From Bugula neritina (taxonomy: Eukaryota; Bryozoa; Gymnolaemata; Cheilostomatida; Bugulidae): a DNA stretch of 60,000 nucleotides. Below are positions 1 to 60,000 of the stretch, piece by piece. The DNA lies in contig OZ037770.1 of the NCBI GenBank assembly GCA_964035545.1, forward strand, positions 3,703,662-3,763,661, in the 5' to 3' direction. The notes under the pieces were generated by a model that made no database searches, was not told the origin of the DNA, and was given only the letters and a program-made list of their open reading frames with translations. The position numbers were made by a program, and so were the translations under genes. Within the stretch, counting starts at the first letter, position 1; every line of letters starts with the position of its first letter.

Positions 1-300
1 TTCAAACACCACAACAGTAAAGCGTGACAGCATAGCCAGTGGAGAAAACAATCATCTATACTGCTGGATCAGTGGCAACTTGTGAGTGTGTCAGAGTAGT
101 GTCTTGTTGTGTGACTCTACAAATAAATTATGAATTTGAATATACTACAAAGTTGCAAACATTGTTTTAACAAAACACAGCATTTATTTGATATTATATG
201 TAAAGCTCAAGTTGGTATAATATATATTAAATAAATTTTAGCTTTCCTTTTGGATACTCTGAAACAAAATAAAAAAATAAACCAAAATTGGGTAAAGCCA
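1..300. other. AT-rich intergenic DNA, left edge
   Basis: No reading frame with recognisable protein content, no splice-linked exon and no repeat structure was seen here. Confidence 0.5.
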
Positions 301-308
301 TGCAAACT

Positions 309-585
309 AGAGAGAGAAAGAGAGTGGGAGAGGGGGGGTGGGAGAGAAAGGTTAGGAGAGAGGATGGAAGAGAGATGGGGTAGAAGAGAGAAAGGGAGAG
401 AGTCAGAGAGATAGTGGAAAAGGGAAGAGAGAAAGGTTAGGAGAGAGAGAAGGTGGGAGAGATGGAGAGTGGGAGAAAGAGAGAAGGTGGGAGAGACAGA
501 GGGTGGGAGAGAGGGAGAGAAAGAGAGAGAGGTTGAGTGGAAAGTGTGGGAGAAAGAGACAGAGAGAGGAGTGAGAGAGCTTCCA
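309..585. repeat. Purine-rich GA microsatellite tract
   Basis: About 275 bases made almost only of G and A on the plus strand, with imperfect GAGAGAGA and GGGAGAGA units. The minus-strand open frame through it is the translation of the repeat (Ser/Leu/Phe/Pro-rich) and is not a gene. Such polypurine mirror-repeat tracts can form triplex DNA. Confidence 0.85.
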
Positions 586-1834
586 AACTAACACCATTGA
601 CTTAAAAAATGTTGATAAAAACTGCAGCAAGTCTTTAAAAACGATGCTAGCAAGTTCAAAGCTCACTATAACTTTCAAAATCAATAAAATGTCAAGTTCC
701 AAAAACTCATCTGCGAGCAAAAAATTGTTACAGAGACAACCAGGTATTGGGCAAGAGCCAGCTAATAGGAGTACCTTTTTAGATAAACTGCATGCAGGCA
801 CAGTGAGATAGCATCGGTGAGTTGTGTCTTCGTTTTAATTTCCTAAAAATGAACATAAACAAATGCTAGTAATGAAAGTTTCCAGGGTTATTAAGGGTGC
901 AATTTTATCACTAAACATCATAGCAATAGCAAAAATTGCTCAGTACAAATTTAAGAAAAATTTCTTTCATCCATTACATAATACCCGAAATCAAATCCAT
1001 TTATTCAATTCATCAAGCTGAAAAACCAAGAATAATCAGAAAGACAGTAAAATCACTTTCTAGTAAAAAACAGCTTTAGATCATAATTGTTGGGTTCAGC
1101 TCTTAAGCTAAGACACCGATGCACTGAAATACGAAAAAGATCAGCATACTTTTAAACTGTCACAAAATTTATTTTACGTGCAACAGACATTTTAAGGTCA
1201 CCCGCCACTTGCGCAGGACCACGTTGGTGAAAGGTGACCAGATATTTTAAGGTCAATCAAAATCAAGCAAAGTTCATCGTCATATTGCTTACTGCTTAAT
1301 GCTGCAGCTTATTTTTGCTTACCAAGTTTCTTTCTGCAGAATAATTGTACCTAGCTTCTCGATTTGCCATCTTTATTCCAGTCCAGGTTCAAATGACATC
1401 TTGATCGTTGCAAATATCCATGCAAGCTAAAAAATATTTATCAATCAGTACAACAACAGAAATACTTACAATGATCCAAATATTACTATTACATTACTAT
1501 AACATTACACAGTAACACTATGTTTATAATTGTAATATGGAAGCATGACTTTGTGGTAGTTTGATATGCTATAGCAAAAGGTAGAAAAATCAACTGAAAA
1601 ACCGACAGAAATAATCAAGTACAATTAACTAAAGTAAATAAACTTGCTGAATAGTAGATATTTTACTATACTTAGTGAATTGATTTACTTCCACTAGGTT
1701 TACTTTCATGATTAAATGCTTCTGTCTATTTTCCAGTTTATAGGAATATATTAAAAGTGAAACCAATTATAATTACTATTACCTTATCTAGTTTTGACTA
1801 TATATTTTTCACAAATATAAACATAGTTATATGC
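586..1834. other. Intergenic DNA left of the LTR element
   Basis: AT-rich sequence with no coding signal. A short segment near 1185-1255 is locally GC-richer and contains the 12-mer ATTTTAAGGTCA twice, about 54 bases apart. Nothing else was recognised. Confidence 0.4.
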
Positions 1835-1988
1835 GTATTGTGATAAACTTGTGGGTTGAATGTAACTTAGTGCAGAACAAGATAGGTTGAAGTAGTAGAG
1901 TTCCAAATGTTTATTATAGTATAAAAATAATGTCAACTTGTCTAGGCGAGCTCCAGTAGTAGACTGGCTTAACACCGTAACTCGCCTG

Positions 1989-1998
1989 CTTTTATATA
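1989..1998 (-). promoter_or_regulatory. LTR TATA box
   Basis: The minus strand reads TATATAAAAG. It lies downstream of the dyad array and about 75 bp upstream of an AATAAA signal (1910-1915), the usual U3-R arrangement. The equivalent site in the 5' LTR is about 9430-9439. Confidence 0.7.
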
Positions 1999-2044
1999 CA
2001 GCGAACAAAAGAACATAAAACAAAGAATCTTTTGTGTGTGTGGC

Positions 2045-2134
2045 CCGAAGTTCGGTAGCTCCGAAATTCGGCAGGCCCGAAGATCGGGGGAACCGATCTT
2101 CGGTCAAGCCGAAACTCGGAACTCCGAATTTCGG
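2045..2134. promoter_or_regulatory. Array of six 11-bp dyads in LTR U3
   Basis: Six near-palindromes start at 2045, 2061, 2077, 2093, 2109 and 2124: CCGAAGTTCGG, CCGAAATTCGG, CCGAAGATCGG, CCGATCTTCGG, CCGAAACTCGG, CCGAATTTCGG. Spacing is 16,16,16,16,15 bp, roughly one and a half helical turns. The outer CCGA and TCGG half-sites are invariant and only the centre varies. The array sits about 47 bp upstream of the TATA box in the sense direction, where an upstream activating sequence would lie. The second LTR copy carries it at 9486-9575. A role as a protein-binding array is inferred. Confidence 0.8.
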
Positions 2135-2187
2135 ACCCCAATTAACATTATTGAACAAAAGAACAAACCAAGGCATAATCTATCACA

Positions 2188-2220
2188 CACACCCCCTATC
2201 GGAAAGCATGCTTTCCGATA
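2188..2220 (-). other. Polypurine tract and 24-bp perfect palindrome next to the 3' LTR
   Basis: On the sense strand the bases abutting the 3' LTR read ATAGGGGGTG, a short purine tract suited to plus-strand priming. Directly upstream, partly overlapping, 2197-2220 is a perfect 24-bp palindrome centred on GCATGC with TATCGGAAA arms. Confidence 0.7.
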
Positions 2221-2396
2221 CGAGGGCGAATAATAACATAATAACAATGAGACAGACAATAAACAAAACAAAAAAAAGAAACAGAAGAGAGAGAACAAAG
2301 AAACAAAACAAAACAAAACACCAAGTACATAGTATAAGGGACAACGAATATGTATAACAGAGAATTGTCATGCCACCAGTCAGGGAGAGGGGGGTC
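2221..2396. other. A-rich untranslated segment between ORF3 and 3' LTR
   Basis: Low-complexity A-rich (plus strand) DNA without a reading frame. It separates the ORF3 stop at 2397 from the purine tract and is presumably 3' untranslated retroelement sequence. Confidence 0.5.
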
Positions 2397-3788
2397 TCAC
2401 TCCCTCCATGTCCCATCGTCGTTGTCGGTCTGACGTCGTTCCAGCCGGATCAGTCGTCGTCGCAATTGTGTCAGATCTTCCTCACACCGTGCCACGCGGC
2501 GCCGTAAGTGGCGCACCTCCTCTTCTAGTTGCGGTCGGGAGCGGAGTGTGTTGCGCTCCGGGTGTTGTCTGTGCTCTGGGTGGTGTCTGCTTGCCGCCGA
2601 GGAGCGGGGGTCCAGGTCCGATGTACCGGGTCTGGCACCATCCCCGACCCTTGTCAGCATGACCCGAAGAGGCTGGGTGGCTGCTGGTTGGAGGGCGGCG
2701 GCGGGTTCTCCGTCTTCTTCTTGAATTGCTCTGCACGCCGGAAACCCTTGGCCGAGGGTGGCACGCTTGTGGGGGTCCGCGACGTGCGGCAGGATGAGGT
2801 CCCGGAACTCCGGAAATGTGGCCTGATCCACGGTGAACACGTGACCTGGGTGGCAGCGCGAGATGCGCTGGTGGCGCAGCACATAATCCCGCTGGTAGGA
2901 GTATTCGCCGCAAGGGCAGAATACGTTGATGAAATGTTGTGGGGCGTGAACACGCAACCGCCGGGAGGAGGAGAATTTCCTCCGACATTGCCGGCAGATG
3001 CGGTTGCCCGCTGCCCCGCATGCTTCACTAATCTTCTGATTAGTGTCGCGAGAGACCCAGGACTGGCGGGCGACCAGTGCCTGGGGTAGAGCCAAGGTGG
3101 GGGTGTCACCGTCTTCAGCTCGAGTAGAGGAGGGCACACCGCATAGTATTCCCTGTTCCTCCCCGGCGGCTAATTGTAGCTCAACTGGGTTGGCGACAGG
3201 GTCACTATTCATGGTGGATAGCACCTCAGTTCGGTCTGTGGCGACCCGCGGGCTGCAAGGAGCCGTCACGGGGGCTGGTGGAGGGGGGGAGTCGACTCGA
3301 CTGACCTCCACCTCATCACACTCCATTGCAGTGTCTACAATAGACAGCAGAGGCCGAGTAAGGCCGGTCTCGCCGTCGCCGAAATTCGGCATCGCCTTAT
3401 AGGGTACTTTGTGGGTGGTAGGGAGCCGAGGTGAGTCATGGAGAGTGACTGACCCTATGTCCTGGTCTAATAAAAACTCATTTAGAGAGTCTTCTCCAAA
3501 ACTCACATCGACTTCCTCCGTTAATAAATTAGATTCTAACAAATCTAAACTAGCCCAATTAATTACAGTTGAGTCAGACTCCGGTACGGGAGGCTCTGAC
3601 TCTAATGAAATACCTGTGTTTGTAGTGTTGTTACCGGGAAGAGTAATACCCATATCCAATTCGTGATTAATTCGATTACAAGTTTCAGCTTTAAAATTGC
3701 GTGTTACTAGTGGGTTAGTAGTAGTGCAAATGGCCGAGCCTCGTGTTTCAATATTTTTACCTGCTACGCGATCGTGGGGAATTCCCAT
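2397..3788 (-). CDS. ORF3: C2H2 zinc-finger, leucine-zipper protein of the LTR element
   Basis: The first ATG is at 3788, giving 463 residues; an upstream in-frame TTG at 3815 would add 9. With the TTG-based count (472): residues 88-128 are acidic and hydrophobic (DLLESNLL, LNEFLLDQD), like an activation domain. A Pro/Ser-rich linker follows. A classical finger uses C274, C277, H290, H294. A variant finger follows at C300, C302, H315, H322. The segment 430-462 has L/V/C at perfect 4-3 heptad spacing (430, 434, 437, 441, 444, 448, 451, 455, 458), a leucine zipper. No signal peptide or membrane segment is seen, so this is not an envelope. It follows pol after 104 bp, in a different frame. A dyad identical to the U3 site type lies 39 bp upstream of the ATG. 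Function as a self-encoded dimeric transcription factor is inferred. Confidence 0.8.
   Translation of the reverse strand: MGIPHDRVAGKNIETRGSAICTTTNPLVTRNFKAETCNRINHELDMGITLPGNNTTNTGISLESEPPVPESDSTVINWASLDLLESNLLTEEVDVSFGEDSLNEFLLDQDIGSVTLHDSPRLPTTHKVPYKAMPNFGDGETGLTRPLLSIVDTAMECDEVEVSRVDSPPPPAPVTAPCSPRVATDRTEVLSTMNSDPVANPVELQLAAGEEQGILCGVPSSTRAEDGDTPTLALPQALVARQSWVSRDTNQKISEACGAAGNRICRQCRRKFSSSRRLRVHAPQHFINVFCPCGEYSYQRDYVLRHQRISRCHPGHVFTVDQATFPEFRDLILPHVADPHKRATLGQGFPACRAIQEEDGEPAAALQPAATQPLRVMLTRVGDGARPGTSDLDPRSSAASRHHPEHRQHPERNTLRSRPQLEEEVRHLRRRVARCEEDLTQLRRRLIRLERRQTDNDDGTWRE
3379..3389. promoter_or_regulatory. Internal dyad within ORF3
   Basis: CCGAAATTCGG, a perfect 11-bp dyad identical to the second U3 site (2061-2071), lies inside the ORF3 coding sequence. 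It may be a coding coincidence or an internal binding site. Confidence 0.4.
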
Positions 3789-3826
3789 CGAGTTTTGAAG
3801 GGACAACTCAGACAATCGCGTGCCCT

Positions 3827-3837
3827 CCGAATTTCGG
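3827..3837. promoter_or_regulatory. Dyad between pol and ORF3
   Basis: CCGAATTTCGG, identical to the sixth U3 site, lies in the 104-bp gap between the pol stop (3893) and the ORF3 ATG (3788). The position suits a site controlling an ORF3-specific transcript, but no TATA box was recognised beside it. Confidence 0.45.
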
Positions 3838-3892
3838 TTTGCAACTGTTCCTTTTTGTAGTGATTCTCCAGGAGGTTGGAAGAATTTACTAA

Positions 3893-6800
3893 CTAAGGAG
3901 GAGTAATGGCCCTGGACAGATGGATTCCCACTTGGGGGGGGGGCAACCCTAGGTGTCCTATGTGATAGTCTGCCAGATATCTGGGTGGTTTCCTCGCTCG
4001 CTGGCTCCTTTCCAGCGGTGTGGGTGCTGGTGGTGCCAGTTGCTCCTCAGTTGCCACCGTAGGGGGGTCCCCGCCTTCACCCGTAATACGGGTGGGGGTG
4101 TCCTCCCCCCAGAGGGGTGGTGGCTCTGGGGCGTGTTGCTGCTGCTGCTCCTGCCTCTGTTGTTGTTCCAACTGTTCTCGTAGGGCAGCCTGCTCCTGCT
4201 CTGCCTCCCTTCGGATGACAATTTCCACCTCCCGGGGCCGGGTGGCTCTCCCCCGCTGGTTAGGCTGGCGGTTGGGCTCCAGGAGGGGTGGAGCCTGACC
4301 CACCGCGTCTGGGCTGGCATGGTATGGTTTCAGGCGCTGTTCGCTCTGGACTGAGACCTGTCCAGAGCGCTCCACACGGTATGTGTGGTTGGCCAGCACC
4401 TCCACCACGCAGTAGGGACCCACGAACTTGGGCTGAAGTTTAGCCGACTGTCCGCGTCGCCTACGATAGCTCACCATCCAGACCCAGTCTCCCACCTGAT
4501 ACAATGGGGGCTCTTCTGAGTCCTCTGTGCGGATCTGCCACTGCTGGGCCCGCAGTGCATCATGGGCTTTACCCATGATCTCTGTCAGTCTTTCGACGTA
4601 CTCATGTACCGGCGATTCGGGGGCGGGAACGTGGTATGTCAGGTGTTCCGGAACCCGCGTTTCCCGGCCTAGCATCAGGAAGTTTGGGGTCTCCTGTGTG
4701 GTGGAGTGTGGTGTGCTGCGGTAAGCCCGCATGATTTGTGGCAGCACCACGTCCCATTCTTCCTGACCTCGACCAAGGAGCAGGCTCCTGAGGGCGTCAC
4801 CCAACATCCTGTTGTTCCGCTCGACGACTCCGTTCCCTTGTGGGTGATATGGGGTGGTCCGACTCTGGTTCACCCCCCATATCCGGCAGAGGTCTCCCAT
4901 GAGCTGGGACTGGAACTGGGCGCCCTGGTCCGTATGTATCTGCTCGGGCAAACCGAGGTAACAGAACACATGTTGGTCCAGGGTCCGGGCCACCGTGGGG
5001 GCAGTTGCGTCTGGGATAGCCAGAGCATCCGCCCACCGGGTAAAGTGGTCCGTGAGCACCAGTATCCAGGTGTTCCCTCTGGCGGATAACGGCATAGGCC
5101 CGACAAGGTCTACCGCCACTACTTGCCACGGTCGACCAGCGTACAGCCGGCGTCGACCAGTGGTTTCCGTGGGGCGGCCATGCTTGCTAGCTTGGCAGAC
5201 CTCGCATTGCCGTACCCGCAGTCGTACGTCCCGAGTCATTCCGGGCCAATACCAACGCAGCCGCAGACACCTGATGACCCGACTGACTCCAGAATGAGCC
5301 TGCTTATGGGTGTCCCAGATCAGTTCCCGTCGGAGGGCGCGTGGACAGACGACGCGGTCCCTCTCCTGCTGACGGTTGTCTGCTGCTAACGTTATCATCA
5401 GGAGGCCATCAGGACTGACCTTGAGGGCATCCCAGCGACGACAGAGGAGTTGGAACTCAACGTCTCCCTGCCGCTGCTGTTCCTCGCTAGGTCGTCGGCC
5501 CTCCTTCTTGGCCCGGAAAATGTCCGCTACCGGGCCGGGTAGCGTCTCCTGGAGTCGGCACAGCTCCTTGACATTCTGGTACAGAGTGGGGTTGGCGTGA
5601 AGCGCCTGGACGTCGTCTGAGTGGGTTTCGGTCCGAAGATGGCCGTGCTCCCACCGATAGACGGCGCCCTCCCCTAACTCTGTTTCCACGTCAAGGCGAG
5701 CGGGTCCCCCGTCCCGTTTTTCAATGTGCAGGCATTGCTTACAGTCTTCTACCGGCCGGCGGCTCATGCCGTCGGCGTTTCCGTGCTTCCGGCCAGCACG
5801 GTGTTCTATCCGGTAAGAGAACTCGGCAAGAATCTCTAGCCAACGAGCTACCTGGCTCGAGGGCTCCGCACGTTTACACAGCCATATCAGTGATGCATGG
5901 TCTGTTCGCAAACGGAACGTTCTCCCATACAGATATGGCCGAAAGTGCTTGACCGCCTTGACTACTGCTAGGAGTTCCTTCCTAGTGGTGCAGTAGTTCT
6001 TCTCGGCGGCCGCGAGAGTCTTGCTGTAGTAAGCCACGACCACCTCACTTCCACCCTGGACTTGAGACAGGACAGCTCCCACGCTGTGGTCACTGGCGTC
6101 GGTGTCCAGGATGTACTCCTTGGCTGGATCAGTATACGCCAGAATTGGCGCCTCCATTAGCCGTTGCTTGAGGTGGTCGAATGCCTGCTGCTCCTCCTGC
6201 GTCCACTGCCACCGGACCCCTTTTGCGGTCAGCCGATTTAACGGCTGAGCCACTCCTGCGAAGCCAGGTATGTACTGCCGGTAGTACCCTACTAGGCCCA
6301 AGAATGCGCGCAACTCAGGGAGGTCACGGGGGACAGTCCACTGCTTCACAGCCTGTACCTTCTCTGGGTCGGTAGCGACCCCATCACGGCCCACCACATG
6401 GCCCAGGTACGTGACTTCCGGCTGCAAGAGTGCACACTTGGAGGGCTTCAGCTTGAGTCCAGCTGCCCGGAGGCGGTCAAAGACCTCCCGCAGACGACTG
6501 ACATGAGTCGAAAAGTCTGGCGAGATGACAATGACGTCGTCCAGATAGATGAGGAGGGTCTTCCAGTGTAATCCACTGAGGACCTGCTCCATGAGCCGTT
6601 GGAAAGTTGCCGGGGCGGACGTTAGTCCAAATGGCAGTACTTTCCACTTCCAGAGCCCGTCGCGAGTAATGAATGCTGCTTTGTCCTGGGCATCAGGACT
6701 GAGAGGCACTTGCCAGTACCCGCTAAGCAGATCCAAAGTACTGAAGTACTTGCTACCCGCGAGGGCATCCAGAGACTCATCTATCCGTGGGAGAGGGTAG

Positions 6801-7591
6801 GCGTCTTGGATGGTAACGCTGTTGAGTCTGCGGTAGTCCACACAGAACCTCCAGCTACCATCTTTCTTCTTGACCAGGACTACTGGAGAGCTCCACGCAC
6901 CGTGGGCAGGCTCAATCAGATCCCGGTCGAGAAGATCCTGTACCTGTCGGCTCACCTCCTTCTCCTTCTCCGGGCCTAGACGCCGGGTAGGCTGCCTGAT
7001 GGGAGTGGTGCCGGCTGCCAGGGGTATCTCGTGGGAGATGACCTTGGTCAGCCCCATGTCTCTATCTCCACGACTGAAGACATCACTGTACTCCGCAAGT
7101 AGTTGAGCCAGTACTTGGCGTTCAGTACTACTTGTACAGTTTCCACACGCCCCATCATACAGGTCAGCCATATGCTCCGGGACTGCTCCTCGTCTGGTGT
7201 GAGGGGGGTTCCCCTGGGTGTCGGCCACTGTCTCCAGTGCCGGACCCACATCCGCTTCCTGGATGGAGTGGTACTTCCCCACCAGCGCTCCAGCCGATAA
7301 TCGGACAGGTTCCGTGAAGGGGTTGATGCACTGCACGAGGAGCTCCTGCCGACAATCTAGCCGATTCAGGCTGTTTGCTAGTCGGATCGCTCCGTGCGTT
7401 CCCTCAACCACCCCAGGCCGGCGATCCCCTTGCAGTTGACTCTGCAGCGAAGAGTCGCCTGGGATCTTCCCGGAACCGTGCAGTCCCGCACTACCTGGAC
7501 TCCGCCCACCAAGGGCCTTCCGAACTTGTCGACGCAGACAAGCTCCTTCCCAGCCATCACCACCACTGACTTCTGGAAATCCATGTGACAC
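3893..7591 (-). CDS. pol: Pol: reverse transcriptase, RNase H and integrase
   Basis: The open frame has 1232 codons. Real Pol similarity starts near 7411 (residue about 60), and the first 60 residues are overlap with protease in another frame. RT: D287 in the STLDLLSGY block and the YLDDV box at 349-353. RNase H: DTD at 496-498, E539, D564. Integrase: zinc-binding H762, H766, C796, C799, then D828, D888 and E924, which is D,D-35-E spacing. A GPY module sits at 1058-1060. The tail (about 1120-1210) is Gln/Glu-rich and coiled-coil-like. All catalytic residues are present. The protein would replicate the element RNA and insert the copy. Expression must follow from the upstream frames, since no ATG start fits. 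Confidence 0.95.
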   Translation of the reverse strand: MSHGFPEVSGGDGWEGACLRRQVRKALGGRSPGSAGLHGSGKIPGDSSLQSQLQGDRRPGVVEGTHGAIRLANSLNRLDCRQELLVQCINPFTEPVRLSAGALVGKYHSIQEADVGPALETVADTQGNPPHTRRGAVPEHMADLYDGACGNCTSSTERQVLAQLLAEYSDVFSRGDRDMGLTKVISHEIPLAAGTTPIRQPTRRLGPEKEKEVSRQVQDLLDRDLIEPAHGAWSSPVVLVKKKDGSWRFCVDYRRLNSVTIQDAYPLPRIDESLDALAGSKYFSTLDLLSGYWQVPLSPDAQDKAAFITRDGLWKWKVLPFGLTSAPATFQRLMEQVLSGLHWKTLLIYLDDVIVISPDFSTHVSRLREVFDRLRAAGLKLKPSKCALLQPEVTYLGHVVGRDGVATDPEKVQAVKQWTVPRDLPELRAFLGLVGYYRQYIPGFAGVAQPLNRLTAKGVRWQWTQEEQQAFDHLKQRLMEAPILAYTDPAKEYILDTDASDHSVGAVLSQVQGGSEVVVAYYSKTLAAAEKNYCTTRKELLAVVKAVKHFRPYLYGRTFRLRTDHASLIWLCKRAEPSSQVARWLEILAEFSYRIEHRAGRKHGNADGMSRRPVEDCKQCLHIEKRDGGPARLDVETELGEGAVYRWEHGHLRTETHSDDVQALHANPTLYQNVKELCRLQETLPGPVADIFRAKKEGRRPSEEQQRQGDVEFQLLCRRWDALKVSPDGLLMITLAADNRQQERDRVVCPRALRRELIWDTHKQAHSGVSRVIRCLRLRWYWPGMTRDVRLRVRQCEVCQASKHGRPTETTGRRRLYAGRPWQVVAVDLVGPMPLSARGNTWILVLTDHFTRWADALAIPDATAPTVARTLDQHVFCYLGLPEQIHTDQGAQFQSQLMGDLCRIWGVNQSRTTPYHPQGNGVVERNNRMLGDALRSLLLGRGQEEWDVVLPQIMRAYRSTPHSTTQETPNFLMLGRETRVPEHLTYHVPAPESPVHEYVERLTEIMGKAHDALRAQQWQIRTEDSEEPPLYQVGDWVWMVSYRRRRGQSAKLQPKFVGPYCVVEVLANHTYRVERSGQVSVQSEQRLKPYHASPDAVGQAPPLLEPNRQPNQRGRATRPREVEIVIRREAEQEQAALREQLEQQQRQEQQQQHAPEPPPLWGEDTPTRITGEGGDPPTVATEEQLAPPAPTPLERSQRARKPPRYLADYHIGHLGLPPPQVGIHLSRAITPP

Positions 7592-8346
7592 TGGTGTTTC
7601 TCCAGAAACGGCATTCCCAGGATGGCGTCCTCCTTCAGCTGGCTGACTATGAACGTCTCGTGAATTGCTTGATCACGGACGCGTCCAGGTAGTGAAATGA
7701 CGCCGTAGAAAGGAATGCATGATCCGTCCGCCAACGTACCATGCGCACCTTCATACGGCTCGAGGCTCGCCCGCTCTCGTGCACCAAGAGTGTCAAAGAG
7801 ACGCCTACTCAGCAGGTTGGTAGTGCACCCAGTATCCAGTAGGAATGTGGCAGCTTTACCCGAAATCTTTCCGGGCAGAAAGTAGCTGCTTCCATACGGC
7901 TGGGCGCTCCTGGAGCGGTCAGTCTCTGGGGGAGACACAACTTGGGTCCGCACAGCGGGCCTCCTCTTTGTCTTAGAGACAACGGGGGTTTTCTGAGGTC
8001 GGGAGGGTAGCTTGGGGTACTCTTGCGAGTAAGCTGAATCCTCCTCCACAACCTCCTCGGGCAACCCCGCGAACCGGTTCTGGAGTGGCCAGGCCGGAGG
8101 ATCGGGTAGACCTTGCGGTCTCCGAGATCTCCGAGGTGCCTGCCATCCTGCTTCTTCTAGCTGCATCCGGGTCTCGAGTGACACGGCCGGAGGATCGGGT
8201 AGACCTTGCGGTCTCCGAGGTCTCCGTGGCCTCTGCCACTCGGTATCGGCAGACCCTGTGGAGGTCTCTTCTCCTCTTCGAGTCCTATCCCGGATGGGAT
8301 TGGCGTGAGGCCCACGGTTGGCGGAAGTTACCGTGAGCCTTGGGTG
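7378..8346 (-). CDS. Retroelement aspartic protease frame
   Basis: This frame is open from the slippery site at 8346-8352 down to a TAG at 7378 and is -1 relative to gag. The catalytic motif LLDTGC (DTG at residues 117-119 counted from a GTG at 8184) is followed by ILGMPFL about 70 residues later, the paired hydrophobic-Gly motif of retropepsins. The N-terminal linker is Pro/Arg-rich and carries a 93-bp direct repeat. After about codon 250 similarity moves to the pol frame while this frame ends in unrelated codons and TAG. Protease and RT are thus separated by a -1 discontinuity near the four-base G run at 7411-7414. Confidence 0.85.
   Translation of the reverse strand, partial: HPRLTVTSANRGPHANPIRDRTRRGEETSTGSADTEWQRPRRPRRPQGLPDPPAVSLETRMQLEEAGWQAPRRSRRPQGLPDPPAWPLQNRFAGLPEEVVEEDSAYSQEYPKLPSRPQKTPVVSKTKRRPAVRTQVVSPPETDRSRSAQPYGSSYFLPGKISGKAATFLLDTGCTTNLLSRRLFDTLGARERASLEPYEGAHGTLADGSCIPFYGVISLPGRVRDQAIHETFIVSQLKEDAILGMPFLEKHQCHMDFQKSVVVMAGKELVCVDKFGRPLVGGVQVVRDCTVPGRSQATLRCRVNCKGIAGLGWLRERTERSD
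8091..8235 (-). repeat. 93-bp-offset direct repeat in the gag-protease linker
   Basis: A segment beginning GGCCGGAGGATCGGG occurs at about 8092 and again at about 8185, with about 45 nearly identical bases including CTTGCGGTCTCCGAG. The offset of 93 bp is 31 codons, so the frame is kept. It duplicates a Pro/Arg-rich linker segment. Confidence 0.75.
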
Positions 8347-9233
8347 TTTAAAGGCCCTTGGCCTCTAGGGCAGTGCCTCCTCACATGCCCTTGCACCCCG
8401 CACCCCCAACAGGTTAGTAGAGATGGGCGGACAGGGTTGTCCCGTGAACGGGGAGCCCGCCTATCCGCCTGTTCGCTCTGCAACTTCGTCACTGTAGCCT
8501 GCAGGCCTTTCATCATGTCCATTAACATGGTGAGCTGCGTCTGCTCGAGTGATTTAGTTGCTGCGGCCGCTACTTGGGGTTTAGCAGGCAGGGCGGTCTC
8601 CTCATCGACCACCTGGCGGGCGGCGAATCTTGGTCCTTGAAGCTCTTCTACCTGGAAATAGGCTTTACCCGTTTCCAGAGCTTCGTCCAGGCTGCCCACC
8701 TTGCCAGCCATCCAATAGCGTTGGAGGTCAGGATGATTTATACTCCGGAAAAACGCGTTGTACACCAGGCGCTGTCTTTCCGTTCCGGTAGCCTGGCTGA
8801 AAGCAGCCTGGGCCAAGCGTTCCACCACGTTGGCGTGGTCCTCCAATGATGTCCTCCTGTCCCTTCTCAGGGCCTGTAGGCGGTCAGACGCCTCCTCTGA
8901 CGTCATGCCAAACCTGGCCCTTAGGGCACGTAAGATGTGTGCTTCATCGGGCCCCAGAGCGAAACTCTTGGCCCGGCCTGTCAAACAGGCCCGGAGTTGG
9001 AGGACGCGCACCGGCACTGGCCATTCAGCGATGGTGGCCACGTCCTGGAACTCCCGGATGAATTGCTCCACATCCCCATCACCTCCAAAAGTTGGGGGAC
9101 TGAGGCGGTACCTGTCACCAGGTGGCGCCTGCCCTGTCCCCTGCAACTTTCGGAGGGCTGTCACCAAAGCCTCCACAGTGAGGGTTGGTGTCGCGGCTGC
9201 TCCAGGGGTTGCCTCCTCACCCCCTGGAGCCAT
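8328..9233 (-). CDS. gag: Gag with zinc knuckle
   Basis: 301 residues from an ATG at 9233, shortly after the primer site, to TAA at 8328-8330. The central part has the retrotransposon-gag pattern (FGGDGDVEQFIREFQ, then a helical region with LRARFG and FFRSINHPDLQRYW). A C-terminal CCHC zinc knuckle, CWGCGVQGHVRRHC, at 275-288 would bind the packaged RNA. Gag would form the virus-like particle. It is intact and ends just after the frameshift heptamer. Confidence 0.92.
   Translation of the reverse strand: MAPGGEEATPGAAATPTLTVEALVTALRKLQGTGQAPPGDRYRLSPPTFGGDGDVEQFIREFQDVATIAEWPVPVRVLQLRACLTGRAKSFALGPDEAHILRALRARFGMTSEEASDRLQALRRDRRTSLEDHANVVERLAQAAFSQATGTERQRLVYNAFFRSINHPDLQRYWMAGKVGSLDEALETGKAYFQVEELQGPRFAARQVVDEETALPAKPQVAAAATKSLEQTQLTMLMDMMKGLQATVTKLQSEQADRRAPRSRDNPVRPSLLTCWGCGVQGHVRRHCPRGQGPLNTQGSR
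8346..8352 (-). promoter_or_regulatory. -1 ribosomal frameshift slippery site at the gag-protease junction
   Basis: The sense strand reads T TTA AAC in the gag frame, the canonical X XXY YYZ heptamer known from retroviruses and coronaviruses. It lies five codons before the gag stop, and the -1 frame is open into protease. The downstream stimulatory structure was not modelled. Confidence 0.8.
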
Positions 9234-9260
9234 CTTGTTCTTCTTACACTAGTATTCAGA

Positions 9261-9278
9261 ATCCCACCGCTGCCACCA
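9261..9278 (-). other. Primer binding site matching tRNA-Leu
   Basis: The plus strand reads ATCCCACCGCTGCCACCA, one base inside the 5' LTR. This equals the 3' end, including CCA, of animal cytosolic tRNA-Leu of the AAG/UAG type as I recall it. All 18 bases would pair with that tRNA. Confidence 0.85.
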
Positions 9279-9279
9279 A

Positions 9280-9628
9280 TGTGATAAACTTGTGGGTTGA
9301 ATGTAACTTAGTGCAGAACAAGATAGGTTGAAGTAGTAGAGTTCCAAATGTTTATTATAGTATAAAAATAATGTCAACTTGTCTAGGCGAGCTCCAGTAG
9401 TAGACTGGCTTAACACCGTAACTCGCCTGCTTTTATATACAGCGAACAAAAGAACATAAAACAAAGAATCTTTTGTGTGTGTGGCCCGAAGTTCGGTAGC
9501 TCCGAAATTCGGCAGGCCCGAAGATCGGGGGAACCGATCTTCGGTCAAGCCGAAACTCGGAACTCCGAATTTCGGACCCCAATTAACATTATTGAACAAA
9601 AGAACAAACCAAGGCATAATCTATCACA
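9280..9628 (-). repeat. 5' LTR of the gypsy-type element
   Basis: Same length, ends and internal sequence as the LTR at 1839-2187, offset by 7441 bp. This copy would drive transcription leftward. The dyad array is at 9486-9575 and the TATA box at about 9430-9439. GTAT follows immediately at 9629. Confidence 0.95.
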
Positions 9629-9632
9629 GTAT

Positions 9633-10400
9633 TCCTATTGTGACTGCAGATACCATTGCGGTAACTGAAATCAAACTTCATTCTACTTCAAGTTTCAAAC
9701 ATTGTCCCAGTTCAAAGACTAACAAGTAAATAATTAATAACTGTGAAAGCTCCAATAAGTTACTTCATTATTAAATAAGATACAACTGATTCTACTGTAT
9801 ATGATACTATGGTATCTGTATTAAATTAAAACATAATTATGAAAATCAAAAGTTGTATTTTGAGCACTTATATTATAGTAATTAAATTAACAGCTTAAAA
9901 TAGGCACATTAAACCATGATTGGAATTTTTATCCATTTATCTTTATAATTATATTTATTCTTTATTCTGAAAGTTGACCCAACACTGGTAACAAAACTAA
10001 AAGTAATTGATTAAGTATGATTTATTCTTACACACTTTACCATTATATTTAGTCTTCCTGACTTTCAGTCTGTCATAGTGATTACTACTATATGAAAATG
10101 ACTTTGACTTAGGAGTCATAATTATAGTCACAGTGTTGATAAGTCAACAGTGTAGGATTAACACAGCACTAGACTAGTACTACCTCCAGCTTTCAAGTTT
10201 ATGTTAGGGTATCTCTAAGACTAAAGAGTAACCCTAATAATGTAAGCAAAGAGCAGTGAGTAATAAGCATGCTATTCAACTTCAAGTTTCACTAGTACTA
10301 TAACCAATACCACATGTATTTTAATAAAATTATGTAGCTGGTGAGTGAACTATAAAATTAAATAGGGATCAAACTTTGAGCAATATTAATAGAAATAATA
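9633..10400. other. Intergenic AT-rich DNA right of the element
   Basis: Host flank beyond the GTAT duplication. No coding potential or repeat family was recognised. Confidence 0.4.
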
Positions 10401-13400
10401 TTAGGACAGAGGTTTCCAATTATTAGTATGTGAAACCAAAGGGGAATGGATAACTACTATTAGTATTATTACATTTACTTTATATTTAGTTTTACCAGTT
10501 CGTATTATGATTATCTTACTTTGAATTGTAAAGTATAATAATTATAATATTCATAGTAGTATATTTATATTAGTAATTAATATGTATATTAGTAAAAACA
10601 TTTGTTTTAAGTTGCTTGTTTATTAAATTATTCTAAATCCTAATAACGATAATCTTAATATTAGTGATAATCATTATGCTCATCACTGTCCCCAAGTGCT
10701 ATCAGTATGACCATCGCAATGTGAACCTAGACGTGAATGTAAAAAGGCACTGCAAAACAGAACATGGGATGGAGGCAGATATCCATACCACAATACAAAT
10801 ATCGATATTGAATTTGATAATCATAATTATTATACAAATATAATGATAATAACTACAATGATCAAAAATAAATAATACCAAAGAGTTTTCGAATTACTAT
10901 TCATAAAATCAAATATCACATTTATAAAGATATAATCATATATATTATTAAATTTAAGTCAATTATACTAATAGCAATAGTAATATAAATAGAAAAAAGA
11001 ATCATTGACCAGGAGTAGGTGCAAAATAAAAGTCAATTTTAAGACAAAGAGTAAGAAAAATACTAAATCGATACTTAAAATTACTTATTTTTAATCTTAG
11101 TCACTTACAGTCAGTCTTAGTTTAATTTTTACTACTAAGTCTTTAATTTTAAGTTCATTTTGACAATAAACTTGAAGACTTTAACTAAGAATATGTATAA
11201 TTCAAAATTCCAAACTGGTACAAGTAAAAGTTGCTACTGAAGCTTTGTAATATTATTTTAAATTATTGGTATGATAGCATTATATTTTGATTCATAGCAA
11301 TACTGATAGTGACAATTTCAAACATACCCATACCATTACTGTTACAGTTTAAGTTACTATTGCCATTGTGATTGCCGGTAATGAGTAAATATAACTTAAA
11401 TTTATATGACTATTACTATTAGTATTACTATTAGTACTACTATCACTTTCAGTACCGGTCTAGTATCAGTATCACCTTAATTCAAAATCAATGTATAATT
11501 TATCAAATTACTTTTATATTATCATTTATCAATAATATGTCTATCACTATGATATTATCATGATATTGATTTTTAATTTAAACATAATAAAATCATAGGT
11601 ATAATCATAATGATAATCATAATCATAATGCCTAATTTTACTTTTAGTTCAGGTTCAATGATTTAAGAGTAAGTGAAAGTTACTATAACTATTGCCATTG
11701 TGATTGCTAGAAATAAGTAAATATAATTTAAATTTATATGACTATTATTATTACCAACACTCAGACTTACTCGGACTCACTCTGTCTCTAACTCTAAGAG
11801 TAAGTCTGAGTCTCACTCCACCAGAGTGAGAGTGACACTGAATTACTATAACTATTACTATAACTATTAGTATTACTATTAGTATTAGTATTAGCAAAAT
11901 ATATCAACCTTATGATTATCTTATTAGTTATTACAATATGTTCGGCATTGATGTTGAACTAAAAATATTAATAGTTATTACAATCACAATGACAATGCCA
12001 ATATGATCAAAGACAAATGATTCCAAGCAGTTTCAGTTTGAGTTTGAGTTGAAGGTAAGTTATAAGTTGAAGTAGTACGTAAGTGGTAGTTGATACTGAT
12101 ACTATCAGTGATAGGTCTATACTCCATACCGATGAACTCAATAATATTACCTATATATTACCATAAATTATATTACTATTAGTATTACCTATAATTAAAA
12201 TATATTCTTTCTTTTCCAGCTCAGTGCTTCATACCCTCTACTTAGTCTAATGCCGCGCACATGACGAGAATGTGAGGTGAAGGTCACTCACAGCTAAAAT
12301 CGCCAAGGATCTGCAATCCATCACTAGTAGTAGTAGTTCTAGTAGTCGTACTACCAGTAATCTGGCTTCGCTATGACACTACGAATTGAATGTTGACAAG
12401 ACGCATGCATGTTTGCTGTTGGTAAACTAATTTTTACTGAATTTTAATCATGCTAAGCTGCAACCTATTTTCTAATGAAATAATATATATAATAAATATA
12501 ATATAATAAATATAATAATTATCATTATGATTATCATTATAATATTTTATCATTTAATTTTATAACTTTTACTTTTAGTTTTAGTATTTTGGTTTTACAT
12601 CAAAATTTACATCATTATGATTATCATTATGATTACAAAATGAAAATAATTATCATTAATCATTACCTTTTAATTTATGATTATAATTAATGTTAGAATT
12701 ACCACAATTACAATCATAATGATAATGGCATAATGCCAATGATAATCACAATCGTAACACTAATAATAATAGTAATAGTCAAACTCAAGGATTGAGCCAA
12801 TGATTCAGATTGTCTAAATTTAATTAAATAAATTTCAGCCTTGGGTTTAACTTTACAGTTCACAAGTTTATTTTACATTACGACTGAGAGTCACAGTAAG
12901 ACTAAGAAAAAGAGTAAGTCATACCTTTCTTGCAGTTATTTTCAAAGTTTGTAGTTGTACTAGTACAGTAGTAGACCTAGTAGTAGTACTAGTAGTGGTA
13001 GTAGTAACAGTACTATTAGTAGTAGTAGTAGTAGTAGTACTAGTACTAGTAGCAGTACTAGTACTAGTTGTAGTACTAGTATCAGTGGTAGTAGTAATAG
13101 GACTGCGATCTTAGATGTAAGTCTAATGAAATACGAATAATAATAGTAGAAGTATAACTTTTACATATTTAGTTTTACTATAAGTGTAAATATAATGAGT
13201 AATAGTAAAACTCAAAGTATATACATTAACTCAGTTTAGCATTAATGATAAAATATAATAATTATAATAAAGTAATATGATCACCATTACGATTATAATT
13301 AAAATTCTTAGTAACACTTTTATGATACTCAGTTTAATTTATTAATATTAAACATTAGTTTGGCTACCACAAATAACTAATAAGTGCTACTATAGGTAAC

Positions 13401-13970
13401 TGTAAAGATAAGTATAAATTTAACTATAACATAGACTATCAGCAATAATAATATATCATATTGATATTAAACTATATATGGATAATGCAAATCATAGATC
13501 ATACCTCACGATAATTATTCCTAATGATCTTACTTTTTATATGCTGATGCTAATAAGTAGTAATTTTAAATTTGATAACTCATGAATGATGAATAAGATA
13601 ACAAGAATAATACTGGACCTAGTAATACTATTAGTCCTACTACTAGAAGTTTATTATCTTATATGTGTAATACGCTTCTTTTAGTAATACTGCTGGTCAA
13701 AGTTAGTGTTAATCATATTTATAGTTAAATGTTGAAGGAATAAATTAGTTCATAACATAAACATTGCACTATGTGAATATGAAATTTAATATGAATATCC
13801 CAATTACACTTGCTGTTGCTCTTTAGAGACTAGAGTTATAACTTATAACTATGATATAATAATGAATACCATTATTTTAACTAATCATATTACTCAGCTA
13901 ATGTTAATGATAACGGTAAGTGTAAAAACCATTACGGTTATAGGTATCACTGACTAATATTATTAATAAT
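10400..13970. repeat. Cryptically simple, triplet-periodic DNA
   Basis: Long stretches are built from a small vocabulary of TAN and NAT triplets, for example ACTATTAGTATTACTATTAG near 11415 and 11840, ATGATTATCATTATGAT near 12520-12620, and a dense TAG/TAC mosaic at about 12955-13110. A short GC-richer island at about 12210-12400 interrupts it. No gene is seen. Similar DNA recurs at 25980-26750, 37470-37970 and 39000-40950. Confidence 0.6.
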
Positions 13971-14179
13971 ATAATCCTTCATTTTATACTTGTACCTATA
14001 TTTATATTTATACTTATACCTATTTTTATACTTATGATCATATCTATACTTTCACGTATGCTTGTACATTTTACTCATAGTATCAGGGTGGCAATCGAAA
14101 AGTCATAATCGATATGCTAATATAATAATAGAACCAACTGCACTAATATAGTTGTATATTATTATTATTGTTGATTGAC

Positions 14180-17035
14180 CGTAGTTTTTTAGCTGGTGTA
14201 ACCTTTTACCATTGGCCTAGTTATCACACTAGGCTGGAATGGCTAGAACTTTCCTCAAGATGTGAGCTTATCCTGATCCTAGTAAGGGTGTCTGCTGAAT
14301 TAATGAGCATCTGTTTTCAGCTACTCCAAGTAGTGACAGCCAGTCTACAATCTTGTATAAAGGTCCAAAGGCTCCAGTTACAACGGGATAACTTTTTTGA
14401 TGTTTTCCAAAGGCGGGTTTATTCTAATGCTAAATTCTGATATTTTCCTAACTTTTCGAATTTTTTTCTTTTACTCTGTAGTTAACAGGGACTGTGATAT
14501 CAATTATCGTTGTTTCAGCATTATGCTTGTCAACTACTAATATATCGGGTCTCCTAACTTTGATGACTACGTCAGTGTGTAAGTTAAACTCTTACAAGGT
14601 TTTTACATTATCATTTTCCAGTACTGATTCTGCTTGATGGCCGTACCAATTCTTACTTTTCTAAACCCACGAAGTTCACACAACTACTATTGAAATTATC
14701 AATGCCAAAAGGTTGTGTTTTTTCTTATATTCTCCTTCTGCTACCTTCTCAAACTCACTCAATACGTGCATCGAAGTTTTGTCTCTTGCGTTACACATTC
14801 CACACTTCTTGCTACCCTGTTCTCTCATCATAGCCACTTTATAATTTCTAGTAGTGAATAGTTGATCTTGCGCAGCTGTCAGTCCTTCTGTTTCCTTTTT
14901 CAGCCAACCATACTTCAACCAGTTCCAGGAAAATGCTTTCATGTCTTCCACCATTTTGATGTATTGACCACGTGAAGCTTTTCTTTACACTCATCAGTTC
15001 TTTCTATCACTTTATCATTGTTTAGTTCTACCACCGTTTTGTCTTTTAGGAAGGTATTCAGTGTGGTGTTTCTATCAGTCTATGTTATATTTATGTAGTC
15101 TGACATGCTGCAGTTTTCAATCTTTATGCATTTTTCAGTTGACAACATTCTTCTACCGCCTTCCCTTCTGCTAAAATACAGCCTGCCTACATCTGCTCTC
15201 GGATAGGGTGCACGGTTTGTCTTTCAGTCCATATTTTTTAGCTCATGAAACAGTTCAGTCAAGTATTCTAGCTGTGTAATGCACTGCTGTTACTGCCCAT
15301 GTGTTTATTGCTTTGATTGTGTTCTCACCATTCAGTTTTGAATCCAGAACTTTTCTTATTTGTTTGTAGTACTCCTTGATCTTATTTTTCATTTCATATA
15401 TTTGTATTCTATCAATCTCAAGAACTCCTAGATATTTATACGGCTTCTCACCCAGATCTTTGATTACCTGTTCATCAGGCAAACTGATTCCTGTGTCCTT
15501 GATTTTCTTTCCCTTTCTCATAACCAGTGTGGCACATTTTTTAATCCAAATTTCATTTCTATATTCCTTGTGAAGATCCGGGCAGTGTTTACCAAAGCTT
15601 CCAGTTCTGACTTTGATTTCCTATTTACCTTCAGGTCATCCACATACAGGAGATGGTTTGTTTTCTGTCTCGTCGAAATTTGCATCATTGAGCCGCTTCT
15701 GTCATGCGAATCGGTAGTTGGAGAAAAGGGATAGAGATAAAGAGTCTCCTTAGAAAATTCTTAGTTTGATCTTTATGTCTCCTATCTTTTCTTCCAGGTA
15801 TTTCAGTTGTGTTTTCCAGGTTTCATGCTTTTTCTTATCAACCTTATGACATTAATTACTATTCCAGTTGTTTGCATCGTTTCTAAGATCTAATTTCCTT
15901 GTCTTTACATATGCTCCAATTTGTTGCTAACTTTATTTAGTCATTCTGCATTGGTATTATTTTTAGTTGGCTGACCTCATATATTTTATCAGAATGCTTT
16001 TGATTTCCTTGTCAGGTGCCTCTTTAGATGTACATTCATTTCCTCGTAATGCTTGATAAAAGCGCTTATCATTGTAAACATTGTGTTCTGATTATATTGA
16101 TCAACTCATTCTGTATATCTGTTTATCTTCTGGCTTACAGCTCTCAGGTTTTGCTTCAGTTTTTCAATCACTACACCACACTCTTTGTTCTTTATCCTAT
16201 ATTTTTCTTCAACCATTCTTCTCAATGAATCATTGTAAGCTCTACTTTTTCACTCTGCTATTTTACTTAAGTCTGATCTAATTTCTTTTTATTTCTTCTG
16301 CAGTCGTATTTTCCATACTTGTACATTATCAGTTTTTCGTTTTCCTTTTTGTTACACACTTGTTCTGTTACTATTTTTCGCACAAGCCATGGTGGTGTTA
16401 TTAAGCTCAATGGTATTAATAATCTCAACACAGTTTAGCACATCATTAATCTGTTTTACTGCCTGTAGTAATTTGACCCTCTCAATGTGCCTAAGGGCTC
16501 TTAGTGTTGGTCGATCATTAGATAGTTTTTTTATGCTCATTTATAATTTTTCTACTAACAATTTTTCTACCTCTGAACTAGGTACTCTTAAAATTCTCAT
16601 GGCTGATTTATATGCTATCTCATGTTGTACTATAACATCCTCTATTTGCAAATTTAGCTCTTCATTATCTCCTTCATCAATTGATGTGCCTAGTTCTTGC
16701 AAGGTTCCTTCTTCAATCTTATGGAGTTCTTCTTCCATAAAATGCTTGTGTTTCTTCATAGTTCTTGTTTAATCCGCTAGTCTCTATTCGCTGATGTTAA
16801 ACTCTCCTCTGTTTTCCAGCGTTTGCACATTCTTTTTAAATAATTCTTTGATCCGGGTCTACAGAGCTCATACATTGTTTTTCTATAACCTCTCAATTTG
16901 GGTGTACTTTTGAAGCAGCATTTCATGACAACTTTGTTGTCTTCTCTTGAGTATCTTCTTCTAGTTGTGCCAGTAACGGGTTGACGGCCGTAGGTTGCCT
17001 GGTCCTCCACATACCCACTGCCAGACGAGACATGC
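14180..17035 (-). mobile_element. Decayed R2-like non-LTR retrotransposon (LINE)
   Basis: Reading right to left, separate frames carry successive parts of one LINE polyprotein. Around 17010-16780 is an N-terminal block (REDNKVVMKCCFKS, LRGYRKTMYELC). At 16540-16350 comes LRHIERVKLLQAVKQINDVL. At 15521-15255 is the late RT/thumb block (KPYKYLGVLEIDRI, INTWAVTAVHYTARILD). At 14954-14676 is a linker block with a CCHC-type motif (CGMCNARDKTSMHV), C-x2-C-x8-H-x4-F, where the last position should be Cys. At about 14400-14190 is the C-terminal ILRKVL block. The CCHC ahead of a C-terminal domain is the layout of restriction-like-endonuclease LINEs. Many stops and frame changes show it is dead. Family assignment is from recall. 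Confidence 0.8.
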
Positions 17036-17039
17036 CATG

Positions 17040-19165
17040 TTTAGTTAGACATACCATTAACGTCGTTGGCTTTATTAGTTCTATTTTAATGGATCATATT
17101 ATTATTTTTAATTATTATTATTATCACTATCAGTAGCAAATAAATAATTTTATATTTGTTATTAGTTACTACTTATAGAAATTGAGTGCCACAGCTTGAG
17201 GGTTATAAAGTCAGTCTTAGTCAATGTAATGGGGATGCTGATACTGACATTTGGCTTTGAGCTCATAGTTAAATTGCTAACAACTATACCTAAGGATAAC
17301 AGGAGTATTAAAATGTTAATTTATAAGGATTATAACCTTAGAGTGGAGATATTATTCTCAATTTATTTAGTTTTTACTTTACTAACTTATTCTATTCATC
17401 AACCTTACTGTCTATTTAAATAGCAAACTAAAGAATAATTATGAAGGCCTTTGAATTGAAGTACTTTTCTGTAGCTGATTAGATTTCAAGTATTAAAATA
17501 ACATACTAAGACAGAATACCATTATATGAGCTAGATTAATAAAGTAAAGAAGATTTCTTTGTTAATCAAAATATAGGTGTCACATATGCCTATTTTTAAG
17601 ATTATGTTCTTATATGTGCTGTCTTTTTAATATTTTTAAAGTGCTACATTTTGAGGGTAGCCTACATCAATATGACTGCCCTGTAATTGCTTGTCAACTA
17701 TAAGAGTTAGACCTATAAACTGTCTCATTTTCAAATTATCTTTACTTTTCTAATTGATGTTAACAGTACTATTCCTATTAGTATTTTGGTGTTTACCATT
17801 AGTAATGTTTGAACTAACATCAATATCATTGTTAATTTGTCTAATTATTCAAATTTTAATATTCATCATTTGTGAACAGTAATACAATTTTGTCTTTCTT
17901 AAATTAATGTGATGCTAGATTAGCTACTCTAGCAAGTGTGTATTGTGCAATGAGTACTAATGCCATATTTTTGCACTTCTTGTTCTATATAATTTAGATT
18001 TAAGGTAACAATTCCTAAAGCTATCACATAATGCTGCTATCAGTTATAAAGATGTCACTGATCCAAACATTGAAAACCAGCTGAGTGCATGCAAGGTTGA
18101 AAACTTATTTTCTCTGGTTAGGTAAGTAGAAAGGTATTTGCTGTAATTTACAACTATTTTGTTTTCAACATCCTTGATGTTCATCTCTAAAAGATAAGTA
18201 GCACATAATGGTACCTGTTTTACTTAGCAGAAGAAATTATTGTCAAAGCTCTATTACTACATTTTAAATTGTATGACACTCTTTTGACTACATTTGATTT
18301 CATATCTCAAATAATTATATTTCTGACTCATGAAACTGTAACCACACACTTGAGAACAAAATAAATAATGATATGGAAGCTTTCTTTAACTTTGTCAATT
18401 TAGTCAACAGCCAATGACTGAAAACATGTTTTGTACACTATTAATTGCCTCTCTATTTCCGCTATAAGGCAGAAACTTTAATCTCAAAATTTAGGACACT
18501 GGCAATTCTTCCCAATAATACGTTGTTCAAAACAAATATTTTTTGCCAAGTAATATAGTATTTAATTATATTTTTTAGTCAAAGAAATTTGTTTGGTTTC
18601 TTGTGTCATCTTGAATAGCTTGTTATTCATTATCTTTTTCTTCGTGTTATGACTATGAGTGTATATAACTTTTGCTGACAGGTTTTTCCCCCATCACTAT
18701 ATGTTTCTCTGTTTACTCTCTAACAGTTTTATTTCCGTTCATTTTTTAGAGTTTACTAAAATGACATGGGTGTGCTTTGTTGTGGCTCCTAATTGAGGGC
18801 ATCCGTTGAGATTATTGGAAGTTTTGTTGAAACTGAGCTGAGGCCTCTTACTCCTAAAGGCAAGAATTTGAGTCATCTTAGCTACTTGTAGCATATCAAC
18901 ATCGGGAACAGCACCATTCCACTACTCTAAGCTTAAGGTTTTGGCTGCATTAGATCAACAGGTAAGTTTAATAGTTTGTATTTCGTACACTATTTCATGA
19001 TGTCTGTTCAGCATTTACTTGGTAGCACACATTTATAGATTTTGTATTCTTTTAGTTTTTTGCAGTACAACTTTTCTACGCAACTATTACACTGTTGTTG
19101 CTGTTAATTGTAGTTTATTCTGCTTGACCATGCAATTATTGCATTATGTTGCAAAGGTGATTGAG
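17040..19165. other. Intergenic AT-rich DNA
   Basis: No open frame here has recognisable protein content. Short frames such as 17196-17423 (plus) are hydrophobic chance frames in AT-rich DNA. Confidence 0.4.
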
Positions 19166-19169
19166 TCCT

Positions 19170-19550
19170 TTTATTTAATTTAGTACACACTGGAAATCTG
19201 CAGTTTTTAGCCATTTTTACAATTTAGCTGCTAATGAACAATGCTTTTTGCTTAAAATTAGTGAGACATCAAGAAATACACCTAAATAATCAAGGTTCTT
19301 CTTAATTTTGCATGATTTCTCATGTTTTTTCCTATTTATTCATTTCATTTGGATTGCCTACTGTTACAAACTAACCGTGGCGATCCCCAGTCAGAAGTTG
19401 CTGTAGTTAGAAAAAAGCATAGGAAATCAAAGAAAATTAAAAAGAGCCTTGATTATTTAGGTGTATTTATTGATATTTTTTTAGTTTCGGCCAAAACTCA
19501 TGTTCATTAGCAAAAACTTGAGATCTTCAGTATGTACTAACTTAAATAAA
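19170..19550. repeat. Imperfect foldback (MITE-like) element
   Basis: The left arm (about 19171-19330) and the right arm (about 19400-19550) are imperfect inverted repeats. Landmarks are TTAGTACACACTGGAAATCTGC against the reverse complement of GAGATCTTCAGTATGTACTAAC, GCTAATGAAC against GTTCATTAGC, and the exact match AAATACACCTAAATAATCAAGG against its complement near 19446-19470. The central loop is about 60-70 bp. It is older than the element at 27759 because the arms have diverged. No transposase is encoded. Confidence 0.7.
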
Positions 19551-19559
19551 ATGAACCAA

Positions 19560-22500
19560 TTGCAGTAAATTTCTGCATTTTCTAATACTTCCTAAATTTA
19601 CACCTAAAATAGTGCTGTCTTAAGAAAATGACACTAGCTGCTGTTTTCATGTATGTGCCCCAATTGTATATAATGCTGTTGATTTGTTTAGTGCTTTTTC
19701 TATTTGTTTGTTATATAACTTTTCTTTTATGGTTGTTGCCAGCACCTAAAGCATTATTCATTAGTGTCAATTAATTTCTACTCACAGTTTTACTGTTACA
19801 TAGTTTATAAAGCCCTTGTGTCAACTTTTCTAGATATCCTGGTTAAAATTGTTCCACTTGATGAATGGCATAAGGCATATGCAATAGCAAAACAGTTGCA
19901 GGCTGTTTTGGAAAAAAAATTGTGCATATGACCTTTATTTTATACATGTTATTTAGGCTTTGGTAGAACTGTTGGAGAGCCTTCCTCTTGAATAAAGCTA
20001 CTCAACTTCCCGGATTCTACTTTATTGACATTAACCCACTACCTACAAAACGCCTTGAAATTTAGCTAATAAATTATGTATTTTGTGATTTTTTTTAAAT
20101 GTACAATGTTATGTATAAATTACAATCAGTTTATATATATATACATGTCTTTTACTACTTAGTATTACAGTGTAAAAAGCATTTCAGGGTTAACAATTTA
20201 ATTAATTGGCCCTAACAGTAATTATGTATAATACAGATTTGCAGATGCTTTAAATGAACCCAAAAAGCTGATGTTGTTAAACAGTGCACAAAATAGTCAC
20301 CTCATATCAGCCAGACATGCTTAGTCATTACCTAGCATTAAAATCATATTATGAATGCAGTCAAGTTTTGATATGCATCCCTATTATTGATAGTTTGTGA
20401 ACCAGCAATTAAATATCAAGAAGCAATATTACTAACCAATGTGCTGGTTAAAGAGTTTCAAGTTGTAGTTATAGTATCAAACTATTATAATGGCATAAAA
20501 ACTATCAGTTAAAACATCTTATTAATGTTTACTACAGGAATACATATTATAGGTGTGCTAAAAATCTGTTAGAAGCATCAATTATTTTAGATGTTTTGGA
20601 TTTAGTATCTCTGTACTATAATGTAATATACAGAACATCAGGTGCTGTCTCCACAGTGCATTGATGGCACTAATGAATATTAATACATGCAGGCAGTGTT
20701 GGTAATGATTTATTGAAATAGGAGTTTAAAAACTGTTTAAACAACAATGAAAAGCCTGAGATTAGTCCAAGGAGAGGGGTATTTCAAGCTAGCAGATGAG
20801 CAATATAGATGCGAAAGTCTTGCCTAAAAATCATTATTGTTATATCTAGTCATTAATTTCTTGCAATAGATCTATTTCACTATTGAGAAGAACAAAATTA
20901 GCTAGTAAACACTGTAATAGAGTCAAGGCACTTTGGCAGTGCTAGTTTAAAATAAACCTGGGATAGTCAAATAGCAGAAGTACTTTTTGATGCATAATAT
21001 AATTATGTACAGCTTAAGTTTTTGCAATACTGTGTTTTCAGTGAGATATTAATTTCAATAGCTACATTAAAATAATGTACAATTCTAGCAAGTGATGCAA
21101 AATCTTCTAAGATGCTATGACTGAAGCAGTTTGCTACTAGTCTCAAGTAACAAACCAAATAGCCTTTCTTTGTACCATCATCCAAATGCCAAACAAATAA
21201 CTCATTCACTCTGTAACAACAAGGTTGTCTCCCAAGTAGATTGTTAGACATTTCAGGCATTAATAACCAAAGGCTTTTCACTTTGGCATAATTGTATAGT
21301 AACCCAGCTAAATAAATAATGTATTCATGGTATTGTAATCGCAAGCCATGCATTTATCTGTGAATGCAGCTAAGTAGTTAATACGGCCATATATTTATGT
21401 ACTATGTAGCAATGCCTAATGTAGCTGTCAAGCTTCTACTTATACTCATTTTACTGATGCTTTACTTCTGATTACATGATTACAAACATATCAGTTCAAA
21501 CAAAATTATTTTAGATAGGAATAAATATAATGCTCCTAGCAAATGTTGTAAAACTATTTTCCAAAAACATTTACTTTGCAAACAAACTTTTCAGAAAGTT
21601 ATAATGCATTTATCATATTATTGTTTCATTTAAAAGTTATAATGATAGAATATTATACTTAAAACACACTCAAATTTTTAGATTCTTGTAATATTGTTAA
21701 ACAAGAGTTAACAGTAAGATTGGCTGTAGAGTAGAATGTTTAGCTGTTTGTACTAAAGCTAACAAGTAACTGGCATTAAAAAGAGATGTAGATAAAAAGT
21801 GACAGAATAACAACTGGCTTGTATATTGGTAGCGCAAAAAGCTGTATATAACAGTTTAAACAAATACCCATTAGAATAAGTGGTAACCCAGTACATAAAA
21901 TGTGGTATGTCATAATACATCTTTGTGGTGTATTATTGACTAGGCTAGATCAACACATAGCACTATGTAATTGCTTTAGTATTTACAATTAGTTTGTGGT
22001 CTGGTGGGATTTGTTGATAGCCATTGTCTTTATTAACATAACAGTTTCATAAAATTAGCAGTTTTCCTTATTCACCTAATTAATTTTTAAGATTTATGTA
22101 CAATATTTACATATTTGGATATAAAAAATATCTTCAACCAGTGAATATCAAAATAATGATTAAAGACATATTTTATGTCATATTTTTGTGGCAATCTAAA
22201 TAATAAGCTGGTCTAATTTGTACTTGTGCAAACAGAACCAGCTCATGAATATATGTTGTCTTTTTTCAACTTGACAGTTAATCTAATAATATGGATGTGT
22301 ATTTTATACTTGCTTTTGTGTTTAAGGTGACAAAATTGCACTGGTAAGGTAAATAAACATTGCTTGTTTGGCATGCTTTTGCGTGGCATTGCATATTATG
22401 CTAAACTAATGGCCAGTTTTGCAGTAGCTTCACCATAACCTTCAAAAGAATGCAAATATCATCTAATTATTGTAAGCTTTTTAAATTAATTTGTCTAGCT

Positions 22501-24400
22501 ATAAACACATATAAAACTATTAGGCTATTCCAGTTTCACGATATACATAACTCTATAATTCTGAAAAACTGCTAGGTAGAGTGGAAATTAAACATGATCT
22601 ATTCATTGCTAAAGTATTACAGCTATGAATAATATATATGTGATTACCTGAGTGATATCACAATCTCCACTTGCTAAGTTAGTTTAAATACAGGAAAAAA
22701 AATTAATCTGGAGAAAGATTATATATGAGAAGCTGTTTTTGTAATAATTTCCTGCTCTAGAGTGATTTAGAAGAATTGTGTTAAAGCAAAACTTTTGCAT
22801 ACATGAGTTGAATAAAATCATTGAGAGTTTTATGAAGGTCTATTTGTGTATATGTCACAACTCAAGTTTTTAGACTTTATGCAATTTGTGGTGCAAAGTT
22901 GCAAATAAAAACCTTATTTTAATAATACTTAGACATATGCAAGCAATAAAGATAATGAAAAAAATGCTATAGTTGCTAATTAGCTAATATTACTTGCATA
23001 TGATGCAAATATTTGTATGCATGCATGTTTAGTTTATTAGCATTGGTTAGATATAATTGAATATATAGATTTGATGTGGAGATTGAAGAAAATCAATATG
23101 TTGTGTTCTATATACAACAACAGTTTTTACATTGATTCGTTAATTCCTTCATAAATCATTTATTACTTCATGCAATATTTGTTCCTGCAACTTTGCAGAG
23201 TGGCAAAATGCATTTCAAAGACATATATTAAGTGATTCTAATTATACTAGAATTTTCAAACTAAGAATTTTTGTGGAGTTTTCTTCTTCCTAAGACATAT
23301 GTGGCAATTGAACACATAATAAGTTGTGGGCTACAACTCCTTTATACAACCTTGCAAGAAATTATGCAGCTATCTAAATAGAAAAGGAATTATTGAATTT
23401 ATTTATTCAACATTATTAGTATTTTATAAATATTTGTTGCATTTAATTAATGAGCATAAAATTTGTTTTACAAATACTGTAATTAACAGCATGGTAAAAA
23501 TATATTATATATACTGGTATATATTTTGTATTGTATTAGATTTAGGCTACATTGCAAGACATTTATAATTAAAATGAGTTAATGGCTAAGTTTAAATATC
23601 TTCAACTTATAGATTACATTTTTATGTGCTATAAAAATTTAACTCGTTTGTTACGACATTTCTCCATGCATAAAAGCAAAACTTACTGCAAGAAATCCTT
23701 AGCTAGAAAGATAAATAATAATTTACTTTAATTACATCAAAAGCTAATATCAGCAAGCATTCTATAAATAATGGTAATTTACCTAGTGTAATTTTTCTTA
23801 AACTAGCTAAGCTTGCTTGGTACTTTAATAAGTTTATTGGCATAGTGTATTATTTTATACTTATATATTTTTAAGACTTTAAGGAAAATGATGTTTTAGC
23901 TGCGTTATTCCTAATGCAAGCCTTATAAATTTACAATATGTACTAAAATATTATATTTGTAATTAGAAAGAAAACAAATTACTTTCATAAACTTATAATT
24001 ATTGCATTCTGTTATTTATAATGCTAGAATGCTAGAACGCGGCGTATGCTTCCCTAACCAGATGCTTTTAAACGGATTAAAAATAATTTGTCAATTTCTA
24101 ATTATGAGGAACAAACTCCTCGATAGTTTCTACATTTGCGCATGATTTTATCAAGATAGGCTTGCTTTTGTGTCAACCTGTAGCCAGTGCAACTATACTT
24201 TATGTAACGAGTAAAACAGACTCATTTCAAAGTACACAGTCTAAAGGGTAGGAATTACTACAAAGAAAAGTGCCGGTTAAAAGTTAATTATAATTGGAAA
24301 TAAGGTGAAATATCAGTCAGAAATTAAAAAGTGTCAACTAAAAAAGTGTATTGTTATTTCTTTTTGGCTTAATGAAAATGTTTTTTGAGGAAGAAGTACG
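19560..24400. other. Long intergenic AT-rich DNA
   Basis: About 4.8 kb without a supported gene, RNA or repeat array. Open frames are short, rich in Tyr/Ile/Asn, and lack splice partners. Confidence 0.4.
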
Positions 24401-24411
24401 AAAAACATCTA

Positions 24412-24830
24412 GGAGGGGTTTATATCCACCACTGGCAACTACCTGTTTATTGATGAAGAACTATCCAATTATAGTACAGTATTATGGTCTTTTGCCTTAT
24501 AATTGGCTTTGATTTTTTTATGTCTAATTACGAGATACTAAACAGATGCAAAGTATGTTGTGCATAGGCAGTTTTTTTATGTCTCTAAACAACATTCTAG
24601 GAAAATATATACTGCAGTATATCTATTCCTCTACTGGACATTTTAAGTCCTATCACGGCTCGACGGGAGTCAGTGAGTGGCAGTGATCACGAATGTTCAC
24701 CTACTCTGGTGAGCTAATATGTACAGATTCGATTGGCTGCATGTGATAACCAATTCAATTCGATTGGTTAAAAGACTGCTAGTAGCTTGAAGTACTAATA
24801 ACAACTAGTGGTGGATATCAAGGGGGTTGA
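24412..24830. repeat. Possible short TIR element
   Basis: GGGGTTTATATCCACCACT near 24416 and AGTGGTGGATATCAAGGGGG near 24808 form an imperfect terminal inverted repeat of about 20 bp around a 0.4-kb segment with no coding content. A clear target duplication was not seen. Confidence 0.35.
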
Positions 24831-24839
24831 TGCCTATAC

Positions 24840-25975
24840 ACATATTTTTAGCAGCAATATGTATTCAAAAGTACAATTTTTTAACTACATAGTTTATATA
24901 CTTACATATCATAAAGATAATACTAAAATCTTTTGGTTTAGATAAAATGTTTATAATAAATTAAAATGCATTGATTTGAAAACAATCCACCCCTTGTAGA
25001 CTTCGCACCAGCTTTTCACAATTACAACTATAATGAGCAAGTAGGAATTTAGTCTTACAAACTCAATTCAAAAATAGTTGTCCTCTCATTTTATGTTGCA
25101 CCTACTAAAATTATTTTTATATTCTAGGAAGTTATGTGCACTGATATAAAAAGCCCAAATATATATTACGTTGATATATAATGTTATTTATTTATAATTA
25201 TCATATTATATATAACAATATATTTTTATTTTTATATACCAACGCAATATATTATATATTATACTAAATTATATACATTTTATATGTTATAATTATGTAT
25301 CATAATTATTATTTATATGTTTTGTATATTATATATATATATATATTTATAATTAGATACAGTTTTATTTATTAATATTGATTTAAGTATATGTGTTTGA
25401 TATATTTTTCGATTGCGTTTTATCCATTATTTTTATCGTTTATTTATGTTGCGAGATGTACTCATAAAAAGACGTAGCTTTGTATTGGGTTGATCAAACT
25501 TGTAAATAATCATTATTATAACTCGAAGTTCACTTCATGGGCAAATGGCGCATGTTCTTTAGGAGTTGTCTATTCGATACATGAAAAGTTTCGAAAAGTA
25601 AAGTGTTGTGATAAAAGTGAAAACGAAAATAGCTTTTCAAAAAACTTTTTGTCATTAAAAAATGACTATAATATAAGCTCTATTAGTATTTGATTTGTCA
25701 CAAAAAGGCCCAAATATTTTGTCAACCTATTCTCTTAAAAACTTGAATCATAGTATAGAAATATTTTATTTCGGGTTTTAAATATATTAATTGCAGGCAT
25801 CCGCTACGCATAATAATACATCAGGACCCAATTTGAAAAATTGAAAATCCTTCTCATTCATGTAATTTGTACCAGTTTTTCGCAAATAAATTAAATGAAG
25901 AGATGTTCTTGCCAATCATTAAAACTTAAATCAGGTGAGTGTTTATGGCATTCTAACTATTAGTGACTCTGGTTT
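24840..25975. other. Intergenic AT-rich DNA
   Basis: Includes a TATA-rich stretch at about 25150-25360. No gene seen. Confidence 0.4.
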
Positions 25976-25979
25976 ATGA

Positions 25980-26750
25980 CTATTTAGTATAACTATATAA
26001 TTATATTCAATAATTCATACTTATTAACTACCAGTAACTTATACTTATAGTAATAGTTATAACAATAAATATAATATTAATAATATTAATAATAATACTA
26101 TTACTATTAGTATTACTATTAGTATTACTATTAGTATTAAGTAATTAACTACAATAATAAGTTATAGTAGAGGTATTAGTATTACTTTAGTGTTATTCAT
26201 ATTCATATTGTAATTGTTATTACTGCTACTACTAGTACTACTACTAATACTGTAATACTAATAGTAATAGTAATTATACTAGTAGTCGTACCAGTATAAA
26301 ATATAGTAACACTTATACTAATAGTAATAGTACAGGTAGTACCAATACTAATAGTAATAGTAATAGTGATCAGTGATCACTAATAGTAATACTAATTATC
26401 TAATACTAGTAATAGTAGTAATACTATTACATAATCATAATGATAATCAAGTTCAAATTTTTAATAGTAATAGTATTACTATTACTATTAATATCAACAA
26501 GTTTCAACTTGATTATTATTACGATTATGTATTACTATTACTATCAGTATTGGTAATCACTGTTAACAGTAGACGTAGTAGTACTTTTACTAGGTTTAGT
26601 ATTACTATTAGTACCACTGCTAGCAGTAGTACTAGTACTAAGTGGTTAATGTTAGTGATACTGCTATTTTGACTTTCTATTACTATTAGTATTCGACTTG
26701 CACTCACAGTTATTATATCTGTTACTCTTCAATTGCCTAAGTATTGTCAT
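25980..26750. repeat. Triplet-periodic low-complexity DNA
   Basis: Runs of ACTATTAGTATT and their complement (AATACTAATAGT) alternate at 26095-26140, 26240-26300 and 26330-26420, so the strand can pair with itself. The apparent Ser/Thr/Ile-rich frames on both strands are repeat translations. Confidence 0.65.
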
Positions 26751-26759
26751 TACCAATCC

Positions 26760-27755
26760 TTTAAGCTATTGGTATTTTTATTATTATTAGTATTGATTTT
26801 AGATTTAGTTACATAATTATTACTTAGAGTTCGTGCCACAAAATTAAATATCACAATAATCTATATATTACTACACCACAACTCCTAGTAACACTAACAG
26901 TATTTACATTTACTTAATGCTTGTAGTTGCACTGCTACCAGTCTTTGTAGGCTACTAGATATTAATTCTTGCTGTTGCTATTATTCTAAGTTAGCAAATT
27001 GGTAGCACTAGCGGTACAAGTATTACTTGTGTGTAGTATAACATGTATTTGCAATAAAATTAGAATAATTTAATTGCAATAATAATCATATTAACATTCT
27101 ATAATCACTCAATTATAGAAGTTGAATGAAATTATAAATGATTCAATTTAATATAAAGATAGGCTGAGATCTTTTGCAAATTATATAGGCTCTCTGATTT
27201 TTGTAAAGATACGATGTTTATTTTAGGTGTTGTGGCAGGTACGAAGCATAACAGACAAAGATAGTTTCAAGAATTTTGCTGAAATAACTGATGCAAATGT
27301 GAAAAAATGAAAAAAAAATTCTTCGTTTGTATGAATTGCGATTGTAATTTTCAAGTTGTTAACATATACTATCAATTGTTATAATATGATGTTGTGCAAA
27401 ATAAAGTATATTCTGCTAATAAAAGTATATCTTGATATATTTATGCAACCTATGTACTTCTAAATAGTTTATATAGTATAGCATCAATAAAATGTGTATA
27501 CAGACAACACCACGCTATAAACTGAGTTTGAGACTTTGAGTCATCTTTCTGTTCTGTGCATAACCTTGTAGCTGTTACATAATCATGTTAACAGTCTAAT
27601 GCTTTTGCTCATGTAATATTATGCTACATTATATACTATAATATACAGATATTATACTGAAATCACTAGATTGTAGCATCACATACTGATGATGGTGCCT
27701 CAAACTGTTGGACAGACTTGCACCTGATTTCAATTATATGCAATTTTTCAAATAT
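26760..27755. other. Intergenic AT-rich DNA
   Basis: No supported feature. Confidence 0.4.
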
Positions 27756-27758
27756 AAT

Positions 27759-28046
27759 TTATAAGTTGACAACTACATGATAGTAATATTATACTGAATA
27801 CTGCAAGCCGCACGAATAGAACATTGATAGAGAATGAACAGCTTTCTGCACTTTTAATTTGGAGTTGTCTCACTATTTCTTTCTTTCTGGAGATGATAGG
27901 TATATATACCACCATCTCCAGAAAGAAAGAAATAGTGAGACAACTCCAAATTAAAAGTGCAGAAAGCTGTTCATTCTCTATCAATGTTCTATTCAGTCGA
28001 CTTGCAGTATTTTGTAAATTATTATAATGTAGTTGCCAACTTATAA
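27759..28046. repeat. Foldback (MITE-like) element with near-perfect arms
   Basis: A 288-bp inverted repeat bounded by TTATAAGTTG and CAACTTATAA. The inner arms, about 82 bp each from GAATAGAACATTG to TCTGGAGATG, are exact inverted copies around a loop of about 18 bases near 27894-27912; the outer parts have diverged. Because of the symmetry, both strands give the same open frame (starting MIENEQLSAL), which is not evidence of a gene. It would fold into a long hairpin. The end sequence TTATAA may be part of the target. Confidence 0.85.
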
Positions 28047-28049
28047 CAT

Positions 28050-29985
28050 TATATATTTATGTATAGAAAGAAAGCAGTTTATGCTGCAGCAGACTTATGC
28101 AATTTCTATTTGTTGTACTTCTATTATTTTAATTATAAGTATATAATTAAAACTAATTTAGTTAATATTAGAAAAGTGATGTTTGTGTCAGTTCAACTCC
28201 AAATGAGTTACTTTACGCCAATGTGGCTTATGATATAAATTCTGCGTATTTGTCAGACTTGGCTTTACATATTATCTGTGTATATATATATAATCTAGCT
28301 GCTTATACACTAGATGTTCCCAGCTTTTGTCGGTTGTGTTATTGCTAATTGTTGTGCAAACTACAGCAGTGCTTCTGATTCATGTATTAATCTCAATCTT
28401 GGATACAAAACTGCAAGTATAAACCTCTTTTTAATAATGTAAATTCTTATTGAGTGTGGTATCTTTTTCCTCAATTAGGCTGGTGTGAACAACCAACGCA
28501 ATTTTACTGTTAAACGCTTAGCATACAGGATGTGTCATTAATTTATGTTGCTAAAATAAAACAATTTAATATTTCAGTCCTATAATAATTTATATTATAG
28601 TCTGTTGCATGGATAGCATGCAGCTATAGTATATATAGTTCTGTATACTATAAGTGTTTGTATCTCTTTACTGTCAACTTAATATTTATTTCCTTAAGCC
28701 ACCAAACCTCAATATTCATAAATTATTGTTTTTTATCCTGATTTCTATTTTTTTCTAATATGTTATTAAAAATCTTATAAAAGCTGTCAACAAAGTGTAC
28801 CGTGAAAGATATAACTATATATAAAAACAATTTGTAATTGTAAAAAGTTCATATATTGATCGACTGCATGATGCTTTTTCATAGTGTCTATGCATGCAGT
28901 ACAAATAGAAAAGTAGCAGGTAAAATATTATATTAGAGCACACCTTAGACATGGCAAAAATTGTTTTTTACACAAAGTTAATCAATACAGCAACCTTGCC
29001 AGAAAATGCCTCTTAAACGTAAAGGTGCAATCTGTTTTTCTGAGCATCACCAATATTTGCCTATACACATAATTATGTATTACATTTCACTATTGTAAGA
29101 AGAAATAACCTGTTATAGCAGCTATACATGCCTACAATTTTTGTCACTTACAGTATGTGGGTAACTAGTCAATATTCCGAAAACCCATTAGTCCGAAAGT
29201 GTTTGTTTATTAAAATATAAAACTGTTGTTGCTTTTGTTTTGTAGGCCTATATGCATGTATTGTATTGTAATTAGTTGAAAAAGACGTTTAATGTTCTTA
29301 ATTGAACTTAATTTTTTGCTAGTGCTTTATTTATATTTTCAAGCTTTTTGTTTTTTGCATTACTGTTCAGAATAAATTATATAACTCAGCATTAAATATT
29401 CAGCATAATTTCCAAATTGCATACGGCCCAGTATATATTATAATATATGCACGCAAAGATGGCTAATGATGGCAAAGAAAGTTTTATTTATAAATTCCTA
29501 TTCTTAGTAAAGTATGATTATGAAAAACAGTGCAATATAAGTACCAATAATTTTAAAATCTATTTTACTTCTACTGTAACAATATAGTATGGTGTAATTT
29601 GCACAGCAACTTGTTCCAGTCAGGGTGTACTAGAAAAATATTTTCGGACTATAATGATCCATCCTCTAGCACGCGTGGTAATTGAAAAGCTTATTAAATT
29701 TTAGTTTGGAGTGTAGGTAAAGAATAAATTGCAAGAATGTAACTTAATTTGCTATATCAGATCCCAGGTTTTCTTGATTATTGCACCAGCTCTCAATATA
29801 TTTTACTTATTAAATCCTAAGGTTTAGCCCAGTGCTCAGTATCCAATTGGCATGCATGCATTCATGCTGTCCACCTGTTAAAGAATATTTTAAAAGTAAA
29901 ATAAAGTCTACAGCTATAGTCATATTTATGCTCTCATTGTTTATACATACCGATGTGTAGAATTTGAATAAAAATTTGGCAAAAA
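28050..29985. other. Intergenic AT-rich DNA
   Basis: No supported gene or repeat. Confidence 0.4.
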
Positions 29986-29989
29986 AACT

Positions 29990-30066
29990 ACGCTAAGGCA
30001 ATCAATCCTGTGGTTACGGTGCCACTGATAATCCTGTTAACCACTAGGCCACTCTAACGCACACTG
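29990..30066 (-). repeat. tRNA-derived SINE remnant
   Basis: The minus strand contains GAGTGGCCTAGTGGTTAAC, a good polymerase III A box. About 30 bases on comes ACCGTAACCACAGGATTGATT, which resembles the arm and B box (GGTTCGATTCC) of a tRNA-like SINE head with mutations. It does not close into a functional tRNA acceptor stem, so it is called a remnant. Confidence 0.45.
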
Positions 30067-30856
30067 ATGAGGGTATGCACAACGTGAGTAACTATCATGA
30101 CTTAAACTTATACAGCTAGGGATGGGAACTGGTTATATTAGTTCAGCAGTATGTTTACCAGCTGTGCATAGCAATCTTGTTTCAATTTTTTTACTATAGC
30201 CTATATGACTCTGTGGTTGATGGCCATATGGCTACTGATGCTAATGGTTTTGAATAAACCCAAAAGTTAAAAATAAGTAGATTGCACATTACTATAAGGC
30301 ACAACCTGGCACCTGAGGAGAAGCATTGCAGCTATTCATATAATATTATACTGATGCATAAGAGGTAATTTATCATAATATAGTTCAACATTCCTTCTTT
30401 TAAGAAAAAATACAGCCTTTATTTTAGGTTTACCCAGCAAACCATGAAATGATCTAAATTAATATTAAAAGTGCATTTTGAAAACTCAGGTTAATTGCGC
30501 TTATTCATAAATTAATAATAGATATTAATATGTAAAAATATAATGCATATCATGTATAATATCATTATATTATTATATAATACTATATTATATTACCACT
30601 ATATTTGCGTTATATTTTAAGTTGTGCTTCACATCTTGATTTTCTTAATGTAAAAATTTAAATTCAATATGTGCCTGAGGAGTGCCAAAGAATTGCAAAA
30701 TCAATAGTAGCACAGGCTCAGTATAGTTCGGAGCAAAGTGAACAAAAGTTCTGTGCAATAAAATTTGATTTAAAACTTTTTATTACTATAAGCTCCATGT
30801 GCATTATATATACACAATCATAGGATAAAATGTAAAGATGTAATAGTGTAAGAATG

Positions 30857-30961
<105 letters not shown>

Positions 30962-30964
30962 CAG

Positions 30965-33855
30965 GATATAATATGAAAATGTCTATGAAAGCTATAAAAT
31001 AAAAATTATAAAGCCGAAGGATTGAAATTATTTATAAATAGATAAAATGAAAGTAAAATAGTTGAAGGATTGAACTATTAAGCCACATTTTCTAAAAGGG
31101 GTTTTCTATAAGCTTGTCTGCATGTTGTTACAGCTTCACGGTGTTTTTAAAAAAGATTAAAAGGTATATTAGAGGAAGTAAGTTCCTCTTTATATTGTTT
31201 GTTGCTGTGACATTCAATCTGTTTGAGCTATCAGTGATGGAATTCATATGAAGTCTTAATTGTTATAAAAATAACGTTGTGACTTGTTATACAGTTTGGC
31301 AATATTTACCAAAATATTGCTTGATTCATAATAGTTTTTACATTGCAATTTATAGCATCAGTTGAGACTTGCACTTTAACAAAATACCAAGAAAACCAAA
31401 CTTATGGCTGTACTACAGTGAAAAGTGGTTGGTTATACTAGTTCTATATAGTGGCTACACTAACCATGGTCCTAGCAGTTGACCTACCATGGTATTGCCA
31501 GGTGTAGAACAAATCCTGGTGTATGCAAGCTATTTACATAGCTAGCTAAAATTATTACTGATGAGTTTACGAAATTGTTGGTTTACATAATGCAGTTTGT
31601 AATGTGCATGACAATGCACCATGCAATTACGTAATCTGTTTTGTAAATATTACTATAGTTGTGTTGTTTTCTTTTGTTTTCTAAATCCCCTTTATCTTTG
31701 TGGTTTGTATATAATATTGTCAGTCTTGGAAATGTATTTGCAGTTCACAACAGGGCGCTAAATATTATATGGAAAGAAATGGTTAATGACACAGAAGTTG
31801 ACAAGTTAACTATACAAGTAGTTCAGGAATGCATTAACAGAATGCATTTACAGAACGTGTTACTGTGACAAAAAGGCCAGCAGCCAGCTAAACCTGTAAT
31901 GCATAACTTTGTGACGTTATGATATGTTTGAAGTTGCTCTGAAGTACTTTATGCCATGGCAGAGACACACTACTCTCCACTTGCAGTAGCAATTAGTTTA
32001 CTATTCTAATCACCAGCCTGTTGAATTTCTATAAGGGCCAAACTGGTGTGCCAAACATCATGCTTGTTGTGTTGTATAGATAAGTACTGCAATGAATTAC
32101 TACCAACTTTCTTACTGTCACTACACTTTATTATCTGAAATCTCGAAGCTAACTGACCCACTTGATAAACAAACAGTATGTCCCAACAGTTACATAGCAC
32201 TTTTAAAACCACAACATAATTACTTTGACAGCATAATTTCATCCCTATAACATTCCACAATATAAGGCTACTAGCAGGTATAAGTCGTGGGATAATATTA
32301 TAAGCATAGCTTTAGTAAACAGATACAAACATTACAATGCTATTCTTTCAAAACATAACCGCTGCTTTGCACATCAGTTTTAGCAGACAAAGAATGTATA
32401 CTAAATACTACACTGTAGCAGCAAAGTTACAGGAAGTCTATTGAAGTAGAAAGTTTATTCTTAGATTACTATTGAGCTGTGCAACTGTACAGAGAACTAA
32501 GCACACAAAGTTTAAATATTTGGCACCTGAGCCACAATCCAAAAAATAATAAAAGTATAGCACGTGTGCATAGTTAATACCAGTAATAGTTCTTATTGGT
32601 TGTTTGCCTTTGGCAGTAGGTAAGCCTTGCAGTTGTTTTAAATAGAGTACTTTCATAATGGAGAAATAACTTGAAACATGTAGCAAAAAACTTGTTATTG
32701 AACAGGGCCTGTGCAACTACTCTGCTAACTATTTAGTTGGTAGTTATTTAGGTCAAAATTGACCATGGTTGACATTGATTTCCTCATTACTGGCTTCTAT
32801 GACTGAGCATTATGGGACTTATTTGCAATTGCAGCTTGCAATAACTTATCTATTGTGGTTTCTGTTTATGTAACTTTTAAATTCTTATTATGCGATGAGA
32901 CATTCATTGTACAATGCAATGATAATGATGGGAGCTAAGTGTGTAAGCTGCTGCTTGCGAAAATAATTTGAAGTTTTTTAAATGAATCATTATGTGTACA
33001 AAAAGGCAAAACCTAATGTCGTTATTGTTGGAGAGAAGATGTGGTTAACTGTCTAAAAATACTAGCTAGCATTGGATAAAAGATAATAAATGTAGCTTTT
33101 TGGTCTTTGAGACCTATTATATTATACATTACAGATAATTTGTCATGCAATGTTCATAGATTTAGAAATGTATCAGGTTAGTATTATTTCCTCACCACTC
33201 AAGTGAAAAATTCATTAATACTCCTATATAGCTAGAATTTTGTGCTGTGTAACTAATTACTAAGGTGTAAGTTTGAGAAACCAATGGTAGAATATAGTCC
33301 TTGTGGTTATGGGAGAGAGATGAGGTATTTGTTTGTCAACCAATATAATATATATATATATTGCAGGCTTGCTTATTACAGAGCGCAATACAATAAAAAT
33401 TATAAAAATAAAGAATGATAGTATGACAACATAACCATATATAAGTATCATATCAATCAGAGTGCAACTGTCACTGCAAATCATCTCTATTACATAGCAG
33501 AATGTTCTTTTCTTATGCAAGTGTTCTTGTAAAAGTGCAACTGCACTTAAACTCAAATGGCCACTTTCTTCTAGATCTGTAAAACAAAAATATGTTTTAA
33601 CAGTCAAAGTAAATAAGTTGAAGTGAGGGCTTCATTAAAGTGACACATAACAATGGAGTACCTGAACCAGAGGTAGAGAAAAGCATAAGGTAAGTGGAGA
33701 GATTTTGCTTGGTTGTTGCAATGCAAGAAGGCTCCAACAAAATTGAAAATGCTGATATGAAAATGTGCATCTGACCGGCAATATTTTATGGCAGTAAATT
33801 ATGGCCGCTGACAGCACCTAGCTCCTAGTACCTAGAGGATCAATGAAGATGAGTT
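30965..33855. other. Intergenic AT-rich DNA
   Basis: No supported gene. A plus frame at 31740-31868 after a possible acceptor (TTTGCAG at about 31742) has a protein-like composition (Trp, Glu, Asp, Gln) but no partner exon, so it was not called. Confidence 0.35.
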
Positions 33856-33859
33856 GCGA

Positions 33860-34145
33860 TAAATCTATGGACAAAAGGAATGAGGAGATCTGAGACAGGG
33901 CAGCAGTAAAAGCATTAACCATGTGGGGAAAAGAAGGCTGAAATGGTGTGGGCACCTATGTAGCAGAGAACAATAAAACAAGAAGGGATCAGCTACATCA
34001 GTGTGAAACTGGAGAGAAAGGGAGCAAGACCAAAACATTTAAGCATGGGGGTTAAAAATTAAAAGAAATCATCGATTGAGTTGGAAATGAACAAACCCTG
34101 TCACCTAAACGAATGCAGTGAAGAATAGGGGGATGGTACAATTAA
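33860..34145 (+). mobile_element. 3' tail of a dead LINE (non-LTR retrotransposon)
   Basis: Broken plus-strand frames give RLKWCGHLCSRE near 33940, matching the R-L-[RK]-W-x-G-H block in the C-terminal region of many LINE polyproteins, then a basic Gly/Arg/Pro/Lys block near 34030 and a degenerate Trp-containing block near 34120. Stops interrupt every frame. Confidence 0.5.
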
Positions 34146-34149
34146 GTAA

Positions 34150-36240
34150 AACAAGAAGTATGAGAGTGACACCACTTGTGAAGCTGAAGTAATATTTAAT
34201 TTAATTAATTTGTAAAATATATCAATACAAACTTTAATGACAGTCTCATAGGCTGGCAGTGAGATGAGATGATATGTACTTAGCAGCAATGAGTAAAATC
34301 TGACTGAAAACCAAAGCAGACAGTGAGGTAAACATTTGATTTATAGCAGAATACATTCAAAATTGAAACTACCTCAAAATAAACTCTAGTCCTCGTCAGA
34401 TGAGTCAAAATAGATTGGCTGTAAGTAGTCATCATCCATAATTTCATCTGATTATACTGCAAAACAAAATGAAGAATTTTGTTAATCACATGTACGAGTT
34501 TGAAATAAATTATGGTTACAAAAATTAACATAACAAATTGTCCCGCATTTAGTGCATTTTAAAGCCTTTAATCATAAACCACAATGGCATGCAGTGTAAA
34601 TGTTGCAGCTGTGGCCTGGTGAATACGGATATTTTCCAACTGTAGCCCTTTTTTCTATATAAAAAAAAAACAATTTCGAACCTAAAAGGCTCAAAGTCAA
34701 AAATAGTTAATTTTAGAAGTTTGATTCTATAGTTTAAATCAACATTTCCATAGGGGTAGTTGGAGTCTAAACATTCACTAGATTAACATAGTAAAAAATT
34801 GGAAACATACATTATTTTCAACGTTATACGTTACCTAAAACTAAAATATATTCAATACTAAAACATCTATTAAAGCGTAGTAACTGACATGTCAAAATGT
34901 GTGCCTTAGCGAACATCACACTCAAAAAGTAATCGTGAGAGGAAACAAGCTTTGTTTCCATTTTAGACGTCAGGGGAAGTACTGTCACACTATGTTGGTG
35001 GCAATAGATTATGCACTAAGAAATTATTTTTTAAAACTTCTCAGAAATATAATTAAACGTTGAAGATTCTGCAGGCAAAAAATTTCGAATACCGAATATG
35101 TTTTTAGAAGCAGAGGACAAATTACATTTGCAACTAATTTCAAGCAAAAATAGTCGCTAAACAAACTTTAAATGCATTCTATGAATAAAAGTCAGCAATG
35201 CCTTAATTTACTCACTTGCATTATATAGGGATAGGCACATATCTCCCCCTCTCCATACCCAATGCCTTACATATAAATGCCTGAAGCTGTCTTTGCAGCT
35301 TTCCATTCAATTCCTCCATAGTGGCCACCAACTAAAATCTTCTGAAAAATTAAATAATAATATCATACTTACAATTCTTATCTGTTCCCTTACATTCAAA
35401 AAAGCAAAAATGAGACACTGTGCTTTCAGCGGTCACTTAACAAATAAATAGTCTAGCTAGACTGAGCATTTAACAGCAGAACAAGCTACACACGCACGCA
35501 CCGAACTGTTTGAACATCCAACTCACAAACAGATGAGAGCTAAGATATTATAAATAATTATTGCATTAGTGTATAAATTGTGTCAGAGAATTTTTAAATA
35601 TTAGGAATAGACACAAATTGATGTAAAATCAAGCAAGCAAACTAAACGTAGTATTTTAATAAATATGTACAATGCACTTACTTCTTTCACGCAGTTTCAA
35701 TCTTTATTTTTCAAGTTTCAACTGCAGCAACATTTCTGATGTTATTTTCTGCCATACTCTTTTCAGTCAATGTCTCAAGTTGTGACAAGCACAGGGAATA
35801 GCTATAGCTTATTTATCATTATTCAGAGTCTATAAGAAATCATTCCAAACAGATAAATTTTAAGTTATAGCCAGCAGCTCATATGAACGGAGTTGTCATT
35901 GTGAACATTTTAATAATGATTATGTTATTTATATTCTTATTGAGCTTAACTATCCCCATAAGTACATCTAGTATCACTGCAAAACTCTCTTTTAAAATAA
36001 CTTTAACATAGCATTAACAAAATAATGTAAAATGGCAAAAGTAGTTTAAAAACTACTTCTGATAAGAAATTTAATTAATCTAATATTGCTTTTCTATTTC
36101 GATTGGAACTTATCGCAAGCAAACTTTGTGGTATGGATATAAATGCTGTTAAACAAAAGCCATGATTTTCAATAAATCGGCACCACATTTAAAATCAACA
36201 CGACCCTAGGGCCTAGATGCTACATCAGTACAACAAACAA
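34150..36240. other. Intergenic AT-rich DNA
   Basis: No supported gene. Slightly more GC around 35220-35330, without a frame that can be named. Confidence 0.35.
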
Positions 36241-36279
36241 TAAAAATGGTAAATCTTGGGAGCGTTAAAAACTGATATT

Positions 36280-36850
36280 GGATGGTAAATGTGAACGAAA
36301 AATCAAGAGAAGAATTGAAATTCCGAAAAATGTTTTCCAGAATATTTCTCAAGTATATTGACATTAAGAAAACGAAAATACAAACACAAAAGATAATATT
36401 ACTTCCATGCTTTGTGTGCAGTCAACACTACTATATAAATGTAAAAGATAGTCACCACTTAAATCAACAATTAAAAGATTAGAAGTTTTTGGAATGTGGC
36501 CATATAAAAGAATGGTGAGAGCATCTTGGACAGAATATAAAACTGATGAAGGGATATTAAACATGGCAAATACAAAAAGATTATTAATGAAATATATTTT
36601 AAAACAAAATTGCCGATATTTTCAATATATTCAAAGAACTACACTAGAAGCAGAGATTGAATGAAAGAGATGAAGAGGCCAGCCTAAAGTTATATGGATG
36701 GACAATTTCAAAGACTGGACTAAGATTAGCAACAGATACTGTTTATGAATGGCATGAGAAATATCCAAATAGAGATTCATGACAGTCAATCTGCGACTAG
36801 TGGATGACATATGATGAACCAACTCAGTTAGACTCAGAAAAAGTTGAAAA
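36280..36850 (+). mobile_element. 3' tail of a second dead LINE
   Basis: Plus-strand fragments read LEVFGMWPYKRMVRASWTEY near 36485, then NTKRLLMKYILKQNCRYFQ near 36570, then GQPKVIWMDNFKDWT near 36677. These correspond in order to the familiar LINE C-terminal blocks (E-x-F-E-M-W-x-Y-R-R-M, N-x-K-R-x-L, G-R-P-x-x-x-W-x-D-N). Frameshifts and stops separate them. The upstream 36280-36480 frame is probably part of the same relic. Confidence 0.65.
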
Positions 36851-36859
36851 CGGGTAGAA

Positions 36860-38990
36860 ATAACGTAATACTAAAAGTCCCACTGCGGCCTCTTGCAATT
36901 TAACAAATGCAAAAAATTCTTCCCCATATAACAAGCAGATATCATTAATTATTAATCAGTAAGACATCTGCTAAGCATAGACTTCCAAGGTTTCATAGTT
37001 GATTGTAAGAACAAGGTTGGTAAAGGTTTTTGAGTATTACAATAAAGATAAAAATCAACCCTTAGTGTTTTAGGGTAAATGAGCAAAAATTCTGCTTAGG
37101 AAACAGCAGCTGGTCTTGAGTCTTAGGAAAGTGGAGCAAAACTTATGACGTTGACGGCTATCATTATTTATGCTATATCAGATGTATATCATACTAATAA
37201 AACTATAACCGTAAATGTAAAAAATATATTTCATATGGGAGAGTACTCACTCAAAATGGCTTATTCATTTGAAATTGCAAATAACACTCATAAGTAACAA
37301 AACATATACCAATATAAGAACAGTCACTATAAGACAATGAGTATCATATAGGCTACCACAAAAACTAAAAGCATCTACACTTGTGATACATTTAGTACTA
37401 AAGCACTTGCATACCTACAGTAGCAGTCTGTTGTCAATAATGATTCTCACAGTTCCCAATCCAAAGTACACTTTGCAGTTATTATAATTGACATAATAAT
37501 CAGTAATGATAATTGCAATATTATTATTAATGTAAATCATGATAATATTGAAAATAACTACAACCATGAGTATCTTAATTATGATTCAAAAAAAATTAGA
37601 ATTATTATAAATGTGAGTCTTTGAGGTACCGCTAGTAAATGCTATAGGTATATTTTTTACTTATGTTTATTGTATTAGAAAAATAGTACTACCAGTATCA
37701 GTATTACTATCACATTGAAGTATGAGTATGACCAAAATGAATTACTTATTTACTATACTAAAAATGCGTAATCATACTGTACAACTTTAAATTTTAGCTG
37801 CATACATAGAAACCTAAGTGATAACAATAATGCTATAAGTGTTATTACTATAGTTACTGACTCACTCAGTAGCTGAGTACGGAGTAGTACAAATTTAAAA
37901 ATAGTAACATTTGGTAATACAAATGATACAGTAATACTAATAGTATTAGAAATAGTAAAACTGAAAGTATTAAAAAACTATCTAATTCTATGTGTTTATA
38001 AGAAAACTTACAACATAAAATATGAATATTTAATATAAATAAATGGGTGCAGGTCATTCCGTACACACATGATAGGTCGGTGTCATCCCACATGAACGCT
38101 TTCCAGTTAGTCGCGATTTATTTATATTGGTACAATATATATTTTATGTGCCATTTGTTTGAATATTATTTAAATATATGTATGTACTCAAATAAAGCAG
38201 GCATTGAGCACATAAATAAATCTCGTTGATTTGCATTAACATATTTATTTTACACATTTTTTGCTTCTTGTTTGAACAGATATTTTATTGATGAATATTC
38301 ATTAATTAAAGATAATGTTTATTAATAATATATTACTGCTTTTTGTCCCACACAAATCTATGAAAATTAAAGTATTATTCCAGATAATTCATGTTAGCTA
38401 ATATAGCTATTAGCATTTTAGCTATTTAGCAATCAATACAACAGTTATATAGGTATACATATATTTATATATATAAGTATATTACTAGATAATTATATAG
38501 CACTAAAATAAAAAATAGCTTCTAACTGGGAATCATTCAAGTGGGAAATTTAGCCTATCATCTAACTGCAATGCAACCGATAGGTCGTTTTGCACACATC
38601 AATATAAATTAACCAAAATACATATTTTTAATTTTTTTTATTATCAATTAATGTAGGAGACTACGAGCCATACAGTACTTGTCACAAGTAACTTGAACAT
38701 TTCATAATAGATGATAGATTAATATACACCACTGATCAAAATTAAACCAAAAAATAGTACTAGTAGTGTGTTCAATTAAAACAAAGATTACCTTATTTAT
38801 CATAATCGTTACAGATAAATTAATGTAAAATATTGATCAATAAGTAACATGGGAAGTGTTATAGATACATGCTTAGATGCAATAAATAAGGAAACTAGTA
38901 TCATTCAATTGGTTATCTAACGGATTAATCCATTTTCTATAAATTGCGTACGAAATAGACGGCAGTTTGTGTAAAAAGCAGCATATATTG
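36860..38990. other. Intergenic AT-rich DNA with a short triplet-periodic stretch
   Basis: Triplet-periodic sequence occurs at about 37470-37970. No gene is seen. Confidence 0.4.
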
Positions 38991-38999
38991 ATAATGGTA

Positions 39000-40950
39000 A
39001 TAATGATTGGTAACCACGTGCGTTATAATTATATTGATGAATTGACATCCGAAAATATAATAATATTATTATATTGATTATATTATTAGAATTATAACCA
39101 AGAATATTAAGTAGTACTATCAGGCATCAGCATCATTATGATTATCAATATAACTTATAGTTATAATCATAGGGCAAGAACGACAGCCACCTTAACCACA
39201 ACAACCTGACCACAAATCTAATAGTTAGCACAAGGCAGATGAGTAATGCCTACTGATGTATGTCACCCAAACATAAATAGGAAGTTGATGAGGTCAATAG
39301 TTATTTATAGTGGGCAACACACAACTAGTTACAGTAACTCACCTCGTAAAAATTAGAACACTCTGCTAACAGTGATAATCTAAATCATAATGAATTTATG
39401 ATGATGAATTGAAATAAAAAATACAATATCATTATCAATTTCTGTGAATTTGAATATCACCATCACCGTGAACTTGTTTATCATTATCACCATGACTATG
39501 AGTATGACTATGAGTATCAGTATGACTACAAAACTAATTAGTTATTTGTTAATTAGTCTATTAATATAAATATCACTATCAGTATCACTGTGAGTGTGAC
39601 TGTGAGTATCAGTACGATTCAGATTGTGATAGTTATAGTGACACTGACTGTGACAAGCATACAACTGTTTACGTTTCACTTTTGGTATGTAATCTTTCAT
39701 ACTCATACTCATACTGATACTCATACTGATACTCGAAGTCAGTTAATATTCAAATTGACATACTCATAGTAATAGTTTAACTTTAGGTTTAAGCGATATT
39801 CATATTGAGTTATTTATACTCATATTGAATTTGATATTTATATTTTATATAATACAGATATTGATAATGATATGGCATGTGCTAAGCCTAATGCCGAGTA
39901 ATGCATATTCTCATTCTGATATTGAATTTGATATGCATATTGATATTCATATTGGATTTGATGTATTGCAAAAACAATTGTCATGGCTTTCAGCCATCAA
40001 TACGTCGCTTTTAAACTAATAATTATAAAGATTAAATTAAATAAGAATTTCATTAAGATTTCAAGTAAAAAACTTAAATTAAACTAAACTAAATCAAATT
40101 AGTTGGAGTGATGGAGTGAGCGTCCAGATTTTAAGCACTAGGGAATTGCTATAAGCAGCACGAAATAGGTGTCGTTAAATGCTGAGCTGTGCAAATTCCA
40201 GACGCCAACTAACGAACTTTCGACTACTGCACTCAGTGATTATGTATTTTGTGCTGCGTCAAGCGTTGTTCAAATAACAAAAGTGACTTGCTTCGCTGTC
40301 CCATATTTTGGCCAATAAAGCTCTTCAGTGCAAAGTCAAGGGTCATCATAGGGTCGCAAAGTAGATCGTAGTAAATCGTACTCACCGACAACTGATTATA
40401 AGCAATCTCAAACTCTACCAAATTTAATAGTTGTATATAAATTTCTAATCAACTCTAGGTTTATTCCCTGCAAATCGTCAAACGAAATTAAATTGAAATT
40501 GGAACTGGTTTGAAATTACCAGATCTTGTGCTGTAGTAGTACTAGTGTAATGATTTAAATTATCAAATATGGAAAGATTTAGATTATTCGTTATCGTTAT
40601 CAGTATGAGTATCACTCAATCTCATCACATCACTCATCACCATCACTATGACAATGATAATCATATTGATTCATGATTATGATAATCATAATTATTAGTT
40701 ATTTTTTTAACTTTATAATCGTATGGATAATGATAATTATAATGAGTTTATACTTACAGTTTGGACTCATACTGATAGTGATATTCATGGTCATACTCAT
40801 ACTGATACATTAACTCATAGTATCAGACATCAGTGATACATATACTTATAGTTATAGTATACTCATATACTTACAGTTAGAGTGATAGTGATACTCATAC
40901 TGAATCTGGTACTCATAATCATACTGATAGCAGGGTTAGGGTCAATTATA
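39000..40950. repeat. Hexamer and triplet-periodic low-complexity DNA
   Basis: Imperfect runs of GACTATGAGTAT/CAGTAT type at 39440-39740, ATTGATATTCATATTG type at 39790-39960, and ACTCATACTGATA type at 40580-40930. The period is 3 or 6 with a T-A core. The short Met-Ser or Asp-His rich frames are translations of the repeat. Confidence 0.6.
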
Positions 40951-40959
40951 TATGAATGT

Positions 40960-43485
40960 AATTAATTACAATTACAAGATAATTTGTCAATTACAATTAT
41001 AATTACCGTTGAAATAAATGTGAATAATTATAATTACTGCTGCTGCCTACTATGCTCAGTTATAACTTACAGTTATGTGTCACCGAATATAAACATGTGT
41101 AAAACTCATGCAGGCACTTTGTTTTTAGACTATTATTAGTGCTATAATATCTTTTACTATGTTTAATAACTTTAGAAATAAGTCAAAGAAAGAAACTAAC
41201 TGAAAAAGTAAGTAGGCGTCATAGGGTCTCAACAACCACCATGTTTTAATATTGTGAATAAAATGTAACTGCAGGTGAATAACAATTCCAATTGTAATTT
41301 GATGTACTCACATTATTTTAATTCTAATTTTAATTGTTATAACATATGGAGTTAAATTTAAATAATTTTGCCTCGATTTAATAAACAGCCATAGGAATAT
41401 TCTAGCTCAGTTTATATTACCTAATAGTAAAGTAACTTATTGCAGTTCTTATACTTATTCATTTTTCCCTAATCAATTTTTGACTTGGACAATGTTTAAA
41501 AGTAGGACTATGTCTGATTTCAGTCACCTAATTGGATTGATGCTCATAGCATTTACAATGCTAATATGCATATAGTTACATATATTAATTTGTGAAAAGT
41601 GGTTGGTTGGGTGAAAGTAAATAAACTACTAGTGATTTCATTTAGCTGTGCATTTACTATTCGAATAATTTAGTTTTGTTTGCTTAACATTGTGTCGCCC
41701 CTTTCTTGATTTGTACCTGTTGTGCTGCTTTTGAACCATCTTGCTGCAGCATATTATGTTGATTATGTGTAGTATCCACATTTAATTTTAATGAGTAATT
41801 TACAAGGTATCTCACGATATTTATTTGTCAGCTTTATGAATCTCTTTTAATGGTATTATACAGAACTGACAATTGATTCAGGCTGTTATAGTGGGTTTGC
41901 TAGTTGCTGTAGTTAGAATTGTTGAGAGAAACTCCATTCTAACATTGCCTAAAAGTCTCCTACTGCCTTAGGTTTTTATTTCATGTGAAAACCAGTAGTT
42001 TACTAGTGAAAATGTGTGTATGTGCATGCATATAATTATGTAAATGAAGCACCATTATCAGCATGCATTTTTATTGTTATTTGGTACTTTCATATTAAAA
42101 TAGTTGTGGAAAATATAACAGTATTAAAATGTATTGCTGTCATGCTTTATCTAAGCTATTGTTGTGGGCCATATTTTGTATATATCGGTTGTGTCAACCC
42201 AAAATAAATGGCTGTCTTGAAATTATTGGCAATTATAAAGAGATCTTTTGCAATGTACAGTTCGTTTAGTTTATAGTAAAATTAAAATACATAGTTTTAG
42301 GGTATCACAATTTTAATTAAATTCCAATTAAAATAGTTTGACTTGTGTGCACTATTTAAAAGACAGATAACTCCCACTTGACATGCAAGAATGCTTGATT
42401 TTAAAACTTTCTGTTTTAATTAAGAATTGGCCAACAAAAGTGTTAGTGGTCGTAATTATACACTGAAAGTAGAAAGCTTGGGTCATGAATTACAAATTGA
42501 ATATTCAATAAGCATAAATATCACATGCCCTTTTCGTTGTACTATTAACTATTTCAAGGTGAATGATTGTTGCTGCAACTGCTTCATCATGCTGATAGAT
42601 GTATTTAAAAATTTCCCCTAAAGGTTTTATTAGAGTAGTAATTTTTCTGGTTGGGCAACCACTTTTGTATACTGGTTTTATTTAAAGGATAGGTTTTGCA
42701 TTTGTCTTTTCAGGTAGACTTTGAGAGAACAACTCCATGTTGCCTGTTAACTGTTTTCTACCAAGAGAAAAAACATCTGTTAAATTCTAGAAGTTTGATG
42801 TGGAAAGAATATTATATGCTGTGGAAAAAGACCTTTTAATAGCAATAAACTTATGCTGTGATTTGTTTTCAGTGGTAGTTTATATACACTCTTGTAGATA
42901 ATCAGTGTACTATAGTGAGACAACTCCAAAATGTTATGCATTGGACAGTCTAGTAGAATAGAGTCATATTTTTAAACAATTGATGTATTGTCATTGTGTC
43001 TGTTGCAGTAGCTTTTTTACGAAATAAAGTGCAATCCTAGATAGATATTGGCTCTAGATTTATATAAAATAGTAGCCAGTTGAATGCAGGCTGTAAAACA
43101 CATAGCAGCATTTAATATTTAATATGTTGTGTAGCTTTGCGGAGGTATTTAATATATTAAGGCTTGCTAAGCAAAGTTAATTGTAAAACAAATTGACAAT
43201 TAGCTGTTAATGCATTATCCTCAGTGTTCTGTGTTTTGGAAAGTATTAATGGCAAGATATAAGCTAGACAAGCAATTTAATAAATAAGGTGTGTCTATGG
43301 GAGTTGTCTTCTCAGAGATGCTGTTTCCATGCTTACTACAGTAGCCATAACAACATGCATGCATAGACTGCACACGTTAAATTTGAGAAATTTGATTTGT
43401 TGAAAGCAGTGACTTGAGCGGGTCAACATTTATGAAAAATTCTCTTGGACAGCTTTTGTCCTATTGCTTCAACTCCCAGGGCCCA
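40960..43485. other. Intergenic AT-rich DNA
   Basis: No supported gene. The 18-mer TAGTGAGACAACTCCAAA near 42916 also occurs in the arm of the foldback element at 27759-28046, perhaps a fragment of the same family. Confidence 0.35.
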
Positions 43486-43486
43486 A

Positions 43487-43610
43487 TCAGCTGAAGACAG
43501 CTTGGCCTGATCAGGACAGGGTGGGTTAGCACGTCCAGTGGTCTGTTTGAGTCCTATCTCCTAAAAATTCTTCAGCCAAATGAGCTGAAAAGACCGACTG
43601 ATGTACTGTA
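43487..43610 (+). repeat. Possible tRNA-derived SINE remnant
   Basis: CTTGGCCTGATCAGGACAGG resembles an A box, and TCTGTTTGAGTCCTATCTCC about 45 bases later resembles a B box plus T arm. A poorly conserved body follows. This rests on box-like motifs only. Confidence 0.3.
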
Positions 43611-43713
43611 AAATACCTAACATTATAGCTATAAAACTATAATTAAAGTTATAATGATGTGTGTTTGTTGTTTATATGTTAACATAATGTAAAAAGAGCT
43701 TTCAATGCTCTTG

Positions 43714-43917
<204 letters not shown>

Positions 43918-44526
43918 AAATAGTCAACAAGCTTGGTTTCTATAGATACATAGTGCTATGACTAAAATCAAAGCTGAAGATGTCAGCAAGAGCTGCAATC
44001 AAGGTTATCTTATATATATACAGACTGCATATAGAGAGTCAGCCAATTTACTAATGGCAGTGAATTGGTTGACGCTATACGCATGCAGCTGTCATTATTT
44101 GTGCTGTTTTGCTTTCAGTAACATTACTAAAGTAATTGATTGATAAAAATAAAATCCAAAGTTTGAAAGGTTTTGTAAGCTTTAGGAACACCGCATATAC
44201 ACTTTTATCGTGATGAATCATAATAATATAATACTAAGGATAGCTATGGGCAAATTTGGTTTAGTATTACCAAACGATACAAGTACAAGCTCGCTTAAAA
44301 CATTTAAACAGCATTAGCATTTATAAACATTAAAAGTATATAGCCATAGGTTATAATTTACAAGACATTGTTTTACAAATAGACAGAAAAAGTTAAAATA
44401 GATTAATTGTTGAACTAATTAGTGTCTACGGGTCGCACTACTCTGTGAGCAGAAGTAGGTCTTCTTAAAATACGTTTCACATGGTTAACGTTATTTGGGT
44501 GAAAATAAATAAACATAAAAACATTC

Positions 44527-45301
44527 TCAACACCGTACATTGAAAGCAAAATTTAAACTGCTGTTTCTACAGCATGCAATGATAATTGATGTGGATAAAA
44601 GTTTAACGCTATGGCAAATCAGAATTACAATAACAAACAAGAGGTTTACTTGGTAAACTATGAAACACCAAATAATATATTTACTGTCCGATATTATTAG
44701 TTTATCTTCAGGCAAATTTCTTTGGGTCATTATTTTCAATTCTTTCCATACTTTGACAAGCATTGCTGATATTATTTGCGAGAGAATGATACTTTGAATT
44801 CCAAATGAAATATACGCTACATTGTGTTCTAGAGTTTTAGGCACCATTTGAGTTTCCAGGGGTGTCCAGCAAAACTTTATTTCTGGTATCATGATATGTG
44901 CAAGTGAGCTCGGCAATCTAAAGAAATATATCAGTAGTGATACAGACTTTATATTTCGTATAAAGAAATGTGTGCTATAATCCTATTGCTGCTAGTGCAA
45001 GCTTTGACATCCAATAACTTGTTGGTCTAGGAAGCTGTAAAATAGTTTCTCTGGTCTCACAATTGTAAAATGCAATATTTGAAATGCTGTATAAAACATC
45101 AGAGACACCCAAGTCCATCAGAATCCAAAAATAGTTGGCTTTAATCTCTTTTATCTGAGATAGTACAAGGAGATGCATAATGTTAATAATTATGAATAGG
45201 CAGTTTACCCCATCCACAATCTTTGCAAATGGGTCAGAGCATTGACTAGTGTCATTGTAACAGGGTAATATTTCTGTATGCGACAAACTGAAGTTTTCCA
45301 T
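44527..45301 (-). pseudogene. Rhodopsin-like GPCR fragment, frame broken
   Basis: From an ATG at 45301 the frame gives a short Asn-glycosylation-rich N terminus, a first hydrophobic helix (NCLFIIINIMHLLVL), a loop, a second helix (YFWILMDLGVSDVLYSISNI) and the start of a third (MSKLALAAIGL), where a TAG follows at 44975, just where an E/DRY box would be expected. A second minus frame (about 44920-44527) adds two or three more hydrophobic helices separated by a basic loop. The frames differ and a fourth helix is missing. An intron could explain part of this (TTTCTTTAG acceptor near 44929), but a decayed gene is more likely. Confidence 0.4.
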
Positions 45302-45540
45302 AGTCATAAATATAACTGATTTGACATGCATAAGTGTCTACATTGTTGGGCATCCTATACTACCCATGAACAGGGTAGAGCAGAGATAGGGGAGGTGAGG
45401 AGTATTATATTATGATATAATGTTCTCTATTAAACCATGTGAAATATTATGCTTTGTGCTGAATTCATGAGTTGTAGATTGCTCGTTTATATTTTTCAAA
45501 AATTCCAAGAATGTTTTGGCTATTGTTGGCTGGTAATGGT

Positions 45541-45559
45541 ATATATTATATATAATTAT

Positions 45560-45646
<87 letters not shown>

Positions 45647-45688
45647 ATATATATATTTTATATATATATTTTATATATATATATATGT
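45541..45688. repeat. (TA)n-rich microsatellite
   Basis: Interrupted TA runs with ATATTTTATATATA repeats. The overlapping minus-strand Tyr/Ile frame is spurious. Confidence 0.9.
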
Positions 45689-45699
45689 ACATTGCTAAC

Positions 45700-47410
45700 G
45701 GAGCTATAGTCTCTTGGAACTTAATTTTATAATAGCTTGCATTCTATAATATATTGTCACCATTTCTGTTGCAGGTATTTGTACATGCATAGAGGTTGTG
45801 AGGGGGGGTATACGACCCACAGCCACTACAATGTCACTGGTGGTGCAAACCAAACTAGGTGTGGGTGCTTAAATAAACATATCGTACAAACCTCTATTGT
45901 TGGCACAACTTTCGTGTGAGTTTAAATATAAAAAAAACTTTACTAGATTGGGTGACTAGCAGCTGACTCATCTATATAGTAAATAAAAATCCCAACTGTT
46001 TATTTACAAGTGAGTATACTGAGCAGGTGCTCTTTCATAGCCGTGACACATTTTTTATGAATTTTTGAGAGTCTTCAAGTCATAATTTTTTTTTGTATTT
46101 CAGCTTTTTATGATATATATTGTCATCATAATATACAAGTTTACTTTTGATCTTGAATTAGGTAATCAGTTTTATATTCAATATGATATATGTTTTACAT
46201 AAAATGTAAATAAACAAAAGACAGTAAAATAAAACATAATTGTTAAAATAAAACTCTAGCAAAGTGCAGTAAATCTACAAAACGACAAAATAGCTTTGCT
46301 TGCTATAAGCATTATGGTTTAAACAATTTCCTGTTACATTTATAATAAACCTTTGTAGTCTACATGAATGCTAGACAAGCTATATTTGCTGTAATCAAAG
46401 TGTCAGAAATAAACATCTTTGGCTTTATTTGTTGGCTGGTTGATGCAGTAGTTCATTTATTCTGTTTAGAGTGCACAGGTTTGTATTATAGAAAGTAAAA
46501 CCATTTCCTTCTGCATTACACAGTAGTTATATAATATTTTTTACACTGGTACTATATTTTACTGCTTCCAGTCCGTTTAGTTACGAAAGACTCTTTTTGC
46601 CCGACAAGTACTTCAAAAGTATACTATAAATAATTGCATACTTGTTTTGTAATGCTATGTATAAAACTAGAAGTTGTTTTGCACATTCTATTGCAATATT
46701 TTGGTACTTTATTAGCCTGCTTGAGAGATGAATAACTTGCAGATGTATATTAATAAAATTTGACAGATTTTATAATTGCTATTTTTAGATTATGAACTTA
46801 TTATTTTAGTCACAGGTTACTGAAGTTTGATTTTAACACGCCAATTGGAAAAATTATACAAGCAAACGTCAGCTGTTATTTTTAGATTATGGATTGATTA
46901 TTGCAGTCACCAAGTATACTGAAGTTGAATTCTAAAAGACCTTGAAAACCATTTAAAAGCAAACATTTTAACATAATATATTCGAATAAAATTTATTGAT
47001 AAAATATGAAGAGCAAACTTTGATATACTAACAAGCTAATTGATATAATAATATTGATAACATGGCAGTTAGAACATGTGCTTGAGGCTCAACCTAGTCA
47101 GAACTTAGTGTCACATCAAAATAGAAGGAATAAAAAACTTGGCTAAATAAAAGGTGTGATATAAATAGGGGTTGTTAGTGTTCAAAAAGTCATAAAATCA
47201 ACTGTTACAATACATTGATAATAAATATTATAACATAACATTCTATATACTGTAGGTATAATTAAAATATAGTAGTTAAAAACCTATGCTAGATAATATA
47301 TGGCTGTCAAGTAATAGTAAACAAGTCACACAGATTCGCTCTTATAAGTTTGGAGTCAAGAATCTTAAATAGTTAAATAAAGCTTTGTGTAGCTTCAAAT
47401 AGGAGTTATG
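45700..47410. other. Intergenic DNA downstream of the caspase-like gene
   Basis: No supported gene. A plus frame at 45737-45919 has unusual Cys/Gly/His content but no recognisable domain. The segment 46780-46960 contains two diverged copies of about 90 bp (TTTTTAGATTATG...GTCAC...ACTGAAGTT). Confidence 0.35.
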
Positions 47411-47417
47411 TACTGAG

Positions 47418-50400
47418 TTAGGGGTTGTCCTTTCTATTAAACCCATCGAAGCCAGGAAAAAGGTAAAGTCTTTTACCATAAGGAAGAGTATTCCAGATTA
47501 CAATCAAATTTCCGTTTCTCTCTGAATCTTGATCTGCATACAGTTTCTTCACTAGTTTAGTCTGCACCTGTAGAGTAAGTAATGACTAGTAAGATTGTTT
47601 ATCAATTCACTGTTGTAGCTGAGCCAAGATGTAAATATGGTATCCTACTTGTAACAAATATGAACAGCAAACACTTTGGGAATTGTCTACCACCGTCTAA
47701 TCATATAGCATATAGCAGTACAGTGGCACTAGTTATTAGCAAATTACAAGAACATATTGACAAGGAAAAGAAACTATAGAGCTAAAGAAATTGTAAGAAC
47801 AAAAGCTACTAGTTAAACTAAAGAAAACTAGGAATGACGTTCTGTTACTAAAAATAGTAGATATCTTTTTTCAAAGGATAAAAGAGTTCAAACATAGAAA
47901 CGAATAAAATGATACGATGAGAAATAATTTTTTAATTTCTTAAATAAAAATTGAAATAGTAAAAAAGTTTGTGATTTTTAAACTCACATGCTGGAAAATG
48001 GTGTAGAGATCACGGTGACAGGCATGTTTGTAGATTGAAGATACTAAAGCTCTAATCATAGGAGATCCATACTTAAGATGTCTCTTTGATGCTATAATAA
48101 AATTGAATGCAGTCAAAATACAGGTCAAGATAGACCAACTCTAACACGTTTTAGTTTTAGTGGAACATAAAATTTTTAATCTCAAGTTTCTGGAAAATAC
48201 TATCCTCATTTTGATGCTGCAATAACAGTATATGGTGTAGTCAGAACAAGTTTTTTTTTTTTATTTCTGTTTAGTTTTTAGCATTAGCAAGCAATATGGC
48301 TAGTACACGGAAAAGCTTAAATAACATGGTCATATTAACTTTAGGAAACAAACTTTTAGATTGACAAAAACTGTAGCTGCACACTTATCAAACCAATGAA
48401 TAACTGTCTCCTGCTATACTTACAGCAGACATTACTCTTCAGAACAAGAAGATCATCTATATCCCGTAGAGTTCTACACTCTTCTATTCTAGGTTCTGGT
48501 GGTGAGACTGGTCTACTGGGTCTAATTCTTTTTCTTGGCGGTTCAGGATATTCCTCATCGTTTTCTTTATTAGCTTCAGAGTGTGTAGAAGAGACAGCTT
48601 CAGTTTCTTCTTCTTGAGCTGCTGCAAAACTTGATCTATCTGGATTCGCCTCAATGTCTGCTGCAAGACAAACATTTCAAATATCTTGACTTTGTGAGCT
48701 AAGCAATCTCGAGACACTCAGTTACTCAAGCATCAAGACTGTGAATCAAGTTAAAGTATATATTGATTAGATGACTGGTCTCTGACAGGAAGTCTTCACT
48801 AGTTTAACCATTGAACTAAAAGTTCCAGTTTTTACCACAAAACAACTACCTCCACTGCTGGCTTCTAGGATGACAACTTTAGGTTTTCTCCTCATCCCAT
48901 CGAAATACAAAGGAGTGAGTAAATCATGAAGTTCAGTGAGGTTGACCTTCCTAAGGTCAGTTCCATAGATGCAGTTATCTTCCCCACCATGAGTCATGAC
49001 AACCAGCATATGACATCCCAAGTCTTTGTGTGTTTCTTTTTTCACCTCAGTCTTCACTGTAGACAGCATTTCCTGAAAATTTGAAAATGTGTATATAACC
49101 AATGATATAAATTTACTTTATTTTAAGTTGTCAAATGACTGTGATTTATGCAATGCAAACAAAAACTTTTCACATGATTCTACCTATCAAAAGACCAAAC
49201 AGTGAAAAAAACCAACAAGCTCCAGAAATTTTGATGCAGTTGTAGAGAAATTCTAAAAACAATAAAAAAAACATACCTAATATAATGGATGTAAGAAATA
49301 ATTTCATTTTGTTAAAATATTTTACATGCTTCAAAAATATTTGATTAAAGGACAAAAAAACATTATACATGAAAATTTACTTGATGGTCAAATAGTGTTC
49401 GCGCATTACCTTCACCATAACAACATACCTCTGCCTTTAGATCTGTGTGTGTCTCAACATCAAACTTGAGAGATTTCAACATGACAGACATGTTCTCAAC
49501 ATCAGCATCTGAACCTTCCCTGCATAAGTCTGGTCTTTCAACAAAGTTCTTGTTGTTTATTATCAGAGCTTTTCCTCTCTCTCTGGTCATACTGAACACC
49601 TGGATATAAATATAATTAGAGTATCACATACAGTAGTGACACACATGAGCCAAAGTTGAGAGTACATAAATAGTGGCATGCTTTCAAAATAAATAGTAAT
49701 AGTTAATTTAGCTCTCAAGATGCCATATATGGTGCCTCCAATTTCTAGATCTGACAAAAAGCAGTAAAACACTCTCTTAATTGCAAAATCAATTTACATC
49801 TTTATGCTAAAATTTAAATTTGTTACTTTTTAGGTATAACATGAACTAAGCAAACTTTTGTTTAAGACACCAGTTGTCATTTTTTCCAACAAAACATGTA
49901 GTCAATTAGGTATGCTGGTTATTTTTACAAAATCATTCAGGATATTATTGAGATTACAAAATACGAGTTATTACACTGCATGATATTATATTATTGAAAA
50001 TAGTTTATATTTAGCATGAAGTTTTTACAAACCAATTATGTATTTGCAAGGCTGTAGAACGAAATAAAGACAATTTATGGGTATAATAAAATTTGTTTGC
50101 ATATAACACTTTGCTGATCTTAAAGTAGACCATGGTCTAATTTATGTAAACAGAATTTTCGAAACCAAACCATCTGCAAAACGTTTACCTAACTTTCAAA
50201 TACAATTGATCGCAATAGAAAATTATGGTAAATTCAACTTCAAGCTAAAAAGTCAGAAAAGAAATCATAATATAAAATGTTTGCCCCACTAGGATTACTC
50301 TATGGCTATATAGGAGTTACTGGGAAATCCCAATCTTTCATTCTAAGCAATTCTTTTGAACTCGATTTACAACTCCTTCAGTCTTCAGGTTCTCTTAGCC

Positions 50401-51196
50401 TCTCACCTCCTTAGAAGTACTGCTACTGCTACTACTACTTTTTACAAAAGGTCAAAAGAGCCCACAAAAATGCCTTTCCCGACGAGAATTCAAATGGCAG
50501 AAGTCGAGCTTTCAAGCATGCAAGGCAGGATAAACATTACACCACAAGGACTAATAAGTAATCTCTACACAACAGTTGCTTTCTAATCACGACAAGCAAT
50601 TGAACCCTAAACTAATAAAAGCAGAGCAGAAACTGTTATGGTGAAACCAAAACATCTAAGCATAGTAAAATGATGGAAGTGGAAAATTTGCATGCATTCA
50701 GATCAATTGATTTTTAAATCTAATTGAACTGCACATAACAATCTCAGTAAAAGAAGTTTTTAGAAACCGAAGTACTCTAATTGGTGGAAAAAGGAGAGCT
50801 GCTATAACTTATGTTCATCAGCTGATAAACTCACCTTGTCAGTTTTTGAGAAGAGTTGTTTTATCCTTGCATTGTTGGTTGGCTTTAGTTCAAGTTGTAC
50901 CAACTTCATGTCTTCATCATTCCCTTCATCAGGGTACAGATTGTCATCATCTTCAGAGAAATCACTCATATTATCATCATCAAATTCATCTGCAGTCATA
51001 TGGTTAGACAGATTATCGTCAACATTTGAAATCGTAGACTGCGTATCTCGCCTAGTCAACAGAAGCTGGAGCAAATAATTTTAAAAGAAACAATTAGACA
51101 TGATTTGCAGATAATTGTAAGGCAAAATTTGCAAACCCTATTATTTTACTAATAATGTGGGTTTGAAAATTTAGTCCTGTCTAAAAATTTTACCAT
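47418..51196 (-). CDS. Caspase-like protein with catalytic Cys replaced (pseudo-caspase)
   Basis: Six exons on the minus strand with consistent phases: (ATG 51194-51196), 50835-51065, 49429-49599, 48850-49072, 48424-48660, 47988-48091, 47418-47567; stop TAA at 47418-47420. The best full model has 372 residues. If the start is the in-exon ATG at 50999 it has 349. An acidic prodomain without CARD or DED is followed by the p20 core (RGKALIINN, CREGSDADVENM), the catalytic His in MTHGGEDNCIYG (H163), and EASSG where QACRG is expected, so the nucleophile is Ser207 (AGC) and the S1-site Arg of that motif is Ser. A charged linker and a p10 part follow (YGSPMIRALVSSIY, then TLPYGKRLYLFPGF as last strand). 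Donors such as GCAGAG|GTATGT and AAG|GTGAGT are strong. It probably cannot cleave peptides and may act as a regulatory partner of active caspases. Confidence 0.85.
48424..48660 (-). other. Caspase linker exon with tandem (NAGNAG) acceptor
   Basis: The acceptor reads TTGCAGCAG. Using the first or the second AG keeps frame and gives SSG-A-D-I-E or SSG-D-I-E. The exon encodes a Glu-rich, then Pro/Arg-rich p20-p10 linker (EYPEPPRKRIRPSRP) and the start of p10 (DIDDLLVLKSNVC). Confidence 0.65.
49600..50834 (-). other. Large intron of the caspase-like gene
   Basis: Lies between donor AAG|GTGAGT (50834) and acceptor ATATCCAG (49600). It is AT-rich and no exon was recognised. The plus-strand frame at 50356-50586 inside it has no recognisable domain. 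Confidence 0.6.
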
Positions 51197-51752
51197 TTGA
51201 TTTGTTCTGCTCTCTTCGAACTTTGAGCTCAGAAAGAAATTTCTTCAATTGATTTGTTTCTGCTTCAGACAAAGTCTCACCTGAGTAAAATAGACATAAT
51301 TAGTAACATTAAAACTGGATGAGAGGCATTAGAAAAATATGAGACATAATCAAAAGCTCATGTATCAAGTTTATACTTTATAAGTCAGCCTAGAAGTTCA
51401 ATAAAGTAGCTGTGTAGTGTGCTAATGTCCATCTAGCTGCTATTGAAATTCATCAATGCATGAAAAAACAGTAGATACGTTTTGATAGTGCAAGAAATTA
51501 TTTAAAAACATTTGGGCAAACCAATCAAAATTGAATCATAGTTGTAAACATACATGGATGAATTAGAGCACTGGGTATCTCTTCATCGTTACACAATATC
51601 TTTGAAGATCCATGACACTTCTTGACATTTGGTGGCAGTTGGTTTTTTGGAGAACGGAGACACCATTTAGGATGCAAAAGCTTTTTAGGGCAAGAAACCC
51701 CCAGTAGCATGCAGTGAGCACAGATGCAGGCAGTAACTGGTCGACTAGCAGT
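51171..51752 (-). pseudogene. Continuation of the ROCO reading frame beyond the TAG
   Basis: In the same frame as COR the sequence stays open past the TAG to 51554 and includes RPVTACICAHCMLLG and CPKKLLHPKWC, a Cys/His-rich segment like those that follow COR in other ROCO proteins. It ends at a good donor (CCAT|GTATGT). An acceptor at 51281 (TTTACTCAG) opens an 87-bp exon (51194-51280) in matching phase, giving ETLSEAETNQLKKFLSEL. If not spliced again, this frame stops at TAA 51171-51173, for 967 aa in total. The TAG is therefore either a nonsense mutation, a readthrough stop or an assembly error. Confidence 0.55.
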
Positions 51753-58147
<6,395 letters not shown>

Positions 58148-58339
58148 GGTTACTAAAGTTTTTACTGCTGATTTATTTCAATTCTGTAAATCTGAAGGTT
58201 GGTAGCTCCACCTGTACAACAGGTATAAAATAAAAAGTATTATATAAATCATTGCTACATAGAATATACCAATGTACATGCCGATTTCTATAAGGAGTAG
58301 ATGTATAATCAGTCAAGAAAAATAAACTTAAGTAAACCA

Positions 58340-58605
58340 TAGGTATTTACTTATGTATGTATTTATGTATGTAGGTATTTAGGTATGTACGAAGTTAGGA
58401 ATGTAATACGTCTATAGGTATGTATGTATTTATGTATGTATGTATTCATGTATGTAGGTATTTAGGTGTATAGGTATTTAAGTATGCAGCTATGTGGGTA
58501 TTTAGGAATGTATGTATTTAGGTATATGTATATATATTTAGTTGTGTATGTATTTAGGTATGTAGGTATTTAGGTATGTAGGTATCTGGGTGGGTATGTA
58601 AGTCT
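58340..58605. repeat. GTAT-based minisatellite upstream of the ROCO gene
   Basis: Imperfect tandem units of GTATGTATTTAG and GTAGGTATTTAG type. It lies 200-460 bp upstream of the start codon. Confidence 0.85.
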
Positions 58606-58609
58606 GCAA

Positions 58610-59130
58610 ACTCTTACTGACACAGTATACAGCTGCCTACTCGGTCACCTTAATTGTAGGAGGGAACTAGGTAACTCATCTGGCTGGACTGTGTGACAAC
58701 AGATATGACTTTGAATCAATACTTTGTATATCTCTGTCTCACTGCAATATGAATAATTTACAAATTGTACTGAAGTCTTAAAATGAGTGTAATAAAAATA
58801 TTCATACGCTGAATTATCATTTTATATCCATGCATGCACAAAAAAAGTACAAATATCAAAATCGAGTTAAATCTTTCTATATCTGACACTGCATACTTCC
58901 TACCCTATAATCACTTTATATAATATTATATGCTCAACTAACAATTGATGAAATTTGCAGACCTAAAAAATAATATATTGGCTGCGATATTATATGTATC
59001 TGCCAATATTATGTACTTTAAATAGTAAACTATTTAATAGTCAACAGTTAATTCTATACCTATTCTAATAATTTGGTCGATTTTGAACAATTAAGTAGAA
59101 AACATAACTCCTTGTATTATAGAGAAGAGA
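58610..59130. other. Intergenic DNA between the ROCO gene and the second LTR element
   Basis: A segment near 58835-58915 repeats, with differences, sequence in ROCO intron 1 near 57695-57775 (CATGCACAAAAAA, AAATATCAA, TTTCTATATC, GACACTGCATACTT), about 80 bp. Otherwise nothing was recognised. Confidence 0.45.
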
Positions 59131-59131
59131 T

Positions 59132-59478
59132 TGTCTTGAAATGTGTAGAAATAACTTTATTGTAGATAGCCATCTCTAAGAGTTGTATATATCCAGCAAG
59201 CTCCAGCTGTAGAATGACTCTAAACACTGCGAGCTTGCACGCTTATAAACTCAGGAAACAATCCTTCCAGAAAATTCTACCAATCTTCGACCAAAAATAG
59301 GTCATGTCAAGTGTGCCGGAGTCTCCGATAGGATGCTGACACTCTGACATGACCAATATTGGTCACGTCAGACATGTCGGAGGTTCGACATGCCTGGTCT
59401 CAGACGAAGACCGGTTTACAGCATACGAAATTAAAGTTGAGAAAAAAGTTAGGCTAAATAATAGTAAAGTTAAAGACA
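59132..59478 (-). repeat. LTR of a second, partly included LTR retrotransposon
   Basis: A 347-bp segment from TGTCTTGAAA to TTAAAGACA with TGTC/GACA ends. On the minus strand it has TATAA (59242-59250) and AATAAA (59156-59161) at the same separation as in the LTR at 1839-2187. The U3-like part holds several palindromes: CGGAGTCTCCG 59317-59327, GACCAATATTGGTC 59351-59364, and the inverted pair GGTCATGTCA/TGACATGACC at 59300 and 59345. Only one LTR is in the window, so the right boundary is judged from the ends and from the purine-rich sense-strand sequence next to it. Confidence 0.6.
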
Positions 59479-59706
59479 ACTCCAAAAATTTCCCGACTCA
59501 ACCTCCATCGAAAAGTATCTTTTTTTGATAACTAGCAAAAATGACACACAGTGAAATGAAATGTATACAATAAAATATAATAAAATAACTAAAGTATATA
59601 CACGTCACAATGCAAAGAAATGAAGTCACACATATATGTATAATAAAATAAAACCAAATACACAAGCTACTACCAAATTAAATAACAAATTAGGTGAGAA
59701 TATTGT

Positions 59707-60000
59707 TCATACATATATACAATAGTACATAGCATTGTCGCCTCTCTCCATCGGCCGTATAAGCTGAGACACTTGGTCTACATGGGGGGCTACATCTGCT
59801 GCCATGGTAGCTTGATGTTTTTTGACTTCTTCCCCAGTGTTGTTGTTGTTGTTTGCTCGGGCACCGGACTGCCGTTCACCTGAGACAGAGTAGAGGTTGC
59901 CCGGCAGGCTAAAAACCCAAGAACAAAAGCTACCTGTTTGTGGGGTTCCCCACGTGTGGCAAGATCGAGTTGCAGAAGTCGAGGAAAATATGCTGACTGG
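59707..60000 (-). CDS. C-terminal end of an ORF of the second LTR element (partial)
   Basis: An open frame of 98 codons runs from the window edge to TGA at 59707-59709. It is GC-richer than its surroundings and contains an Asn run before TGEEVKKHQATMAADVAPHV. Its position relative to the LTR matches ORF3 in the element at 1839-9628, with an A-rich spacer (59479-59706) between stop and LTR. No domain is recognisable in this short piece. It could be the end of a pol or of an accessory ORF. Confidence 0.45.
   Translation of the reverse strand, partial: PVSIFSSTSATRSCHTWGTPQTGSFCSWVFSLPGNLYSVSGERQSGARANNNNNTGEEVKKHQATMAADVAPHVDQVSQLIRPMERGDNAMYYCIYV

Follow-up and report, generated by a model that had tools for sequence, protein, structure and literature searches.

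Self-encoded DNA-binding activators are already known from foamy viruses: the Tas protein is described as binding directly to the LTR and to an internal promoter in a feedback loop, its two target promoters are given as little related in sequence, and the internal promoter is called unique to foamy viruses (PMC7390438). The VANC proteins of Arabidopsis VANDAL elements are reported to bind a short motif whose arrays evolve by tandem repeats and vary between relatives (PMC5735166), and Ty3/gypsy elements of orchids reportedly carry an m6A demethylase domain (PMC9289625). As with foamy-virus Tas/Bel1, which acts on U3 and on an internal promoter close to the gene that encodes it, dyads are found in the element described here both in U3 and in the region of ORF3, its last open frame. 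They are present and conserved in the two places, and may serve there as activator targets. Unlike Tas, ORF3 is a finger-pair plus zipper protein in a Ty3/gypsy-type element, and unlike the two dissimilar targets reported for Tas, a single dyad motif occurs at both sites, the internal promoter being a candidate. The combination of an element-encoded protein with motif arrays that vary among relatives is shared with VANC (PMC5735166). VANDALs are, however, DNA transposons, and the function of VANC is anti-silencing. In maize, the Spm/En protein TnpA is also encoded by the element and acts on subterminal repeat arrays, so that own protein and repeat arrays again go together, but Spm/En is a DNA transposon. 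As is reported for the orchid elements, a coding region has been added to a Ty3/gypsy element (PMC9289625); unlike the orchid case, the added region here would code for a presumed DNA-binding regulator, and the LTR has sites that look cognate to it. No Ty3/gypsy element with its own zinc-finger regulator and operator array was among the matches listed in the open-licence PMC literature.

The window, that is, the whole 60-kb stretch of DNA analysed (G000:C6:3703662-3763661, within a genome of 215.8 Mb), carries an LTR retrotransposon on the minus strand at 1839-9628, with TG...CA ends and a GTAT target duplication at both outer ends. Its main parts are as follows.

1839 to 2187, minus strand: 3' LTR, 349 bp, with the U3 dyad array; exact match to 9280-9628
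9280 to 9628, minus strand: 5' LTR, 349 bp, identical to the 3' LTR, with the same six dyads at 9486-9575
8328 to 9248, minus strand: gag frame, assigned by where it lies and by its CCHC-like end (the zf-CCHC match of Pfam stays below cut-off)
7378 to 8364, minus strand: protease frame (Pfam Asp_protease_2)
3893 to 7672, minus strand: pol frame with RT, RNase H and integrase (Pfam RVT_1, RT_RNaseH, Integrase_H2C2 and rve)

Paired LTRs with a short target duplication, together with the order protease, RT, RNase H and integrase given by the Pfam domains and their positions, make this a Ty3/gypsy-type (Metaviridae) element, and the identity of its LTRs points to a young insertion. ORF3 lies downstream of the integrase; protease, Pol and ORF3 of the window copy are in three different frames. 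The protease frame also contains an imperfect 72-bp direct duplication (86%) at 8074-8238. Beside the polypurine tract, at 2197-2220, a perfect 24-bp inverted repeat, TATCGGAAAGCATGCTTTCCGATA, recurs, with some changes, in those group II and III copies that were read (for the groups, see below); in L041 the inverted repeat by the tract has matching changes in both arms. It is a possible stem-loop near the polypurine tract.

A preliminary description of this stretch had reported six dyads with CCGA/TCGG arms, recurring every 16 bp in U3 upstream of the TATA box. All six were recovered as exact matches, starting at 2045, 2061, 2077, 2093, 2109 and 2124; the 16-bp spacing holds for the first four steps, the last being 15 bp.

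2045 to 2134, no strand assigned: six CCGA-N3-TCGG dyads in U3 (exact-pattern scan, shuffles and tetramer ranking)
1989 to 1998, minus strand: TATA box, reading TATATAAAAG on the element strand; the last dyad ends 46 bp upstream of it

The distance to the TATA box and the shuffle tests were computed on a copy with the same six dyads, L007. In 300 shuffles of its U3 that preserved dinucleotides, dyads averaged 0.010 and never exceeded 1, where the real sequence has 6; half-sites averaged 2.46 and reached at most 6, where the real sequence has 12. When all 256 tetramers were ranked as a word, three bases and its reverse complement in seven U3s, CCGA came first with 18 occurrences in six of the seven, the next word reaching 3. 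Shuffles and ranking together rule out an array that arose by chance. The window holds 15 exact dyads, all of them within the element at 1839-9628, and none was found in the rest of the 60 kb. Half-sites number 12 per 200 bp in each LTR and up to 8 in a GC-rich internal region; outside the element their density is 0.92 per kb, and no 200-bp stretch there has more than 3. Genome-wide, CCGANNNTCGG has 1372 occurrences vs 887 for the backwards pattern, a control that is not CpG-matched. A reading of the array as heat-shock elements (GAA-TTC), judged by eye, was dropped because GAA and TTC stand one base apart, not two, so that the spacing does not fit.

The same description had ascribed zinc fingers, a heptad zipper and an acidic region to ORF3, and each of these could be located.

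2397 to 3653, minus strand: ORF3, from the ATG at 3653 to the stop; frame open up to 4046, with another ATG at 3788
2850 to 2996, minus strand: two zinc-finger-like modules, Cx2Cx12Hx3H and CxCx12Hx5C (ligand conservation; model pLDDT 92.5)
2427 to 2528, minus strand: C-terminal zipper, heptads V,V,L,L and L,L,C,L,L (heptads and predicted helix)
3441 to 3566, minus strand: acidic hydrophobic segment of 42 aa with 10 D/E and no K/R, a candidate activation domain

From stop to stop the frame measures 549 aa (2400-4046). Of 10 aligned copies, 7 share the column of the ATG at 3653, and the remaining three have an ATG 11 columns further on. The finger ligands are conserved in both modules. Finger 1 has the classical C2H2 spacing (Cx2-4C x12 Hx3-5H) and finger 2 does not; by Pfam, C2H2 fingers in ORF3 stayed below the gathering score (zf-C2H2_4, 12.2 bits vs a cut-off of 27). 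The finger-pair model appeared, on a second look by structural comparison, to resemble tandem finger–DNA complexes. Foldseek against pdb gave 0 of 54 matches at E<=0.001, and a search of the PDB by sequence gave none at that threshold, the best (E 0.11) being a zinc-finger protein. The a/d heptads of the zipper run uninterrupted through a predicted C-terminal helix, as in a leucine zipper, the dimer itself being putative. A structure model of 234 aa (A2) is poor except for the coiled coil, with a mean pLDDT of 44.9 and a helix at 189-228 whose core reaches block pLDDT values of 87-93. Fingers and zipper are under purifying selection (dN/dS 0.07-0.19 for the fingers and 0.15-0.32 for linker plus zipper), and an LLDQ(D/E)xG-like motif of the acidic segment recurs in the alignments.

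Searched with ORF3, the genome yielded at least 82 matches, some copies accounting for more than one row; 79 of 1136 candidates were scored, hence the lower bound. We sorted the matches by identity to ORF3 into group I (about 91-100%, window copy included), group II (about 50-58% over long matches), group III (about 42-45%) and group IV, which is L041 (37-42%). One member of group I, L017, is a mosaic, its first part about 61% and its second 90% identical to ORF3, which suggests recombination between groups.

Fifteen loci were chosen for measurement of the U3, from polypurine tract to TATA box, and 12 gave values; in L026, L022 and L040 no tract was detected by the script, and these three were set aside. 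Half-sites numbered 11-12 in group I, 12-22 in group II, 11 in group III and 10 in group IV, against shuffle means of 1.7-4.4. Half-sites and exact N3 dyads were 12 and 6 in L007, 11 and 5 in L014, 22 and 4 in L018, 17 and 2 in L023, 18 and 2 in both L028 and L024, 12 and 1 in L054, 10 and 1 in L041, and 11 and 0 in each of L035, L036, L037 and L039. The group III array is weak, shuffles having reached 9-10 half-sites vs the 11 found. A relative that keeps ORF3 and lacks an array, which the preliminary description had named as evidence against its proposal, appeared neither in the 12 measured U3s nor in lineage V (see below). To that extent the pairing of array and ORF3 extends to relatives, but 10 of 50 loci showed no exact N3 dyad downstream of ORF3 within the stretches covered (L022, L035-L040, L049, L050 and L053); seven of these, L035-L040 and L053, belong to group III.

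A fifth lineage was brought in by a two-dyad pattern alone and is absent from the listed matches of the ORF3 search. Its representative, L001, has six sites 14-19 bp apart in U3, three exact and three with one mismatch. Two frames lie upstream of the sites: one, judged by eye, looks like integrase, and the other, of 286 aa, contains CxxC...HxxxH and CxC...H...C and has many leucine heptads towards its C terminus. By profile comparison the protein beside these sites is homologous to ORF3 (hhalign, probability 99.3, 117 columns, 36% identity). In the measured loci of five lineages, a CCGA/TCGG half-site array of varying layout stands upstream of the TATA box and is accompanied by ORF3. Further ORF3-like proteins were retrieved from public sequence sets, with 42 homologues for the profile of the window ORF3 and 94 for that of lineage V (sources jgi, lgn and ena); the family is therefore broad, and a logic of this kind may be widespread. 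Some of the ORF3-like finger/zipper proteins in these sets (P0001-P0138), among them P0012, P0024, P0031 and P0032, have altered finger 2 helices. In IMG/VR, 0 of 44 pattern matches encode ORF3.

Besides the LTR array, the candidate targets include two conserved dyads that lie within coding sequence.

3827 to 3837, no strand assigned: internal dyad A, in coding sequence, conserved in lineages I-IV (codon alignment and locus counts)
3379 to 3389, no strand assigned: internal dyad B, in coding sequence (MPNFG codons), conserved in lineages I-IV (codon alignment and locus counts)
7294 to 7304, no strand assigned: further exact dyad in pol (exact-pattern scan of the window)

A related element, L055, has an exact dyad at C1:1914491, by eye at the same place as the one in pol. 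The presence of A and B was scored in 50 loci (L005-L054), within 130 nt of the mapped place: of the 46 loci that cover its place, 43 have A, and 45 of the 50 have B. Many of the loci are near-identical copies. Ten copies were aligned by codon and the alignment was then cut down to six lineages; 423 of its 1599 nucleotide columns do not vary, and among 1589 windows A and B alone keep the same eight arm bases in every one of the six. Dyad A has been lost from L040, which is not one of these lineages. Between lineages, codon identity is 0.39-0.71 where residues are shared. When synonymous codons were drawn from each copy's own usage, the probability per lineage was 0.003-0.016 for A and 0.04-0.10 for B; the log10 products, -12.1 for A and -7.0 for B, assume independent lineages, an assumption that holds only roughly. 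CCGA with a 3-base spacer was again the top of 256 tetramers in coding sequence (15 in 6 of 6, the next word reaching 3), and across spacers of 0-8, GGCT-N6, GGCA-N8 and CTCC-N6 were likewise present in 6 of 6 coding sequences, at 10, 6 and 6 places, respectively. A and B are thus conserved at the DNA level in lineages I-IV. A conserved peptide as the cause of A is ruled out, the residues encoded there being R-N-S, R-I-S or R-R-S, with N, I or R between the arms; for B (P-N-F-G, P-K-F-G or P-K-I-G) this cause is weakened, since N/K and F/I vary. Spread of A and B by recombination is unlikely because the flanking residues diverge between lineages.

Taken together, these sequences suggest that the element probably encodes its own transcription regulator, with ORF3 a dyad-binding activator that has targets in the LTR and internally; the element may thus turn itself on. 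ORF3 would dimerise through its C-terminal zipper, the finger pair of each monomer would read one CCGA half-site, and the dimer would bind CCGA-N3-TCGG. At the U3 array, ORF3 would recruit the transcription machinery via its acidic segment, giving full-length RNA, and through dyads A and B in its own region it would regulate its own production, closing a feedback loop. We infer each of these properties, namely binding, binding as a dimer, activation and an action of A and B on ORF3 expression, from the arrangement of the element. If this is correct, a retrotransposon family can make its expression less dependent on host factors and operate a feedback switch.

Of the other readings, the one that fares best, although we consider it unlikely, accepts that ORF3 binds the dyads and makes it an anti-silencing factor, an insulator or a copy-number repressor, with the array as a VANC-like loading platform. 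Like the dyad arrays here, VANC motif arrays vary between related elements (PMC5735166), and the acidic segment of ORF3 is a candidate activation domain and no more. That segment, however, has no basic residues, and in 12 of 12 measured U3s the final half-site lies 28-46 bp upstream of the TATA box. Such a position near the TATA box is usual for promoter-proximal activators. We favour activation over repression or anti-silencing as the presumptive function.

Somewhat less probable still is that a host transcription factor reads the array and that ORF3 acts otherwise, for example in guiding integration or in particle assembly as a C-terminal extension of Pol. ORF3 lies within a frame of 1,660-2,023 aa in 22 of the 82 genomic matches (a row reported at 63,007 aa was omitted as implausible, and a stop falls inside the match in 4 of the 22), and therefore continues the Pol frame there. 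The proposal of the preliminary description, that the retrotransposon carries its own transcription factor together with an operator array, is qualified on this point, while the joint presence of array and ORF3 in the measured loci supports it in part. Two elements, L057 and L058, also suit a host factor: both keep the integrase and LTR half-site arrays and lack fingers and zipper. They are compatible with the use of ORF3 in trans, and also with a host factor that reads the array. Against a host factor, array and ORF3 occur together in five lineages, one of them found from the motif alone, and A and B lie within the ORF3 region; in the coding stretches read of these two finger-less elements there is no exact dyad, A and B included. 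No exact A or B was found in the lineage V stretch read either (C1:89924-95200). L057 (1-1987) and L058 (777-2399) share a C-terminal tail, APGSQIEE...ALPYREC, and their LTR types differ. Co-variation of finger residues with half-sites, a check that had been proposed at the outset, gave nothing telling: the finger 2 helix is changed in lineage V, but the half-sites are kept. Because both are nearly constant in lineages I-IV and the half-sites are kept in lineage V, co-variation does not separate ORF3 from a host factor.

Array layouts differ widely between lineages. An 8-bp half-site lattice is seen in groups I and II and in L058, and the commonest distances between half-sites over nine U3s are 15, 23 and 7 inward and 16, 24 and 8 outward. 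A strict 8-bp lattice in every lineage is ruled out, L039 and L041 being off the lattice and L001 only partly on it. A role of the dyads in RNA or DNA structure (as hairpins or a dimer linkage), in place of protein binding, is very improbable: every dyad is self-complementary and some group II arrays contain nested palindromes by eye, but the arm sequence persists although the layout, hence possible pairing, changes, U3 lies outside the 5' leader, and a hairpin with four arm pairs and a loop of three bases is weak.

Returning to ORF3 as the activator, an internal promoter may lie upstream of the ORF3 ATG, as judged from the following sequence.

3729 to 3737, minus strand: TCGGCCATT, candidate internal start region, 100-112 bp from dyad A in 7 copies

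TCGGCCATT, which in L041 takes the variant form TCAGCCATT, may resemble initiator or YY1-type starts. The GC content just beyond it is 0.29-0.43 in the seven copies looked at, and in the stretch after A constraint on the protein is weak (dN/dS 0.38-1.60 in six comparisons). Separately, ACAGGTATTTC (element strand), at 3607-3617, is nearly invariant in the six lineages and looks like a splice site. Tentatively, and with more reserve than for the self-encoded activator as such, we consider it possible that a foamy-virus-like circuit of two promoters has evolved independently in this Ty3/gypsy element, on which elements without ORF3 ride in trans. ORF3 would then be expressed early, from dyad A, the AT-rich stretch, the start at TCGGCCATT and the ATG at 3653; it would bind A and B, amplifying itself, and then fire the U3 array. 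Elements that have lost ORF3, such as L057 and L058, would use it in trans, and such relatives would be natural trans-dependent parasites. The same dyads would, under a two-promoter circuit, be written in both regulatory and protein-coding DNA.

Elsewhere in the window, stretches of TAG/TAT-type trinucleotide repeats occupy 11340-13120, and a 605-aa open frame at 51753-53570 reads by eye like a host protein with leucine-rich repeats and a GTPase.
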